Assembly (NCBI GenBank): GCA_003868215.1
Contig: QWDQ01000031.1
Span: 62,001 to 126,000, forward strand
Reading direction: 5' to 3'
DNA length: 64,000 nt
Origin: Pseudophaeomoniella oleicola
Taxonomy: Eukaryota > Ascomycota > Eurotiomycetes > Phaeomoniellales > Phaeomoniellaceae
The position numbers were made by a program, and so were the translations under genes. A model generated the notes under the pieces. It searched no databases. It saw only the letters and a program-made list of their open reading frames with translations, and had not been told where the DNA came from. Of the stretch, positions 1-64,000 are shown piece after piece; the first letter of the stretch is position 1; every line of letters starts with the position of its first letter.

Positions 1-25
1 TAGCGATATCAGGTACATAGATACT

Positions 26-220
26 CTAGACTTTTGGGCTCAAAGCACAAAAAGACCTTTTGAGCCTGTGCATCCCTTTCAGATATACCTTGCACAGTTT
101 CTCTTCCTCTGGCGAAAGGTTGATTCCGTTAGTAAGAGCGGCGGAATAGAAAATCACATCTCGAAGCCTTTGCGCTTTGTGAGCGGAGCTTATAGGATCA
201 CCGTTCTCTTGCGGCGCCAT
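26..220 (-). CDS. Possible first exon or small protein at the left edge, unrecognised
   Basis: An open frame of 64 codons starts at an ATG at 220 and runs toward the left edge. The first 44 residues read like ordinary protein (APQENGDPISSAHKAQ at the start, then a hydrophobic-basic stretch). A plausible splice donor GTATAT lies at 88 after the codons for EKLCK, so this may be the first exon of a gene that continues outside the window. I do not recognise the family. It is divergent from TRM112, with only 120 bp between the starts, so the two would share a promoter region. It could also be a chance frame. Confidence 0.35.
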   Translation of the reverse strand: MAPQENGDPISSAHKAQRLRDVIFYSAALTNGINLSPEEEKLCKVYLKGMHRLKRSFCALSPKV

Positions 221-340
221 ACTCGACTATCTGGTCTTGCTGTATACAACTAAACTCAACCTTCCCAAGGGATATATTCTTCTCCTCAGATCCCTTTCTT
301 ACCTCTGACGCCCAGTTGGCTAATAGAAAGGGACTACAAG

Positions 341-940
341 ATGAAGGTCCTAACACTCCAATTCCTGACCTGCGCTATCAAAACGTGCAAAGCGAAATCC
401 CTCACTGCACAACCTCTCTCCCAAGCCACCACCGCAGCCGACGACGACGTACCAGCTACCAGCTCTCCTTTTCCCCTACACCCTGTATCCGCGACCCTCG
501 AACGCAACACCATCCCCCTAACCCCGTTATTCATCCTCAACATCCTCCCTCGACTAGACTGGACAGCGCTGAAAATCACGGCCACAGAATTTGGGCTTGT
601 CGGTCTCCTGCCCGGAAAGGGCGAGGGTGAGGAGTGGGAAAAGGTCCAGACCGATACGTGGAGGACGCGTATGCTGACACACGCCATCGGTGGCCAGCAG
701 GGAGAAGGAGACGAAGGGGAAGATGTTGAGATGGACGAGCAGCCACGGCCGCAGTCGGAATTGGGAGCGCCAGGAAATGAGGAAACCGACGACAGCGATG
801 AGAAGATCTTACAGTCCCTCCACTCTTTATTACTCGAGACCGAGATGATGGATGGCAAGCTCGTGTGCGGAAGCTGTGGGCATGAATACGGAGTCAAAGA
901 AGGAGTAGGAAACTTTTTATTGCCAGCACATCTGGTCTAG
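341..940 (+). CDS. TRM112: Trm112-like methyltransferase activator
   Basis: 199 residues in one exon. The N-terminus MKVLTLQFLTCAIKTC and the C-terminus ending NFLLPAHLV are the signature ends of Trm112. Four cysteines in the zinc-binding positions of the family are present (Cys11, Cys16, Cys176, Cys179). In yeast, Trm112 is a small zinc protein that stabilises and activates four methyltransferases acting on tRNA (Trm9, Trm11), 18S rRNA (Bud23) and release factor eRF1 (Mtq2). The protein is longer than yeast Trm112 (about 135 residues) because the middle, roughly residues 105-160, carries an acidic Glu/Asp-rich insert. The ATG at 341 is chosen because it gives the conserved N-terminus directly. 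The next gene, SET1, is convergent. Confidence 0.93.
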   Translation: MKVLTLQFLTCAIKTCKAKSLTAQPLSQATTAADDDVPATSSPFPLHPVSATLERNTIPLTPLFILNILPRLDWTALKITATEFGLVGLLPGKGEGEEWEKVQTDTWRTRMLTHAIGGQQGEGDEGEDVEMDEQPRPQSELGAPGNEETDDSDEKILQSLHSLLLETEMMDGKLVCGSCGHEYGVKEGVGNFLLPAHLV

Positions 941-2610
941 AAAAATGGCAGATATTCTCAGACCTCCTCGATGAGGAAAGGAAAAGGTGGTTCAAACCCG
1001 TTAAAAGCAGGAAGCGGAACGAAAAACAAGAAGGATGGATATTGTTCCTTTCACTTCTTTCGTTCGTAGGAGGCTTTTTATCTTATCCTCCTCACGCACT
1101 CGCACACGATCGAACGAGAAGAAAAAATTCTTTCGTCGCCAGCAGGATGATGTAGCGAACAGGCCACGTCCCTTCTTCAATTCCAAGAAAAAGCATCATC
1201 CACCTCAGATGTATGGATGGACACCGACCAAACTCTCACTAACCCTCAGATCTTACCCCCCTCCATCCATGCGTGGACAGATCATGAAGAAGGAGTACTA
1301 CTACATGTACCTATGTATGTGTCCTGGGTAGACATACAGGACAGATACGCAGAGAGGAAGATACTCACATGACAAGGAACCGAGAAGGAGCAGGGACCCA
1401 TGAAAAATTACCGAAGAGACTCCAGCAAGCCTAGGCAGGTAGGCATCAGATATATAGAGAAAGATACCTAGTAGTATAGACTCTACATCAATCACATCAC
1501 ATCACATCACATCACAATTGGTCCAATCCATCCCTACATTCAGACATATGCAGACAGATATATGATCAAAAACACCTTCATTCTTCTTCTTCTCCTTCTC
1601 CTCTTATCCCTTTTCTTCTCTACCTACCTACCTACATACATACAAAGCCTCTCTTCCCGCTCCATCCCCCCTTTCTATACTCTCTCCCATTCCTCTCCCT
1701 CTTCAACCCCCATCAAGCAACAGCATAGCAGCAAGTACACCTCTAAACAATTCCCTCTGGGACCGTAATAATGCTTCAAGGTTCCTCCGCCCAATCAAGA
1801 AAAATGGAAGAAATTTTTTTTTTTGAGAAAGCAGATTTGCGCCGCCGCCGATACATCTGTGTCCGTCTTGTTGTGAATACGACTTGTCAACAACAACAGA
1901 GTAAAACAAAAGTTTCAGATAAGGAATTAAAAAATAAAATAATTTAAGTGTACCCTTCACTCTCTTCTGTCTGTCTTTCCCTTGACGATGTGCAGAAGAA
2001 GAATGGAAAAACAGAAAGACCGCAGACCGTAGACAGTCCGCCCTGTCTTGTCCATCAACCGGACCAACCCCAACGCCGGCCCAATCAGACCGACCCAACC
2101 GACAAGAAACCCCAGCCGCTGGGCGCCTTAAAAAAAAGATTGCACATTGAGGAATTGTCCCCCTTTCCTCAATTGTTCTGCTGCCCTTTGATTCCTCTGA
2201 CTTGTCCTCTCATTGTTAAGAAAACCAGAGAAAAGATACAAGGAAAGTGAAAAAGTTTCCATTACGCCGGAAAATGTTGGCGGGTATCATCACATCGGAA
2301 CCGGGTATATAATAATTGAAGTTATCGTCATACACACCACACAAAAATGAAAATGAAAAAAGGACAAGCAAGGGAAGAAAACGCCCGAGGGTTGCAACGG
2401 TATGATAAGTGTATGTAGTAGATATGACTAAGAAGACAATGCAAGGACTCGGGAGCAGGTGGCATGTATCGGTATACGAGGAGCCGATGGAGGAAGCAAC
2501 GGTAGAGGGTTGCGGATACAGGCTGATTCGAGTTGATATCAGCGTTCACTAGTGTTCGTATCTGGATCTTCCGGATCTGATGATGCAGACATCCCACTTC
2601 TTGCTTCAGC
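941..2610. other. Intergenic, convergent TRM112/SET1
   Basis: This 1.7 kb stretch lies between two convergent genes, so it holds 3' untranslated regions and spacer. It contains pyrimidine-rich tracts (around 1562-1700), short TACC/TACA tandem runs near 1621-1645, an ATCAC microsatellite at 1491-1515 and a T run near 1816. No frame in it looks like coding sequence. Confidence 0.7.
1491..1515. repeat. ATCAC pentanucleotide microsatellite
   Basis: About five perfect copies of ATCAC in tandem, in the spacer between TRM112 and SET1. It is likely length-polymorphic between strains. Confidence 0.9.
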
Positions 2611-5600
2611 TTAGTTGAGGAAGCCTTTGCAACCAGTCGAACCACAGAGGCAAGGAATTCGGTCATCACTGTCCCATTCTCTTTCGAACTTGTAATCGTA
2701 CGTGAGTTCTTCATCTGGAAAATGAGTATTAGCGTCCGTGCGCATATAAAGCAAGTAGGTGGTTGTGAGTAGACATACCTCGTTCAATATCTCGAAGGGC
2801 GTAGATGACGATTCTCTTCGTATGCTCCACCCGGATGATCTTGGCTGTACAATTAGGTGTGCAGCTATGATTAATGAACCGTGCGATACCACCCTTTTTA
2901 GTTGCGTCGATGACGGTTCCTTCGTCAATTCGGAAGAGATAACTACTTCCAATGCCACTTCGAAGATACTGCTGCTCCCGGATGTCCGCAACCTCTTGTC
3001 GAATCTTTTCGCCTACATACTCGATGATCATGTCATTTGCAGATATGTTTTCCATGGCATACAACCCCCAGTTGTGAATGGCTGATCTAGCAAATCTGAC
3101 AGGCTTCTTTCGTGCCTTCAGTTGATTGAACTTCGCAACAACGACGTCCTCATTGCCCAGGGTGCCGAGTATTTCCAACTCGCGATTCACCGTATTCGCC
3201 ATACGACGACTCTCGACACGAGTTGATCTAGAAGACGATTTGGAGATATGTTTAGCCGCTTCAACCTTGGCAGCTTCAACTGCTGCTGCCTTCGGATCCT
3301 TCTTTGCTTTAGCTTCGCGTTCTTCCCTGGCTTTTTGCACCTTGATTCGATGGGGCAGATATTTCGACTTCTCAGACTCCAAGATCTTTTTGATAGGCTG
3401 GGATCTGGCACAGCCTGAGGCATTCTCCACGTAGTAGCCGGGTATCTGAGAAAGCCCACGACTGACACCGATTTCTCCAAAGTTGAGAGTCTTAATGCCT
3501 TTCTGAATATCTGCCCATTCGGATGCATCGCTTTCAATAATTACAGGCTCATCTAGGAGTGCACGGCGAGCAATAGCAAGATCATTCTCGTCTCTGAGCA
3601 CGTGTTGCCAACCGTCAATGTCCAAAAGAAGCTCGTCATCTTCGAGAATGCCCTTTTGGGGGCGACCTCGGGAGAAGCCTTCTTCGAGAGGAACCTCGGG
3701 TTCCGAGGGAGCTGTCACTTCCATCTTCGGTACTTCCGCCTCCTTGACTGATGCCTCTTCCGGTGCCTCTGAACTACGCATCGAACCCGCATCCTCATCG
3801 ACAAGGAGTTCCGGTTTCGTCTTCTTCTTCGTCTTCGCTTTCTTGGGTTGCGCTTTCGCTATCCGTTCAGCGGATGGCTTCACATCCTCCATACGCACAT
3901 CCGCAGGTTCCCTTTTGACAGTATGTATCCTGATACCGAAAAGCTCCTCATCTTCCGCGGCTTCTAAAGCGGCAAGCTTTGCCTGATAATCGGCACGTCT
4001 TTTGACTGAGTTCTTGGGGTTCTTGATGCGTTCTTTGAGAATCCTGATCATTTCTGCATTTTTGTTGAGTATGGCTTGGGATTTCAATCTCACAGGTTGT
4101 TCAGGCACCGTCTCGGCTTCGACGATCGGTTCATTAGTCGCTTCAGTGATATTATCAACCTCCTGTTGCGCATCATCTTTCGCTTGTGGCAGCGGTAGCT
4201 CTTTTAATAGCTCCCCTGATGGCTCTCTAGATTGCTCTTTCGAGAATCCCATAGATGGCTCCCTGGATGATTCTCTTGACATCTCTTTCTCGGGTAACTC
4301 TTGTGCTTCCTCCTCATCAGACTCGACAGAAGTCATGCTCATCCGGCTCATAGGACGGGATTCTTGCTCCTCAGTGTCTCTCCCGAAAGGCGTCCTTGAA
4401 TCATTATCTGAGTCATCTTCATCCTCAAACTGAGCAAGCCTGTGGTATAACGGTCGTACAACTCGCTTGGGAGGGGCGGGGCGCTTCCGACGTTCATCTG
4501 CGAATCCAGCAAGGCGTCGCTCAGGTCCCTGCTTCTTGCCTATCCTTGGCAAAGCATGCAGATTGACATTGGAATGACTCAACGGCTTTCGTGCGTAAGC
4601 ATTGGGAGTCCCTACTGGTGGCGTATCCTCAAGGGAGATGGTAGTTCTACTACCCTTTTCGGGATCCGCTATGCCAAGTTTCTGCCTCTTCGCCACATGC
4701 CTGTCGGGATCGAGGTAAGTGTATAGAGATGGAGCAACAATACGCGATTTCACATCTTCCAGTAATTTGTCTCTGATCTCCCTCATGACAAGCTCGACGA
4801 CTCCTCGAGAGGGATCAAGATCCTTAGCCCTTTGCTTTTTCTCCTCCTCTATGTCAGCCGCTCTCTCTCTACGCAGTCGATCTGCAGTTTGCCGGTCAAG
4901 CTTTCCACCTTCTGGAGTTGGACTCCGTTCATATTTAGGGTTGCCATATTGTTGGCATTCCATGTTCATGACATAAGTGAACAGAGGCTCCATGTGGCAC
5001 GCACTAAAGCATCGTGTGCATTCATCTTCCCCACGCTTCGAGTCTTCAAAAGTGACGTAGTAACCTGTTTTGTCGACCCTCACAGATCGCCAGTCGAAAC
5101 TCCGAAGACGCTTTTTCAGATGTGGAATAGTCGTACCAAGAACTGGTACATAGCAGTGCGCAATGAAAACATAGGGCTCTCGCTTCAAGGTGTCTAAGAC
5201 AGGGCTTTCCTCAATAACAGACTGTACTTGCGGCTTCGCAGCCACTTGCATCAGATCCGGTGGTTGTGGGGTCTGATGTATCTGATGTATCTGATGTGTC
5301 TGATGTGTCTGAAACGTCTGCGGGGGCTGAGAGGTATTAGTAGGTCGTATATGCGGCTTGAACGAAGGTCCTTTTGGTGCTGTCGGTGGTGCCCTATTCT
5401 CCTTCTTCACTTCTGCTGCTGCTGAAGCAGCTGGCTGGCCAGCCTCCTTCTGTTGAGCCGCAATTTGTTTTTCGACAAATCGTCTAGCCAAGCTGCCATC
5501 GCTATCGAGGGTCACACGGACCGCGTGTAAGCCGACTCTAAGCTCCTTCTTGCTCTCATAGTAGGCATGTCTTGCTGCTAAGATAGCTGGCATCGGCTCA

Positions 5601-6598
5601 CCTCCTTGGAACGATCGACTGTCCTTGTACTTGATCACACATATGCCCAGGAAGCGCCCTGTGGTCGGGTTTGTTTTATTGCTGACGTCTGCAATTTCGC
5701 CGAAGGTCGCAAACACGGCTGTGACTTGCGAGATCGGTGAGAGAGGGTCGAACCCAGTCACGATGACTTGCGTTGGTGGTCCCGGACCGATTGACACTGC
5801 TGGATCGTACGGCCAAGGCTTCAGTACATACGGCGCCGGGCGAAGTTTCGACTTCTGATGGCTTCCACCACCTCTTTGGTAATGAGTGATCGAACGTCGT
5901 GGGTCCCTCGGAGCGATGTCGTCGGTAGGATTTGCGCCGAAGTCGACATACTGAACTTTCCTTTTCTTGTCTTTACTTGTTTTCTTGTCTAGCTCAGGAT
6001 CGTAAACAACCCTGCATCCCTTTACAACTAATCCTGTCGCACGAGCGGGTAATCTAGGTGTCGGTGGCGTATGTTGAGGAGTAAGTGCACACTCTGCAAT
6101 AATACCATTGTTGTCGCCAGTGGTTGGAAATGTCAACGGGGTGGGAATTGTAGAAGGGCTGACGAGTTTCGTTGGTGGTGACGAATCAACGGTAGTTAAG
6201 GGCGTAAGTGTATGCGATTGTGTTCCGTTCACGCCGCGACTTATGCCCGTGGGATTTGCTGAACTAAAGATCGACGATACAGTTGTCGTAGACGCCTCTG
6301 AAGGTACGCCATTTGGTTCTGTAAGAGAAGAAGATTCACGCTGGTCAAAGTTCGAAGTGAATCTATGTCCTGAGTTTGACAGGGCGCTGACGGCCTTGGT
6401 AGACTCATGAGGCCGAGGTGACGCTGAATAAGAATCCGCGCGACCGTTCAAGTAAGGCGAGGATGTTCCAGGGCGCGGACTTGATGCAGCAGAATCGCGA
6501 CTAACGCGACGATCCTGGGCAGCCTTGGACTTCTTTGACTGAAGAACCGAAGGCGCGGTAGGAAAGAAGTCGGCAAAGCCTCTGGAGGCGCGCGACAT
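2611..6598 (-). CDS. SET1: Histone H3 lysine-4 methyltransferase, COMPASS catalytic subunit
   Basis: The model is two exons, 6598-2779 and 2714-2611, giving 1307 residues. The 64-nt intron (donor GTATGT, acceptor TTTCCAG) interrupts the SET domain between ERG and DEELTYDY; without it the post-SET motif is lost. Domains in order: a disordered Ser/Pro-rich N-terminus; an RNA-recognition motif at about 277-365; a second RRM-like Set1-associated region at about 475-555; a long charged linker; the nSET region; a SET domain over the last 140 residues with [10 protein letters not shown] (cofactor and zinc binding) and LTYDYKF; and the post-SET cysteines [13 protein letters not shown]. Set1 methylates H3K4 at active genes in the nucleus. 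The order matches the family from yeast to human. A short HQT/HQI repeat near residue 435 is low complexity. The start ATG has no in-frame rival upstream. Confidence 0.96.
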
Positions 6599-9264
6599 GT
6601 TTGATGACGCTACCTCAGATCTAAAGAGCGCTTCACCATCCTCGGAAGAGTAGAACCTATCTCACAGTAACATCTGGTACGACGTTCACCAACACGAGGG
6701 GTGACAGTGTCCTGGATACTGAGCAAGGTGATCAGGTTGTTCCCAATTTCGAAAGATGGGCGTGGGGAGGAGACGCGGTAAGTGAGAGAATGAGCGCTAG
6801 AGAAGTCGTTCTGGCACAACGAGATGACGACTTATTTCGAATCTCGAATGAACATCGGTGTCGCAATATCCAGGCGAGAGGGATATTCTACGCGCAACTC
6901 GAGATGTGGAATCACGAGGCCGGGAATTCTGGTAGACCTAATCCCTTGTCGTCGGGTGAAGATTTCAGGTTCACTTACTTTGGAGGATCGCAGCGGGACT
7001 GTCCTTTTTGGGGCATTCTAAATTTCCCCGAGTCAAATAACCTCTAAGATTGCGTTTGTTAAATCCTCCCTTTTTCTCAACTCCATGGCATAACCATAAA
7101 AACGCTTTCAGACAGCTTCTGCATTATTTGTCTGCTGCTGCTGAATCCACCCATCAAATCGGCGCTTTATGCTGCGCGCTGAGGGTCTCTTGCTGCAGAT
7201 GACTATCCCTTCCTTCAGCTCCGGCCGTAGACCGCAATGCGCCGCTACGATCGCACATTGCGCCTTTCGACTACGCACTACCAATGTACTCAACTGCGAA
7301 AATATCATGCCTGTGCTTGAATGAGGATGTGCCTATTCTTGAGCACCTTCATATGTCTCATTTCCACCTTTGTTGACCTATCCTTCCGATGGACCTGCTC
7401 GGATACTCGATTATGTCCCAAACGATCGTCCATTTTAGCTGCGCACATAGATTGAAGGCTGGTAAGTCTTCTTGCGATGGGTGTCGCACTGTTCGTTCAG
7501 ATAGGGTTGGGTGGGCGTTAGGCGCAAAAGGACTATTTTCCTGCGAGACCCAAGAGGCCAATATCGTGCATCAATTTTGTTTTGTGATTCTTTTCTAGGC
7601 CTCCAGCTTGAGAGATGTTGAAAGGGCTCGCTCCTCTAGTGAATATAGCACTATTTTCATAGACTCGTGCAACGCCGTGGATCGCGGGGCTACGGAGAAT
7701 TGCAACAACGGCTGTACAGTGGCTGCTCAGGTTGCATAGAGTGAAGTCGAGATATGGTCCTGTAGATTGTAAGCTCCGGGTGTCGGAACGAGAGAGCTGT
7801 CAAGTACGGGTATGTCTCATTTACACGGGTTCCCACCATACTATTAAATCTATAGCTCTGTATTACTACTATTCACGGGTTTCCATATGCTGCCCTTGTA
7901 GGTGGGTCATGATTTCAGTGTCCGTCACGCCCTTTCGAAGGCCTTGTGGATGCCTCACGGTATTGAAACATTGAGCATTCGGACCTGCGAGCCTGTAGGC
8001 TCTGCTAACAACTTAAGCAGAGACTTCCTTGGTAGCATGAGTTGATGTCTCTCGTGAAAGAGGGGGGAGCAAAATGTTGCTCCATTCTTGATCCATGGAA
8101 AAACACTGATAACAATGCAATATGAAGGACGTTGAAAAGTCTGAGAACAAATTCACTAGTGGCATCAAATGCAATTGGATTACCACGGTTTGGTCAAGGT
8201 ACAGATGTGAGGAAAATAACGGGGAAGTGACTGTTTTCCATACGATGACATGCTGGATATCCGGGCGAACGATTGGTTCCAGGTGTACTTTCACAACAGG
8301 TTATTACCTACTGAATATACATAGCCTCCGGGATAGTTCGTAAGGTGGATGATGTAGGCATGATGGCGGTGCAGCTCGGAAGTCTGCACTATCACCACGA
8401 GAGGGTCATACCGTAGAAGTTACTATTGTTAGTTTGTGCATACGTAGGTACTGTGATACATATGTATAATACGTAGTACTAGTGGCTGCTGAAGCCACAG
8501 AGCAGCTTTCCCCTGCAGCTGCAACAAGGCAAAGCTGTTTGGTGGGGACTTGATTCACTTGATCTGAAAGGCATTGCCAATTGCAATCCGTCAATACCTT
8601 ACCGGTACCCGAGACAAACCTGAAGATCATCACTTTCCAGGAGAGCACAAAGAAACAGATCGGTGGCTAGAGACCTAGGTAGTCAGGAGACTGACCTTCC
8701 AAGCGATTGGTATATCTCCTGTATGCAGGGTAGTTGCTTTGTTGTGAGATTCATTGTTTATTGTTGATTGTACATATGTGTTCGTGCTGTTGACCACTAA
8801 TTCACTAGGGGCACAAGGCGGTACCAAATCGCCTACTCTGGACTTAATATTCAGGGCGCCAGGCGTGTCAAAGTGGCGTCTTTTATGGTTTAACTAGGGT
8901 TATCCTCAGGCTTGTTGACGCTTTGTTCGTTCCCAAGCTCCATTCGTTGCCGTGTCGCCGTCATAATCTAAACAATCGAAACCGCTGCTCCAAATAAAGC
9001 GCTGTCTCACTTGTCGCAGCTTGAAGGCTCGGTCACCCTCAACTTCCTGCCCTTGAAATAAACATTGTCTCCCTTCTCATATCATCTCTCTCACTTTCGC
9101 TTCTGTCTCATTGTTGTCGTATTGTACCTCTGCAGTCTCTGTTACGTAGGATTGAATTCAACTTCCTACCCCCAGAACCCCCACCTCCACATTGAAGAGG
9201 CCAGAACACCATCGCAGAAAGGAGAGCATTCCTACAGGCTCATTGCTGATCAGATACCGACACT
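6599..9264. other. Intergenic, divergent SET1/GFA1
   Basis: 2.7 kb between two divergent starts. It has no convincing coding frame and no tRNA-like structure that I could see. TACGTA motifs occur near 8443 and 8472. The last 200 bp before GFA1 is pyrimidine-rich with no upstream ATG after about 9210, typical of a leader. Confidence 0.65.
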
Positions 9265-11567
<2,303 letters not shown>

Positions 11568-12855
11568 GTCAATTACATAAAGGACCGAGAGAGCCGAGGG
11601 ATCTCACCAGTTCGGCAACGGTCGTTCTCAGATCACTTAATGCGCGATATACACGATCTTATGAGTTGAGAGGTTGAGAGGCATAGGATTCTTGCTTTTT
11701 TCTGTAACATATTTTACGCAGCGCAAGGTAAACAAGCGTGTTCAGGAGAAAACCGGGCTGAAAGACTTGACGAGAGCTAGGCGACAAATGGAGTATTTAT
11801 GCTGGTCGGGCGGTACTGTTATTTGTTTTCAAAAGCTGCTGAATCGTTGGTATTCAGCAAAAGTCTGGCGAATGAGCGCAAGGAATGCAAGCATATAGTA
11901 AGGTGTATTAGAAGGCACTCATTCAAGCATGGATACTTCGAGTCCACTGCCCTGACACACAATGTATGCCTACATGTAGTGGACGCTTCTGGTTGATGAT
12001 ACTGGATCAATCAACCGTCATTCGTGTGAAGAGCAAATAGGTGCCTTTCGGGTTCATTCAAGGCAATGGCCTCATTGAGCACCAAGGCTAACACCAAGTG
12101 CATCCATCTTCACACCTTTGTGAGAAGTGGCTGCTGCCTTTCAACACATGCCAAACCAAGTACGAAAGGACGTCACTCTTTCTATAACAAAAGGCAGAGG
12201 TCATGGTCAGCCTGCACCATTTCAGGGACAATAAGAGGCGCAGCTTTCCTGTGCAAGTGGTTGTACGCTCATATGCACCATGTTCACCTGCAGCATGTCT
12301 CCACAACATCCTACCTCCGCAGCTTGTGGAAGATGGACCGGAGGGTTACATGATCTGTGAGCTGTGTATTACCACACAGCGCAGGTTACTGGTCAACGAA
12401 TTGCTGGCTAAGCCGTGACATCGACCATTTTGTACTGATTTTCGAGATTTTGCGACCAATGATCCTAGTTTCCCTGATAAATTTGCCTTGGGTGTAATCA
12501 TTGTGTAGCCTCGCCGTTGCCTTTTACTGATAGGCTCCGTGGTAGGAGAAATGCTCAGGCTGTCGATACAGTAACCCACTGCGAAATATAAAATATAGCG
12601 AGTGAGGCAACCAAAAAGGTAGGCGAAGCAGATGTCTGATCTCCGATCACCACACTACTTGATGATATAAATTATACTATATACCTGAGGTTTCCAGCCT
12701 TCCCAAGCCTGATATCCCAACGTACTACGGGCAGACAATCAATTGCTCTCTCCACCTCCACGCAAACTGGATGTCGAGTCGACAGTCGTCCAAGTTGTAA
12801 TCATTGTTACCCCAGATAAGGGTCCCTTGTGGGGCCGATAACGCCGATAACAGAA
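11568..12855. other. Intergenic, GFA1 to C2H2-like gene
   Basis: 1.3 kb between two genes on the same strand. Short frames exist but none resembles protein. I see no clear repeat or RNA gene. Confidence 0.65.
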
Positions 12856-15357
12856 ATGTCCCGGACAATTGAGCGAACCCCCGCGTCGATCGATACTGAC
12901 TTTCACCCCAAACAAAGTCAACGTGACGACCCCCTGACCGTCATACGAGATGCAAAGTCAATATCATGGGCAGATAACATCGCTGAAGTGCCGATCCCTA
13001 TTGGGTCTGCTGGCATTGATTCCGATGGCGGCTCATCCGCTTCTAAACGGTTCCGGCTTCCCCAGCTCCCGAAGAGAACTCGCACTAGACAGTCAGACCA
13101 CGATTCGGGTTACGAAAGCTCTGCAAGTTCTCTCGGACACCATAATTTGAGTTCCCACGAACTCCCCCAGCATCACTCCCATTCCCACTCGCAAGAGATT
13201 CTGGGGGTGGCACATGGGGCCTCTGCCGGACCAGATCTGTCCTCTGAAGTTGTACAATCACCGAGGATACTAAGGAGCTCTCCAGAATCCGGTCGTCGAT
13301 TTTCAAATGAGCTAGATATCTCTGACGATCGACCTTCTTTACAGCTACTGGGCCATTACGAGGAGGAGCCAGAACCCTCGGCTCTAGAGATCAAGACTTG
13401 GGATGACGACATTCTAGTCTCAGACAGGGCCGGTACGAGTCTTGCTTGTCTCAGTGAGGAGCCCGAGGGGAGCACCACCATTGTCCCTTTGCATGATGGA
13501 ACAAGTCCAGAGGAGTCCTCGAGTCGTTCTGACTGCATAGGCAGTCGACATCCTCGAGTCGACGACTCTGCTTCTAGGACGGATTCAAGTCGATGCGAAG
13601 GGCCCTTCACTCCCTCAGACTCTAAATGCGGTAAACGTAGACCTGGAAATATTTGTAAGTCCAAATACTTGAGCAGCTGGCCTCTTGATTGACTTCGTGT
13701 AGTTCACTCAAGGCGTGAGGCACACTTCGCCGCCTGGTATGACCGTAAAGGTGATCCACAGACCTACAATCCGTTCAAGAAATCACGGTGGAATCAGCGC
13801 AGCCCAGAAATACTCACCAGTATTGCTGAAGATCAATGCTCTACCTCTGACCGCAGCAGCAACAACTTCTCGATTGCGAACATACACAAACAGGGTAACC
13901 CAAAGGAGCAGAATGAGGTCTTCCCAAGGTCTCCCATAAGCAAGCGGGGGCTACCGTGGAGACTCCTTCGGGAATTCAAAAGGCTGGTAGTTGATTACAT
14001 ACCGACTTGTGTCGAATTGGAAGATACGTCTGTGAGTTCAGTGTCTGGTGAAAGCTCCTATAAACCTTCAAAGGCTGGTTCCGTATTGGGCAAAGTCAAA
14101 GCAGTTAAACTACCAAACTGCTTTGACCAACATGGCCAGTCACTTCGGCGGTGGTCCCCATCAAACCTCACAACTGGAGACAAGGTCAGTGAAGAGGACT
14201 CCGACCCACACGATATCGAGAACGATAATCGACAGGTTTCAGAGAAGCAGAATGGTTACGCAGATGCAGGCACCTCAGGGTCATCGCATTCTGGGAAACG
14301 ACAAGCAGACACGGGAGCGCGAGGCGAAGGGGCCGGAAAGAAGCCCTGCATAGGCCTTGTTCAGTCAGATCAGCAACGAGATATCGAGAACGAGAGAAAG
14401 GAGAAGACCAACTACTTTGTTTGCCCGTTCTGGGCGCATAATCCTCTACAAGCCGGCCTTGCATGTGAAAGACATGTGGCGCCAGACGTGTACAGGGTCA
14501 GATCTGTGAGTAATTCTCTGGTGATCCTCAATGCAACACAACGGCTAAAGTTCCCAATTAGGAATTGATATGCCGTAAGCATAAGAATCAGGATATCGAT
14601 TTTCGACAAGATCTCTCTACAGATCGTAGCGGGAAACAGGCATGGATCAAGATGTATGAGAGACTATTCACCGGCGAGCGTCCGCCCTCCAGCCCATGTA
14701 TGTTGACTATCCTTTAGGGGGCGTCCACAGCAATTCACTGACTCATCGTGAGATGTCAAGGATCGTCTACAGATATTCAAAGAATGGGTTGAGGAACGGG
14801 ACCGTGAACGAGACCACCAACAGAACCAAGTTCCGGCAGCACAGGTTATGGAACAAATCACTGCGTTGGCCGACAACCTGCACCAAATGGAACAGGACAT
14901 TGAAGCAAGATTTACGGCCTTGGAAGCTCGTCTGGGTGTCAGGATGCCACCTGGATCAGCCACCTCCGCAACAGCCTCAGACTTCATCGGCACTGGTCAA
15001 GTATCAGAATCTTATGCACGATACTCTTATTCTTCCCAGCAGCATCCCCATCGCTACCCATTTCAGGCTCCGTCACAACCCCAACCCCAAGACCAACCAC
15101 CAAATCTCCTCTTCGCCAATCCACCTCCCTTTCCCCAACCGTCCCATAACGTCCATCATGTCCGACACAGCCAGAACGTATTACCGACAACTTACTCAGC
15201 GCGAAATAACAACAATAACAACTTGTCTCCCCTCGGTGACTATGCTGGCAGCAGCGAAACTTTGTCCAACGCATCTCCCTATGCAGACTTTGCTGCAGAT
15301 GATCCACCTCTGTCTCTGTATGACGTCTTCGAAGACCCTTTGCCTTATGCCATGTAG
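12856..15357 (+). CDS. Fungal C2H2-like zinc-finger regulator family protein
   Basis: Four exons: 12856-13654, 13703-14505, 14562-14697 and 14753-15357, giving 780 residues. The first 500 residues are Ser/Asp/Glu-rich and look disordered. At about 505-545 lies FVCPFWAHNP, then Cys521, His524, Cys538 and His541, matching the zinc-binding block seen in many uncharacterised filamentous-fungus C2H2 proteins. It is followed by the family-typical GERPPSSPYV motif, rebuilt by the last splice (T joined to AT). A coiled coil follows at about 585-630 (EEWVEERD-type, then EQITALADNLHQMEQDIEARF). The tail is Pro/Gln/Asn-rich and ends in DPLPYAM. I infer a nuclear DNA- or RNA-binding regulator; no target is known. 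A GTG lies in frame just upstream, but the ATG at 12856 is the natural start. Two introns interrupt the zinc-finger block, which supports the splice model because both keep frame. Confidence 0.8.
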
Positions 15358-15989
15358 GCTTTGATGGCTGAACTGGTAAATGGGAGAAGGGCGGCGGCAG
15401 GCGGATGGTGAACAAGGCTTTTTCTTTTTCCCCCCATGTATGACCGACTGTTTTTGTGCCTGTCTATTTGTCTGTTTATTTATTCTGACAAAAAGGGGGA
15501 GGGAAGGGGAAAATAAAGAGGGTAATTGTTCATGTAACAAAACCTTGTGCCTGACCTTTCTTAAGTACTACCTTAGATGTGTCTAGACCATAGATTCTTC
15601 ATTTGAACCAGTGTTGTTCCCATAGATAATGTACGTATCAAACATCGATATCAATATCATTGATCATCGATCATCAGAAACCCCTTTTTAATATGCTACG
15701 TAACATAGAATTCATTCACATACCACGCAACACTCAACACACCCAAAGAATTTTCTATCCACTCGGGGGGGGGGGGGGGCAAAAGGAAGGTGGTTTCATG
15801 AATGTGATCCATCCATTCCACTCTTTGCAAAATTTCCCCCGGGGGGGCATAATGAGCTGGAACAAATATATAGAATTAATTACTGTACTCACTACAAAAA
15901 ATGCCGTCCGTCCCCAAAGAAAACAAACGCACCATACCTAACGCGCTCGCACCAAGATTTCAAAACATAAAACCCAAACGTTGAAATCA
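15358..15989. other. Intergenic, convergent, with a G15 tract
   Basis: Spacer between convergent genes, AT-rich, with a run of 15 G at 15765-15779 and a C5G7 block near 15837-15847. No coding frame is supported. Confidence 0.7.
15765..15779 (+). repeat. Homopolymer of 15 G
   Basis: Fifteen consecutive G bases in an otherwise AT-rich spacer. Such a run can form G-quadruplex structure and is prone to length errors in sequencing. Confidence 0.95.
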
Positions 15990-17549
15990 TCACCTAATAA
16001 CCACATCCACGGTATCCGTGTCTTCGATCTCCGTTGCGCCGACGAGATCATCCGGGTTCAACTGTTCACCGTCGAAGACCAGGATTACTTGTTGTTTGTG
16101 TTGTCCTTGTACTCCTCCTCCTCCTCCTCCTCCTTGGCCAACAGCGTCGCTGCCGTCTGCCGTCGAAGTGGGTCTGACTCTTTGGTCCTTGAAAGCAGCC
16201 ATGACTTTCCATACGGGGGTCGAGGGTCTGACTTTGAGCTTTAGAGGTTCAAGGTTTTGGGCTCGGAGGAGGATGCGGATGTCGGGTTCTTTGGGAGCAG
16301 CAGTGGTCGTAGGGTTGTGGAAGAGGTCAGGAGTGTGAGTGTCGTGAGGATGAGATGTTGAAGTGGTGGAGGCAAATTGTTGGTCTTCTGTTGTGTCTTT
16401 CTGGCGTTGAGTATGTTTGGCCCGTTCGAAGTGTTCCTCCGTCATGGCTTCGACTGTGATTTTGCCTTTGGACTTTTCAAGGAAGGAGGCGGTGGATGAT
16501 GACGAGGGTGAGAGGGGTGATTCGAGGGCAGACGGTGAGAAGAGATCATCTCCGTCCAAGAAGTCGCTCCGGGATTTAGACTTCGTGATAGTAGCCTTGG
16601 CTTTATCCGCGAGACTTTTGCAGGTTGAGATGTCATAGAGTCTATGTAGACGCCAGGTAAGGAAGACGGTACGAGAAAAGGCGTCGTCGAAGCCTTGACG
16701 TCTACACCAAAAATCGCGGACTTCTCTCAACCGTTGGGAAGCCCGTCTTTCGACTATCAGAGGTTTCGTACCAGCAATAGGGGACGTTATCAGAATCCTG
16801 CAGACAGGATCGTCTTCAGATGGCGGCGGGGTCTGGGAATCCATCCTTGGCGTCGCTGAGCCGCTGGCATAGCTAAAAGAGAAAGACTTCGGCTGAGAAT
16901 CGGACGGGGAATGCAACGTTTGAGAAGCTTCAGCGGTAGGAGCCCCATGCAAGAGTTGTATCCTTCTCTTCTCACGGGCCTTGCGCTTAAGCTCGCGGAC
17001 GTACTCGTCAGAATCAGAGTCCGAAGGTTCTTCGGCTATCTTTTCTTGCCTGTTCATGACCTTTGTAACCACAATCTCGTCATCAGACCCGTCCACCGAG
17101 GGGACGATCGTAGTATCGGCCACACTCGGGACTGTCGGTAGAGTAGACGGTCCCGCGGACATGGGTGCTTCCAGTATCTCCGCAGGTCCTTGCGATCGTG
17201 TCCCTGTCCTTGAACCCGAGGGCTTTGACTTCTCAGCACGCGGTTTGTGTGCGCTTGCATCTTTTTTGCTGGAACCCTTGCCATCATCAGACCCTCTCCC
17301 ATCCTCCACGTCGTCCTGCGATAAGCGCCTCCGCTTGGCATCCCGGACATGTGTATCTAGTTGCTCAGAGCCTTCTTTGAGAGCAGCTTTTTCTGACCGG
17401 CGTTGTCGCCTTCGCTCATTATCGGCGACGATATCCTCGTAGACTCTGTCTGAATGTTTGTAAAATTCGGTGTTTGAAGCCGAAGGTGATGCTGCGGTAG
17501 TAGCCCATGCGGGTTTCTTGAACAGGGATCGCTTTGGAGCCGTCGCCAT
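15990..17549 (-). CDS. rad60: Rad60/Esc2/NIP45-type protein with SUMO-like domains
   Basis: One exon, 519 residues. The N-terminal half is charged and disordered, with basic stretches (AKRRRL) and a SUMO-interaction-like patch DDEIVV at about 157-162. Two SUMO-like domains follow: SLD1 at about 248-320, starting VCRILITSPI, and SLD2 at 421-519, starting DIRILLRAQ and ending TDTVDVVIR. This is the layout of S. pombe Rad60 and budding yeast Esc2, which act with the Smc5/6 complex and Ubc9 in genome stability and sumoylation in the nucleus. SLD2 contains a loop insert of about 25 residues with seven glycines in a row, in line with low-complexity DNA at 16110-16135. It is divergent from LSM6 with 308 bp between starts, so the two likely share a promoter region. 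Confidence 0.85.
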   Translation of the reverse strand: MATAPKRSLFKKPAWATTAASPSASNTEFYKHSDRVYEDIVADNERRRQRRSEKAALKEGSEQLDTHVRDAKRRRLSQDDVEDGRGSDDGKGSSKKDASAHKPRAEKSKPSGSRTGTRSQGPAEILEAPMSAGPSTLPTVPSVADTTIVPSVDGSDDEIVVTKVMNRQEKIAEEPSDSDSDEYVRELKRKAREKRRIQLLHGAPTAEASQTLHSPSDSQPKSFSFSYASGSATPRMDSQTPPPSEDDPVCRILITSPIAGTKPLIVERRASQRLREVRDFWCRRQGFDDAFSRTVFLTWRLHRLYDISTCKSLADKAKATITKSKSRSDFLDGDDLFSPSALESPLSPSSSSTASFLEKSKGKITVEAMTEEHFERAKHTQRQKDTTEDQQFASTTSTSHPHDTHTPDLFHNPTTTAAPKEPDIRILLRAQNLEPLKLKVRPSTPVWKVMAAFKDQRVRPTSTADGSDAVGQGGGGGGGVQGQHKQQVILVFDGEQLNPDDLVGATEIEDTDTVDVVIR

Positions 17550-17857
17550 TGTGATCTTACCATGAAGTCGTCTCTGTCATCATGTCATGGTATTGCATGC
17601 GACTATGAATAGGCAATCTCCCAAAACGTATTGTATGACAGTCTACTTTTCGTCGTTAGGTCATCGAGAGCGCAGTCAGACAGCCTCGAGAGGACCAAAG
17701 AGTTCCGATGTCCCCACATGAACCTAAGAAGTCGGAAAGTCGATCAAGCTTTCGCAAAGGATGTCTTCCCCACCTTTACAACTTCAGTATCGCAACTACT
17801 TTTTCTACTCATCTGCCGCGGTCTATCGCAGGAACTACAATTGATCACTTGTTCAAG
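17550..17857. promoter_or_regulatory. Shared divergent promoter region, rad60/LSM6
   Basis: 308 bp between the start codons of two divergent genes; it must hold both promoters and leaders. I see no defined binding motif that I would name. Confidence 0.5.
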
Positions 17858-18213
17858 ATGGAAAACGGAGCGCCAAGCGAAGGCAAGGATCCATCGGCCT
17901 TCCTCAGCGAGATCATCGGTGTCCCAGTGACTGTGAAGCTCAACTCTGGTGTAGTCTACAAAGGTCAGCAGCCGTCTCAAACGAACCTTTTACAGGCGCT
18001 GATGCTGATCATCATGATAGGCGAACTGCAATCTGTCGATGGGTACATGAACATTGCTTTGGAAAAGTGCCAAGAATTCGTGAATGGGCAACTAAGGAGG
18101 ACCTATGGCGACGCGTTTGTGCGAGGAAACAATGGTGCGAATTCAAACCCCCAAGACTTGGATTCTATGAATGCTAAATAGCGCGCACAGTGCTATATAT
18201 CTCCTCAGATTGA
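17858..18213 (+). CDS. LSM6: U6 snRNA-associated Sm-like protein LSm6
   Basis: Three exons: 17858-17963, 18021-18134 and 18191-18213, giving exactly 80 residues, the family's length. The protein starts MENGAPSEGKDPSAFLSEII and contains Sm1 (VTVKLNSGVVYKGELQSVDG) and Sm2 (YGDAFVRGNNVLYISSD). LSm6 is part of the LSm2-8 ring on U6 snRNA in the nucleus and of the LSm1-7 ring in cytoplasmic mRNA decay. Intron 1 (57 nt, donor GTCAGC) is a multiple of three and has no stop, so the unspliced frame reads through it. Intron 2 (56 nt, donor GTGCGA, branch CTAAA) is needed to obtain the conserved Sm2 end; without it the tail becomes an unrelated GANSNPQDLD sequence. The last exon codes only seven residues. 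Confidence 0.95.
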
Positions 18214-18470
18214 GGACCTATACTTGCCCAGTGATGGAGGTTGCGCCATCTGAATGACTTGATAATTGCGAGCCGTATTCCTGACATACGGTGTGAGGAT
18301 GCGTGAATACCCCTGCTATTACATAGGGTGCCTCGGACATGGAGAGTGTGCCTGTGTTTGGTGCGCTCCACATCATAAGCTGCGGGCTACAGGTATCAAA
18401 ACCTCCCGAGACAGGTATCAGGAATTACAGCGGGCTGCCATCGACCCTTGGTGAATGGTTCAACAGAAGC

Positions 18471-19428
18471 TTATCCTCCTTCTCTTAGAGGCTTGCTGGG
18501 GATCTTGCTCGCCCACGCCACGACAGTATAGCCATTGACTGCAATTTTGCCCTCCTCGTTGGGCTTCACATCCTCGCCGTTCAGCGCGTCCGAGACTCTC
18601 GCCTTAACTCTCTGTCGAATTCGACATTAGTCTAATTACCAAATACACTTCATGCAAAGAGTTGAGAGTACTCACCTCAAGTTCTTCTCCTTGCAAGACT
18701 GCGATCTGACTCAATGTGTGAAATCTGTCCCAGATCTCTTCCTTTGTCAACCATGTCTCGAAAGCGAATTTGGCCTCTCCAAGCGGCAAGCCGAACAGAG
18801 GGTCTGTAGATTTGATCACTCTCCACGGCGTATTTCCCAACTGATCGTCGAAGACTTTTTTCCATTGCTCATGCCTGAATCTTGGTACTCCGTCGTCAAG
18901 ATCCCAAACTATGTCCCTCAGCTTATGGGCCCATCCATTTCCAATATCCCAATGCTTTGGCGAATTGTACCACTCGATATTCCAGATCATGCCGAGTACA
19001 CCTCCCGGTTTTATGACTCTGGAAATCTCCTCCAACGCTTCCATGGTCGCGAACCAGTGAAAAGCTTGGCTCGCAATGACGCCATCGACACTTTCGGTCT
19101 CGACCGTACTCATGCGCTCGGCCAATCCGTTCACGACTTTGACATTTTGTAGTTGTTTGGCCTCGAGCTGCTCACGCATGCCGTCGTGCGGTTCCACAGC
19201 GATTATATTGTATTTTTCCGGTCGCTCAGCTAATAGCGCTGTGAATTTCCCTGTGCCAGCGGCAAGATCGATGATGGTAGCGCCCTCAACTGCGGCGACA
19301 TGAAGTTCCGACAGAAGATGCGAGACGGCTTCCGCTGGGTATGTCGGACGGTGTTTATCGTATGACACCGCATTAGCGAACCCGGATAGAGCGAGGGGAT
19401 TGATTCCAGACCCCGACTGCGAAGGCAT
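18471..19428 (-). CDS. Class I SAM-dependent methyltransferase, Tmt1/Crg1-like
   Basis: Two exons, 19428-18676 and 18611-18471, giving 297 residues. Motif I of the Rossmann fold is IIDLAAGTGKF (about 51-61). Next come the acidic AVEPHDGM (ribose-binding loop) and VIKPGGVLGMIWN. The N-terminal FANAVSYDKHRPTYP is typical of the fungal Methyltransf_11 group that includes yeast Tmt1 (trans-aconitate methyltransferase) and Crg1. The substrate cannot be told from sequence. The 64-nt intron (donor GTGAGT, branch CTAAT) adds the C-terminal 47 residues, including a beta-strand-like GKIAVNGYTVVAWASKIP that also appears in relatives. An in-frame TTG upstream would extend the protein, but the ATG at 19428 fits better. 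Confidence 0.88.
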
Positions 19429-19961
19429 ATTCGATGACCGGGGGGTGTCAGTACCTGTCTGTGTCTTGTGTCTGTCTGCTTGTGAATCTACAGCAGCTGT
19501 TTTGTGGAGCGTGGGGGATATGTCATACTGTGGGGCGCCGGGAGGACCCAATTCCAGGTTGTTATGATATAATCTGTGATCTTGAAATTCGTGTCTGTAT
19601 GAACCATAAACCTCAATAATAGTTCCCCCCGGTACTGCTAATCAACCATGCGTTACGACTGCGCCCATCTTCACATCCTGGAGGCTTCTGTTGCAGATTC
19701 CTTCGGCGCGTACATGTTCATGAGTAAGGTAGCGGTCATCACCATGCCCCACCGAGTCAGGAACCGATCATATGTTTCACCGCCTTCGTATACTGCCGGC
19801 AGAACTTAGGAAATTTGTTCCTCTCTGCCCCTCATGGCGAATCGTACCACCTTCAGTGGCGCAAGAACGTAGTATATTATCTATTCAAGGTGTTCGCAAA
19901 CTTGTCGCTGGGGGGTGCTTTTTCTATTCGGATTCGTGACCATTCGTCGGGTATTGCAAAT
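19429..19961. promoter_or_regulatory. Divergent promoter region, methyltransferase/MRI1
   Basis: 533 bp between two divergent starts. It contains no coding sequence I can support. The frame that opens upstream of MRI1 at 19815 is leader, not protein, since conservation starts at the ATG at 19962. Confidence 0.5.
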
Positions 19962-21189
19962 ATGGTCTTACAAGCCATCAAATTTACATCTCCATCCGAG
20001 GGTAAATCATCGTCGCTCGAAATCCTCGACCAAATACTTCTACCACACCGTGAAGTCTATGTCCCAGTGCCTTCTGCAACGGACGGATGGGCTGCGATCA
20101 AGTCGATGAAAGTTCGTGGTGCGCCTGCCATCGCTATCGTTGCTGCCTTGTCGCTTGCCGTTGAGGTGTCAGCCCTACGGACGGCGCAGAAATTATCGCC
20201 TGTCGCAGAGGAAGTCCAGATCTTCCTCCAAGAGAAGCTGGATTACCTTGTCACAAGTCGGCCCACGGCAGTGAATCTTGCAGATGCGGTTGGGAAGCTC
20301 AAAGCAATAGTGGAGAGGGAAGTCGCCAAGGGCGAATTGGTCAACGGAGAACAGGTTGCCAAAGCTTATGAGGCTGCAGCGGAGAAAATGCTGGACGACG
20401 ATGTTACAGACAATAAAGCCATAGGGGAATTTGGTAGCAGTTGGATCAAGTCAAAGACTACCGCTGGGCAAAACGGCCAGAAGGTCGAGATTTTGACTCA
20501 TTGCAACACAGGGCAAGTTCCAGCTGGCCACCGATGGAGAAAATAGACATTAACAGCCCTCTGATGACAGATCATTAGCTACCGCTGGTTATGGAACGGC
20601 ACTTGGTGTTATTCGATCACTGTATGCTGAGTCTGCGCTCGAGCATGCCTTCTGCACCGAAACTCGACCGTACAACCAAGGGTCAAGATTGACCGCCTTC
20701 GAATTGGTTCATGATAATATCCCGGCCACTCTGGTTACGGACTCTATGGCTGGCGCTTTAATGGCGAGGGAGGGCAAGAGACTCGCGGCCGTTATAGTCG
20801 GTGCCGACCGAGTCGCAGCCAATGGTGACACAGCCAACAAAATCGGCACTTACGCCTTGGCTGTACTAGCGCGTCATCATGGCGTGAAGTTCTTAGTAGC
20901 TGCACCTAGAACAACTATTGATCTCAAGACAAAATCAGGTCCTGAGATAGTGATCGAGGAGCGTGCAAAATCCGAAGTCACCCACCTGAGAGGACCTAAG
21001 GTCGAAGGTGATACGGTCAACGCGGAATCCCCTGAGACGATCAGCATCGCAGCCTTTGGTATCGATGTGTGGAACCCTGCATTTGACGTTACTCCTGCGG
21101 CCCTGATCGACGGAGTAATAACGGAGAAGGGAGTCGTCGAGAAGGGCGCGAATGATGTCTTTGATTTCAGCAGCATTTTCTCTCAGTGA
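19962..21189 (+). CDS. MRI1: Methylthioribose-1-phosphate isomerase
   Basis: Two exons, 19962-20512 and 20571-21189, giving 389 residues. The enzyme converts methylthioribose-1-phosphate to methylthioribulose-1-phosphate in the cytosolic methionine salvage pathway. It is related to eIF2B alpha/beta/delta. Visible family motifs are [16 protein letters not shown], the catalytic-cysteine motif [33 protein letters not shown] and [17 protein letters not shown] (catalytic Asp). The intron cuts the catalytic-cysteine motif and has a GC donor: exon 1 ends ...ACAGG and the intron begins GCAAGT; the acceptor is GATGACAG at 20570. Only this junction restores GSLATAG in frame. The ATG at 19962 gives the usual start MVLQAIKF. 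Confidence 0.95.
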
Positions 21190-21485
21190 CAGATTACACT
21201 GACAGTCATTAAAGTTTAGTATTATGTTATGGGCGTATGGCTGGAGTAAGCCTTTTGTTGTTGAGTCCCGTCCAATTTGCGAGTTCAAGGTAGCCAGCGA
21301 ATGATTTGAAAAGAAAGATTGTAATGTCTATTGATATAGGATGGTCGGACTCTCCCAACCAAGAGGAGGGAAGGCTCCACAATCGTGAAGGTCTTTCACA
21401 GTAGGCTGTGTTAGTATGTCTTCGAGTTCAATGCCCATTGAATGATTCTGATCCCACTAGTTCAAACGTGCTCACACGATCGAAA

Positions 21486-21845
21486 CTATTGCTGATCGGA
21501 CTCTTGTGACGTTTGATGTGTAGTTGACGCGTCAGACTCTACGGTTTTCTGATCTTCAGCCATATGTGATAAGAGCTCATCAAGCCTGCTTTCGATATCA
21601 TCTAATTTGCTTTCCAAAGCCGATGCCGTCTGCTCGCCCCTAGTAGGAAATGTGTTAGTATCATGAAACGCTATTGGCGTTGCCGATTTGTGGGATAGAC
21701 CAACTTCGCTAAATCTTTGAAGGCCTGCATATCGTGCGTTAGCGATTGCCTGTGAGCCGGTGACTGATGTTTCCAGATGCGGTTGACATACTTGACTTAG
21801 ATCAGCCGAAACGTCCGATGCTTTCGATGATTCTCCGCTTGACAT
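21486..21845 (-). CDS. 75-residue coiled-coil protein, function unknown
   Basis: Three exons: 21845-21792, 21724-21705 and 21639-21486. The middle exon is only 20 nt. The joined product starts MSSGESSKASDVSADLSQ, continues AFKDLAKGEQTASALESK and then LDDIESRLDELLSHM, a clear heptad pattern at about 25-51, and ends in a Ser/Thr/Gln-rich acidic tail. Both introns are 65-67 nt; intron 2 has a perfect TACTAAC branch site and a less usual donor, GTTGGT. The splice chain is supported because it removes an in-frame filler and gives a continuous helix. I do not recognise a named family; small coiled-coil adaptor or complex subunit is the most that can be said. It is convergent with MRI1, 296 bp apart. 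Confidence 0.7.
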   Translation of the reverse strand: MSSGESSKASDVSADLSQVCQPHLETSVTGSQAIANARYAGLQRFSEVGLSHKSATPIAFHDTNTFPTRGEQTASALESKLDDIESRLDELLSHMAEDQKTVESDASTTHQTSQESDQQ

Positions 21846-24800
21846 TTTGATTGGAAGGAGATATCGTAGGACGACCGAACAGGTCGAAGGTTCAGGCAAT
21901 GTCGGGATGAGAAACAGGTTTTTGGTGTACGTAGTAAAGTTCTCAGGTCGATCAGCACGAAAAACTACCGGGCAACAACCTAGTACATGGTATCTTTCAG
22001 CACAGAGAGAGGTACATTCCTGCTCGTTGGATATCATGGTCGCGGGGTATATTGACTACCTAGCAATCCGGAGACAACACTTCCAATCAGAACCAGACTT
22101 CGGAGGAAGGTTTGCCGGATTCCAGCTCCGACTTAATGCCTGTAATCCGTTAACGAGAAATACTATGTAATATCATGTAGTCCTACGCTCGCTACGTAGA
22201 CCGGAGATGCGACCCTGCATGCGCCACGAGGGCAATGTTCATGCCAAGTGGGAAAGGATTGGTTGATCTAGATCCCATATGCATCCGATGGGCATCTCAG
22301 ATGTCGCTAGCGGAAGTCCATTTCCCAGCAGAGGCTCACCTTGCGTTACTATCAGCCCCGCACGCCGAGACACGCAACGCTCGAAAGTGTTCCATATAAG
22401 ATCAGGGGAGGCGATCGGATGTCAAAGCAGTGCTGCAATGTACAGTGGCGAAGATTTCGGGACCCCCCGCTATATCCGCCGATCATTTAGCAACAGTAGG
22501 CCCGAGGACCTGGTAATGCCCTTCTCATGGCTTCTGGAAGGTTACCTCCCTAGGTAGGTAGGTAGGTTGTTTCAAATGTAAACTAAAAGTATCAAGAGCC
22601 GACACTTTCTGGCAAATGAGCGTCAAGCTTCCTAAGCTGGGCAATCGAAGCGGCTATCGCTTATGGTGCTGCAACACAAAGCCGGCTGGGATGCAATGCA
22701 GACGAAGGCTAATCCGAACATCAAATCTTACCCGAATTTCGTATGGTAATTCTCATACATCGACCTGATATTGAGCAACTCCCGCTTCTTCTATCTTGAT
22801 ATCGGGGCTCCGCCGTGCGGGTGCACGTCCATTGTGCAGTGCGAGTACTGGATCGAAGCAGCTGAACGTCGCTGACCTTTTCCAGCCAGGGGCCAAGTAA
22901 GAAATGGGTATGTTATGCATGTCTAACGCGAGGGAGCGAGAATGTACCTATTTGGTAGGTAAGGAAGGCCGTAGCATAGCCTCCCCTCCCCCACCCCCCT
23001 TTTTCGAGATATTATGTGCCGATGCGATAGCCCTAGATAGGGTCCTGTCTCTCCTTCCAATAATGAATGCCGTCGGGATCTTGTTATTATCAAAGTGGTA
23101 TCTACCGAGTTTTCTAAAGTGAGTGCTGGTGTATGTCCGTACTGTACTACGTAGCATGCAAGACCCATATCTGACCCTCTTCTTTTCACGGGTTTTTCGT
23201 AGCTTCTTTTTAGTGTGAGTGGGCACGCTTTCTCCCGTCAAGTTCCAGCAGTTCGTTCAGCAACGCCGTAGTAATTACATACTACGTAGATAGGAGTTTT
23301 ACGTAGTACGTCAATTTCGCAGGTTTCCACCACCAAGAGATAGTTGCCGATCATATGTCAGGTATCCATCGCACACACCGTTTATTGTACTACGTTAACT
23401 TATTGCTGGAAAACCCATTACTAATGGACGAGGGATCAATCTATTCGATTGAGGTATACCCTCTACTATAGAAGAGCACACAAACGCTTGCAGGTAATTA
23501 TAACACCACTATGTGCATAGTATGTTCCTTACTAGCGAGTACCTAGGTAGGTAAGGTAGACAAGATAGATGTCATTTACGTGTTCTACCGTTTCATTCTT
23601 ATCGAACTTAAACTGCTCTCTACTGCGAACCGTAACGCTCTCAAGCTTCTATTGTTCTTCTGTCAGGGTCAGATACCAAAGTTTAGCGGCGAGGCGGATC
23701 ACTTTAGGCTATAACCAGGGAAGTGTCTCAGGTACCCTCCTTTTTTCCGCTTTGTATTTCCCTCGCACATGCGTTGCTTTGATCGTTTTGGGTCGACACC
23801 ACCGAGTCACCCGAAGAGCCGACGAGACAGAGAAAAAAAGGCTCAAAATGATTAAGTACAGAAAGGAAAATGACATCGTGCACGTGATGCCACTGCGATG
23901 CACTTCTTAGCACGGCCATGTTACAGTATCCCAAAAGGCAGGACGGATCCTGAGTCTCCTAGGTAGTAGGAGGAATTCCCAACACCATTACCCCATCTTT
24001 CCTCTCATTCCCTTCCCCCTTTCCTCTGCCAATCCCTGCTTCCAAGCTTGTCACGTTTCTTGTCGTTCACCGCCCCTCAGGGTTTTCGTTTAAGCCAGAT
24101 CGGGATTCCCTTGGATGAATCTATCCAAACTCTGCCGCCGGAGAGCGCTTACTGTAAACGGAGTACGTGCAATGGTGGAGCCGAGCCAGCTAAAGCTTGA
24201 ACCACAGCAACCCAACGCACTTCTACGGCTGTAGCCAGGAAAGAAGCGCGCACAGGACTGGGGTGCGGATATCCCACGCTACGTACAGTACTACGTACAG
24301 AATAGGCTGCGCAACACCCGGCTGTTTCTGTTCATCCGTATAAGCCTACTAGGTCCTTCGAATCATTCTACGATAATTATATTGTTCACCTGCTAAGTTA
24401 TGCCTCAGCTGTCACTACATACCTAACATTGATGAAGACTTGCGCCAGGATTTCTGCTGGGTGACCTGCACTTTAGGTGCTTACTGATCAAGGTAGTCTT
24501 GACCGAGCACATGTTGCAAGCATCTAGGGGCTTTTTCCAGAGAGGGGTTGGCACGTCAGCGAGCGAACTTGATGCTACGTCGTACTGTACTACGTATATC
24601 TCCTATGACTACTACGTAGTAGTAGCGAGTCAGGACCCTGCATGACGATAGTGGGCCACATGCAGAGAGGTTCTTCGGACAAAGAATGTCCATTTTATTC
24701 ATGTAGGAGGACCGAAAACACGACACATAGCTACACCTACCTAGCGAGGCTAGGCAGGCTCAGCAGGTTAGGTAGCCAAACATCAAGTGGTCGTGTCTTT

Positions 24801-27062
24801 CATGAAAAGGGTATGTCAAGCCGATGGATGACAAAGGTGGCCCCGAAGAGCAACCGCCTGCATGGCGAGGATGGGACTTTCAACGTGGGTCAGGGGGGAG
24901 AAGGACAGTGTTCATGTAGATACTACCGTAGTACGTAGTACTACATAGGTAGGTACTAATTACATATTACCATAGTACATGGGATTGGGTAGAAGGTGAC
25001 AAGAATGTTAGCCTAGTCGCCGGAAGCGCAAGCTACCGTACTGCCGCTTTCGTAGAGTTTAAAGGGCTGCCAAGTTATTGATATCTCCGCCTCCGGTAAC
25101 GCTGGGATGGCACAAAGGATGAAGGGGAAACTTTGTTCCGCTGAAGTGAGATTGTCCGCAATACTCGAGATTCCTGATATGATGATGATCCAGCTGAACT
25201 GGCAAGGTCGAAAATTTGTGAAGCCGCCAAGTGTCGATCAATGAGCCTATGAAACTTTCTCGGATTACAGACCGTTACGAACCATCCAACATCCGTAATT
25301 AACATATACTACTACGTAGTACTATACTCCGTAGTATGTACTACGTAGTAACTGCCTTTAACTTTCTTAACGACGGGACCTACCTGAGAGGATGTTAAAG
25401 TTACTATGCCACTCATATCGATGATCAAAAAGGAGGGGTGGTGCGGGTCCAAAAGCTCTGACAGGCTCGCAGGGTCGTCCAACAACATCTCAGCGTTGGA
25501 TTCTGAGTGTCATATTGCTCGTGTTACATAGCATCTACAGACGCACACACTTCCTCAGGGTTGCACTTGTGCCTGGCCACAGATTCAAGCTATTCTCAAC
25601 TCCTCGGAGCCTTTCTCATACCTACTTCGTAATAGATAGAGGAGATTATATTGAAGTTGAATATGAATGAGCACCGAGGAGAGAAAGTTCGTGATGAAGA
25701 ATCCCGACGCATAGGGTAGGATCCAAACAAAGGTCGTTCCGAATGGCTTCATAGATCAGGTAACCGGTACCTTACCTAGCCGCCAATACCTGAATGTACA
25801 GTGATACGGTACTCAGTATCCATTGCCTCGAGGAAGGGCCAAGCCTTCGAAGTCGATCCCAATAGTACATAGTACGCAGTACGTAGTGCGTACCTTACCG
25901 TACTCTAATGGAATTTGACCCTTACCATACAGCTGCATACCACATAGTACCACAATTGTATCCTCGATTGCCACATGGAGCAGGTCCCGGTACGGTAATG
26001 CCATTCTCCTGAAAGAAACGCAAAAAAATGACTGTCTGAGGTCCCTGGTGCCAATCAATCAATCCAAACCAAATCACCGTCCCCATGCTCTTTTTGTTTT
26101 TGGATCCAACCTCCACCCGATTGGGATCGTCCTCTCATACCCATAATGTTAACTACCTTACCACAAGGGATCCTACTAACTTGCCCTGCTTTCCGCACTT
26201 TTTCCATCTTGGAACTTGACACCACTAATCCGATCCAACCTTCCTGATCGTCTTCTTTTTCCCAAGGTCTCGAGATCAAGAAAGCGAGTAGAATGCCATA
26301 GAAGACTCCTATCTACTTGTTCGCTTTCCCCGTTCTCTTTGATACCTTACCATTCAGTACATCGGCGCATAAGAAACAAAGTCGCCTTTTTTTATTACCA
26401 ATTTTCGCTCCGTATCTTTGGACCTTCCTGTCACCCAGTGCATCTTCGGCTAACTAAGGTACCCGTCAAAGAGATTTCTTGTCGTCGCTATCTATCACAA
26501 AGGATTGGCCCTGGAGTTGACAAGCTCCCCACGCGTTGCCACAACCCTGCCCCTCCTGGACTGCCGTCTGGTATCTTTTCTTCGACGGCCAACATACATA
26601 TCGCCTCCATCTATCCTGCATCATCCAACTTGGAGCTTGGTAAAGCCATCATCGGGATATTACTGCAAAAGATTGCGCCATCGAGTGAGACTGAAGCGAG
26701 GAAACTATTGGTCGACTAAATTTCGCCGACTTGACTTTACATCGCCAGTTGTATATACGACTGAACGCGAGCAGACAAACGCCCAATCTAAAGTAACAAC
26801 AGGGCTACTGCCGCCGGATCTGAGTTGCTCTGTTTGAGCACCTCGGTCGGCATCCGGGGCCCAAGCTTAGTTGTCGGCTCCCCAGAGACTTGTTCGCGGC
26901 CTCTTGCCGCGTCGAGAACACCCGCGACGGACCAGCAACCAATGTTTCAGTGGCTTACCGTCAGTCACCGCGGTCCTGTAGCTGACCACATTATTCGCTA
27001 AGAGATCTGCGCCTATAGACTTCTAACCTTGGAGCGCCATATGCTCCGAGGATACTACATGA
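21846..27062. other. 5.2 kb gene-free region rich in TACGTA palindromes
   Basis: No supported gene between the divergent small coiled-coil gene and the HMG-box gene. The region carries many copies of short palindromic strings built on TACGTA, for example near 23146, 23282-23310, 24280-24300, 24583-24625, 24930, 25310-25350 and 25870-25890, and related CCTAGGTAGG strings near 22550 and 23545. No terminal repeats, transposase-like frame or tRNA was seen. Part of the right end must be promoter and leader of the HMG-box gene. Confidence 0.6.
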
Positions 27063-27103
27063 ATGAGAGACCTCGCTGGTATCCTCGCTCTGTTGGGTCT
27101 TGA
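27041..27103 (+). promoter_or_regulatory. Upstream ORF overlapping the HMG-box gene start
   Basis: An ATG at 27041 opens a 20-codon frame (with a second ATG in the same frame at 27059) that ends at TGA 27101-27103, 38 bases inside the main coding sequence but in another frame. If the transcript starts upstream of 27041, ribosomes must skip two ATGs to reach the main start at 27063. Confidence 0.5.
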
Positions 27104-28810
27104 TCAGTACCACGACGTCTTGGTCAGTGAGGGGTTCGACAGCTGGGAGACTGTGCAAGATATAACCGAAAATGACCTGTGAGTGAACCTAGCACAATAT
27201 GTCAATGACTCGTTGTTACTGATAAACATATCAGAGAAGCTCTCAACTTCAAGCTCGGCCACCGGAGAGTAAGTTTTGGCCATTGCTGGCATCGGCTCTG
27301 CGTCGCCCAAGACACATGCTGACTTCTCCAAAAGAAATTGCAGAGGTACATCGCTTCTCAACGTGGCATCAACTTAGATCAGCCACTAGCCTCCACCTAT
27401 CCGGATGTAGCTGGGGAGAAGGGTGGCGAAGGGTTTGCCATAACCACTGGTGAAGGTGTCGCTGACCGAGGTTCTGCGCCAGTTGAGACGAAGCGCAAGT
27501 ACCGGCGGCATCCCAAACCAGATGAAAATGCTCCCGAGCGACCACCGTCGGCGTATGTCCTGTTCTCGAACGCAATCCGGGAAGAGATCAAAGGACAGGA
27601 CCTGTCGTTCACTGATATCGCCAAGCTAGTTGGTCAAAGGTGGCAGTCGTTAAGTGCAGCGGAACGAGAGCCATACGAGTCTCGCGCAGCAAGTCTCAAG
27701 GAGGCATATAATCAACAGTTCAACGAATACAAGAAGAGTGAGCAGTACCGAGAATATGTGCAGTATCTCACCGAATTCAAAGCCAAGCATGGCGGAGGTG
27801 GTGCTGAAGGAAAGCGACCCAGGTTGGAGGATGAAACTAGTGGAGGTAGCTCTGGCAGTCCTATTGTTCCAACTTTGTCAACCCTCTCTTCAACCCTCTC
27901 TTCGACGAAGTCTCCAGAGCTCTCCGAAACCCCACAACAATCAAGAGTGTCCGAACAGACAGGATCGACTCCAACCGCGGCCCGACTACATGCACGCTCT
28001 GGCCCGGGGTCGCCATCGAACAGTGCTTCTGCGCAGCTGCCCCAGTCCAATATTAGTGAAGGCAGATCGTCCAGTACCCCGAACATTGAATTGTCTCCAT
28101 CACATGGAGGTATAGTCCGTGACACGGGCCGTATCCCTTCGCTTTCGGGGCAGATTCCTCCTCACGACATTGTGAGCAGCTATTTCGAGATGTCTACGAG
28201 ACCTCAGATATCTGATTCCGCATCTTCGCATCCACTTCCCACGCAACATCTGGCAGTGAATAGTAGTGGATCGAATCTGCCTCCGTCGAAGCCCATGCTT
28301 TTACATTCGGACACGACTGCATCCAGCGTATCATCTGTCCCGTCGACTCTATCTTACGGAAGTGGTTCTACTGCTCCTTCTCAGACGCCAATGACACCCC
28401 GGGACGAACCTTGGACTCCGCGTCCAGATCCTTACAATGCGCAGCATAGTCCATGGGATATACCAAGACCAGTCCATCCTCCCTTCAAATCACCGCAAGG
28501 GTCATCCATACCCTCCTTTCAATCATGGAAGCTGGGAGACCGTGGCTTTGCGCATCCTGCGGACCAAGGTCTGCGCCTGCCACCCCCCAACACTCCTAGT
28601 TCTACATCGGTTTCTCACGACTATCATCCTCTCTCCCTGAGACCTCAGGCACGACCGCCACCCCCTTTTCAAGAACAGAGATTACCGGCGTTACCTAGAG
28701 GCGAACAAGTTCAAGGAAGCGCGCAGACAGAAAGACAAGATGAAGGCCATGATAGCCCGCTGGACCTTCTTGCACGAGCTGTGGATGCCCACAACCGTGA
28801 CAGGCGTTGA
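27063..28810 (+). CDS. SAM-domain plus HMG-box nuclear protein
   Basis: Three exons: 27063-27178, 27235-27268 and 27335-28810, giving 541 residues. Residues 1-65 form a SAM-like helical domain: LAGILALLGLDQYHDVLVSE, then GFDSWETVQDITENDL, then LGHRRKLQRYIASQRG once both short introns are removed. A linker with basic TKRKYRRHPKP leads to an HMG box at about 117-190 (ERPPSAYVLFSNAIREEI, then FTDIAKLVGQRWQSL). The rest is Ser/Pro-rich and disordered and ends in LDLLARAVDAHNRDRR. HMG boxes bend DNA; SAM domains mediate self-association. I infer a chromatin or transcription protein. The box lacks the mating-type-specific context, so I do not call it a MAT gene. The start at 27063 is set by the SAM helix; an overlapping out-of-frame upstream ATG is noted separately. 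Confidence 0.85.
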
Positions 28811-31800
28811 AACTCCGCCGATATACAGCAAATCACCTCAAGTCACATTAGCAGGTCATCGGGAGCATGATGCGTCTTTTGCGCCGTGCCTTAGATTTAT
28901 CCCATCGCATGCAGACATTACGAGTTGCGAAGCAACGTCTAGATTCATATGTCATGACGCCCAAGCGGCACCAAAGCAATCGATCAAGGCATCACGTGCT
29001 CGCTCCACGAGTGGCAGCTATCTTCTCTTCTTTCTTCGTACAACGTAACCATTCTCTTCAAACACTTTGTCTCGACAGGATCGAGCTAGGTTTCAACTGG
29101 ACCTTTGCCCAGCAGGGTCCGGGCGGTTGGGCCATTATTATGACTAGACGAGGGCAATGAAAGCATGTCACGGATCGGAATAATCACATCAATGGACCGA
29201 TCATCAAATTCTAGGAGGGTAGAGAACTCGGGTTCGTGGGCCACAGATTAAACCCCGGTAGCATTGAACCATAGAATCGACACAACTGGCTCGAAGCCAT
29301 TGCGTCTAAATCTAAATCACCCTGGCTTGGTGTCAAAACGTGTTTCATCAAGCATTGCGGCTGTCGCCCTTTGGGAGAAGAGTGGCCACCGACCTAGCTA
29401 GCCCCCAGATTCGAAAGCTTATGCATGCCTGGTTTCCAAGGTGCAAATGACACGAATAGGTGGTGCAGTTCCCTTTCGGTCTATTATCACTACTAGCGAT
29501 GCCGCGAACTAGCCAGCACGCACAGTTAGGTGCCTCAAGAGTGGCATACCAAGGTATATGACAAAGCAAAAGGGACGGCGAAGAAGTGCGGCCCTGGTTT
29601 GCGACTGCTTGCTCTTGTTTCGGGGAGACGCCACACCTGTTGGCGTATTGCAGTCGGCTTTACACTTCCACTCCGGAATGTCCAATTTCAGACACAGCTC
29701 TGCAAGAGTTCCTCTCTTGGCCGTAGCCAGGGGGTGGTCAGCATGAGGAGTCTAGACTAAGGCCTAGGAGGGATTCAAGCATAGACATGCCAGGGCCGGT
29801 TAAATGGCATATGTCGAGCTGCACCTTGGCCATTATCATTTCTGCAAGGCACACGTCTAAACCTACCTGCCTCTTTGGGCTTCTTTTTTTCTTTTTGTCC
29901 GTTGTCCTGAATACTACGATACACCGTCCGCAACACCGACGTTGTGCCAAGCCGCGCATCTCTAGCGATCGTCATATCGATGGAGTCAAATGAAGCCCTG
30001 GTGGGATTCTCCATTGCACATCATCATTTCCACGGCGAGGACAGTAAAGACATCGGCAACAAAAAAAGAGAAGCAGACAGTGGTAAGGAGGGTGGCGCTA
30101 CGTTACCCAAGTAGGTAGCCGTAAGTTCATTGCAATACCAATACTACGGTACATATGTATGGAGTAGGTATGTACCTATGATCAATTTCAATACAAATGT
30201 CTGCTTCTTTGAGGAAGACATCGCAAGGATCTCTCCGGCAGCGCGATGGCGATCCATCTGAATGCCGAGAAAATAAGAGTGATGCCTCTTAACCTACTGC
30301 AGTAACACTCCGAACGAGCCAAGCGTTCCTTGTTTGTTACTTCGCCTCGTTTGGGCTTGGCATTCCCAACTCAAGAATCGAAAATGCAGAGCGGTATAAT
30401 AGTGGTAAATTATCAATATTGCAGCATTGTCGGTCTCTTGACGTCGGACAAAGAGTCTCTCTCTTTTTTTTACACTACTACCACGATTCGATACCGGAGA
30501 ATTATGAAGATAAAAGAGGATACCGAGATTTCGAAGGTACAGTACAGGGGGACGTCAGGTAAGGTTTTAATAGATAATTAGCTATTCAGTAGGTGAAGGG
30601 TGGTCGGGCAATTATGCTCATAATCACAATCACGGCATCTTCCGTCTTCCAATCTTTGTCATCATCTTTCGTTTTCTGAAATTATCTGCAACAAGATCTG
30701 CAAAAGACAAGACACCCCGGTACTATGGTTATGGTACTACTAGTACCTGGGGTGGGGGGAAATCAAAAACTCCAATCCCAACGTCTCGCATTATTTGTAT
30801 TCTCTCCTGCTCTCTTACCTATCCTTGGTCGATAAGTAATCAGGACGACATGATGTTTCCAGTCAGGAATTTCTCTATCACATCACGTGTCCCCTCTAAA
30901 CACCCATTGTTCAAATCTTTGGATTTCGGTCGTCATAAGCATGCGCGGCTCACAGGCTTGGCTTGGTTACGTTACCCTGCGGAAAATCCCTAATCACAGG
31001 TACAAAGGTAATTACCGTAGTAGGTAAGTTAGGTACGTACCTTAGGTACGTACTCATTCAATGAAGGTTCTTGTTGTTTGCGGAATACGCGTATAACCAC
31101 GGCCTACAATGGCCTCGTAGCCGAAAGTCAGATAATTCATAGATTTGACCTTCCGTTGGAGGAGGGGAGATGTCGGCATGAGGGAAAAGGACAAGAGTGT
31201 CCACGGTAAAGTGACTTCTAGGATTAAGAGCATCTCTAGGTATCTTGACTCTCAGGTCATCTGCTGTCACGTGCATCAGCATATCGACCTACCATAGTAC
31301 TTACTACCTCCTTAGGTATGAACTATATATCACCTTCGTCTTTTTTATAGGTGATCATTATACTCCATGCTCGTCCAAATGTTAGAAACAATCATCGCCC
31401 TACGATCCTCGAGGCTTTTCCACCACTTCTGAGTGCTATGAACTGTGTGCAGGCTGTATTCTGAAACAAATTGCATGGGAGAATCACGATTTCTGACTCC
31501 CGTGTCTCCTCACAGTAGAATGGTCATCTTGAACATATCTCACGAATTGATTGTCCTACGATATGCCCAAGGTCTCCCCGGCTTGACCTTTAGCAGCGTC
31601 ATTGCTACTGTTCCTGTCCTATGGACTATGGTCAACGTCAACATGGGATCTGGGAGTCTGCTGGGGTTGGTTCTGTTTACAGCCGATTTAAAGCCTGAGA
31701 TTTTCGACTCGTGGGGGTTCGGACTCCTCGAGCGCAGTAAGTACGACAGGATCACCACATCAGGTAGACGCCTGTTAGCGGTAACCGCGGCAATTGGAAA

Positions 31801-32426
31801 GCTCATCAAATCCTGGTATCCAATCACCTGATGACCTGATGCTATTGCCGCCTCGGATCCTATGATCGGTTTGGCCAATCCTGTGGCGAGACGCTGCGAA
31901 CTCGTTGGTGCTATCATTATGTACGGTTTTTTACCGAGCATGAGATGGGACATGAATTATAATGAGTTCGATTATCACATGCAGAGTCGCATTTCGCAAT
32001 ATGTGATATTTGACGTTAACCATATCATAGTGGATGTGGCATCTAAACGAGCATTGACCCTACCGCCTTGTATGTTTCCCTCCAATCGTCGGTACAGATC
32101 CCCTCTAGATTATTTAAAGATATCTAGATTCTCATGCCCTTTTCATCCCGGTGCATGGTGCAGTGATTGGGTGATGCCTCGATCAAGTTGTATTCATTAA
32201 TATGTGTATACCGTACGCGCAGTAGTAGTCTCCGCCTGGAGATGCGGCAATCGGCACCTAAACAACCGAGTCCGTAACTGGGACCAATGATGTAACCTGC
32301 TGCACGCAACACCTCCAAAGCTCCCAGACGGAACTTATTTGATGTTTCCTTCCACGACTCACTTTCCACCACCAACAACATACTGACTTCTTCCAACAAT
32401 ATCAGTACGTTGTTGGAATACCCGAG
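28811..32426. other. 3.6 kb gene-poor region before DGAT2
   Basis: Between two genes on the plus strand. Both strands are open at 31445-31953 for about 130 codons, but neither frame reads like a known protein. TACGTA and CCTTAGGTACG strings occur near 30140 and 31010-31050. The first few hundred bases are probably 3' untranslated region of the HMG-box gene and the last few hundred the promoter of DGAT2. Confidence 0.55.
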
Positions 32427-33878
32427 ATGACTTCTCGCAATGCACCTCTCAATGCTGAGCCAGCTGCTCCGAAGGAGCGCGAACAGCAGCATTTACCACC
32501 CAAATCATACGCTTCTGCGGCGACAGATGCACACCCAAATGGAACTAATGGTGTACCGAACGGCAAAATATGGGGTAAACAAGTGCTCGATGGCACCGAT
32601 GGTCAAAAGATAGTGTATGAGAAACACGTCAACGGTAGCGGAGAACAGATCACAAGTGTGAAACCACAGGAGGGGTTCGAAGAGTCTTTGAGGCACAATA
32701 AAGCAGCTGCACCTAAAGAGGAGAATGGGAAAAAGAAGCAAGATGGTGATCTTGCAACCGGTAGGCAGGCAGGGAAGGGATGGGAACAATCCGCGTAAGG
32801 CAGACCTCAGACACGGTTTGGCGCATGTCGCTGACTTCTTTCTTGCAGCATCAGATGGGCCCCCATGAACGTGCCTCTACAACGGCGCTTACAAACATTC
32901 GCCGTCCTGTGGCATAGTACTGCAATTGGTACATGCCTGACGATTTTCTTCTTTCTCTGCTCCATTCCATTGCTATGGCCAATTCTGATCCCGTATCTTA
33001 TTTACGCGCTGGTGTTCGACAACACGCCTACAAGCGGTTCACTAAAATGCCGATCGAACTTTCTACGCCGGTCCAAAGTGTGGTCGCTGTTTGCATCATA
33101 TTTCCCTGCGCGCTTGCACCGAACAGTAGAACTGCCACCGACAAGGAAGTATATCTTTGGTTATCATCCGCATGGAATCATCAGCCATGGCGCTTTCGCG
33201 GCGTTCAGTACTGAGGCCCTTGGATTCGCCGAGCTCTTTCCAGGGATCACCAACACCTTGTTAACCTTGGATAGCAACTTCCGTATTCCACTCTATAGGG
33301 ATTATGCGCTCGCAATGGGTTTGGCTTCTGTCTCACGCGAATCCATCCAGAACATTCTCTCCAAAGGCGGCATCAACGGTCAAGGCATGGGTCGCGCCGT
33401 AACAATTGTCATAGGAGGAGCCAGAGAGTCTTTAGATGCCAAACCTCATACGATGCGTCTCGTTCTGAAATCACGAAAAGGGTTTGTGAAAGAGGCTATC
33501 CGCATGGGGGCTGATCTCGTCCCGATTTTCGCATTCGGTGAGAATGACCTATACGAGCAGGTCGACAGTGAGAATCACCCAGCAATTCACAAGATACAGC
33601 TGGCTTTGAAAAAGGTTGTGGGCTTCACCATTCCCCTGTTCCATGCTCGTGGGGTCTTCAACTACGATGTAGGTCTGATGCCTTATCGGAGAGCCATCAA
33701 CATCGTGGTTGGAAGACCTATCAAAGTGATTCAACAAGGAGGGCCGACCGGGCAAGTAGATCCGGCGTACTTAGACGATATTCATGAGGCTTACGTCAAG
33801 GAATTGCTCAGGATATGGGACGCGCACAAGGATACCTTCGCACAAGACCGGGATGGGGAGCTTGAATTTGTGGAATAG
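32427..33878 (+). CDS. DGA1: Diacylglycerol O-acyltransferase type 2
   Basis: Two exons, 32427-32794 and 32849-33878, giving 465 residues. The first about 122 residues are hydrophilic and likely disordered. After the 54-nt intron comes IRWAPMNVPLQRRLQT and a hydrophobic hairpin of two membrane segments at about 139-178. The active-site motif HPHG is at about 229-232 (FGYHPHGIISHGAF), followed by GGARESLDAKP and PIFAFGENDLYEQ, all hallmarks of DGAT2. The enzyme makes triacylglycerol from diacylglycerol and acyl-CoA at the ER and lipid droplets. The long hydrophilic N-terminal extension is larger than in yeast Dga1 but common in filamentous fungi. Confidence 0.95.
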
Positions 33879-34330
33879 ACGTGCTTCCCAAAAGAAGAGT
33901 ACGTCTAGACTCTGTATTCACCTCCACAAGGGCTGGTACCCGTCACGTAGAGGTCGATTTAACTAGAAAAGCATGTACTGGCTATCCAGTCCTACACATC
34001 ATTTTTCTGTTCATCGAATGTCCGACTACATATACCCGCAACTGTCTCCAGTGGCCTTGTCAAGGACACCTTAGTAATTTTGCTTCACTCTTCCTCATCT
34101 TTTCATTTTCTTTCTTTATTACTTTTTTCATTCTCTTTCCGTTACTCTTCTCCTCCGCCTTCGATCACTGCCATCCCATCAGCCAGCTACTCCCTCTCTG
34201 AATCCTCTGCTCGATCCCTCTCCGCCTGCTACCCCTCTCGAATGACCCCTGCATCGTTGCACTAAACCCTCATCCATTTACCCTCAACGACAAGGCACAT
34301 ACTCCGAGGAGATAGCACAAACGGGATAAA
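33879..34330. other. Intergenic, DGA1 to coiled-coil gene
   Basis: 452 bp on the same strand, with a strongly pyrimidine-rich stretch at 34080-34260 that is typical of a fungal core promoter and leader. No gene is supported. Confidence 0.6.
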
Positions 34331-35076
34331 ATGCCAGCCAAGCGAGCCGCTGCAGTCAACTACGTATCATCTAGTGCATCTGATGATCCGGATTCCGGGA
34401 CGCTGTCGGCTGCTGCCGCTCTGTCTGCGGACATGAATCAGTCTGTATGTTTTGAGCATCTCTTGATTCCCCTTTCGAATCTGCGCGACTGTCCAGGCCT
34501 GCTCACTGTCCCATGGGTCACCAAGTACGAGTGTTGATATCCCATCTGCTTTACTCGCAGTGGGCATTCTTCTTCCCACATACTCCAAGACGCATCTACT
34601 CATCGCTAACATGTTCTGCTTTCCGCCGTTCCTCCCTCACAGGCACGTTCTCGACTCCACAACAAACGTCTCAAGCTCACCCACAAACACGAGCAACACA
34701 TAACCCAAACCCAAAATGAAATCACCGCCTTCCTAACCCACCTATCCGAAGAACAGTACGTACGACTATACCCATTTTCAACTCTCCCAAGGCTTCCTTT
34801 CCCCCTCTCCCCCTTCCCCTAATCTTCTCACACCAATCCAGCCACCGAACCTCCACCCACAAACTCCACACCCTCCGCTCCTTGGTCGCAAAACGCTCCC
34901 AACTCGAATCCGACATCGAAGAGAAACTCGAGACGCTGAACCGCAGCCTGACAGATGCCGCGGAGATCCTCGGCGTCGTCCTCGGTGCGAGGATTGGGGA
35001 CGTTGACAAGTTCCTTGATGGTGCTACGGCTGACGGCAGCGCCGGCGGTGGTGGCGGCGCTGGTGGTCATCATTAG
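34331..35076 (+). CDS. 153-residue coiled-coil protein, function unknown
   Basis: Three exons: 34331-34444, 34643-34755 and 34842-35076. The product starts MPAKRAAAVNYVSSSASDD, then has two helical segments with heptad character: NKRLKLTHKHEQHITQTQ with FLTHLSEEQ (about 43-75) and LRSLVAKRSQLESDIEEK with LETLNRSLTDAAEIL (about 87-120). It ends in a Gly/Ala/His-rich tail. Introns are 198 and 86 nt; the first is unusually long for this window and could hide an alternative exon, although phases fit without one. I do not recognise a family; the size and helices would suit a subunit of a larger complex, but this is inference only. Confidence 0.6.
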
Positions 35077-35579
35077 GGTACGAAAGGAAAGGGGGGGGGA
35101 ATGGATGGTGGGGTCGCTGTGGACACTGGTACTGTATAGGGATATAGATATGTAGGCACCTAAGCTGTACAACCAGTACACAACGCACGCAAATGGAACC
35201 GGAGAGAGCTATAAAGAGAGTATGAACCGCTGCATCATAGGGGTTGGTAGCAGGTGGATGTCGAGCACTGATAAGAACTAAACAGGGAAAAGGGAAAGCG
35301 AAATGTTTTGCTTACATCTATCTCAGCATGAGGCTAGAAAAACCCAGGAAGATGTGCGTCCAGTAAACGTTGTTTCCATTTGAGCTTCAATCAATATATA
35401 TTTCGCTTGTGTCATGTCATACACATTTCATTTTTTCATCAAGACTCATCATCATGCTACCATCTGGTAGTAGTAGTAGAAGAAAACGCTCTCTTGTTAA
35501 TGCCCAGAGGGTCATCAATCCAATCCAACCAATCAGTCGATCCATCAATCAATCAATGAAGCTTCTTTCTAATGCTAAG
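35077..35579. other. Intergenic, convergent
   Basis: 503 bp of 3' flanks between the coiled-coil gene and the zinc-ribbon gene. It includes a TCAATCAATCAA run near 35543. No gene is supported. Confidence 0.6.
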
Positions 35580-36500
35580 CTACAACATTTCCTCATCCTC
35601 CTGTTGCTGTCCATGGCTGTAGAAGCTTCTCATCTGAGAAAACGCTCCGTATTGGTGTTCCATCGACTGCTGGTAATCAGCTTGATCGTGTTTCCACCAT
35701 TCCTTGCTCTGATCTTGGTCATGCTGCAGGTAAACTGGGTCACGTGCTCGGTTGTAGTCGATGATTCGGTTATCTTCCGAACGAACGTTGTTTGTTGGGT
35801 CATTGTCGGATGCTGCAGCGTAGCCGTTTATCATGTATGGTTCCGCATGGTAGTTGCGAGACTCGGTTGGGCTATCAGGCGGCAGGACCGTTTGGTGGTA
35901 TTCACGACTCGGTTCTTGGTTGTTAGATAAGGTAAATGGGGAAGTCATTTTGAGAAATCGCTGACGTGCTAATTCCTCCTCTTGTTCCAGTGACGTCTGT
36001 GGCCAATTCCCTACGTTTCTGTCGGACAGTTTGGGAGGCGCAATTTGCCACAATTCTATCAAGCGAGACTGTTGTTCAGGGAGGGCATTTGTAAACAGAC
36101 GGATCTGGGACGGTGACAATACCGAAGTATCAATGCCATGAGATGCGAGCTGGTGAACTGAATCGTCTTGCTGTGCGTTCGTTGTAGGCACCACGTGTGC
36201 TGAATGGTGATAGTGTTGAGTTATGTACGTGATTGGTGGGTTGACTTGCTGTGTGGCTGGCTGGTTGAGGTTGAGTTGCTGGTCTATCAACATCGAAAGC
36301 TCGTCTTGCATTTTCGAGTCGCTCTCAGAGGCGGAGAGACCGCACTGTAAAGTACAAACATAAGAAGCAACCAATGGACAGTATGAAAAAGGTCAACGCA
36401 CCTGGCGACAAAACGGATCCTCTGCATAGACTGACAATGCACTCGATATTTCCGATTCATAGCCGCAATGTTGACATCGGTGTATGATTGGAGAAGCCAT
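35580..36500 (-). CDS. Zinc-ribbon-like, Gln/His/Ser-rich protein, function unknown
   Basis: Two exons, 36500-36402 and 36344-35580, giving 287 residues. The joined N-terminus has a four-cysteine pair pattern, Cys9-x2-Cys12 and Cys31-x2-Cys34 (CQHC ... CRQC), the last cysteine being the first codon of exon 2. This looks like a small zinc ribbon. The remainder is rich in Gln, His, Ser, Asn and Tyr (QNDPTNN-, QADYQQS-type sequence) and carries no domain I know, apart from a possible helix near ALPEQQSRLIELWQ. The intron is 57 nt with donor GTGCGT and acceptor TTTACAG. A nuclear or RNA-related role would be a guess. The start was chosen because it creates the cysteine ribbon, which the single long exon alone would lack. 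Confidence 0.7.
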
Positions 36501-37286
36501 TGCAGCTGAAGCGGGGTCCCTTTTTCCCAAAGAAAAGAACAGTCAGAAACTCGGATGGCTGTGAATGTGGTGCAATGAAAGGTAGGGCAACACAGTGTGG
36601 GTTTGGATGGAATTCTTGACTATACTAGAAGACTATCTGAAAGCTAAACGGCAGGGAGAACTAAGATAGCGAACTGTCCGGAAGTAGCCAGGTAAGATCC
36701 AACGTCCAGAAGGCGAGCAGTTCCAGGTTCCGGGTAGCAGGATGGATAAGATCAATATCCGGGGGTGTGAAGGTCCTCGGTTGGGTTTCAACAGGTTGAA
36801 TGGGAGAAGCGGTGACACGGTAAACAAGAGGCTGAACGGAGCGTGCCGGAGTGGTCAGAGGGAACTGATCAATCTGACATAAAGATCGGGATCAGAACCA
36901 TAAGACACACGTTGACAAACGAAGCCTCAATATAAATCGATAGCAGAAGACAAAGGAAGACGAGAGGGAAGAAAGAGAAAGAGGAAAGAGGAAAGAAAAT
37001 GGAATGATGTTGAGATGAGATGATGTGTGCCCGACCGAAATAGTGCACGAGCCCTCCCGTGTGGAGAGGTTGCCTTGGCGGTCCTGGAAAGCTGATCTAA
37101 ACTCCAAGACGCGGCCGCTGTGCCTGGTAGAGAGATTGGAGCTATCTACCTACATAGACACAGTGAAGCAACCAGATCTCATCATCAACCTCTTTACCTC
37201 GCAGTCCTTTGCCGCACAAGCTGAATCAATACCAAGTTCATTTCTTCTTCGCCTCCTAATCCATTGAAATCTCTTAATTGCGCAAG
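36501..37286. promoter_or_regulatory. Divergent promoter region, zinc-ribbon gene/PRE10
   Basis: 786 bp between two divergent starts. No coding frame is supported. A tRNA-like A-box string near 36845 was examined and lacks a matching B box. Confidence 0.5.
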
Positions 37287-38382
37287 ATGGTGCGTGATCG
37301 CTTGCATCAGTCCGCTCTACACCTCAGTTGCTAATCGATTTCCTCTGCAGACCTCTATTGGTACAGGCTATGACCTGTCTAACTCAGTCTTCTCCCCCGA
37401 TGGTCGCAATTTTCAGGTGAGGATCGAGCATGCTAAAACTACGAACTGTCATTCTGACTCGTTTTCAGGTGGAATATGCGGTCAAAGCAGTCGAAAATGG
37501 AGGCACAGCAATAGGTATCAAGTGCAAGGATGGCGTCGTTCTGGCGGTAGAGAAGATCATCACAAGCAAGCTACTCAAACCGGGCACAAATAAGAGAATA
37601 TCAACAGTCGACAGGAATGTTGGCATTGTAAGCGCGACTGCGACAGACATCCGATTCAAAGCGCTGACAGTGTCTCTAGGTTTCCTCAGGCTTGGTACCA
37701 GATGGCAAACACTTTGTGTCAAGAGCGCGAGATGAAGCTTCTTCATGGCGGAACACTTATAAGACTCCAATTCCAATCCAATCACTTGCAGGACGGCTGG
37801 GCAGCTACGTACAAGCATACACCCTCTACTCGTCGGTGCGGCCATTTGGTATCACTTCAATCATCGGTGGTTGGGATTCCGAGGCAGAGCTCCCAGTCGA
37901 TGGGCAAGTCGGCCAGGGTCCGACTAAGGGAACGGGGGGTAAGGTCACGGGTGGTAAAACAGGTGGTCCTGGCTTGTACATGATTGAACCGAGTGGTCTC
38001 TACTGGGTAGGTGCAATCCGCAGAGCTAAGCGACCATCAATTACTGACTCGATCCCAGGGTTACTATGGTGCAGCAACTGGTAAAGGACGGCAAGCAGCC
38101 AAAGCGGAACTCGAGAAGCTCGACCTACCATCAGGCAGTCTATCACTAAAACAAGGTGTTTTTGAAGCTGCAAGGATAATCCATGTTGCTCACGAGGACA
38201 GCAAGGACAAGGAGTTCGAGTTGGAGATCACCTGGATTAGCTCTTTGGACGGCCCTACGAAGGGCAGGCATGAAGAAGTGCCGAAAGAGTTGCTGGAGGA
38301 GGCAGAGGCAGCAGCCAAGAAGTCCTTGGAATCCGATGACGAAGAGGAAGAAGGCGGCGAGGGAGAACAGATGCAGGAGTGA
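37287..38382 (+). CDS. PRE10: 20S proteasome alpha7 subunit
   Basis: Five exons: 37287-37289, 37351-37416, 37469-37627, 37680-38006 and 38059-38382, giving 292 residues. The first coding exon is the ATG alone, followed at once by a GTGCGT donor. The N-terminal proteasome alpha signature is [19 protein letters not shown] joined to [11 protein letters not shown]. Later motifs are [22 protein letters not shown] and [19 protein letters not shown]. The acidic tail ([16 protein letters not shown]) is typical of alpha7/PSMA3, which carries casein kinase 2 sites. The subunit sits in the outer ring of the 20S core. Introns are 52-61 nt. The GWD region contains a Gly/Lys-rich insert of about 28 residues ([20 protein letters not shown]). 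Confidence 0.96.
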
Positions 38383-38430
38383 AGCGTCGTCCTTTGAAGG
38401 CGTGTCAATACGTATGTCGTCATGACTCGT

Positions 38431-38448
38431 AGCCCGAAATTTCGGGCT
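38431..38448. repeat. Perfect 18-bp palindrome followed by T6
   Basis: AGCCCGAAATTTCGGGCT is a perfect inverted repeat, followed immediately by six T. It lies 48 bp after the PRE10 stop codon, in the 278-bp spacer between convergent PRE10 and RIB4. In a bacterium it would be called an intrinsic terminator; here it can only be described as a stable hairpin in a 3' region. Confidence 0.9.
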
Positions 38449-38660
38449 TTTTTAGCATTTGGGCGCAGTTTCTAGAGGTCTGAGGCTCTAGTATGGCACA
38501 CAGGTAAAATGTAACATCATATGGATTCTTTCCGTGTGTCTTTTCAACTATCCAAGTTCATCTCGGTATAAAGTCTTATGACCGAGTCAATCGCCGGTGT
38601 TTTATTTATCCATCACATTCAACGCCGCTAGTAGCAGATAAGTACATCTCGGCCCAATAT

Positions 38661-39575
<915 letters not shown>

Positions 39576-40103
39576 GGTTTGTTCTATACTGAGGTACGTG
39601 TTGAGACTTGCCGAAAGTACGGACAGCTTGCGCAAGAGTGGGATAGCCAATGCGGGCCGGATCAGGTGGGACGGACAGGCTTTATAAAGTATGGAGAATC
39701 CCTGTTTGCCCCGGGGTCTTCGAACAATCCTGATCATGATGGTAGAGAGGCTACAACCTGGCAGACTCACATTACAGAAACTACTAAATGTTTGCTTACG
39801 AGACTTCTATCGTCAGCTATCAAAGCGAATCAATTACAGTATTACATGTAGACCAATAGGGGCTTTGTCGCACAAGAGATGACAACAATTATATTGACTG
39901 AATATAGGGAACATAGCCGTGGGCCTTATCGCTGAGGCACTTCGGCACATCAGAGTAGCTTTTCATATGTGCCATGGGAAACGGCAGATAATAGCCATGT
40001 GATGCTATCAAACAATGGAGTCCCGACCACACATCTCATCATGAGAATAACGGTGCGGGTTCAGAGAAGCGAAGGCTTGTACATGAGGATTGAAAAGAGA
40101 GGT
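39576..40103. other. Intergenic, precursor gene to RIB4
   Basis: 528 bp between two minus-strand genes: 3' flank of the peptide precursor gene and promoter of RIB4. No gene is supported. Confidence 0.6.
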
Positions 40104-40502
40104 TTATGACTGGACCTCTTCGGTCTGAGCTTCGCGCTTGTTCTTCTTGCACATGGATGTGATTAGACACTTGTGCGGATCGGGCTCTGGTTCGGCCAAT
40201 GGTTCTGGTTCTGGTGCTGGTTCTGGGTCCGGCACTGGCTCTGGCTCAGGGGCAGGGGCAGGAGCAGGATCAGCCTCCCGTTTGTTCTTCTTGCACATGG
40301 ATGTGATAAGACACTTGTGCGGATCGGGCTCTGGGTTTGCTTCAGGAGCAGCAATTGGCTCGGGTGCTGGTTCTGGCATAGCCTCCCGTTTGCACATGAA
40401 TGCGCGGAGACAACCTCTATGCGGGGTTGGCCCTGGGGTAGGGTGTGCCGAGACGCCGAAAGCAAGCAGGGCCGTAGCGATGGCAACGGAGAGGAGCTTC
40501 AT
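40104..40502 (-). CDS. Secreted Kex2-processed peptide precursor, alpha-factor-like layout
   Basis: One exon, 132 residues. Residues 1-19 are a signal peptide (MKLLSVAIATALLAFGVSA). Three cysteine-pair peptides follow: HRGCLRAFMC (28-37) and two copies of HKCLITSMC (62-70, 110-118). Each is followed by a dibasic site, KREA for the first and KKNKREA for the others, fitting Kex2 cleavage after KR (or KK) and Kex1 trimming. The three leaders before each peptide have even length (8, 22 and 34 residues), and every second residue is Ala or Pro, so a Ste13-type dipeptidyl aminopeptidase could trim each exactly to the His. This is the architecture of fungal alpha-pheromone precursors. The cores are C-x5-C without the Trp or Gly-Gln seen in known Pezizomycotina alpha-pheromones (C-x6-C). 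It may be a divergent pheromone, another signalling peptide, or a Kex2-processed repeat effector. It is not near a visible mating-type gene. Confidence 0.85.
   Translation of the reverse strand: MKLLSVAIATALLAFGVSAHPTPGPTPHRGCLRAFMCKREAMPEPAPEPIAAPEANPEPDPHKCLITSMCKKNKREADPAPAPAPEPEPVPDPEPAPEPEPLAEPEPDPHKCLITSMCKKNKREAQTEEVQS
40129..40190 (-). repeat. Peptide repeat unit 3 of the precursor gene
   Basis: About 60 bp encoding the PDPHKCLITSMCKKNKREA block. It is nearly identical in DNA to the unit at 40273-40334; I count two differences in the core 54 bp. Confidence 0.85.
40273..40334 (-). repeat. Peptide repeat unit 2 of the precursor gene
   Basis: Second copy of the same block. The proline-rich spacer between the two units is not repeated, so the peptide units are what is conserved. 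Confidence 0.85.
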
Positions 40503-41990
40503 ATCGGTATGCTGAGAGTGTCGTAATGGCCAGGCGTTCTCGACAATATGACGTCTCGAGAGATGTGGGAGCTAGATTGAATGATGATGGCTCGGTTAGA
40601 AAAAGAGTGTGAGATCGTAGAGAAAGGAGCACAAGGCACGCACGCAGGCCATGACGCCTTTATAGTTGTGCCTTAGCCAGTGTCCAAAGAGAACGATACA
40701 GATCCGGTCTTTGACAAACAGGACATAGGAAAATAAAGGAAAAAGAGGAGAGGAGTGTCATCGAGATCAGGCCATCCAGCAAGTCTGTCGATTGAAGCGA
40801 ATCCAACGGCAAGCTTGGTTGCCTAGTCCTTGAGAGAGCATAATGGAGAAGCATGAAGAAGTTCATGATATGTCTTGTGACAGAATAGCCATAGTCAATT
40901 CCATATACCACTCTACCGGAAACAGATGTCCAGGCAGATCTTTGCTTCGACACTCGTTGACGATTAGTTTTGGTAATTGCAAAGACCGAGCTATACAAAG
41001 CTGCGTCTAGCATTGAGTACAGCTTTTGGTTCTCAATAAGCACGATATAAGGCTGAAAATGTATATCAATAAGCTCCAATGAAATGGATACATCAGCGCT
41101 AAACCGAATCGAGAAAATCGCCAAACGTCTGCTCACCCAACATCACTGATCATCTTCGACACAGTCAAAGGACCGATGACAGCTTCTTACTATCGGCGTG
41201 AGGCTCTGAAGGTTGTCCATAAATTATGGAGAAGAAAGCACAAGCGGACGGCACAGGTGGCGCTAGGTCCTCCGCTGAGAGGCCGGGGGTTATCCTCGAA
41301 TAATCACAGTCGATACTCTCACGCGTCTCATTTTTTAGAGTGAGAGGTGATCAATTCCATGCATTCGTCCTCCCTTGTTGCACGGCCGGGTCGTATCCGC
41401 TTGAGAGGTACCTTAACCAGCTGTCTTCGTGGTAGGATTGCAAAGAAAGGAATCACACAGGCCTTGTAGAGCGTCTCCCAAAGGCAACTCACAAGTTGAA
41501 GGCTGTAGTACCATCACAGCAAGGAGACGCTGATGATGTATGAGATCTTAATCAACCCATCAGCAGAAGCAGACAGTACTCATCTTGCGTCGGGATATTA
41601 TCGGCGTTTGGATGGGACAATTTAGCAGAGGTATAGACAATGAAAAGAGAAGGGATTTGCAGGCAGCCGTAGTATGAGAGATACATCGCGATGACTCCTT
41701 GAGGCCATCACAGCTTTGCTGAAGACACGAGACTGTCAAGGTATATAGATGTTATCGACGACTGCACCTTCCGCGATGTCGGCAAGTCGAGTTGACGTTG
41801 CCGATAGCCGTTGCCTTATCGAGTACTAGCGTGAAATTGTCAATTGGCAAGAAGAAGCAAGCAACTTCATGGACGACCTTCATCCGCAAACCTGAGTTGC
41901 ATATCAGCGACGTGCAAAAGCTCATTAGTCCTTTCACGCTCAGGTCTTCGTAAGAGCTTTTGACACTCTTGTAGTCGCTACGTCTTCAAA
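40503..41990. promoter_or_regulatory. Divergent region, peptide precursor/IDH1
   Basis: 1.5 kb between two divergent starts. A 158-codon minus-strand frame at 40660-41136 lacks an ATG at its start and protein-like features. I see no other gene; the region must contain both promoters. Confidence 0.5.
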
Positions 41991-43398
41991 ATGTCTTTGA
42001 GATCCATGAGGCCTGCGCAGGTTCGTCGCGACATCCCGCTTGAGAAGATTTGCGACTGATCATGTTGTCCAGACCCTGCTGCGAGCTACTAGAGCTTCGC
42101 CAGTATGCGCTTCCAACACTCCTGCGATGGCTAGAAGTACGTTATACGAGCCGTCCCTCGACTTTCTTCCACGGTGATATACTAATATTTACTCAGCCAT
42201 GGCTACCGTGCAATCCGATATCTTCAAGCCAACCAAGTACGGCGGGAAATACACAGTCACTCTCATTCCAGGTACGACAGACACTCTCGGATTGGCGTAC
42301 TGCCTCTGTTTTGGATTAGGACTACGTTGACACATGGGACTTGCAGGTGACGGCATCGGTGCCGAGGTTGCGGAATCTGTCAAGACGATTTTTAAGGCCG
42401 ACAATGTCCCCATCGAATGGGAACAAGTCGATGTCACCGGTGTTGACAGCGGCAACAAGCACTCTGAAGAACTTTTCCGCGAGTCGATCTCTTCTTTGAA
42501 GCGCAACAAACTTGGTCTCAAAGGTATCCTTCATACCCCCATTGAGCGATCTGGCCATCAATCTTTCAATGTCGCTCTCCGACAAGAACTCGATATTTAC
42601 GCTTCGGTGGTCCTCATCAAGAACATTCCAGGCTATCAAACCCGCCATGACAATGTCGATCTTTGCATTATCCGTGAGAACACTGAAGGCGAATATTCTG
42701 GTCTCGAGCACCAGTCCGTCAACGGAGTCGTGGAATCTTTGAAGATCATCACACGTGCGAAGTCAGAACGTATTGCAAAGTTCGCATTTAGCTTCGCTCT
42801 TGCCAACAACAGGAAGAAGGTCACTTGCATTCACAAGGCCAACATCATGAAACTGGCTGATGGTCTATTCCGTAACACCTGCAAGAAGGTGTCCGAGGAC
42901 TACCCAAGTCTTGAATATAACGATATGATTGTCGATAACGCCTCTATGCAAGCTGTTTCTCGGCCACAGCAGTTTGATGTTATGGTTATGCCAAACTTGT
43001 ATGGTGGTATCCTCTCCAACATTGGAGCTGCTTTGGTCGGTGGTCCAGGTGTTGTTCCAGGTGCCAACATGGGTCGTGACGTCGCTGTTTTCGAGCCAGG
43101 ATGCCGTCACGTCGGTTTGGATATCAAGGGCAAGGACCAAGCCAACCCAACCGCCATGATTCTCAGCGGTAGCATGCTTTTGAGACATCTTGGTTTGGAC
43201 GACCATGCCAACCGAATTTCAAAGGCTGTTTATGATGTTGTCAGCGAAGGGTAAGCGGAGAATATCCCTTAACCGTTTTCTTCGGATCATGATACTAACA
43301 AGTCCAACAGTCAAACCAGGACGAGAGATATGGGCGGTAACGCTAGCACTCACGAATTCACCCGTGCCGTCCTCGACAAGATGGAAGCTGCTCTGTAA
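41991..43398 (+). CDS. IDH1: NAD-dependent isocitrate dehydrogenase, subunit 1
   Basis: Five exons: 41991-42020, 42073-42136, 42197-42271, 42347-43250 and 43311-43398, giving 386 residues. Exons 1-2 give a basic mitochondrial presequence (MSLRSMRPAQTLLRATRASP). The mature enzyme starts near SDIFKPTKYGGKYTVTLIPG and GDGIGAEVAESV. Motifs: LGLKGILHTPIERSGHQSFN, LDIYASVVLIKNIPG, IRENTEGEYSGLEHQ, IVDNASMQ and NLYGGILSNIGAALVGGPG. The LKGILHTPIERSGHQSFNV block is the one typical of the regulatory Idh1 subunit rather than Idh2. The octamer of Idh1/Idh2 oxidises isocitrate to 2-oxoglutarate in the TCA cycle in the mitochondrial matrix. Introns are 52-75 nt; the last has a TACTAAC branch site. Confidence 0.95.
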
Positions 43399-43914
43399 AC
43401 AGTTGGCTATGATTAACAGGTACAGCGTTCATTCATACGACACGACGAAGAAGCTTTTAGTTTGAGTAGAAAGGAAATTTGTGCTGTGCGTCGGTTGTGG
43501 TGGAAGTGGAAGTCGAAGAAGAGAATTAGAGGTGGACAGGACACCCTTGTGTATAGTCTTGCATTTTCGTTCGGTCCAAGCGAGCATATACGACGGGACA
43601 GGGTCAGTAGTTTTGTGTAGAAATATGAATCAACAATTCTTATTTGGAGCATATGGATCGGTGGTTTTAAATGTGTCCATGCATATTGATTACTGTAGAC
43701 TTGACATGCTATCTATCTACCTATCCCTTTGGTGCAGCCTCTTAGGACCAATGCTCCGTTCTGACCAACGTCGTCACATCGACCTTTCTCATTCCAAATA
43801 CACTGCCAAAACAAAAATTCCCAACTACCCGTTCTATATCCAGAAATGACAGGAGAGGAGGGAGAAAAGAATAAGGAGGGGGCGCACTCGCGTTTCATCT
43901 ATTTAATTAGATAA
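43399..43914. other. Intergenic, convergent IDH1/INP52
   Basis: 516 bp of 3' flanks. No gene or repeat of note. Confidence 0.6.
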
Positions 43915-46900
43915 TTACTTACCGTACCGTTGTTGTGTGGAATGCGGCCTCAAGACTTCCCACTCGCCCAATTCGCCCTTGACTTTTCCTTCGATTTCTT
44001 CGTCCATGGGTCCGCGGTTTGTGTCTGCGCGGCGAGGGGGGAGGGGGGGACCTTTGTCGTCGGAATCGCCTGCTGCTGCTGTTGCTGCTGGTGGTGGTGG
44101 TGTTGCTGACGTGTCGTCTCTACGGAGATTTGAGATGTCTCGGCGCTGCGACTGCTGCTGCAGGCGTGGAGGTGGTGTCAGAGCAGGGATCTTTTTTCTG
44201 GACGCTGTTGTTGTCGGCGGTGCTGCCGTCGTTGTAGTAGTCGGTAATGAGGCGATTCCTGAGGATGCGGTGGCGTAGGAGGCGAGAGATGAAGAGGTAT
44301 CTCGTCTTGGTGGGAGGGGTGGATTGAAGTTCGTTGAGGATGATGATGTGGAGGCAAGGGATGCGGCGGAGTCGCGGCGGGGGGTTGATGAGAGGGGTGG
44401 CGGGCGAAGGGGCCGAGAGGATTGAGCGGAACTGAGATTCCGGGATGGGATCAGTGGCTTTGCACTGGAAGAGGATGGTGGTTGGCGACGAGTTGGTGGC
44501 TCGACTTCTCCAAGCTTTGGAGAGGTGGGATCCAAGTCTGGCGAGCTTAACGTCGTGGGTTTCTTTGGGATTGGAGGGGCAGGCTTCTTCTGTATAGGCT
44601 GTGAAGAACGAGTGGGAATAGAAGCTGAGGTACTAGTGGAGCGGGTGGAAGCTGATGTACTAATGGTGGATGGTTGTCTGCTAGGACCAGCGGGGATCAA
44701 GGGCTTTTGGCGGCCTTGTTGTCGTAGTGCAGAAGCGCCGTCATTGCTTACGGACGGCGACCTTGAACCCTCACCTTCCCACATTGGTGTGATCATTGTG
44801 CGTCTCCGAGGTGGCGGCGGTTCCGGCTTCTGGCTCATAGATGGTATTCTAAGGTCCTTACGCTCAATCCAATCTGGCTCGCCATTAGTAGCTTTTGACC
44901 ATGGATTTGATGGTCTGTTAGGGTTCGGAATCATCCCTTCCTTTGGGGGGGCAAGCGTTGATCTGCTCGGCATACCATTATCAAGCCACCACCTTCGTCG
45001 GTCAGAGCTTGCAGGGGGGAGACCTGGCTCGATGGAGTCATAACCTACGAGATCTGCATCTTCATCTGAGTCTGGGTCTTTGTCGAGAACTGCATGGTCC
45101 GTACCCAGCTCCTCGCGGCGTCTGGCGTAGATTTCAGCGCTGAGCCGAGATCGTATCTTTTCGTCAATAAGAGTGATCATGCATTCGAACGTGGCATAGA
45201 CCGGGCGATGATCCGAGAAACGGAGAGGGGAACAGTTGTAGTCGATCTGTTTCAAATTGGTTCCCTTCCTCAGAATTCGATCCGTCCAAGCAGGAATACG
45301 GGCCTTCTCGGACGTGTCATACTCATCCGAATTGAGATTGAATTTGTAAGTTGGTTGGAACGTGATACGAGCCTCCGAGTAGTATTGGAATGCAAGACCA
45401 GCGACCATCTGCAGATTGAGCTGATCGTTCTCGTAAAGAGTATCCAGATCTCCGGCGTCAACCAACCTACGTGCTCTCTCATCGGAAAGACCGATGCGAT
45501 AATTGAAGTCGCCCAGCCAAATTATGGTGTCATGGTCAGCAATACTGCGATTCTTCTGGAAGCGCAGACCATGCGATATGGTTCTATAGTCGCGATTACG
45601 CTCCTCGTAGTTTGCGAAGCCCGCCGCGAGATGGGCAGTGACGAAACATAACGACGTGCTTGCATACTCAAGTCTGAGAGCCACAGCACCTTTATTTCCG
45701 GCGATACCGGAGAGACCTGTTTTCTTGATAGATCCCTCGACATTTTTTAGATGAGGTAGTATGGAAACCTTCACGAATATCATAAGAGCGGCGCCCACAA
45801 GTTGTCCACTCCGGAGGAGCACATAATCGTCCGATCCACGGCGCCTTGCGTGTTCGTTGATGCAATTCTGCACGGATAATTCCCACGCTTGCCTCCGTGA
45901 TGGATCTGTGGCCATGATTTGCTGGGGACTCAGCTCTACAATCTCCTGGAAGCCGATAGCCATGATTTCTGGTTCTCCCTGAAGTCCTTCGGAACGCGCG
46001 CATAACCACGGGGAAAGATCTTCGTTGATGCCTCCAGTCTTGCCGTTAAGGTTGAACGTCCCAACCCAGATCTGGATAGGTTGCGAAGAGGAATATAAAG
46101 ATGCCTGCTTTTGAAGCTCCGCATTCACATAATCGTTGATAGGATCAAAGAGTATCACCGGCATCTGGCCTACCAGTCTCCCTAGGAGAAGGTCAATCGT
46201 GTTCTGGCGGGCCTTGTCGGCAAAGTTATTGACATATAACCTCGTCGCGCTTTTCCTGACGTCTGCAATCGCTCCGGCGAAAGACATCTTACCATGGCGA
46301 GTGAAGGATGACTTGAGAGCGCCTGTACCGGCGTATATCTTGGATAACGCATCTCCGTTATCAGCCCAGAGACTCGAATGTCTCATCCAAAAGTCGCTTG
46401 ATGCCGTCTCGCCGCGGTGATTCAGGAAGGCTTCCAATGCCATTTGGCTTATCATACTTTGCACAAGGTTGGTACGATCGAGGCAGTCAAGACAACTGAT
46501 ATGTTCCTGTTAGCTGGAGGTGGATTACACGGGAAACGTCCAACGTACTTTGTTCGAAAGATGCCTTCTTGTTGTAAGACAACTACGGGATGTCTGATTT
46601 GTTCTTTCGCTGATCCACGTACCCTAGCATCGTCCTTGATCTCCTCTGAGAGAAAGTAGGCAAATCCGTCTGCGGAAGCCTCCAGGTATCTTCTGATCAT
46701 CCTTGCAGCTTCATAACCCTCGGCCCCACGCGTCTCAACATGGAAATCATACCTTGTCTCGCGAAGCTGGTCATGCTCAGACTCTTGCTCTTTCTCGCGT
46801 GCTCTATGGAGAGAACTACGAGAAATGTGGTAGTGAAAGCGGTCGCTTAGTTCCTTCTCGCCTTGTTTTTCTTCCGTGAGTAGATTGACGACGTGTATGC

Positions 46901-48106
46901 CCCCATAAGTCAACTCCAAGGTCTCGAAATGCTTGTCGAAAGCAGGTTGAGTAGCGTCTGGAGGTCGTGTGATTTGGATCTTCTGTTGGCCTGGTATTAG
47001 GCTTGATGACGACTCCCAAAATATTGGGACAGACCCTCGGATCTGGACATATGAGAAGCAGACGCCAACAGGACTCCAGAAGATGGTCTCCGTCTCGACA
47101 AAATTAGCGACGTTGCCGCCGTCATCAATACCCCGTGAGTTGAACCTCGTACCTGCCCTCCGGGATGAGAGCCTCGATATAATTGTTAACGCTGCTGGAA
47201 ATTTTGACGCTTGTCTTCTCAGTGGCGTCGACGCCGGGGGTATAGTAATGGTCTGTACAAAACCACGGATCACGGAGGTCAAGAGCTGAGATTGGTCAAG
47301 TGCTTCCCGCTCACGATCGGCCAGTCGACTCCTGAATTGCAACAATGGCTCAATCATGTATGAATTCCATAAGAGACCTTCATCGAGGCTGCTGATATCG
47401 AATTTAGTTTCTTCATTTGCTCTAGGCAATGATTAGCTTTGATATCATTCGAAAGTGAGAACTGATGTACCTCTGCTGCAATCTGCTTGTCAGGTCAAAG
47501 TCTACACTATAATAGAAGAAGCCATTGTTGAGTAGTTTCTTTAGAGCTGCAAAGGGATGTTCCGCAGTTGAATCGCCTTGATCATAGCCGCCTCCGTAAT
47601 CGACCTCGTCGGTGGAAAAGCTTGATCCTGGGTATGGATTGGCCTCTCGGCCATAGTGCACGTAGTCGTAGTCTGAGCGATTGATGCAGTCTGCAGATGT
47701 TATTAAAACTTATGAAATTTAGGTAAGCATGGGGAGCCTCACGGAACTCAACAGCGTTGATCTTTTGGACAGTCTCACCCGGCCTCACGCTTGCAACCTG
47801 GCTTGAGCCGGTGACAACACACAGAAAAACGTCATTGTTGAGGGTGATCAAGCCGAGCGTCCCAAGAGCACTGCCGACCGTGCGATATTCGCTCAGGTCC
47901 ATGCTGTCTCGTGATGCAAATTCCACCATGCATTGTGGAGGGCTTGTGCTTCTCGACAGAGTCCCTGTTGCCGAAGTTATACTAAAGTCGTCTTGCGAGG
48001 AGCTGGCGTTTGCATGACGGCTATGCCGAAACACCAGTGCTGCATCATTTGTCGTCAGAGCAAGTGTTCGATGCGGTCCATCCCGAAGTAGTACTTTGAT
48101 AGACAT
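43915..48106 (-). CDS. INP52: Synaptojanin-type inositol polyphosphate phosphatase
   Basis: Four exons: 48106-47743, 47690-47471, 47421-46549 and 46495-43915, giving 1345 residues. The N-terminal half is a Sac1-like phosphatase. Its catalytic C-x5-R motif is formed across intron 3 (NCLDCLDRTN, Cys487 to Arg493), so it is intact, unlike in yeast Inp51. The 5-phosphatase domain (about 627-925) shows WVGTFNLNGK, SGIAGNKGAV, WLGDFNYRIG, PAWTDRIL and SDHRPVYATF. The last 400 residues are Pro/Ser-rich with PPLPPRR-type SH3-binding repeats. In yeast Inp52/Inp53 this architecture removes phosphates from PI(4,5)P2 and other phosphoinositides at the plasma membrane and endosomes during endocytosis. Introns are 49-53 nt. 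I name it after Inp52 for the intact Sac site; Inp53 is equally close. Confidence 0.94.
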
Positions 48107-49159
48107 GCCGGTTCAAGGGTGTGGTGACGGCGAGTACGCCTACAGGCGCCAAACAATTGCAGGACAATTTTCACAGTTGAATCATTTCCATCAACGATTG
48201 TGGCATTCTTTTTCTGATCAATCTATCGTGTCTGGTGCTCCAAGGCAGTGAATCGTTGCAATGGGCATTAATGAGCGGGTTTCGGAAACTTGGGGTTTAT
48301 CAGAGCTACGGCTGAGATAAATAATAATCGGAATTAGAATCATGTTTTTACTACTGGTGAGGTCTGTCCCTATCGCGACTCCATCCGTCTTCACACCAAG
48401 AGTACGACTACACTGAGTCTCTGTAACGACATCTATATCTGATTCGCATAGACACAAAGAGAATCGAAGTCAGTGGTGCCTACCGGGCCCAGTAAGATTG
48501 ATAGAGAGCATGACGTTCACTCAAGCACACCGAAGTCAAAGAGACATCCCCAAGTCGGACTCTGATCACCCAGTCTACAGTGTCAATCCTTCGAAACGAC
48601 CTCGTCCAAATGTAAGTACGTAACATTGTATATCAACAGGTTATATATTGATTCTTTAAAAAGGCCAAACCACGCAATATCAAAACAACAATCAAATATG
48701 CCAGGCGGGAAAAAAGCATGAATCCATAAAATGCTGGGTATCGTAACGTGAGATGCATCATTCCATTAACGGCGTTTCAATGCAAACGATCAAAAAGTAT
48801 TGTCATCGTTCACTGGCCTCAGCCTCATCAGCAAGCTCCAAGAGCCGTGTCACCAAACTGCCCAACGCCAGCGTCTCTCTTTTTGTTTTCGCAGACCGGA
48901 ACGGCGCGAAGCGGAGCTTCCTAAAACAGTCATCAACTCCACAAAATGCGAAATAAGCCTGCCTGACTTTTGATTGAGGACGGAAATGAAACAATTCGTA
49001 TCTCGTGTTCTAGCCCTTCGCCTAGACCTGGAAGGCACAGAAGACTGCCTGTTGCTCGTAGGGAGGACGCACTGTCGGGATCCGGCATGACCAGGTGGCC
49101 CCCGTTGGTTGCTCACCTGGGCCGTTCCGTGTTTTTTGTTTGCTGGAAGAAGTTGGTCA
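48107..49159. other. Intergenic, ULD gene to INP52
   Basis: 1.05 kb between two minus-strand genes. Frames on both strands between 48850 and 49385 mostly overlap the antisense of the ULD gene's last exon. No separate gene is supported. Confidence 0.6.
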
Positions 49160-51190
49160 TTACTTCTTCTTACCCTTGGATGGACCAGCTCGACCACCGG
49201 CCATCCACGTCGAAAACAGGCCGCTTTGGGGACGTTTGGCTCCACCTGGTTTTTTGTGCCTTACGTCAGAACCAGATCCAGGGACATCAACAGTCGGTAA
49301 CTCGCCAAACAGCGGATCAACACTGAAAACCATCGGTCCCGTAGGTCCCGATGGATGCGGCGGAGGCACAGGAATCGCTTCATGACCTCTCGCAGCACTT
49401 CTTTTCTTCTCTACAACTGGAAATTTCGCACCTTTTTTGCCTTTGGGAGGTTTCTTCTCTTTCACCTTCTCCTCCACCATGATGATTGGGTCATCTTGAA
49501 TCACGGGTTCTGGCTCCGGCTCCGGCACAGGCCACATGTGCATGGTGATGGTCCAATCCGGCTCCACTGTCGCCTCCCAACAGTCTTTCAAGATTATCTC
49601 CCCAGAGGGACCCGCTAGGTCGTAGTGGCCTTCGTAGACATGCTGTGCCAACCCATCGACATGGGCAAAGGCTTGGCGAATCAGCTCTTCCATGTTCTAG
49701 ACGAGATCCGTTAGCGTAGTTCCTCTAGGATTTGAGATAGACCTAAGCGTCAAAACCTACGTTCCATTTACAACACATATCCCACGGAAATTGATATTTC
49801 CTTCCTATCGCATCTTTGAACTTTATTGGAGCTTTCTTCTCAGCAGGAGGAGCTGCTTTGGCGGCAGCAACTTTCTCAGCAGTCTCCTTCTCAGCCGCTT
49901 CTTTCGCCGCTGCCACGGCCTTCTCAGCTTCCGCCTTGGCTTCTTCCAATTCCTTCTTGGCCTTCTCTTCCGCCTCCTGCAGCTTCTTATCACCCTCTGC
50001 TCTCGCAGCAGCGGCAGCTTCTTCTTGTAACTTCTTGTCTGCAGCTGCTCGTTCCTCTGCAGCTTTCTTAGCGTCCTCGATCCTCTTCAATTCAGCTTCC
50101 TTGGCCTTATCACGTTCTTCAATTTGTTGCTGTTGCTTCTCAAACATCTCCTTCATCATTTTGATCGTCTCTTCGTTGGTATCTTTGAAGAGTTTTATAG
50201 CCTCCTCGGCCGGTGCGGGTTCAGGTGCAGATACAGGCGCAGGCGAAGGCGCGGGTGGAGGGCTCACAGATTTAGACTTCTTTGGCGGAGTTTCACTGCG
50301 CGGCGGGTAAGGATACCCGCCATATGGAGGCATACCGTACGGAGGCATTCCATAAGGTGGGAAATACGCTGCGGAGGGTCCACCATATGGAACGCTGGGT
50401 GGTGGGCTGAAGTGACCTTGGTATGGGACGGTCGCAGCTGATGATCCAACACCTACAGGGGATTGGTAGTAGCTTGGATGTCCCGAATGTCCAGGGTGAT
50501 GGGGCACCTGTGGGTACTGAGCATAGTTGCCATAAGCCTGAGGCTGATGCTGAGGCTGATGTGCGATCATTTGTGTCGATGGCACTTGCGGATATGAAGC
50601 GTAAGGTTCTGACGCACTCGCTGCGTACTGTGGAAGCCCATACGTATATGTTTGGCGGTGGGTTGGAAGACCGGGCCGAGGGGGGCCATAAAGCCCCCCG
50701 AATTCGTCTAGAGAGTCCACGCTTTCGGGTGGGAGAGGATGCGCTAAGCGCGGCCTGTAATCTGCCAGCTCACGTTCACGGTGTGCACGTGGCCTTGATT
50801 CGTGTCTATAGGTCGAGTGCCTGTGTGCGTCGAGCTCGCGGGAGTGGTGGTGGCGGTGGGAATGCCTTGGCAGCCGGGAGGCTGAATCTTCTGGTTGAAG
50901 TTCGTCTGGATACGATAGATGCACGTAGTCGTTCGTCTCAGAGCGGTCACTACCAGTATATACTGCACTCCCACTAGCCGAGGGCGGTGAAATCTGAACC
51001 CCAGTATCGTGCGAATCGTCTGTTGCGGAGAGCGAAGAATGTCTCGAACCGTGATTGGAGTTTATATGATCAATGGTGATCTGGGTGGTCCTGCCAAACA
51101 AGCTATCGTCAGTATTTCTTGGGACGTACTTTTGAAAAGACGTTAAGCAAGGCTGAACGGTTCTTTGCGGTAGTAGAACACGTACGGCAT
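49160..51190 (-). CDS. Fungal ubiquitin-like (ULD-type) domain protein with coiled coil
   Basis: Proposed exons 51190-51186 (ATGCC), 51090-49761 and 49696-49160, giving 623 residues. The C-terminal domain reads IKFKDAIGRKYQFPWDMCCK, then MEELIRQAFAHVDGL, EGHYDLAGPSGEIIL and PDWTITMHMWPVPEPEPEP, the conserved ubiquitin-like domain of a large filamentous-fungus family of unknown function. It is cut by a 64-nt intron (donor GTAGGT, branch CTAAC). Before it lies an Ala/Glu/Lys helix of about 120 residues, probably a coiled coil, and an N-terminal His/Tyr/Pro-rich disordered region. The long frame continues upstream to 51344 but has no ATG there. The ATGCC exon with a clean GTACGT donor and CTGAC branch gives MPTTQITIDH in frame, so I prefer it; this start is the least certain part. 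Confidence 0.75.
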
Positions 51191-52849
51191 GAGATGTTTC
51201 TGTCAGAAAGGAATTATCTCGTCCTTGCCTTTTCCTGTGGAAAAGGTGGACTGCGATAACCTTGGTCAGCTGGATCCTATATTCTGTGGATACTGATGTG
51301 CTGTTGCCTTGTTGCGCAGTAGCGGTCTGAAGCCGATGACTCAAAGCTCGATCAGGGAATTTTGAAGCCCGTTGTTACACAGATTGTGCGCAACTTTGAG
51401 CAGCAAGGGATGAAAGGTGGTACTGACAGATTAGAGTAGCCGAAGCCGCATGAGATTGTTCACACTGAACAGGCGTAAAGGCTGCCGCAATCAGAGAATG
51501 ACGATTCAGGACAGAACAGCAGAGTCCTTTGAGCCCTGGAGTGTCGAATGGGAGTCGATCAGAATGCAAGATTTTCAGAATAGGCGAGCCAGACAGAAGA
51601 TGGTGCAGGATGGTGGGGTGTTTGACACCCAACTTCTGTGGTTTCGCAGACTGCGGGATTGGGCACCGATAATCAACAATTCAATGTAGAATATACGGGG
51701 TAATACCGTGAGACCCGCCTGAAAGGAGAATCACTTTCCTTTGGTTTCCTTCCAGAACGTCGGTGAGGGTGCGATTGGTCGACTATGGTGCGATAGTGCA
51801 AGTCATCCAGATTGTCGAAACTAAATTGATGGTGGTCCTCTCCTCAACTAGGTCGGGATCCGAGATATTCGTGGATTAAACGGTGGTGAAGCATACATTG
51901 AAGCTGGTAAATAAAACCATGGTGAGACTGTTTTTGTGTACCAGCCCGTACCCTAGCAACAGCCAAACCTTGTAAGAATGCTCGGCCCGCTCCCAGGCTT
52001 ACCTACTTCTACGCGATAACGACGACCGGAAATCCGACTATTTGTGTTGCGGGAAGTTATAAAATACCTGCTGGGTGACGCATAGGTCAGGTACCCGAAC
52101 ACATTTGAATGAATATATGTTATCTAGTAGTCATTCGCTGAAATACTTACAAGTGTGTTGCCATACAACAGTGGTAACGTAGGGCGACGATGTACACCGA
52201 GGGGTCCTACACAACAAGAATCGTGAAACATCGTGGCGAACGCATGATGCCTAAGGTAGGCCGCATGTGTAACCTATGGAAAATGACGCTGAGGAACAGG
52301 AGCAAAGGGTGGCTTCCCGGGGCATCTGCAGGTTGTTGAGTGCGTTCGTACTACAGAGAAATGTCGGTGACGAATGCCAATCCTGCGACCTATACGCCCA
52401 AACAACCTGAGATCAATGTCTCCACCGTTCTTTCAAATGGTGTCACCCATAAATTGGTTCAGCGATCAGATCAACCGCTTTGATCACGCGCCAGGCAGGG
52501 TACTCCGTTGCAGCAAGATGTTGCGGGATGGACCGGCGCATCTGTGAATCATCCTAGAAGTATGACGAAGCTTAGGACAAACCGCTGCTCAAGATCCATC
52601 CAGATGCTGCCACGTAGGCATTGCGGTGTTTCCACGATTGGATTGCTCTAATGTCATCCGTGTCATTTGATTGAGTAATGGTGTGTGTAATTGCCGTACA
52701 CGAACTTATGATAATCAAGCTGTCCAAAATCCCGGTATGGAGTCGGCTAATTCGGTGTTGTTAGGTAGGAAATGCGGGTTGATGGGTTGGACTGCTACCC
52801 AACTAAGATGCACAAATCTGACACACAACACTAAATAGTACCGCCCCCA
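51191..52849. other. Intergenic, EMC2 to ULD gene
   Basis: 1.66 kb between two minus-strand genes: EMC2 3' flank and ULD promoter. Short frames only. No RNA gene or repeat that I can support. Confidence 0.6.
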
Positions 52850-53950
52850 TCATTTACGGTCCAGGAGCTCTTTCGCTGCAATAACATCCTGTTCGCTGTA
52901 TTTGTTCGCCGAGGACGGTTTGGACCAGGAGTTGACGATGTTGGACAGCCGCTCCGTGGCGAGTTTGTCTAAACGCTGCAACGTATCATCTGAGAGGCTT
53001 TCACTACTCGCTTTCGAGGAGACCGAGGTTCCAGAGAGCTTTGCGCAGGTCTGCGGTGGGTAGTCAGCTTGCATCTTGAGGGTGGATGGCATCTTCACTT
53101 ACTGCTTTAAGTCCATACAAAGCGCGCACGTAGTCGTCGCATAGCTCCAGACTCCTCGAGAAGCGTCGTAGAGCGTTGACGAGGAAAGCTCTTCCTTGTT
53201 CCGAACCTTCATTCGCAGACGTAGCAGCCATAAAATTCAATTCTCCTAGGCGAGCGTGTAACTATGCAAAGAGGAGCATGTTAGTAACAACTCCCCGAAG
53301 TCTGCCGTGTCTCGTCTTACATTCCATGCATTAGGTGTGATCAGCAATGCCTCTTCTAGACTGTATATGGCCTGCGGCGACATGCCCTGCGATTGGTAGA
53401 GTTCTGCAAGTTCGACCCATCCTTCAACGTCCGTTGGGAAGTGTTCCAAGTAACCGACCAGGCATGTCGTTGCTTCGCTCGTTCGTCGCATTGACTGCAG
53501 TAGCGCAACACGGCGCTTGAGTATAGGCTGGGGCGATGTCAGCGGGTACACCAGAGGCTATGGACAAAGACTGACCACATTGACCATGTTATCTTCTATG
53601 ATAGCATTGTATTCTTTCAATATCGCTTCAAGATCCGACTGGCTCTGGGCAGTTGCCTCTTGATAAATACCACGTAGACCCATGATCCGTTCATTGGTTG
53701 CGCTAAACCTTGCGCTCAGCCGCTCCAAGCACAGATGTGCCGACTTATCGTCTCCAGTGCGCAGGCACGCCAGGAGTAACTGCTCGTATTCTGCCCATGA
53801 TTCTGTATCTTCTGATGCTTCGACGAGAGAAAGCGGAAAGGATTTTGTTGACGGAGCTGGTCTGCGCAAGACTTCTGCAGCTTTCTGGGATAGGTGCAGT
53901 GCATTGAGTGGGTTGCTAAGCACTCCCTGCTGGCTAACACTAAAAGACAT
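52850..53950 (-). CDS. EMC2: ER membrane protein complex subunit 2
   Basis: Four exons: 53950-53576, 53527-53321, 53261-53103 and 53050-52850, giving 313 residues. The TPR-type helical repeats include SWAEYEQLLLACLRTGDD, LKRRVALLQSM, GYLEHFPTDVEGWVELAELY and SPQAIYSLEEALLITPNAWN, then LHARLGELNFMAA, matching the EMC2/TTC35 family. EMC2 is the cytosolic TPR subunit of the EMC insertase that places tail-anchored and multipass proteins in the ER membrane. Donor choice at intron 1 is between GTGGTC and GTCAGT three bases later; the second gives NVPILKRR, the family form. Introns are 48-59 nt. It is divergent from the AP-3 delta gene, 900 bp apart. Confidence 0.92.
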
Positions 53951-54850
53951 CGTGTTAAAGTGGTTTTTAACAATAGAATGAGAGCTCGACGACTCCTTTA
54001 TCTGGCTCTGATGTCTGTCTGCCGGTGCTGAAGTGTCACCGTGAGTGTGATTTACCCGTCGGTTCTGAATTGCACCATAAGCGGCCGTAGTTCTACAGAT
54101 GGTTACATGTAATTACGGCCCAGATAACCACTGCAATCTGTCTCCACTATCAATACCTGCCATTACAGGATACCTAGGAATAGATACCTTATCGAGCATA
54201 ATGTAGGCATACGTATTGAGCTTTTGAACCAGTAACACATCTTTTGAGAGCTGTCAACCTGCAATGCCGACAATATACACCTGTAGGAAAGGGACCTGCA
54301 ATATCTACTACCTATGATCCCTAAGGAAGCTACCTAACAAAGGTGTTGTACGTAGAATTATACTATCGATGGATCACTGCTATAGGGCGGTGAAAGAAGG
54401 CAGTAATACATAATCCAAGCCAGCTTCGGTGCCATATCGGATCTTCAAGCATCGACAGCAACTTCAAGAAATTGTGACCAGTTCTTATACTATCGCGCGA
54501 AAGATATCCCACAAGTCGTCCAGGCTAGCTCGCTTTCTCGAAATTGTGAAGTAGGGTTGATGGCATAAGGTTTCTGTATCAGCCGATCTCAGAAAGAACA
54601 GTATGAGCATACGGATCGATATGGTCAGGCATCGCCCTTAGATTACTCGATGATGGATCAATTTTGAGTCTCCGGCAATGAAGTGTGATCCTGCCTCGAG
54701 ATCGATATTCAGCGGGAGCTTGTCCAATTTTACGGGGTTCAGACATCCTATGATACAGCATCTCTAGCAATTTTCTCGGATCTCGGTGCGTTTGTCGACT
54801 TCCCTTTGGAATTCGCCTAGTCAACCCCAAGTGGGCAGCAAGGCAACGAT
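53951..54850. promoter_or_regulatory. Divergent promoter region, EMC2/APL5
   Basis: 900 bp between two divergent starts; no coding frame with an ATG and protein-like content is seen. It contains several short AT-rich stretches and no clear repeat. Confidence 0.5.
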
Positions 54851-57800
54851 ATGTTTGAAAAATCTCTCTACGACCTCATAAGGGGTCTACGAAGTCACAA
54901 AGGCAACGAAGCCGAATACATTCAAGGGGCCTTGAAAGAATGCCGCTCCGAAATCAGGTCTGCGGACATGGACCTCAAGGCTACAGCTCTTCTGAAGCTC
55001 ATCTATCTAGAGATGTTTGGAAATGACATGACCTGGGCTGCATTCAATGTACTAGAGGTCATGTCTTCTGCGAAGATTTTGCAAAAGAGAGTTGGCTACC
55101 TCGGTGCGGTCCAGAGTTTCCACTCAGACACAGACATCCTTATGCTAGCTACCAATCTGCTGAAGAAGGACTTGATGTCCCCTGCAATTCCCGTCATGTC
55201 TATGCCGCTGAGCACCTTGCCACACATTATTACACCTTCATTAGCGCTGTCCCTGCTCATGGATCTGCTGCCGCGGCTATCACATTCACACCCAACTGTA
55301 CGGAAGAAAACGGTGGTGACTCTGTATCGTCTAGCCTTGGTCTATCCCGAGACGCTTCGAGTTGCATGGCCGAAGATCAAAGACAAACTCATGGATGAAA
55401 GTGAGGACAGCAGCGTGACAGCCGCGGTCATCAATGTGGTCTGCGAACTTGGATGGCGTCGTCCCCACGACTTCTTACCACTAGCACCCCGACTTTTTGA
55501 GCTCCTTGTGGAAGGGGGCAACAATTGGATGGCTATCAAAATTATCAAGCTTTTTGCGACTTTAACACCCTTGGAACCGCGATTAGTGAAAAAGCTGCTT
55601 CGGCCGCTTACAAGCATTATCCAAACGACATCAGCGATGTCTTTACTCTATGAGTGCATTAACGGAATCATTCAAGGTGGAATCCTCGACGCCACCGATG
55701 GTGTCAGAGAAGGGGAAGAGGTCGCTAACCTTTGCATCAGCAAGTTACGGGGCATGATCATAGTCGAAGGGGACCCAAACTTGAAGTATGTTGCCCTCGT
55801 GGCATTTAACAAAATCGTGAAGTCTCATCCTGCTTTGGTTGCGATGCAGCAAGACGTCATCATGGGGTGTCTTGACGAACAAGATATATCCATTCGCCTT
55901 CAAGCTCTTGAACTTGTGTCCGGTATGGTCAGCAGCGATAATTTACAGCCTATTGTCAACAGGCTGATGAGGCAGCTTCGCAATTCACCCTTGAAAAGCA
56001 GTGACGAGGAAGACCTCTTGCCTCTTGCCTCTAGAATAGAGCCGGCAGCAGACTCAGAAGGTGAGGATCCTGCTGAGACTCTGAAACCAGTTCGAGACAG
56101 ATCTAGAGTGCCACCCCCACTTCCGACGGAATATCGCGAAGAGGTTGTCAGACGGGTACTAGACATGTCGTCACGAGAATCGTATGTCAACGTGACGGAC
56201 TTTGAGTGGTATATTGATATATTAGTCGGTATGCTGAAGTATATACCTTCTCAAACTACCAAGATGTCACAAAAGACCAGCTTGAATCTCGATGATGAAC
56301 CCGATCTCGCCGCGAGGATTGGATACCAACTTCGGGATATTGCAGTGAGAGTCAAAAGCCTGCGCCCAGAGGTTACACGTGCAGCTGAGTCATTAGTGTT
56401 GGTGCATAACCGGGAGTCTTTATTCCCACCATCGGGAGGCGGATTCAATGTGCTAACTGCGATCTCTTGGATTGTTGGTGAATACGCAGAATACTTGGCG
56501 GACGCAGGCCAAGTGCTGGACTCACTGATGCACGAATCGGCTTTGACCCTACCAGATGCAGTACTGGCTATTTATGTACAAGCAATACCGAAAGTATTTT
56601 CCGCTTTGGCAAACAAAGCTGCAAACACTTGGGATCCGCCACAGCAAACCACAATGGCTTTATTTTTAGCCCGCATGGTGGACTTCTTGGAGCACGTATC
56701 AGACCATCCAAACCTGGATGTTCAAGAACGTGCTGTCGAGTTCCTAGAGCTGCTGCGACTGGCTAAGGACGCACTCTCGTCACAGCACGGTATCCTCTTG
56801 GAGGCGCCTCTACTTCTGACGTCAGCCATTCCTTCGCTCTTCACTGGAGCAGATATCAACCCGGTAGCTCCTGGTGCCCAAAGGAAGGTGCCCAAGCCTG
56901 ACGAGTTGGACCTTGACATGCCAATCAACGGTGAGCTAGCTACGCTATTGAGCACACCGATGAATTCCTTCGAACAAGCCACGGATTTGGACGATACATT
57001 TTCGTACTACCACGCAAGACCTACAGCGACTAAAGTCGTAGGAGACGCTCCCAAGGTCAAGCAAATTCAGCCCGACACCGCTCCGGTCTCATATCAATCA
57101 CAGCCGGAGGATGATGAGGCAGCAGCAATTCGCCGAGCTACTCGCCGCCAGAGGAACCAAGATGACCCTTTTTACATTCCTTCTGAAGACTCCGGCCGCT
57201 CAACGCCATTCCATCAGATACTTAGCAATACCAACGGGCAAGAGGAGCTAGACATTGATTCCATACCAATAATCGACCTCAAAATTGACAACAGTGGTCC
57301 GCCTGTGCCGCATCCCGAACTGAAGAAGAAACCCAAGAAGAAGATTCCACGCAAATTCGAGATTGCAGCCGATGAGACTCTCGATGGTCCCTCTAGTGCC
57401 TCTCCCTTGTCTACGTCACCTTCCTCTATCACATCGCCGGTGCCTGCTGCTCCACGTGCTCGCCCCTCAGCCAAACCTTCACTGTTACAAGTAGACTCGA
57501 GTACTCTGACAACTCTATCCCTCAACGAAGGGGAGCCCTCAATCTCGGCAAGTGACCTTGCTGCAGATATCGCACGCCGAGAAACAGAGGAAGCAGAAAT
57601 GGCTGCTGCTATCAAGGAAGTTGAACGACTACGATTACAAATGCAAAGAGATCAAGAACGCGTTGTCCCTCGCGAGGGGATAGAGCAAGAGGGCCGCGAA
57701 GTTGTCAGGAAGAGACGGAAGAGGAAGGTCGGTGGTACCACACCTGCAACCGCATCATCAGAAGATGTCCAATCAGCATCATATCCTGCTGCCGACCACG

Positions 57801-58006
57801 CAGACGCAGCTGCTGCTCCTGCAAGGGAACCAGAAGGGCCAGAAGCGAGTACCGACCCAGTAGGAGGAGCGCAAGACCAAGCAGAGGATGGAACCAAGAA
57901 GAAAAAGAAGAAGGTCATCGTGAAGAAGAAGAAAAAGTCTGCGCAGGCAGACCCTGCAAGCGAAAGTGGTCTCATCACTCAGGCCCATAACGAGCCTGTC
58001 GCATGA
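54851..58006 (+). CDS. APL5: AP-3 adaptor complex subunit delta
   Basis: One exon, 1051 residues. The start MFEKSLYDLIRGLRSHKGNE and DLKATALLKLIYLEMFGNDM are signatures of delta-adaptin. The adaptin trunk of HEAT-like helices covers about 1-600 (QKRVGYLGAVQSFHSDTD, then ITPSLALSLLMDLLPRLSHS). A long hinge follows with acidic and Ser/Pro-rich sequence and a coiled-coil-like segment near 910-950 (RRETEEAEMAAAIKEVERLR). The end carries Lys runs (KKKKKK, VKKKKKS). AP-3 sorts cargo such as alkaline phosphatase from Golgi to vacuole; the delta subunit pairs with sigma3 and carries much of the membrane and coat contact. The absence of introns is unlike most neighbours. Confidence 0.95.
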   Translation: MFEKSLYDLIRGLRSHKGNEAEYIQGALKECRSEIRSADMDLKATALLKLIYLEMFGNDMTWAAFNVLEVMSSAKILQKRVGYLGAVQSFHSDTDILMLATNLLKKDLMSPAIPVMSMPLSTLPHIITPSLALSLLMDLLPRLSHSHPTVRKKTVVTLYRLALVYPETLRVAWPKIKDKLMDESEDSSVTAAVINVVCELGWRRPHDFLPLAPRLFELLVEGGNNWMAIKIIKLFATLTPLEPRLVKKLLRPLTSIIQTTSAMSLLYECINGIIQGGILDATDGVREGEEVANLCISKLRGMIIVEGDPNLKYVALVAFNKIVKSHPALVAMQQDVIMGCLDEQDISIRLQALELVSGMVSSDNLQPIVNRLMRQLRNSPLKSSDEEDLLPLASRIEPAADSEGEDPAETLKPVRDRSRVPPPLPTEYREEVVRRVLDMSSRESYVNVTDFEWYIDILVGMLKYIPSQTTKMSQKTSLNLDDEPDLAARIGYQLRDIAVRVKSLRPEVTRAAESLVLVHNRESLFPPSGGGFNVLTAISWIVGEYAEYLADAGQVLDSLMHESALTLPDAVLAIYVQAIPKVFSALANKAANTWDPPQQTTMALFLARMVDFLEHVSDHPNLDVQERAVEFLELLRLAKDALSSQHGILLEAPLLLTSAIPSLFTGADINPVAPGAQRKVPKPDELDLDMPINGELATLLSTPMNSFEQATDLDDTFSYYHARPTATKVVGDAPKVKQIQPDTAPVSYQSQPEDDEAAAIRRATRRQRNQDDPFYIPSEDSGRSTPFHQILSNTNGQEELDIDSIPIIDLKIDNSGPPVPHPELKKKPKKKIPRKFEIAADETLDGPSSASPLSTSPSSITSPVPAAPRARPSAKPSLLQVDSSTLTTLSLNEGEPSISASDLAADIARRETEEAEMAAAIKEVERLRLQMQRDQERVVPREGIEQEGREVVRKRRKRKVGGTTPATASSEDVQSASYPAADHADAAAAPAREPEGPEASTDPVGGAQDQAEDGTKKKKKKVIVKKKKKSAQADPASESGLITQAHNEPVA

Positions 58007-58475
58007 TATAGGAAATTCATATAGCTTTTCACAGAAAGCGACGAAAAAACACAGAACATTCGAAATACTTGACTCTCCATATCTTTGTAACTAGCTGCTC
58101 ATCAATGATCTGTAAATCCCCATGTCACTAACGTATCCCGGCATAAAATTGGAACGTTAACTTCTGAATCTACTCCGTTGGACCATGATGACCATCTCAT
58201 ACCGTCCCAGTAGGCTTGCCTCGGATACCGAGCCAAGAAACCCTTTTACGAATTGCCTATTTGAATAGAGAAAGCCAACCCCGAAGTCTTCATTCCTCAT
58301 TAGCAAGCCACGTGCCCAGCCTGTAGACGCCAGGGGTATCAAGCAACCTCATTATTCCCGCCATCCGACACCCTTCGTAAAAAGAAAAGAAAAAAGATGC
58401 ATTGTTAGCATAACCATCATCATCTCTGCAGTCCATGGGTAACATCATCGACATCGTTGTGCGAATAGAGCTTGC
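58007..58475. other. Intergenic, convergent APL5/RAD7
   Basis: 469 bp of 3' flanks. No gene or repeat of note. Confidence 0.6.
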
Positions 58476-60497
58476 TCATATATCCCCCAACTTCCCGACG
58501 AAGTCACCCTCCAAGATGATGTTGTCCTGGGCGTTCGGCATTCCCACCACCGCAATGCCCTTGGGGATCCGTACGTCCTTGACCTTGAAGCATGCGAACA
58601 TCGCCAGCTTGGCCAACGCTGGGCAGGATTTGAAGATGGAAGCGACCACGAAGTCGTCGACGCTTTGTAAGAAGGAAATGTCGAGGTCTTGGAGACTCGG
58701 ATACTGCTTCTCCCCGTCGAAGACCCTGGACAATGCTGCATGATCGATGTGCCTGCAGGAGGAGACGTTGAGACGTTCAAGCTGGGGACCGGAATGTGCC
58801 ATGAGAGCTTCGAAGCCGGAAGATGCGAGCCCGATGGGCGGGTCAGGGCCAGCTGGATTATGGGTATCGATGTCCCGATTTTCGGAGAGGTCAATGAACT
58901 TGATGGGCGGATTTGGCCAGCTAGTGAAAAGCTGCGCAAAGCTTGCATCAGAACATGTGGCATTGTCCGTGAAGCGGAATTTCTCCAGCCTGGCGCAGGA
59001 GTCATGGATAGCTGCCATAACAGCATCATCAGCCTCGTGTAGATGCTCTAATGATAGTGTCTTAAGCCTTGGACCTAGGCTCTGGATAAGATTGACGATG
59101 GATTCCGGAGAGGACTCAGAGGCTATATTAAGTGAGAGATGCTCAAGCTTCGACAGTTTTGAGAGGTGCGCTAAGGATGTTTCCGTCATATGGTTGCATC
59201 TCTTCAGCTTTAGTCTTGTAATGTTTGGGCAGTCCTTCACCATCTCAGCGACCGTCTCATCGCCAAAGGAATCATTCAATTCCGACAGTTTGAGACTCTC
59301 CAGCAAGGCACCTTGTGACTGGAAGAGCTTTCGCCACGCATCATCCGACACGAGGTTTGAAGCTCCCAGCTGCAGGTGTCGAATATTCGGGTTGTGTTCC
59401 ACCATGTAGTCAATGACCGGGTCTTTCACCTGACCAGCAAACCGGAGGTTGACATCGACGAGGCCAGGCATGAAAGCAAATATCTTCTGAAAATCTTCCG
59501 TCTCGAGTTCTATGCCATGTTAGATATGTATTACAACGACCCAGCTTAACGACTCACTGCCTGCATCATAGATAGCGATCTTGTCAAGGTCGGACTTGAG
59601 AAAGAGATTCAGAGTGTTTGATGTGAGGACACGTCTTTTGCTGAGGATCTGACTCAATCGATCGAGTAAGTTCTGAGGAAGATCACCAAGCTCTTCAACG
59701 TCGTTGATGTTTTCCGCGACTTTCTATATATTCATCAGCTTAATGTTACACCACACGTCACTTCAAAGGAAAAACTTACCACAACACAATGCTCAAGTAA
59801 GCTACGAGATCCGATCTGCACGAGACCATCGAGGCGGTTACTTTCATTTTGTCTTCGTCTTGTTCTCTGAGCTCCACGCTTCTTGGCCTTGGTCTTCTTC
59901 TCTTCCGCCTCTATCTCTTTTGAACATTTCGTGCAAAGGAGCCCACCGTCGGGACCACTCTTCGAATAAGCTGTGATCGTTGTTAGAGTGTCATTGGCTG
60001 CATATGGCGTATCTCACCTGTTACTGTAAACCTCTTTTTACACTCCTCGCAATTCGCCAATTGACCAGGTATTTTCTTCTGCTTCTTGTACAGCATACTC
60101 CTCGCCATCTCATCATCGTCTTCGAAATCTTCATCATCACTATGGTTTTTCTTTTTGGCGAATTCTTTTGACTGCTTGATCTTGAGGATAGCTCGTTCCT
60201 CTCTTTTTCTTTTTTTCTTCCTCTCCTCCGGCGCTTCGTCTGGCTCGACTGTCTGGTTCTCCTTTTCTTCGTCATCTGCGCCAGCTGCTTCTGCCTCCCC
60301 GCGTACCTGCTCTTCTGCTTCTCGGAGTCGACGTTGGTGCTCTTCATGGATCTGCGCTGCAGATATATTGTGAGAAGCAAGAAAGTCTGTCAATGCCGAC
60401 TGCGGCCCTCTGATTCTGTTGGCATTTGCGCGGCGACGATCAGCCCTATCAGCCTTGTTAGTAAATCTGCCACGAAGGAGATGGTAACAGCTCACAT
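58476..60497 (-). CDS. RAD7: Nucleotide excision repair protein Rad7
   Basis: Five exons plus a split start: 60497-60496 (AT), 60445-60018, 59970-59780, 59723-59558 and 59509-58476, giving 606 residues. Intron 1 (50 nt, GTGAGC, TACTAAC branch) separates AT from G, and splicing creates ATG and the family N-terminus MADRRRANANRIRGPQSALT. Next come an acidic-basic linker, a four-cysteine zinc-ribbon-like element (CEECKKRF ... CTKC) and about 12 leucine-rich repeats (LEHLSLNIAS, LKTLSLEHLH, LQDLDISFLQ and others). Yeast Rad7 forms NEF4 with the ATPase Rad16, binds UV-damaged DNA in nontranscribed regions, and is part of an Elc1/Cul3 ubiquitin ligase. The introns are 47-56 nt. RAD16 lies head to head, 715 bp away. 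Confidence 0.95.
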
Positions 60498-61212
60498 GCT
60501 GACAGCACTGTCAGAGACAACTAGGGTTATTTATGATACTGTAGTGCGAAGCGCAGTCGAGGCCTTGCCAATCTCCCTGCAACGCAGATGATCACGTGCA
60601 CCGTGGCAATTTGGCGATAGCTCTCAGGACGACAGATAACGCCGAGAGGGCCAGAGGCTAAAGAAAGAGCTGGAACTGCTGGTGGAATTCGAGAGCTAAG
60701 ATATCATGCGATCAGCTTATAACCAGATGCATTTGTTGAGCAGATGTCGTTGTGGGTTGATGTTTGAATTGATGAATGAGTGAATGATCCTTTGAGCCGG
60801 TGCCTAACGATGGTGGTTGGTCAGAATGTCGGCCGTCACTACTCTATTGTCCAATTACTTTTTCTTTTCAACGCGATCCGCGCGTAAAGTGGTTTTTGCA
60901 GATCGATCTCAGGGTCTCTAATAGCAAGTTTGCCACCACCCCCTTGCCCAGGGTAACGAATTATCTTGACGATATCATCAGTGAAGCTCTCTGCTTGAAC
61001 TCCAGAAGGTCGCCCGCTCTTTCGCTGTCTAAGTATACCTCTGCAAAGAGCAAACCGTGGTTCAGTGCTGCTCTCTTTCAGCCTTATGACTACGGGGTAG
61101 GCAACGGGGCCAGATCCGCTCCAAGTGGACTACTTTCATTGAACTCTACTAGAAGATTGCCTTTCACATTGCCTTTCAGAGGCGTACTTAAAAATCATCT
61201 CGTGAAATTACA
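60498..61212. promoter_or_regulatory. Bidirectional region between RAD7 and RAD16
   Basis: 715 bp between the start codons of two genes whose yeast products form one complex. CCAAT pentamers lie near 60566 and 60853. Several upstream ATGs precede RAD16 in the 60720-61200 stretch. I see no known damage-response element with confidence. Confidence 0.6.
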
Positions 61213-63990
61213 ATGGCTCCAAGAAGAAGATCAGCTCGGGGAAATGCTGCGATCTCAGCAGAAGGTACAATCGAGCCTCGTGGGTGACAGTTCTACAATG
61301 CTAATGCTGGTGACAGTCGCCGACCTCGATTTATCTCACACCACACCAACCATTACGCGCAGCACCCGAAGAAGCCTCTTGAAGAAGGAAATCCCCGATT
61401 CTGACGAAGCTTCAACGATAACTGTCTCATCACCGGTGCCTTCGACAGCTGCTAACGTCTCGGTTGTCATTCCTGTCTCTAAGTCTAGAACGACATCGAC
61501 CAGAAAAATGAACAATTCTCGCTCAGCGTCGTCGGTGCCAGACTCTCTGGACGATTCAGACGAGTCGTCACCGGATTTGACTGAAACACCAGCCACTAGC
61601 GAAGCTGTCACACCTGCTGAATCAGCGAAAGGAAAACCTGGTCGCACGGCAGTCAAGACAAGAATCACGGCAGCAGCAAGAGCTCTGGAGTTGCGGGCTG
61701 ATCCCAATACTCTTAAAGGTCGTACAAACAAGCGTCGTGCGACTGCTACCGATTCTCTAGACCCATCGGAAGATACCGCCGACGCCAGATTGGCAAGAGC
61801 ACTTCAAGCTGAAGAATATGGCGCATCGGAGGTGGTATCAGGCCGGGCAAAGAGGCAGAAAACGTCATATGAGGTAGAAGATACCGAAGACTCGGCCGAT
61901 GATCTCGGTCTCATATCAGATGATATTGGCACCGAGAGCGATGAGGATTCTCTGGACGATGTGCCCCTTCGTAAGCGCCGACCACTTCCAAAACCCACTA
62001 CTGGGCGCCGTAAAACGGCAATATCCACGAAGACCGCTCAGACCGCTCACTCATCAGGTCCGGCTCTAGACGAAGACGAAGACGATCTCTCAGAGTTGGA
62101 CTCCGACTTTGCCTGGTCTGAATTTTCGATGGCCGAGGAATCCTCCGGTATTGAGTCCTTGTCAGATAACGTCACTGGAGAAAATGCCGTGACTGTCTCG
62201 GGAAGCACACCGGCTAGCAGACGTCGGCGTACCAGATGGAAAAAACCCGTCCCCTACTGGGATCCGAATTATCGGAAGCAAAGAGAGAGAGGAAAGCTCG
62301 AACGTGCTCACCCCGAGATAAAGACCATGTGGGAAGATCTCGAGAAGATTGAACCCCTCAAGCCAGTCCAAGCAGAGCAGCCTACGACAATCTCGAGGAA
62401 ACTCAAGTCATATCAACTTGAGGGCTTGGATTGGATGGCTCGTCAAGAAAAATCACAATGGAAAGGTGGTCTTCTAGGAGACGAGATGGGAATGGGAAAG
62501 ACCATACAAGCCGTTTCACTCCTTATGTCTGACTATCCTGCAAAAGATCCCACGCTGGTCGTGGTACCACCAGTTGCTTTGATGCAATGGCAAGCTGAGA
62601 TCACCTCTTATACTGACGGCAAGCTCAAGGTCCTCATATATCACGGACCTAAAGTCAAACTCCTGACCAAGAAAGATATACGCAAATACGATGTTATTAT
62701 GATATCTTACTCTGGCCTCGAATCCATGTATCGGAAGGAGAGCAAAGGATGGAACCGCAACAATGGCATCGTCAAGGAAGACAGCATAATTCATGACATC
62801 CACTTCCACCGCATCATTCTCGACGAGGCTCATTCCATCAAACAGAGAACTACAGGGGTCGCAAAGGCGTGTTTCGCACTGAAAGCTGACTACAAATGGT
62901 GTCTCTCTGGGACTCCCGTTCAAAATCGGATTGGCGAGTTCTTTTCATTGCTTCGCTTCCTGGAGCTGGAGCCTTTCGCTTGCTACTTTTGCAAAACCTG
63001 CTCTTGCAAGCAACTTCACTGGTCTCAGAACGAAAACAAAATGTGCAATCACTGCGGTCACAGTGGTTTCAGCCACGTCTCTGTCTTCAATCAAGAGATC
63101 CTCAATCCTATCACACAAGGAGAAGATCTGGATCTGCGCCGCAAGGCTTTAGGGAAGCTGCACCTGATCACAGACAGAATCATGTTAAGACGCATGAAGC
63201 GTGATTACACCTCATCTATGGAACTTCCCCCCAAAGAAGTGATCATTCACAACCAGTTCTTCGGTGAGATCGAGAGCGACTTCTCTTCAAGTATCATGAC
63301 AAACACATCACGACAATTTGACACTTACGTTGCACGCGGTGTGATGCTCAACAATTACGCTAATATCTTCGGTCTGATTATGCAAATGAGACAGGTTGCC
63401 AACCATCCAGATTTGATACTCAAGAAACACGCCCAGGGTGGTCAAAACGTGCTCGTCTGCTGCATTTGCGATGAAGTGGCTGAAGATGCAATCAAATCAC
63501 GCTGCAAGCACGAATTCTGCAGAACGTGCGCAAAGAATTACATCAGCTCATTTGAAGATATCGGAGACCCAGACTGCCCTCGCTGCCACATAGCTCTCTC
63601 GATTGATCTTGAGCAGCCAGAGATGGAGCAAGAGGAGGAAACCGTGAAGAAAAGCTCCATCATCAATCGTATCAAAATGGAAGACTGGACCTCATCTAGC
63701 AAGATCGAGATGCTCGTCTACGACCTCTACAAGCTCCGCAGCAAGAAGCAGACACTAAAGAGTATTGTCTTTTCCCAATTTACATCGATGTTACAGCTTG
63801 TGGAGTGGCGTCTCCGACGTGCAGGGTTCAACACCGTCATGCTTGATGGCAGCATGTCTCCAGCCCAGCGTCAAAAGTCGATCGAGTATTTCATGAACAA
63901 TACTGACGTTGAGGTGTTCCTGGTGTCACTCAAAGCAGGCGGTGTGGCTCTGAATCTCACCGAAGCGTCTCGTGTATATATTGTTGATCC
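61213..63990 (+). CDS. RAD16: Rad16 SNF2/RING helicase-like repair protein (partial, runs off the right edge)
   Basis: Two exons in the window, 61213-61264 and 61317-63990; a GTAAGT donor at 63991 follows GTTGATCC, so the gene continues. About 908 residues are visible. The start MAPRRRSARGNAAISAE, joined across a 52-nt intron to VADLDLSHTT, is preferred over a longer frame beginning near 60800. The N-terminus is acidic and Ser-rich. The SNF2 core shows GLLGDEMGMGKTIQ (Walker A), IILDEAHSIK (DEAH box) and LSGTPVQNRIGEFFSLLRFL. A RING finger inserted between helicase lobes has CCICDEVAEDAI, CKHEFCRTCAKNY and CPRCH. The second lobe has IVFSQFTSML and SLKAGGVALNLTEAS. This order is that of Rad16, the ATPase partner of Rad7 in global-genome nucleotide excision repair. 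Confidence 0.95.
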
Positions 63991-64000
63991 GTAAGTGCTT

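Follow-up and report, generated by a model that had tools for sequence, protein, structure and literature searches.

A probable alpha-type pheromone precursor with a diverged two-cysteine core at the ppgA position of Pseudophaeomoniella oleicola

The window analyzed here, meaning the whole stretch of 64,000 nucleotides, lies on contig C38 of a genome of 26.1 Mb in 112 contigs. A neighbouring gene for a synaptojanin-type phosphatase has its best match in Phaeomoniella chlamydospora (68% identity), which points to a relative of that fungus and not to the species itself. The Phaeomoniellales are placed in the subclass Chaetothyriomycetidae of the Eurotiomycetes. The genes and features on which the analysis is based are the following.

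2729..6661, minus strand: SET1 (N-SET, SET_assoc and SET domains), syntenic marker, A. fumigatus AFUA_6G06335
9603..11318, plus strand: GFA1 open frame (SIS domains, glutamine amidotransferase), syntenic marker, AFUA_6G06340
37287..38382, plus strand: proteasome subunit, orthologue of human PSMA3 and yeast Pre10, introns placed by eye, syntenic marker, AFUA_6G06350
38661..39575, minus strand: RIB4, 6,7-dimethyl-8-ribityllumazine synthase, start placed by eye, a neighbour for which synteny is not claimed
40104..40502, minus strand: alpha-pheromone-like precursor gene, a single open frame of 132 aa from the first in-frame ATG
40446..40502, minus strand: putative signal-peptide-like start, residues 1-19 MKLLSVAIATALLAFGVSA, cleavage site placed by eye
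40392..40421, minus strand: core 1, HRGCLRAFMC, residues 28-37, after the 8-aa leader HPTPGPTP and followed by KR-EA
40320..40385, minus strand: XA/XP leader of core 2, 22 aa, residues 40-61
40293..40319, minus strand: core 2, HKCLITSMC, residues 62-70, followed by KKN-KR-EA
40176..40277, minus strand: XA/XP leader of core 3, 34 aa, residues 76-109
40149..40175, minus strand: core 3, HKCLITSMC, residues 110-118, followed by KKN-KR-EA
41991..43398, plus strand: IDH1, NAD-isocitrate dehydrogenase subunit 1, ends placed by eye, syntenic marker, P. lutzii PAAG_00856

The frame at 40104..40502 and its 132 residues agree with the original prediction, to which the minus strand is now added. Three cores, HRGCLRAFMC once and HKCLITSMC twice, had been described as followed by dibasic sites with Glu-Ala after Lys-Arg, and the sequence bears this out. 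It can be observed that a Kex2 dibasic site (KR-EA) accompanies each of the three cores, two of these sites being preceded by KKN, with the dibasic residues located at KR38, KK71/KR74 and KK119/KR122. Leader 1 (residues 20-27, 8 aa) directly follows the putative signal-like start, which was recognised by eye and by a hydropathy maximum of 2.47 over 12 residues. The claim that Ala or Pro occupies every second residue of the leaders of 8, 22 and 34 residues also held, for 32/32 dipeptides (4/4, 11/11 and 17/17 even positions in leaders 1, 2 and 3). The chance of such a pattern, calculated for each leader from its own composition, is 0.014, 1.1e-4 and 2.6e-6, respectively. The rule is broken in the 9-residue tail of the precursor (1/4). 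Within the 64-kb window, read in six frames, no dibasic pair outside the two spacers before cores 2 and 3 is followed by four XA/XP dipeptides or more, and the same pattern gave two short matches in 204,506 bases from other loci of the same genome, some of which overlap. The two 20-codon copies EPDPHKCLITSMCKKNKREA differ at 4/60 bases. The synonymous share of possible single changes is 19%, and the probability of an all-synonymous outcome is about 0.001-0.004. Because all four differences between the copies are synonymous, a translated, selected peptide is supported. Neither HKCLITSMC nor HRGCLRAFMC displays an aromatic residue before Cys, Gly-Gln or the C-x6-C spacing, C-x5-C being found instead, and the precursor lies outside the canonical subgroup with aromatic-C-x3-G[Q/E]-x-C cores. 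With repeats parted by Kex2 sites and presumed secretion, it fits the description of KEPs.

Searches by sequence were conducted at several levels. Comparison of the precursor with 5.8 billion proteins, a database that includes a Phaeomoniella protein, returned 20 matches at E up to 1, none being a fungal precursor by name, and the nine that were read were all acidic-proline low-complexity sequences. No family for the precursor was found in Pfam or NCBIfam; PARP, the only Pfam match below E 0.001, was rejected as a match of composition far below its own cut-off. The hhalign alignment to the PpgA profile was confined to residues 1-24, with a probability of 60, and BLASTP with A. fumigatus PpgA (P0151) aligned residues 1-39 at E 0.13. 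At the level of sequence, homology to PpgA appears limited to the N-terminus, and is not demonstrable for the whole precursor. Upstream of the gene, neither TGAAACA (0 found, 0.2 expected) nor a MAT1-1-1 motif known from Penicillium was present (0 found, 0.04 expected). Among the papers listed in the literature searches, none dealt with a Phaeomoniella pheromone, a result of little weight as evidence of absence.

The position of the gene was compared with that of known pheromone genes, using gene orders for A. fumigatus and P. lutzii that derive from the locus numbers and annotations printed in the papers cited. In A. fumigatus, AFUA_6G06335 is an H3K4 methyltransferase (PMC5883321), AFUA_6G06340 is gfa1 (PMC4551469, PMC9977105), and AFUA_6G06350 and 06360 are annotated as proteasome alpha type 3 and “Mating alpha-pheromone (PpgA)”, respectively, with one intergenic region separating them (PMC8227032). 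For P. lutzii, the ORF that encodes the pheromone with the core WCTRPGQGC overlaps with PAAG_00855 (PMC3464258), and PAAG_00856 is IDH subunit 1 (PMC4471430, PMC7712234). For A. nidulans, AN5793 is given as proteasome alpha type 3 and AN5794 under chitin biosynthesis, both of which fit the synteny. It should be noted that the human and yeast schemes each apply “alpha type 3” to a subunit of their own, a small ambiguity in the proteasome match. AFUA_6G06370, AN5790 and AN5791, presumably IDH and ppgA neighbours, were left out of the position argument. Within the window, RIB4 is located between PSMA3 and the precursor gene, and GFA1 lies 26 kb from PSMA3; therefore, the block is partly rearranged. 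The SET1-GFA1-PSMA3-IDH1 block is conserved, not identical, and the precursor gene occupies the conserved ppgA position, as observed in the window and as the locus numbers in the papers define it.

The genome also contains the partners expected of a pheromone. Ste2 gave one genome match (E 3e-28), whose frame runs open for 467 aa once three GT-AG introns are spliced out. Its residues 1-329 match yeast alpha-factor receptor structures (E 3e-4), and a simple hydropathy scan separated six hydrophobic regions in residues 58-282, a seventh falling below threshold. Two exon matches to Ste3 were located at one place in the genome. One match each was obtained for the Kex2-type P domain, with one internal stop that may be an intron, and for a Ste13/DPPIV-type protease, with an open frame of 940 aa. 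An HMG-box gene has on one side SLA2, recognised as an ANTH/I-LWEQ gene, and on the other a gene of the Exo_endo_phos type that is assigned here to APN2.

L069:9143-9901 / L070 (G000:C30:63241): HMG-box gene in the SLA2-APN2 interval

This gene carries the stretch HPDYQYAPRKPSEKKRR, typical of MAT1-2-1, and is probably a MAT1-2 idiomorph. No match to the MAT1-1 alpha box was found in the genome, in a search where the controls were equally silent. Two ORFs lie on the SLA2 side of the HMG-box gene, at L069:8652-9194 (+) and L069:7766-8488 (-). A second HMG-box protein, of 495 aa, is encoded away from the MAT locus, at 27323-28810 (+) of the window.

Whether a canonical alpha-pheromone gene exists elsewhere in the genome had been raised together with the original prediction. 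All genome-wide matches to the strict pattern T[AGT][CGT]-Cys-x3-Gly-Gln-x-Cys were read, numbering 20 against 13 for the reversed control. All 20 were devoid of a second core in their own 3-kb locus and of an in-frame secretory start; within the scope of this pattern the genome presents Ste2 and no precursor-like canonical core. A dibasic pair within 15 residues downstream was observed in five of them (L036, L038, L044, L053, and L054). The most suggestive, L044 (WCYRNGQSC...KR), is out of frame in a 567-residue ORF and open for only 7 residues upstream, although a gene split by an intron is conceivable there. The broad pattern C-x3-GQ-x-C produced 145 genome matches against 75 for the reversed control, and no repeated precursor was present among the 52 of the 145 read in context. 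L055, in which KR directly precedes the core, was rejected on a stop 11 residues upstream and a lack of dibasic sites in the next 45 residues. C-x3-G[Q/E]-x-C was absent from the 64-kb window in any frame, GE cores having been searched in the window only, and the Pleosporales core PYGxPxG had 0 genome matches. A genome query with A. fumigatus PpgA was empty, in a search that had no positive control and is uninformative. As judged from the assembled sequence, no convincing pheromone of a known type was found in the genome; a gene that is split by an intron or has a single core copy might have been missed, and the assembly may be incomplete.

Published cores were used as a probe for precursors to compare, and this retrieved 23 proteins, 19 with a recognisable core, including Aspergillus PpgA. 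The retrieved precursors include F-C, Y-C and L-C starts and one G-E core. The earlier description of known pheromones by a W-C start and Gly-Gln was thus too narrow, since other cores are known, while its statement that the present cores lack both is correct. Unbroken XA/XP dipeptides from KR to the core number 4 in P0141, 10 in P0144 and 13 in P0145, and the cores behind the runs of 10 and 13 are canonical. The PpgA proteins of Aspergillus have 0-1 such dipeptides ahead of the core, and the F-C types none; a long leader therefore does not characterise the nearest relatives in general. An earlier view that unlike cores set a precursor apart was dropped, as 7/19 precursors have unlike cores, which in these seven vary less or accompany canonical copies. 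The Aspergillus PpgA precursors (P0151 of A. fumigatus, P0150, and P0155) resemble the present one in the MKLLS start, the first core close after the signal-peptide-like start, repeated 9-residue two-Cys cores, Kex2 Lys-Arg sites, and, by locus number, the gene neighbours. Two of the three present cores have nine residues, as in A. fumigatus WCHLPGQGC. In contrast, the Aspergillus core WCHLPGQGC (C-x6-C, PGQG) differs from H-[KR]-(G)-C-L-x3-M-C (C-x5-C), and the XA/XP leaders of the present precursor are much longer. When HKCLITSMC is end-aligned on WCHLPGQGC, Leu4 and Cys9 may be read as coinciding, with the first Cys shifted by one place.

Further known systems were considered. Paracoccidioides PBalpha (WCTRPGQGC) was shown to act through its own Ste2-type receptor in yeast (PMC3464258). 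It is similar in secretion and Kex2 processing, both presumed for the present precursor, and in being encoded at a locus numbered next to IDH1, and unlike in its single canonical core and a gene with an intron. In the Pleosporales the alpha-pheromone core is PYG[L/M]P[I/V]G, a precedent for complete core change within one order, this core itself being unmatched here (PMC6339444). A two-Cys group of Dothideomycetes is described in the same paper and may contain a closer match. Relative to KEPs in general, the present precursor adds the STE13 signature, which within the Ascomycota is as a rule found in alpha-type pheromones alone (PMC6339444). Neither the retrieved precursors nor the literature passages covered, among which the two-Cys Dothideomycete cores do not figure, contain a core that combines C-x5-C with a lack of Gly-Gln.

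Taken as a whole, the gene is very probably an alpha-type pheromone precursor, the positional orthologue of ppgA/ppg1, whose core has changed so far that its sequence is no longer recognisable. This is favoured because the gene is at the ppgA position, has the Kex2 and XA/XP architecture, and is accompanied by Ste2 and the proteases in a genome where no convincing rival of known type was found. Among the diverged mating pheromone, new peptide hormone and repeat effector offered by the original prediction, the first is thereby preferred. The peptides would probably represent a mating signal with a rewritten sequence, in which nearly every hallmark of known pheromones is lost. We infer their secretion, cleavage, disulfide formation, receptor binding and activation, and role in mating. 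Maturation is proposed along the pathway described for Kex2, Kex1 and Ste13 in PMC6339444. The signal peptide would be removed after Ala19, Kex2 would cut after Lys-Arg, and Kex1 would trim the basic C-termini. A Ste13-type dipeptidyl aminopeptidase would then strip the XA/XP pairs and halt at His-Lys or His-Arg. Copies 2 and 3 would end in Cys if the KK ahead of N is cut, and in CKKN if it is not. Predicted are a single HRGCLRAFMC and two copies of HKCLITSMC, with HKCLITSMCKKN in place of the latter where Kex2 leaves KK uncut. Each peptide would probably form a disulfide ring, and the calculated monoisotopic masses of the disulfide forms are 1032.455 for HKCLITSMC, 1402.688 for HKCLITSMCKKN and 1190.526 for HRGCLRAFMC. 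Their proposed target is the Ste2 of partners of the opposite mating type.

Three other explanations were weighed. The gene could encode a hormone or self-signal processed by Kex2 and Ste13 and used outside mating, either a different KEP after loss of ppgA or ppgA itself, retained for a task unrelated to sex, for instance chemotropism or the control of germination. A core without recognisable sequence in common with PpgA is compatible with this, as is the existence of STE13-signature KEPs where alpha-pheromones are unused, for example in Basidiomycota (PMC6339444). However, a different KEP in the very interval of ppgA would be a coincidence, the Ste2 frame is intact, and no other convincing ligand was found, which leaves a non-mating signal unlikely. 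Two further candidates, a repeat effector processed by Kex2 and a cyclic RiPP similar to ustiloxins and dikaritins, are considerably harder to credit. Their precursors likewise carry repeats with Kex2 sites (PMC7329392), and a gene with a methyltransferase domain lies about 20 kb away, at 18604-19641. Nevertheless, the cores contain no Tyr, contig C38 has none of the 22 genome matches listed for UstYa (PF11807), and precursors of those kinds lack the STE13 signature (PMC6339444); both were rejected. A chance ORF in low-complexity DNA, with the plus-strand ORF at 40153-40515 or no ORF being real, was likewise rejected as extremely improbable, since the low complexity of the spacers and the compositional nature of the single Pfam match are opposed by the even-position Ala/Pro rule, the exact stop at His-Lys or His-Arg, Kex2 sites at every core, the synonymous copy differences and the gene position. 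Separately, several UstYa (PF11807, DUF3328) matches are clustered elsewhere in the genome (G000:C1:473049-480549 and 536845-542083; C22:364492-369388; C71, C72, and C85), and these possibly represent RiPP gene clusters.

Returning to the alpha-type pheromone precursor, precursors of this kind, complete core change (Pleosporales) and unlike cores within one precursor are known, and the core itself is what is new. A wider proposal is put forward tentatively, as conceivable but short of probable: that the pheromone code of the Phaeomoniellales was replaced wholesale by a ligand that lacks Gly-Gln, has the form H-[K/R]-(G)-C-L-x3-M-C and closes a C-x5-C ring, together with a co-evolved Ste2; that one precursor delivers two clearly different ligands, HRGCLRAFMC and HKCLITSMC/KKN; and that other Chaetothyriomycetidae perhaps harbour similar rewritten pheromones, overlooked so far, in the PSMA3-IDH1 interval. 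The co-evolution of ligand and receptor has a textbook example in pheromone-receptor pairs, which also help to keep species apart. In the present case the ligand would have changed almost completely, with gene position, receptor and processing code retained, providing a clean, testable pair. Missing alpha-pheromones may be looked for between PSMA3 and IDH1 instead of by sequence. Two of the proteins examined are themselves uncommon. P0148, a metagenome protein of 193 aa, is an unusual precursor with CFGKGCLALW/CLGKACLALW, many LWKR or LWKK repeats and EA leaders. P0143, from Choiromyces venosus, is another diverged alpha-like pheromone, with Cys-less cores such as WHARAGAPMAIW and WTGRPGRGAY.
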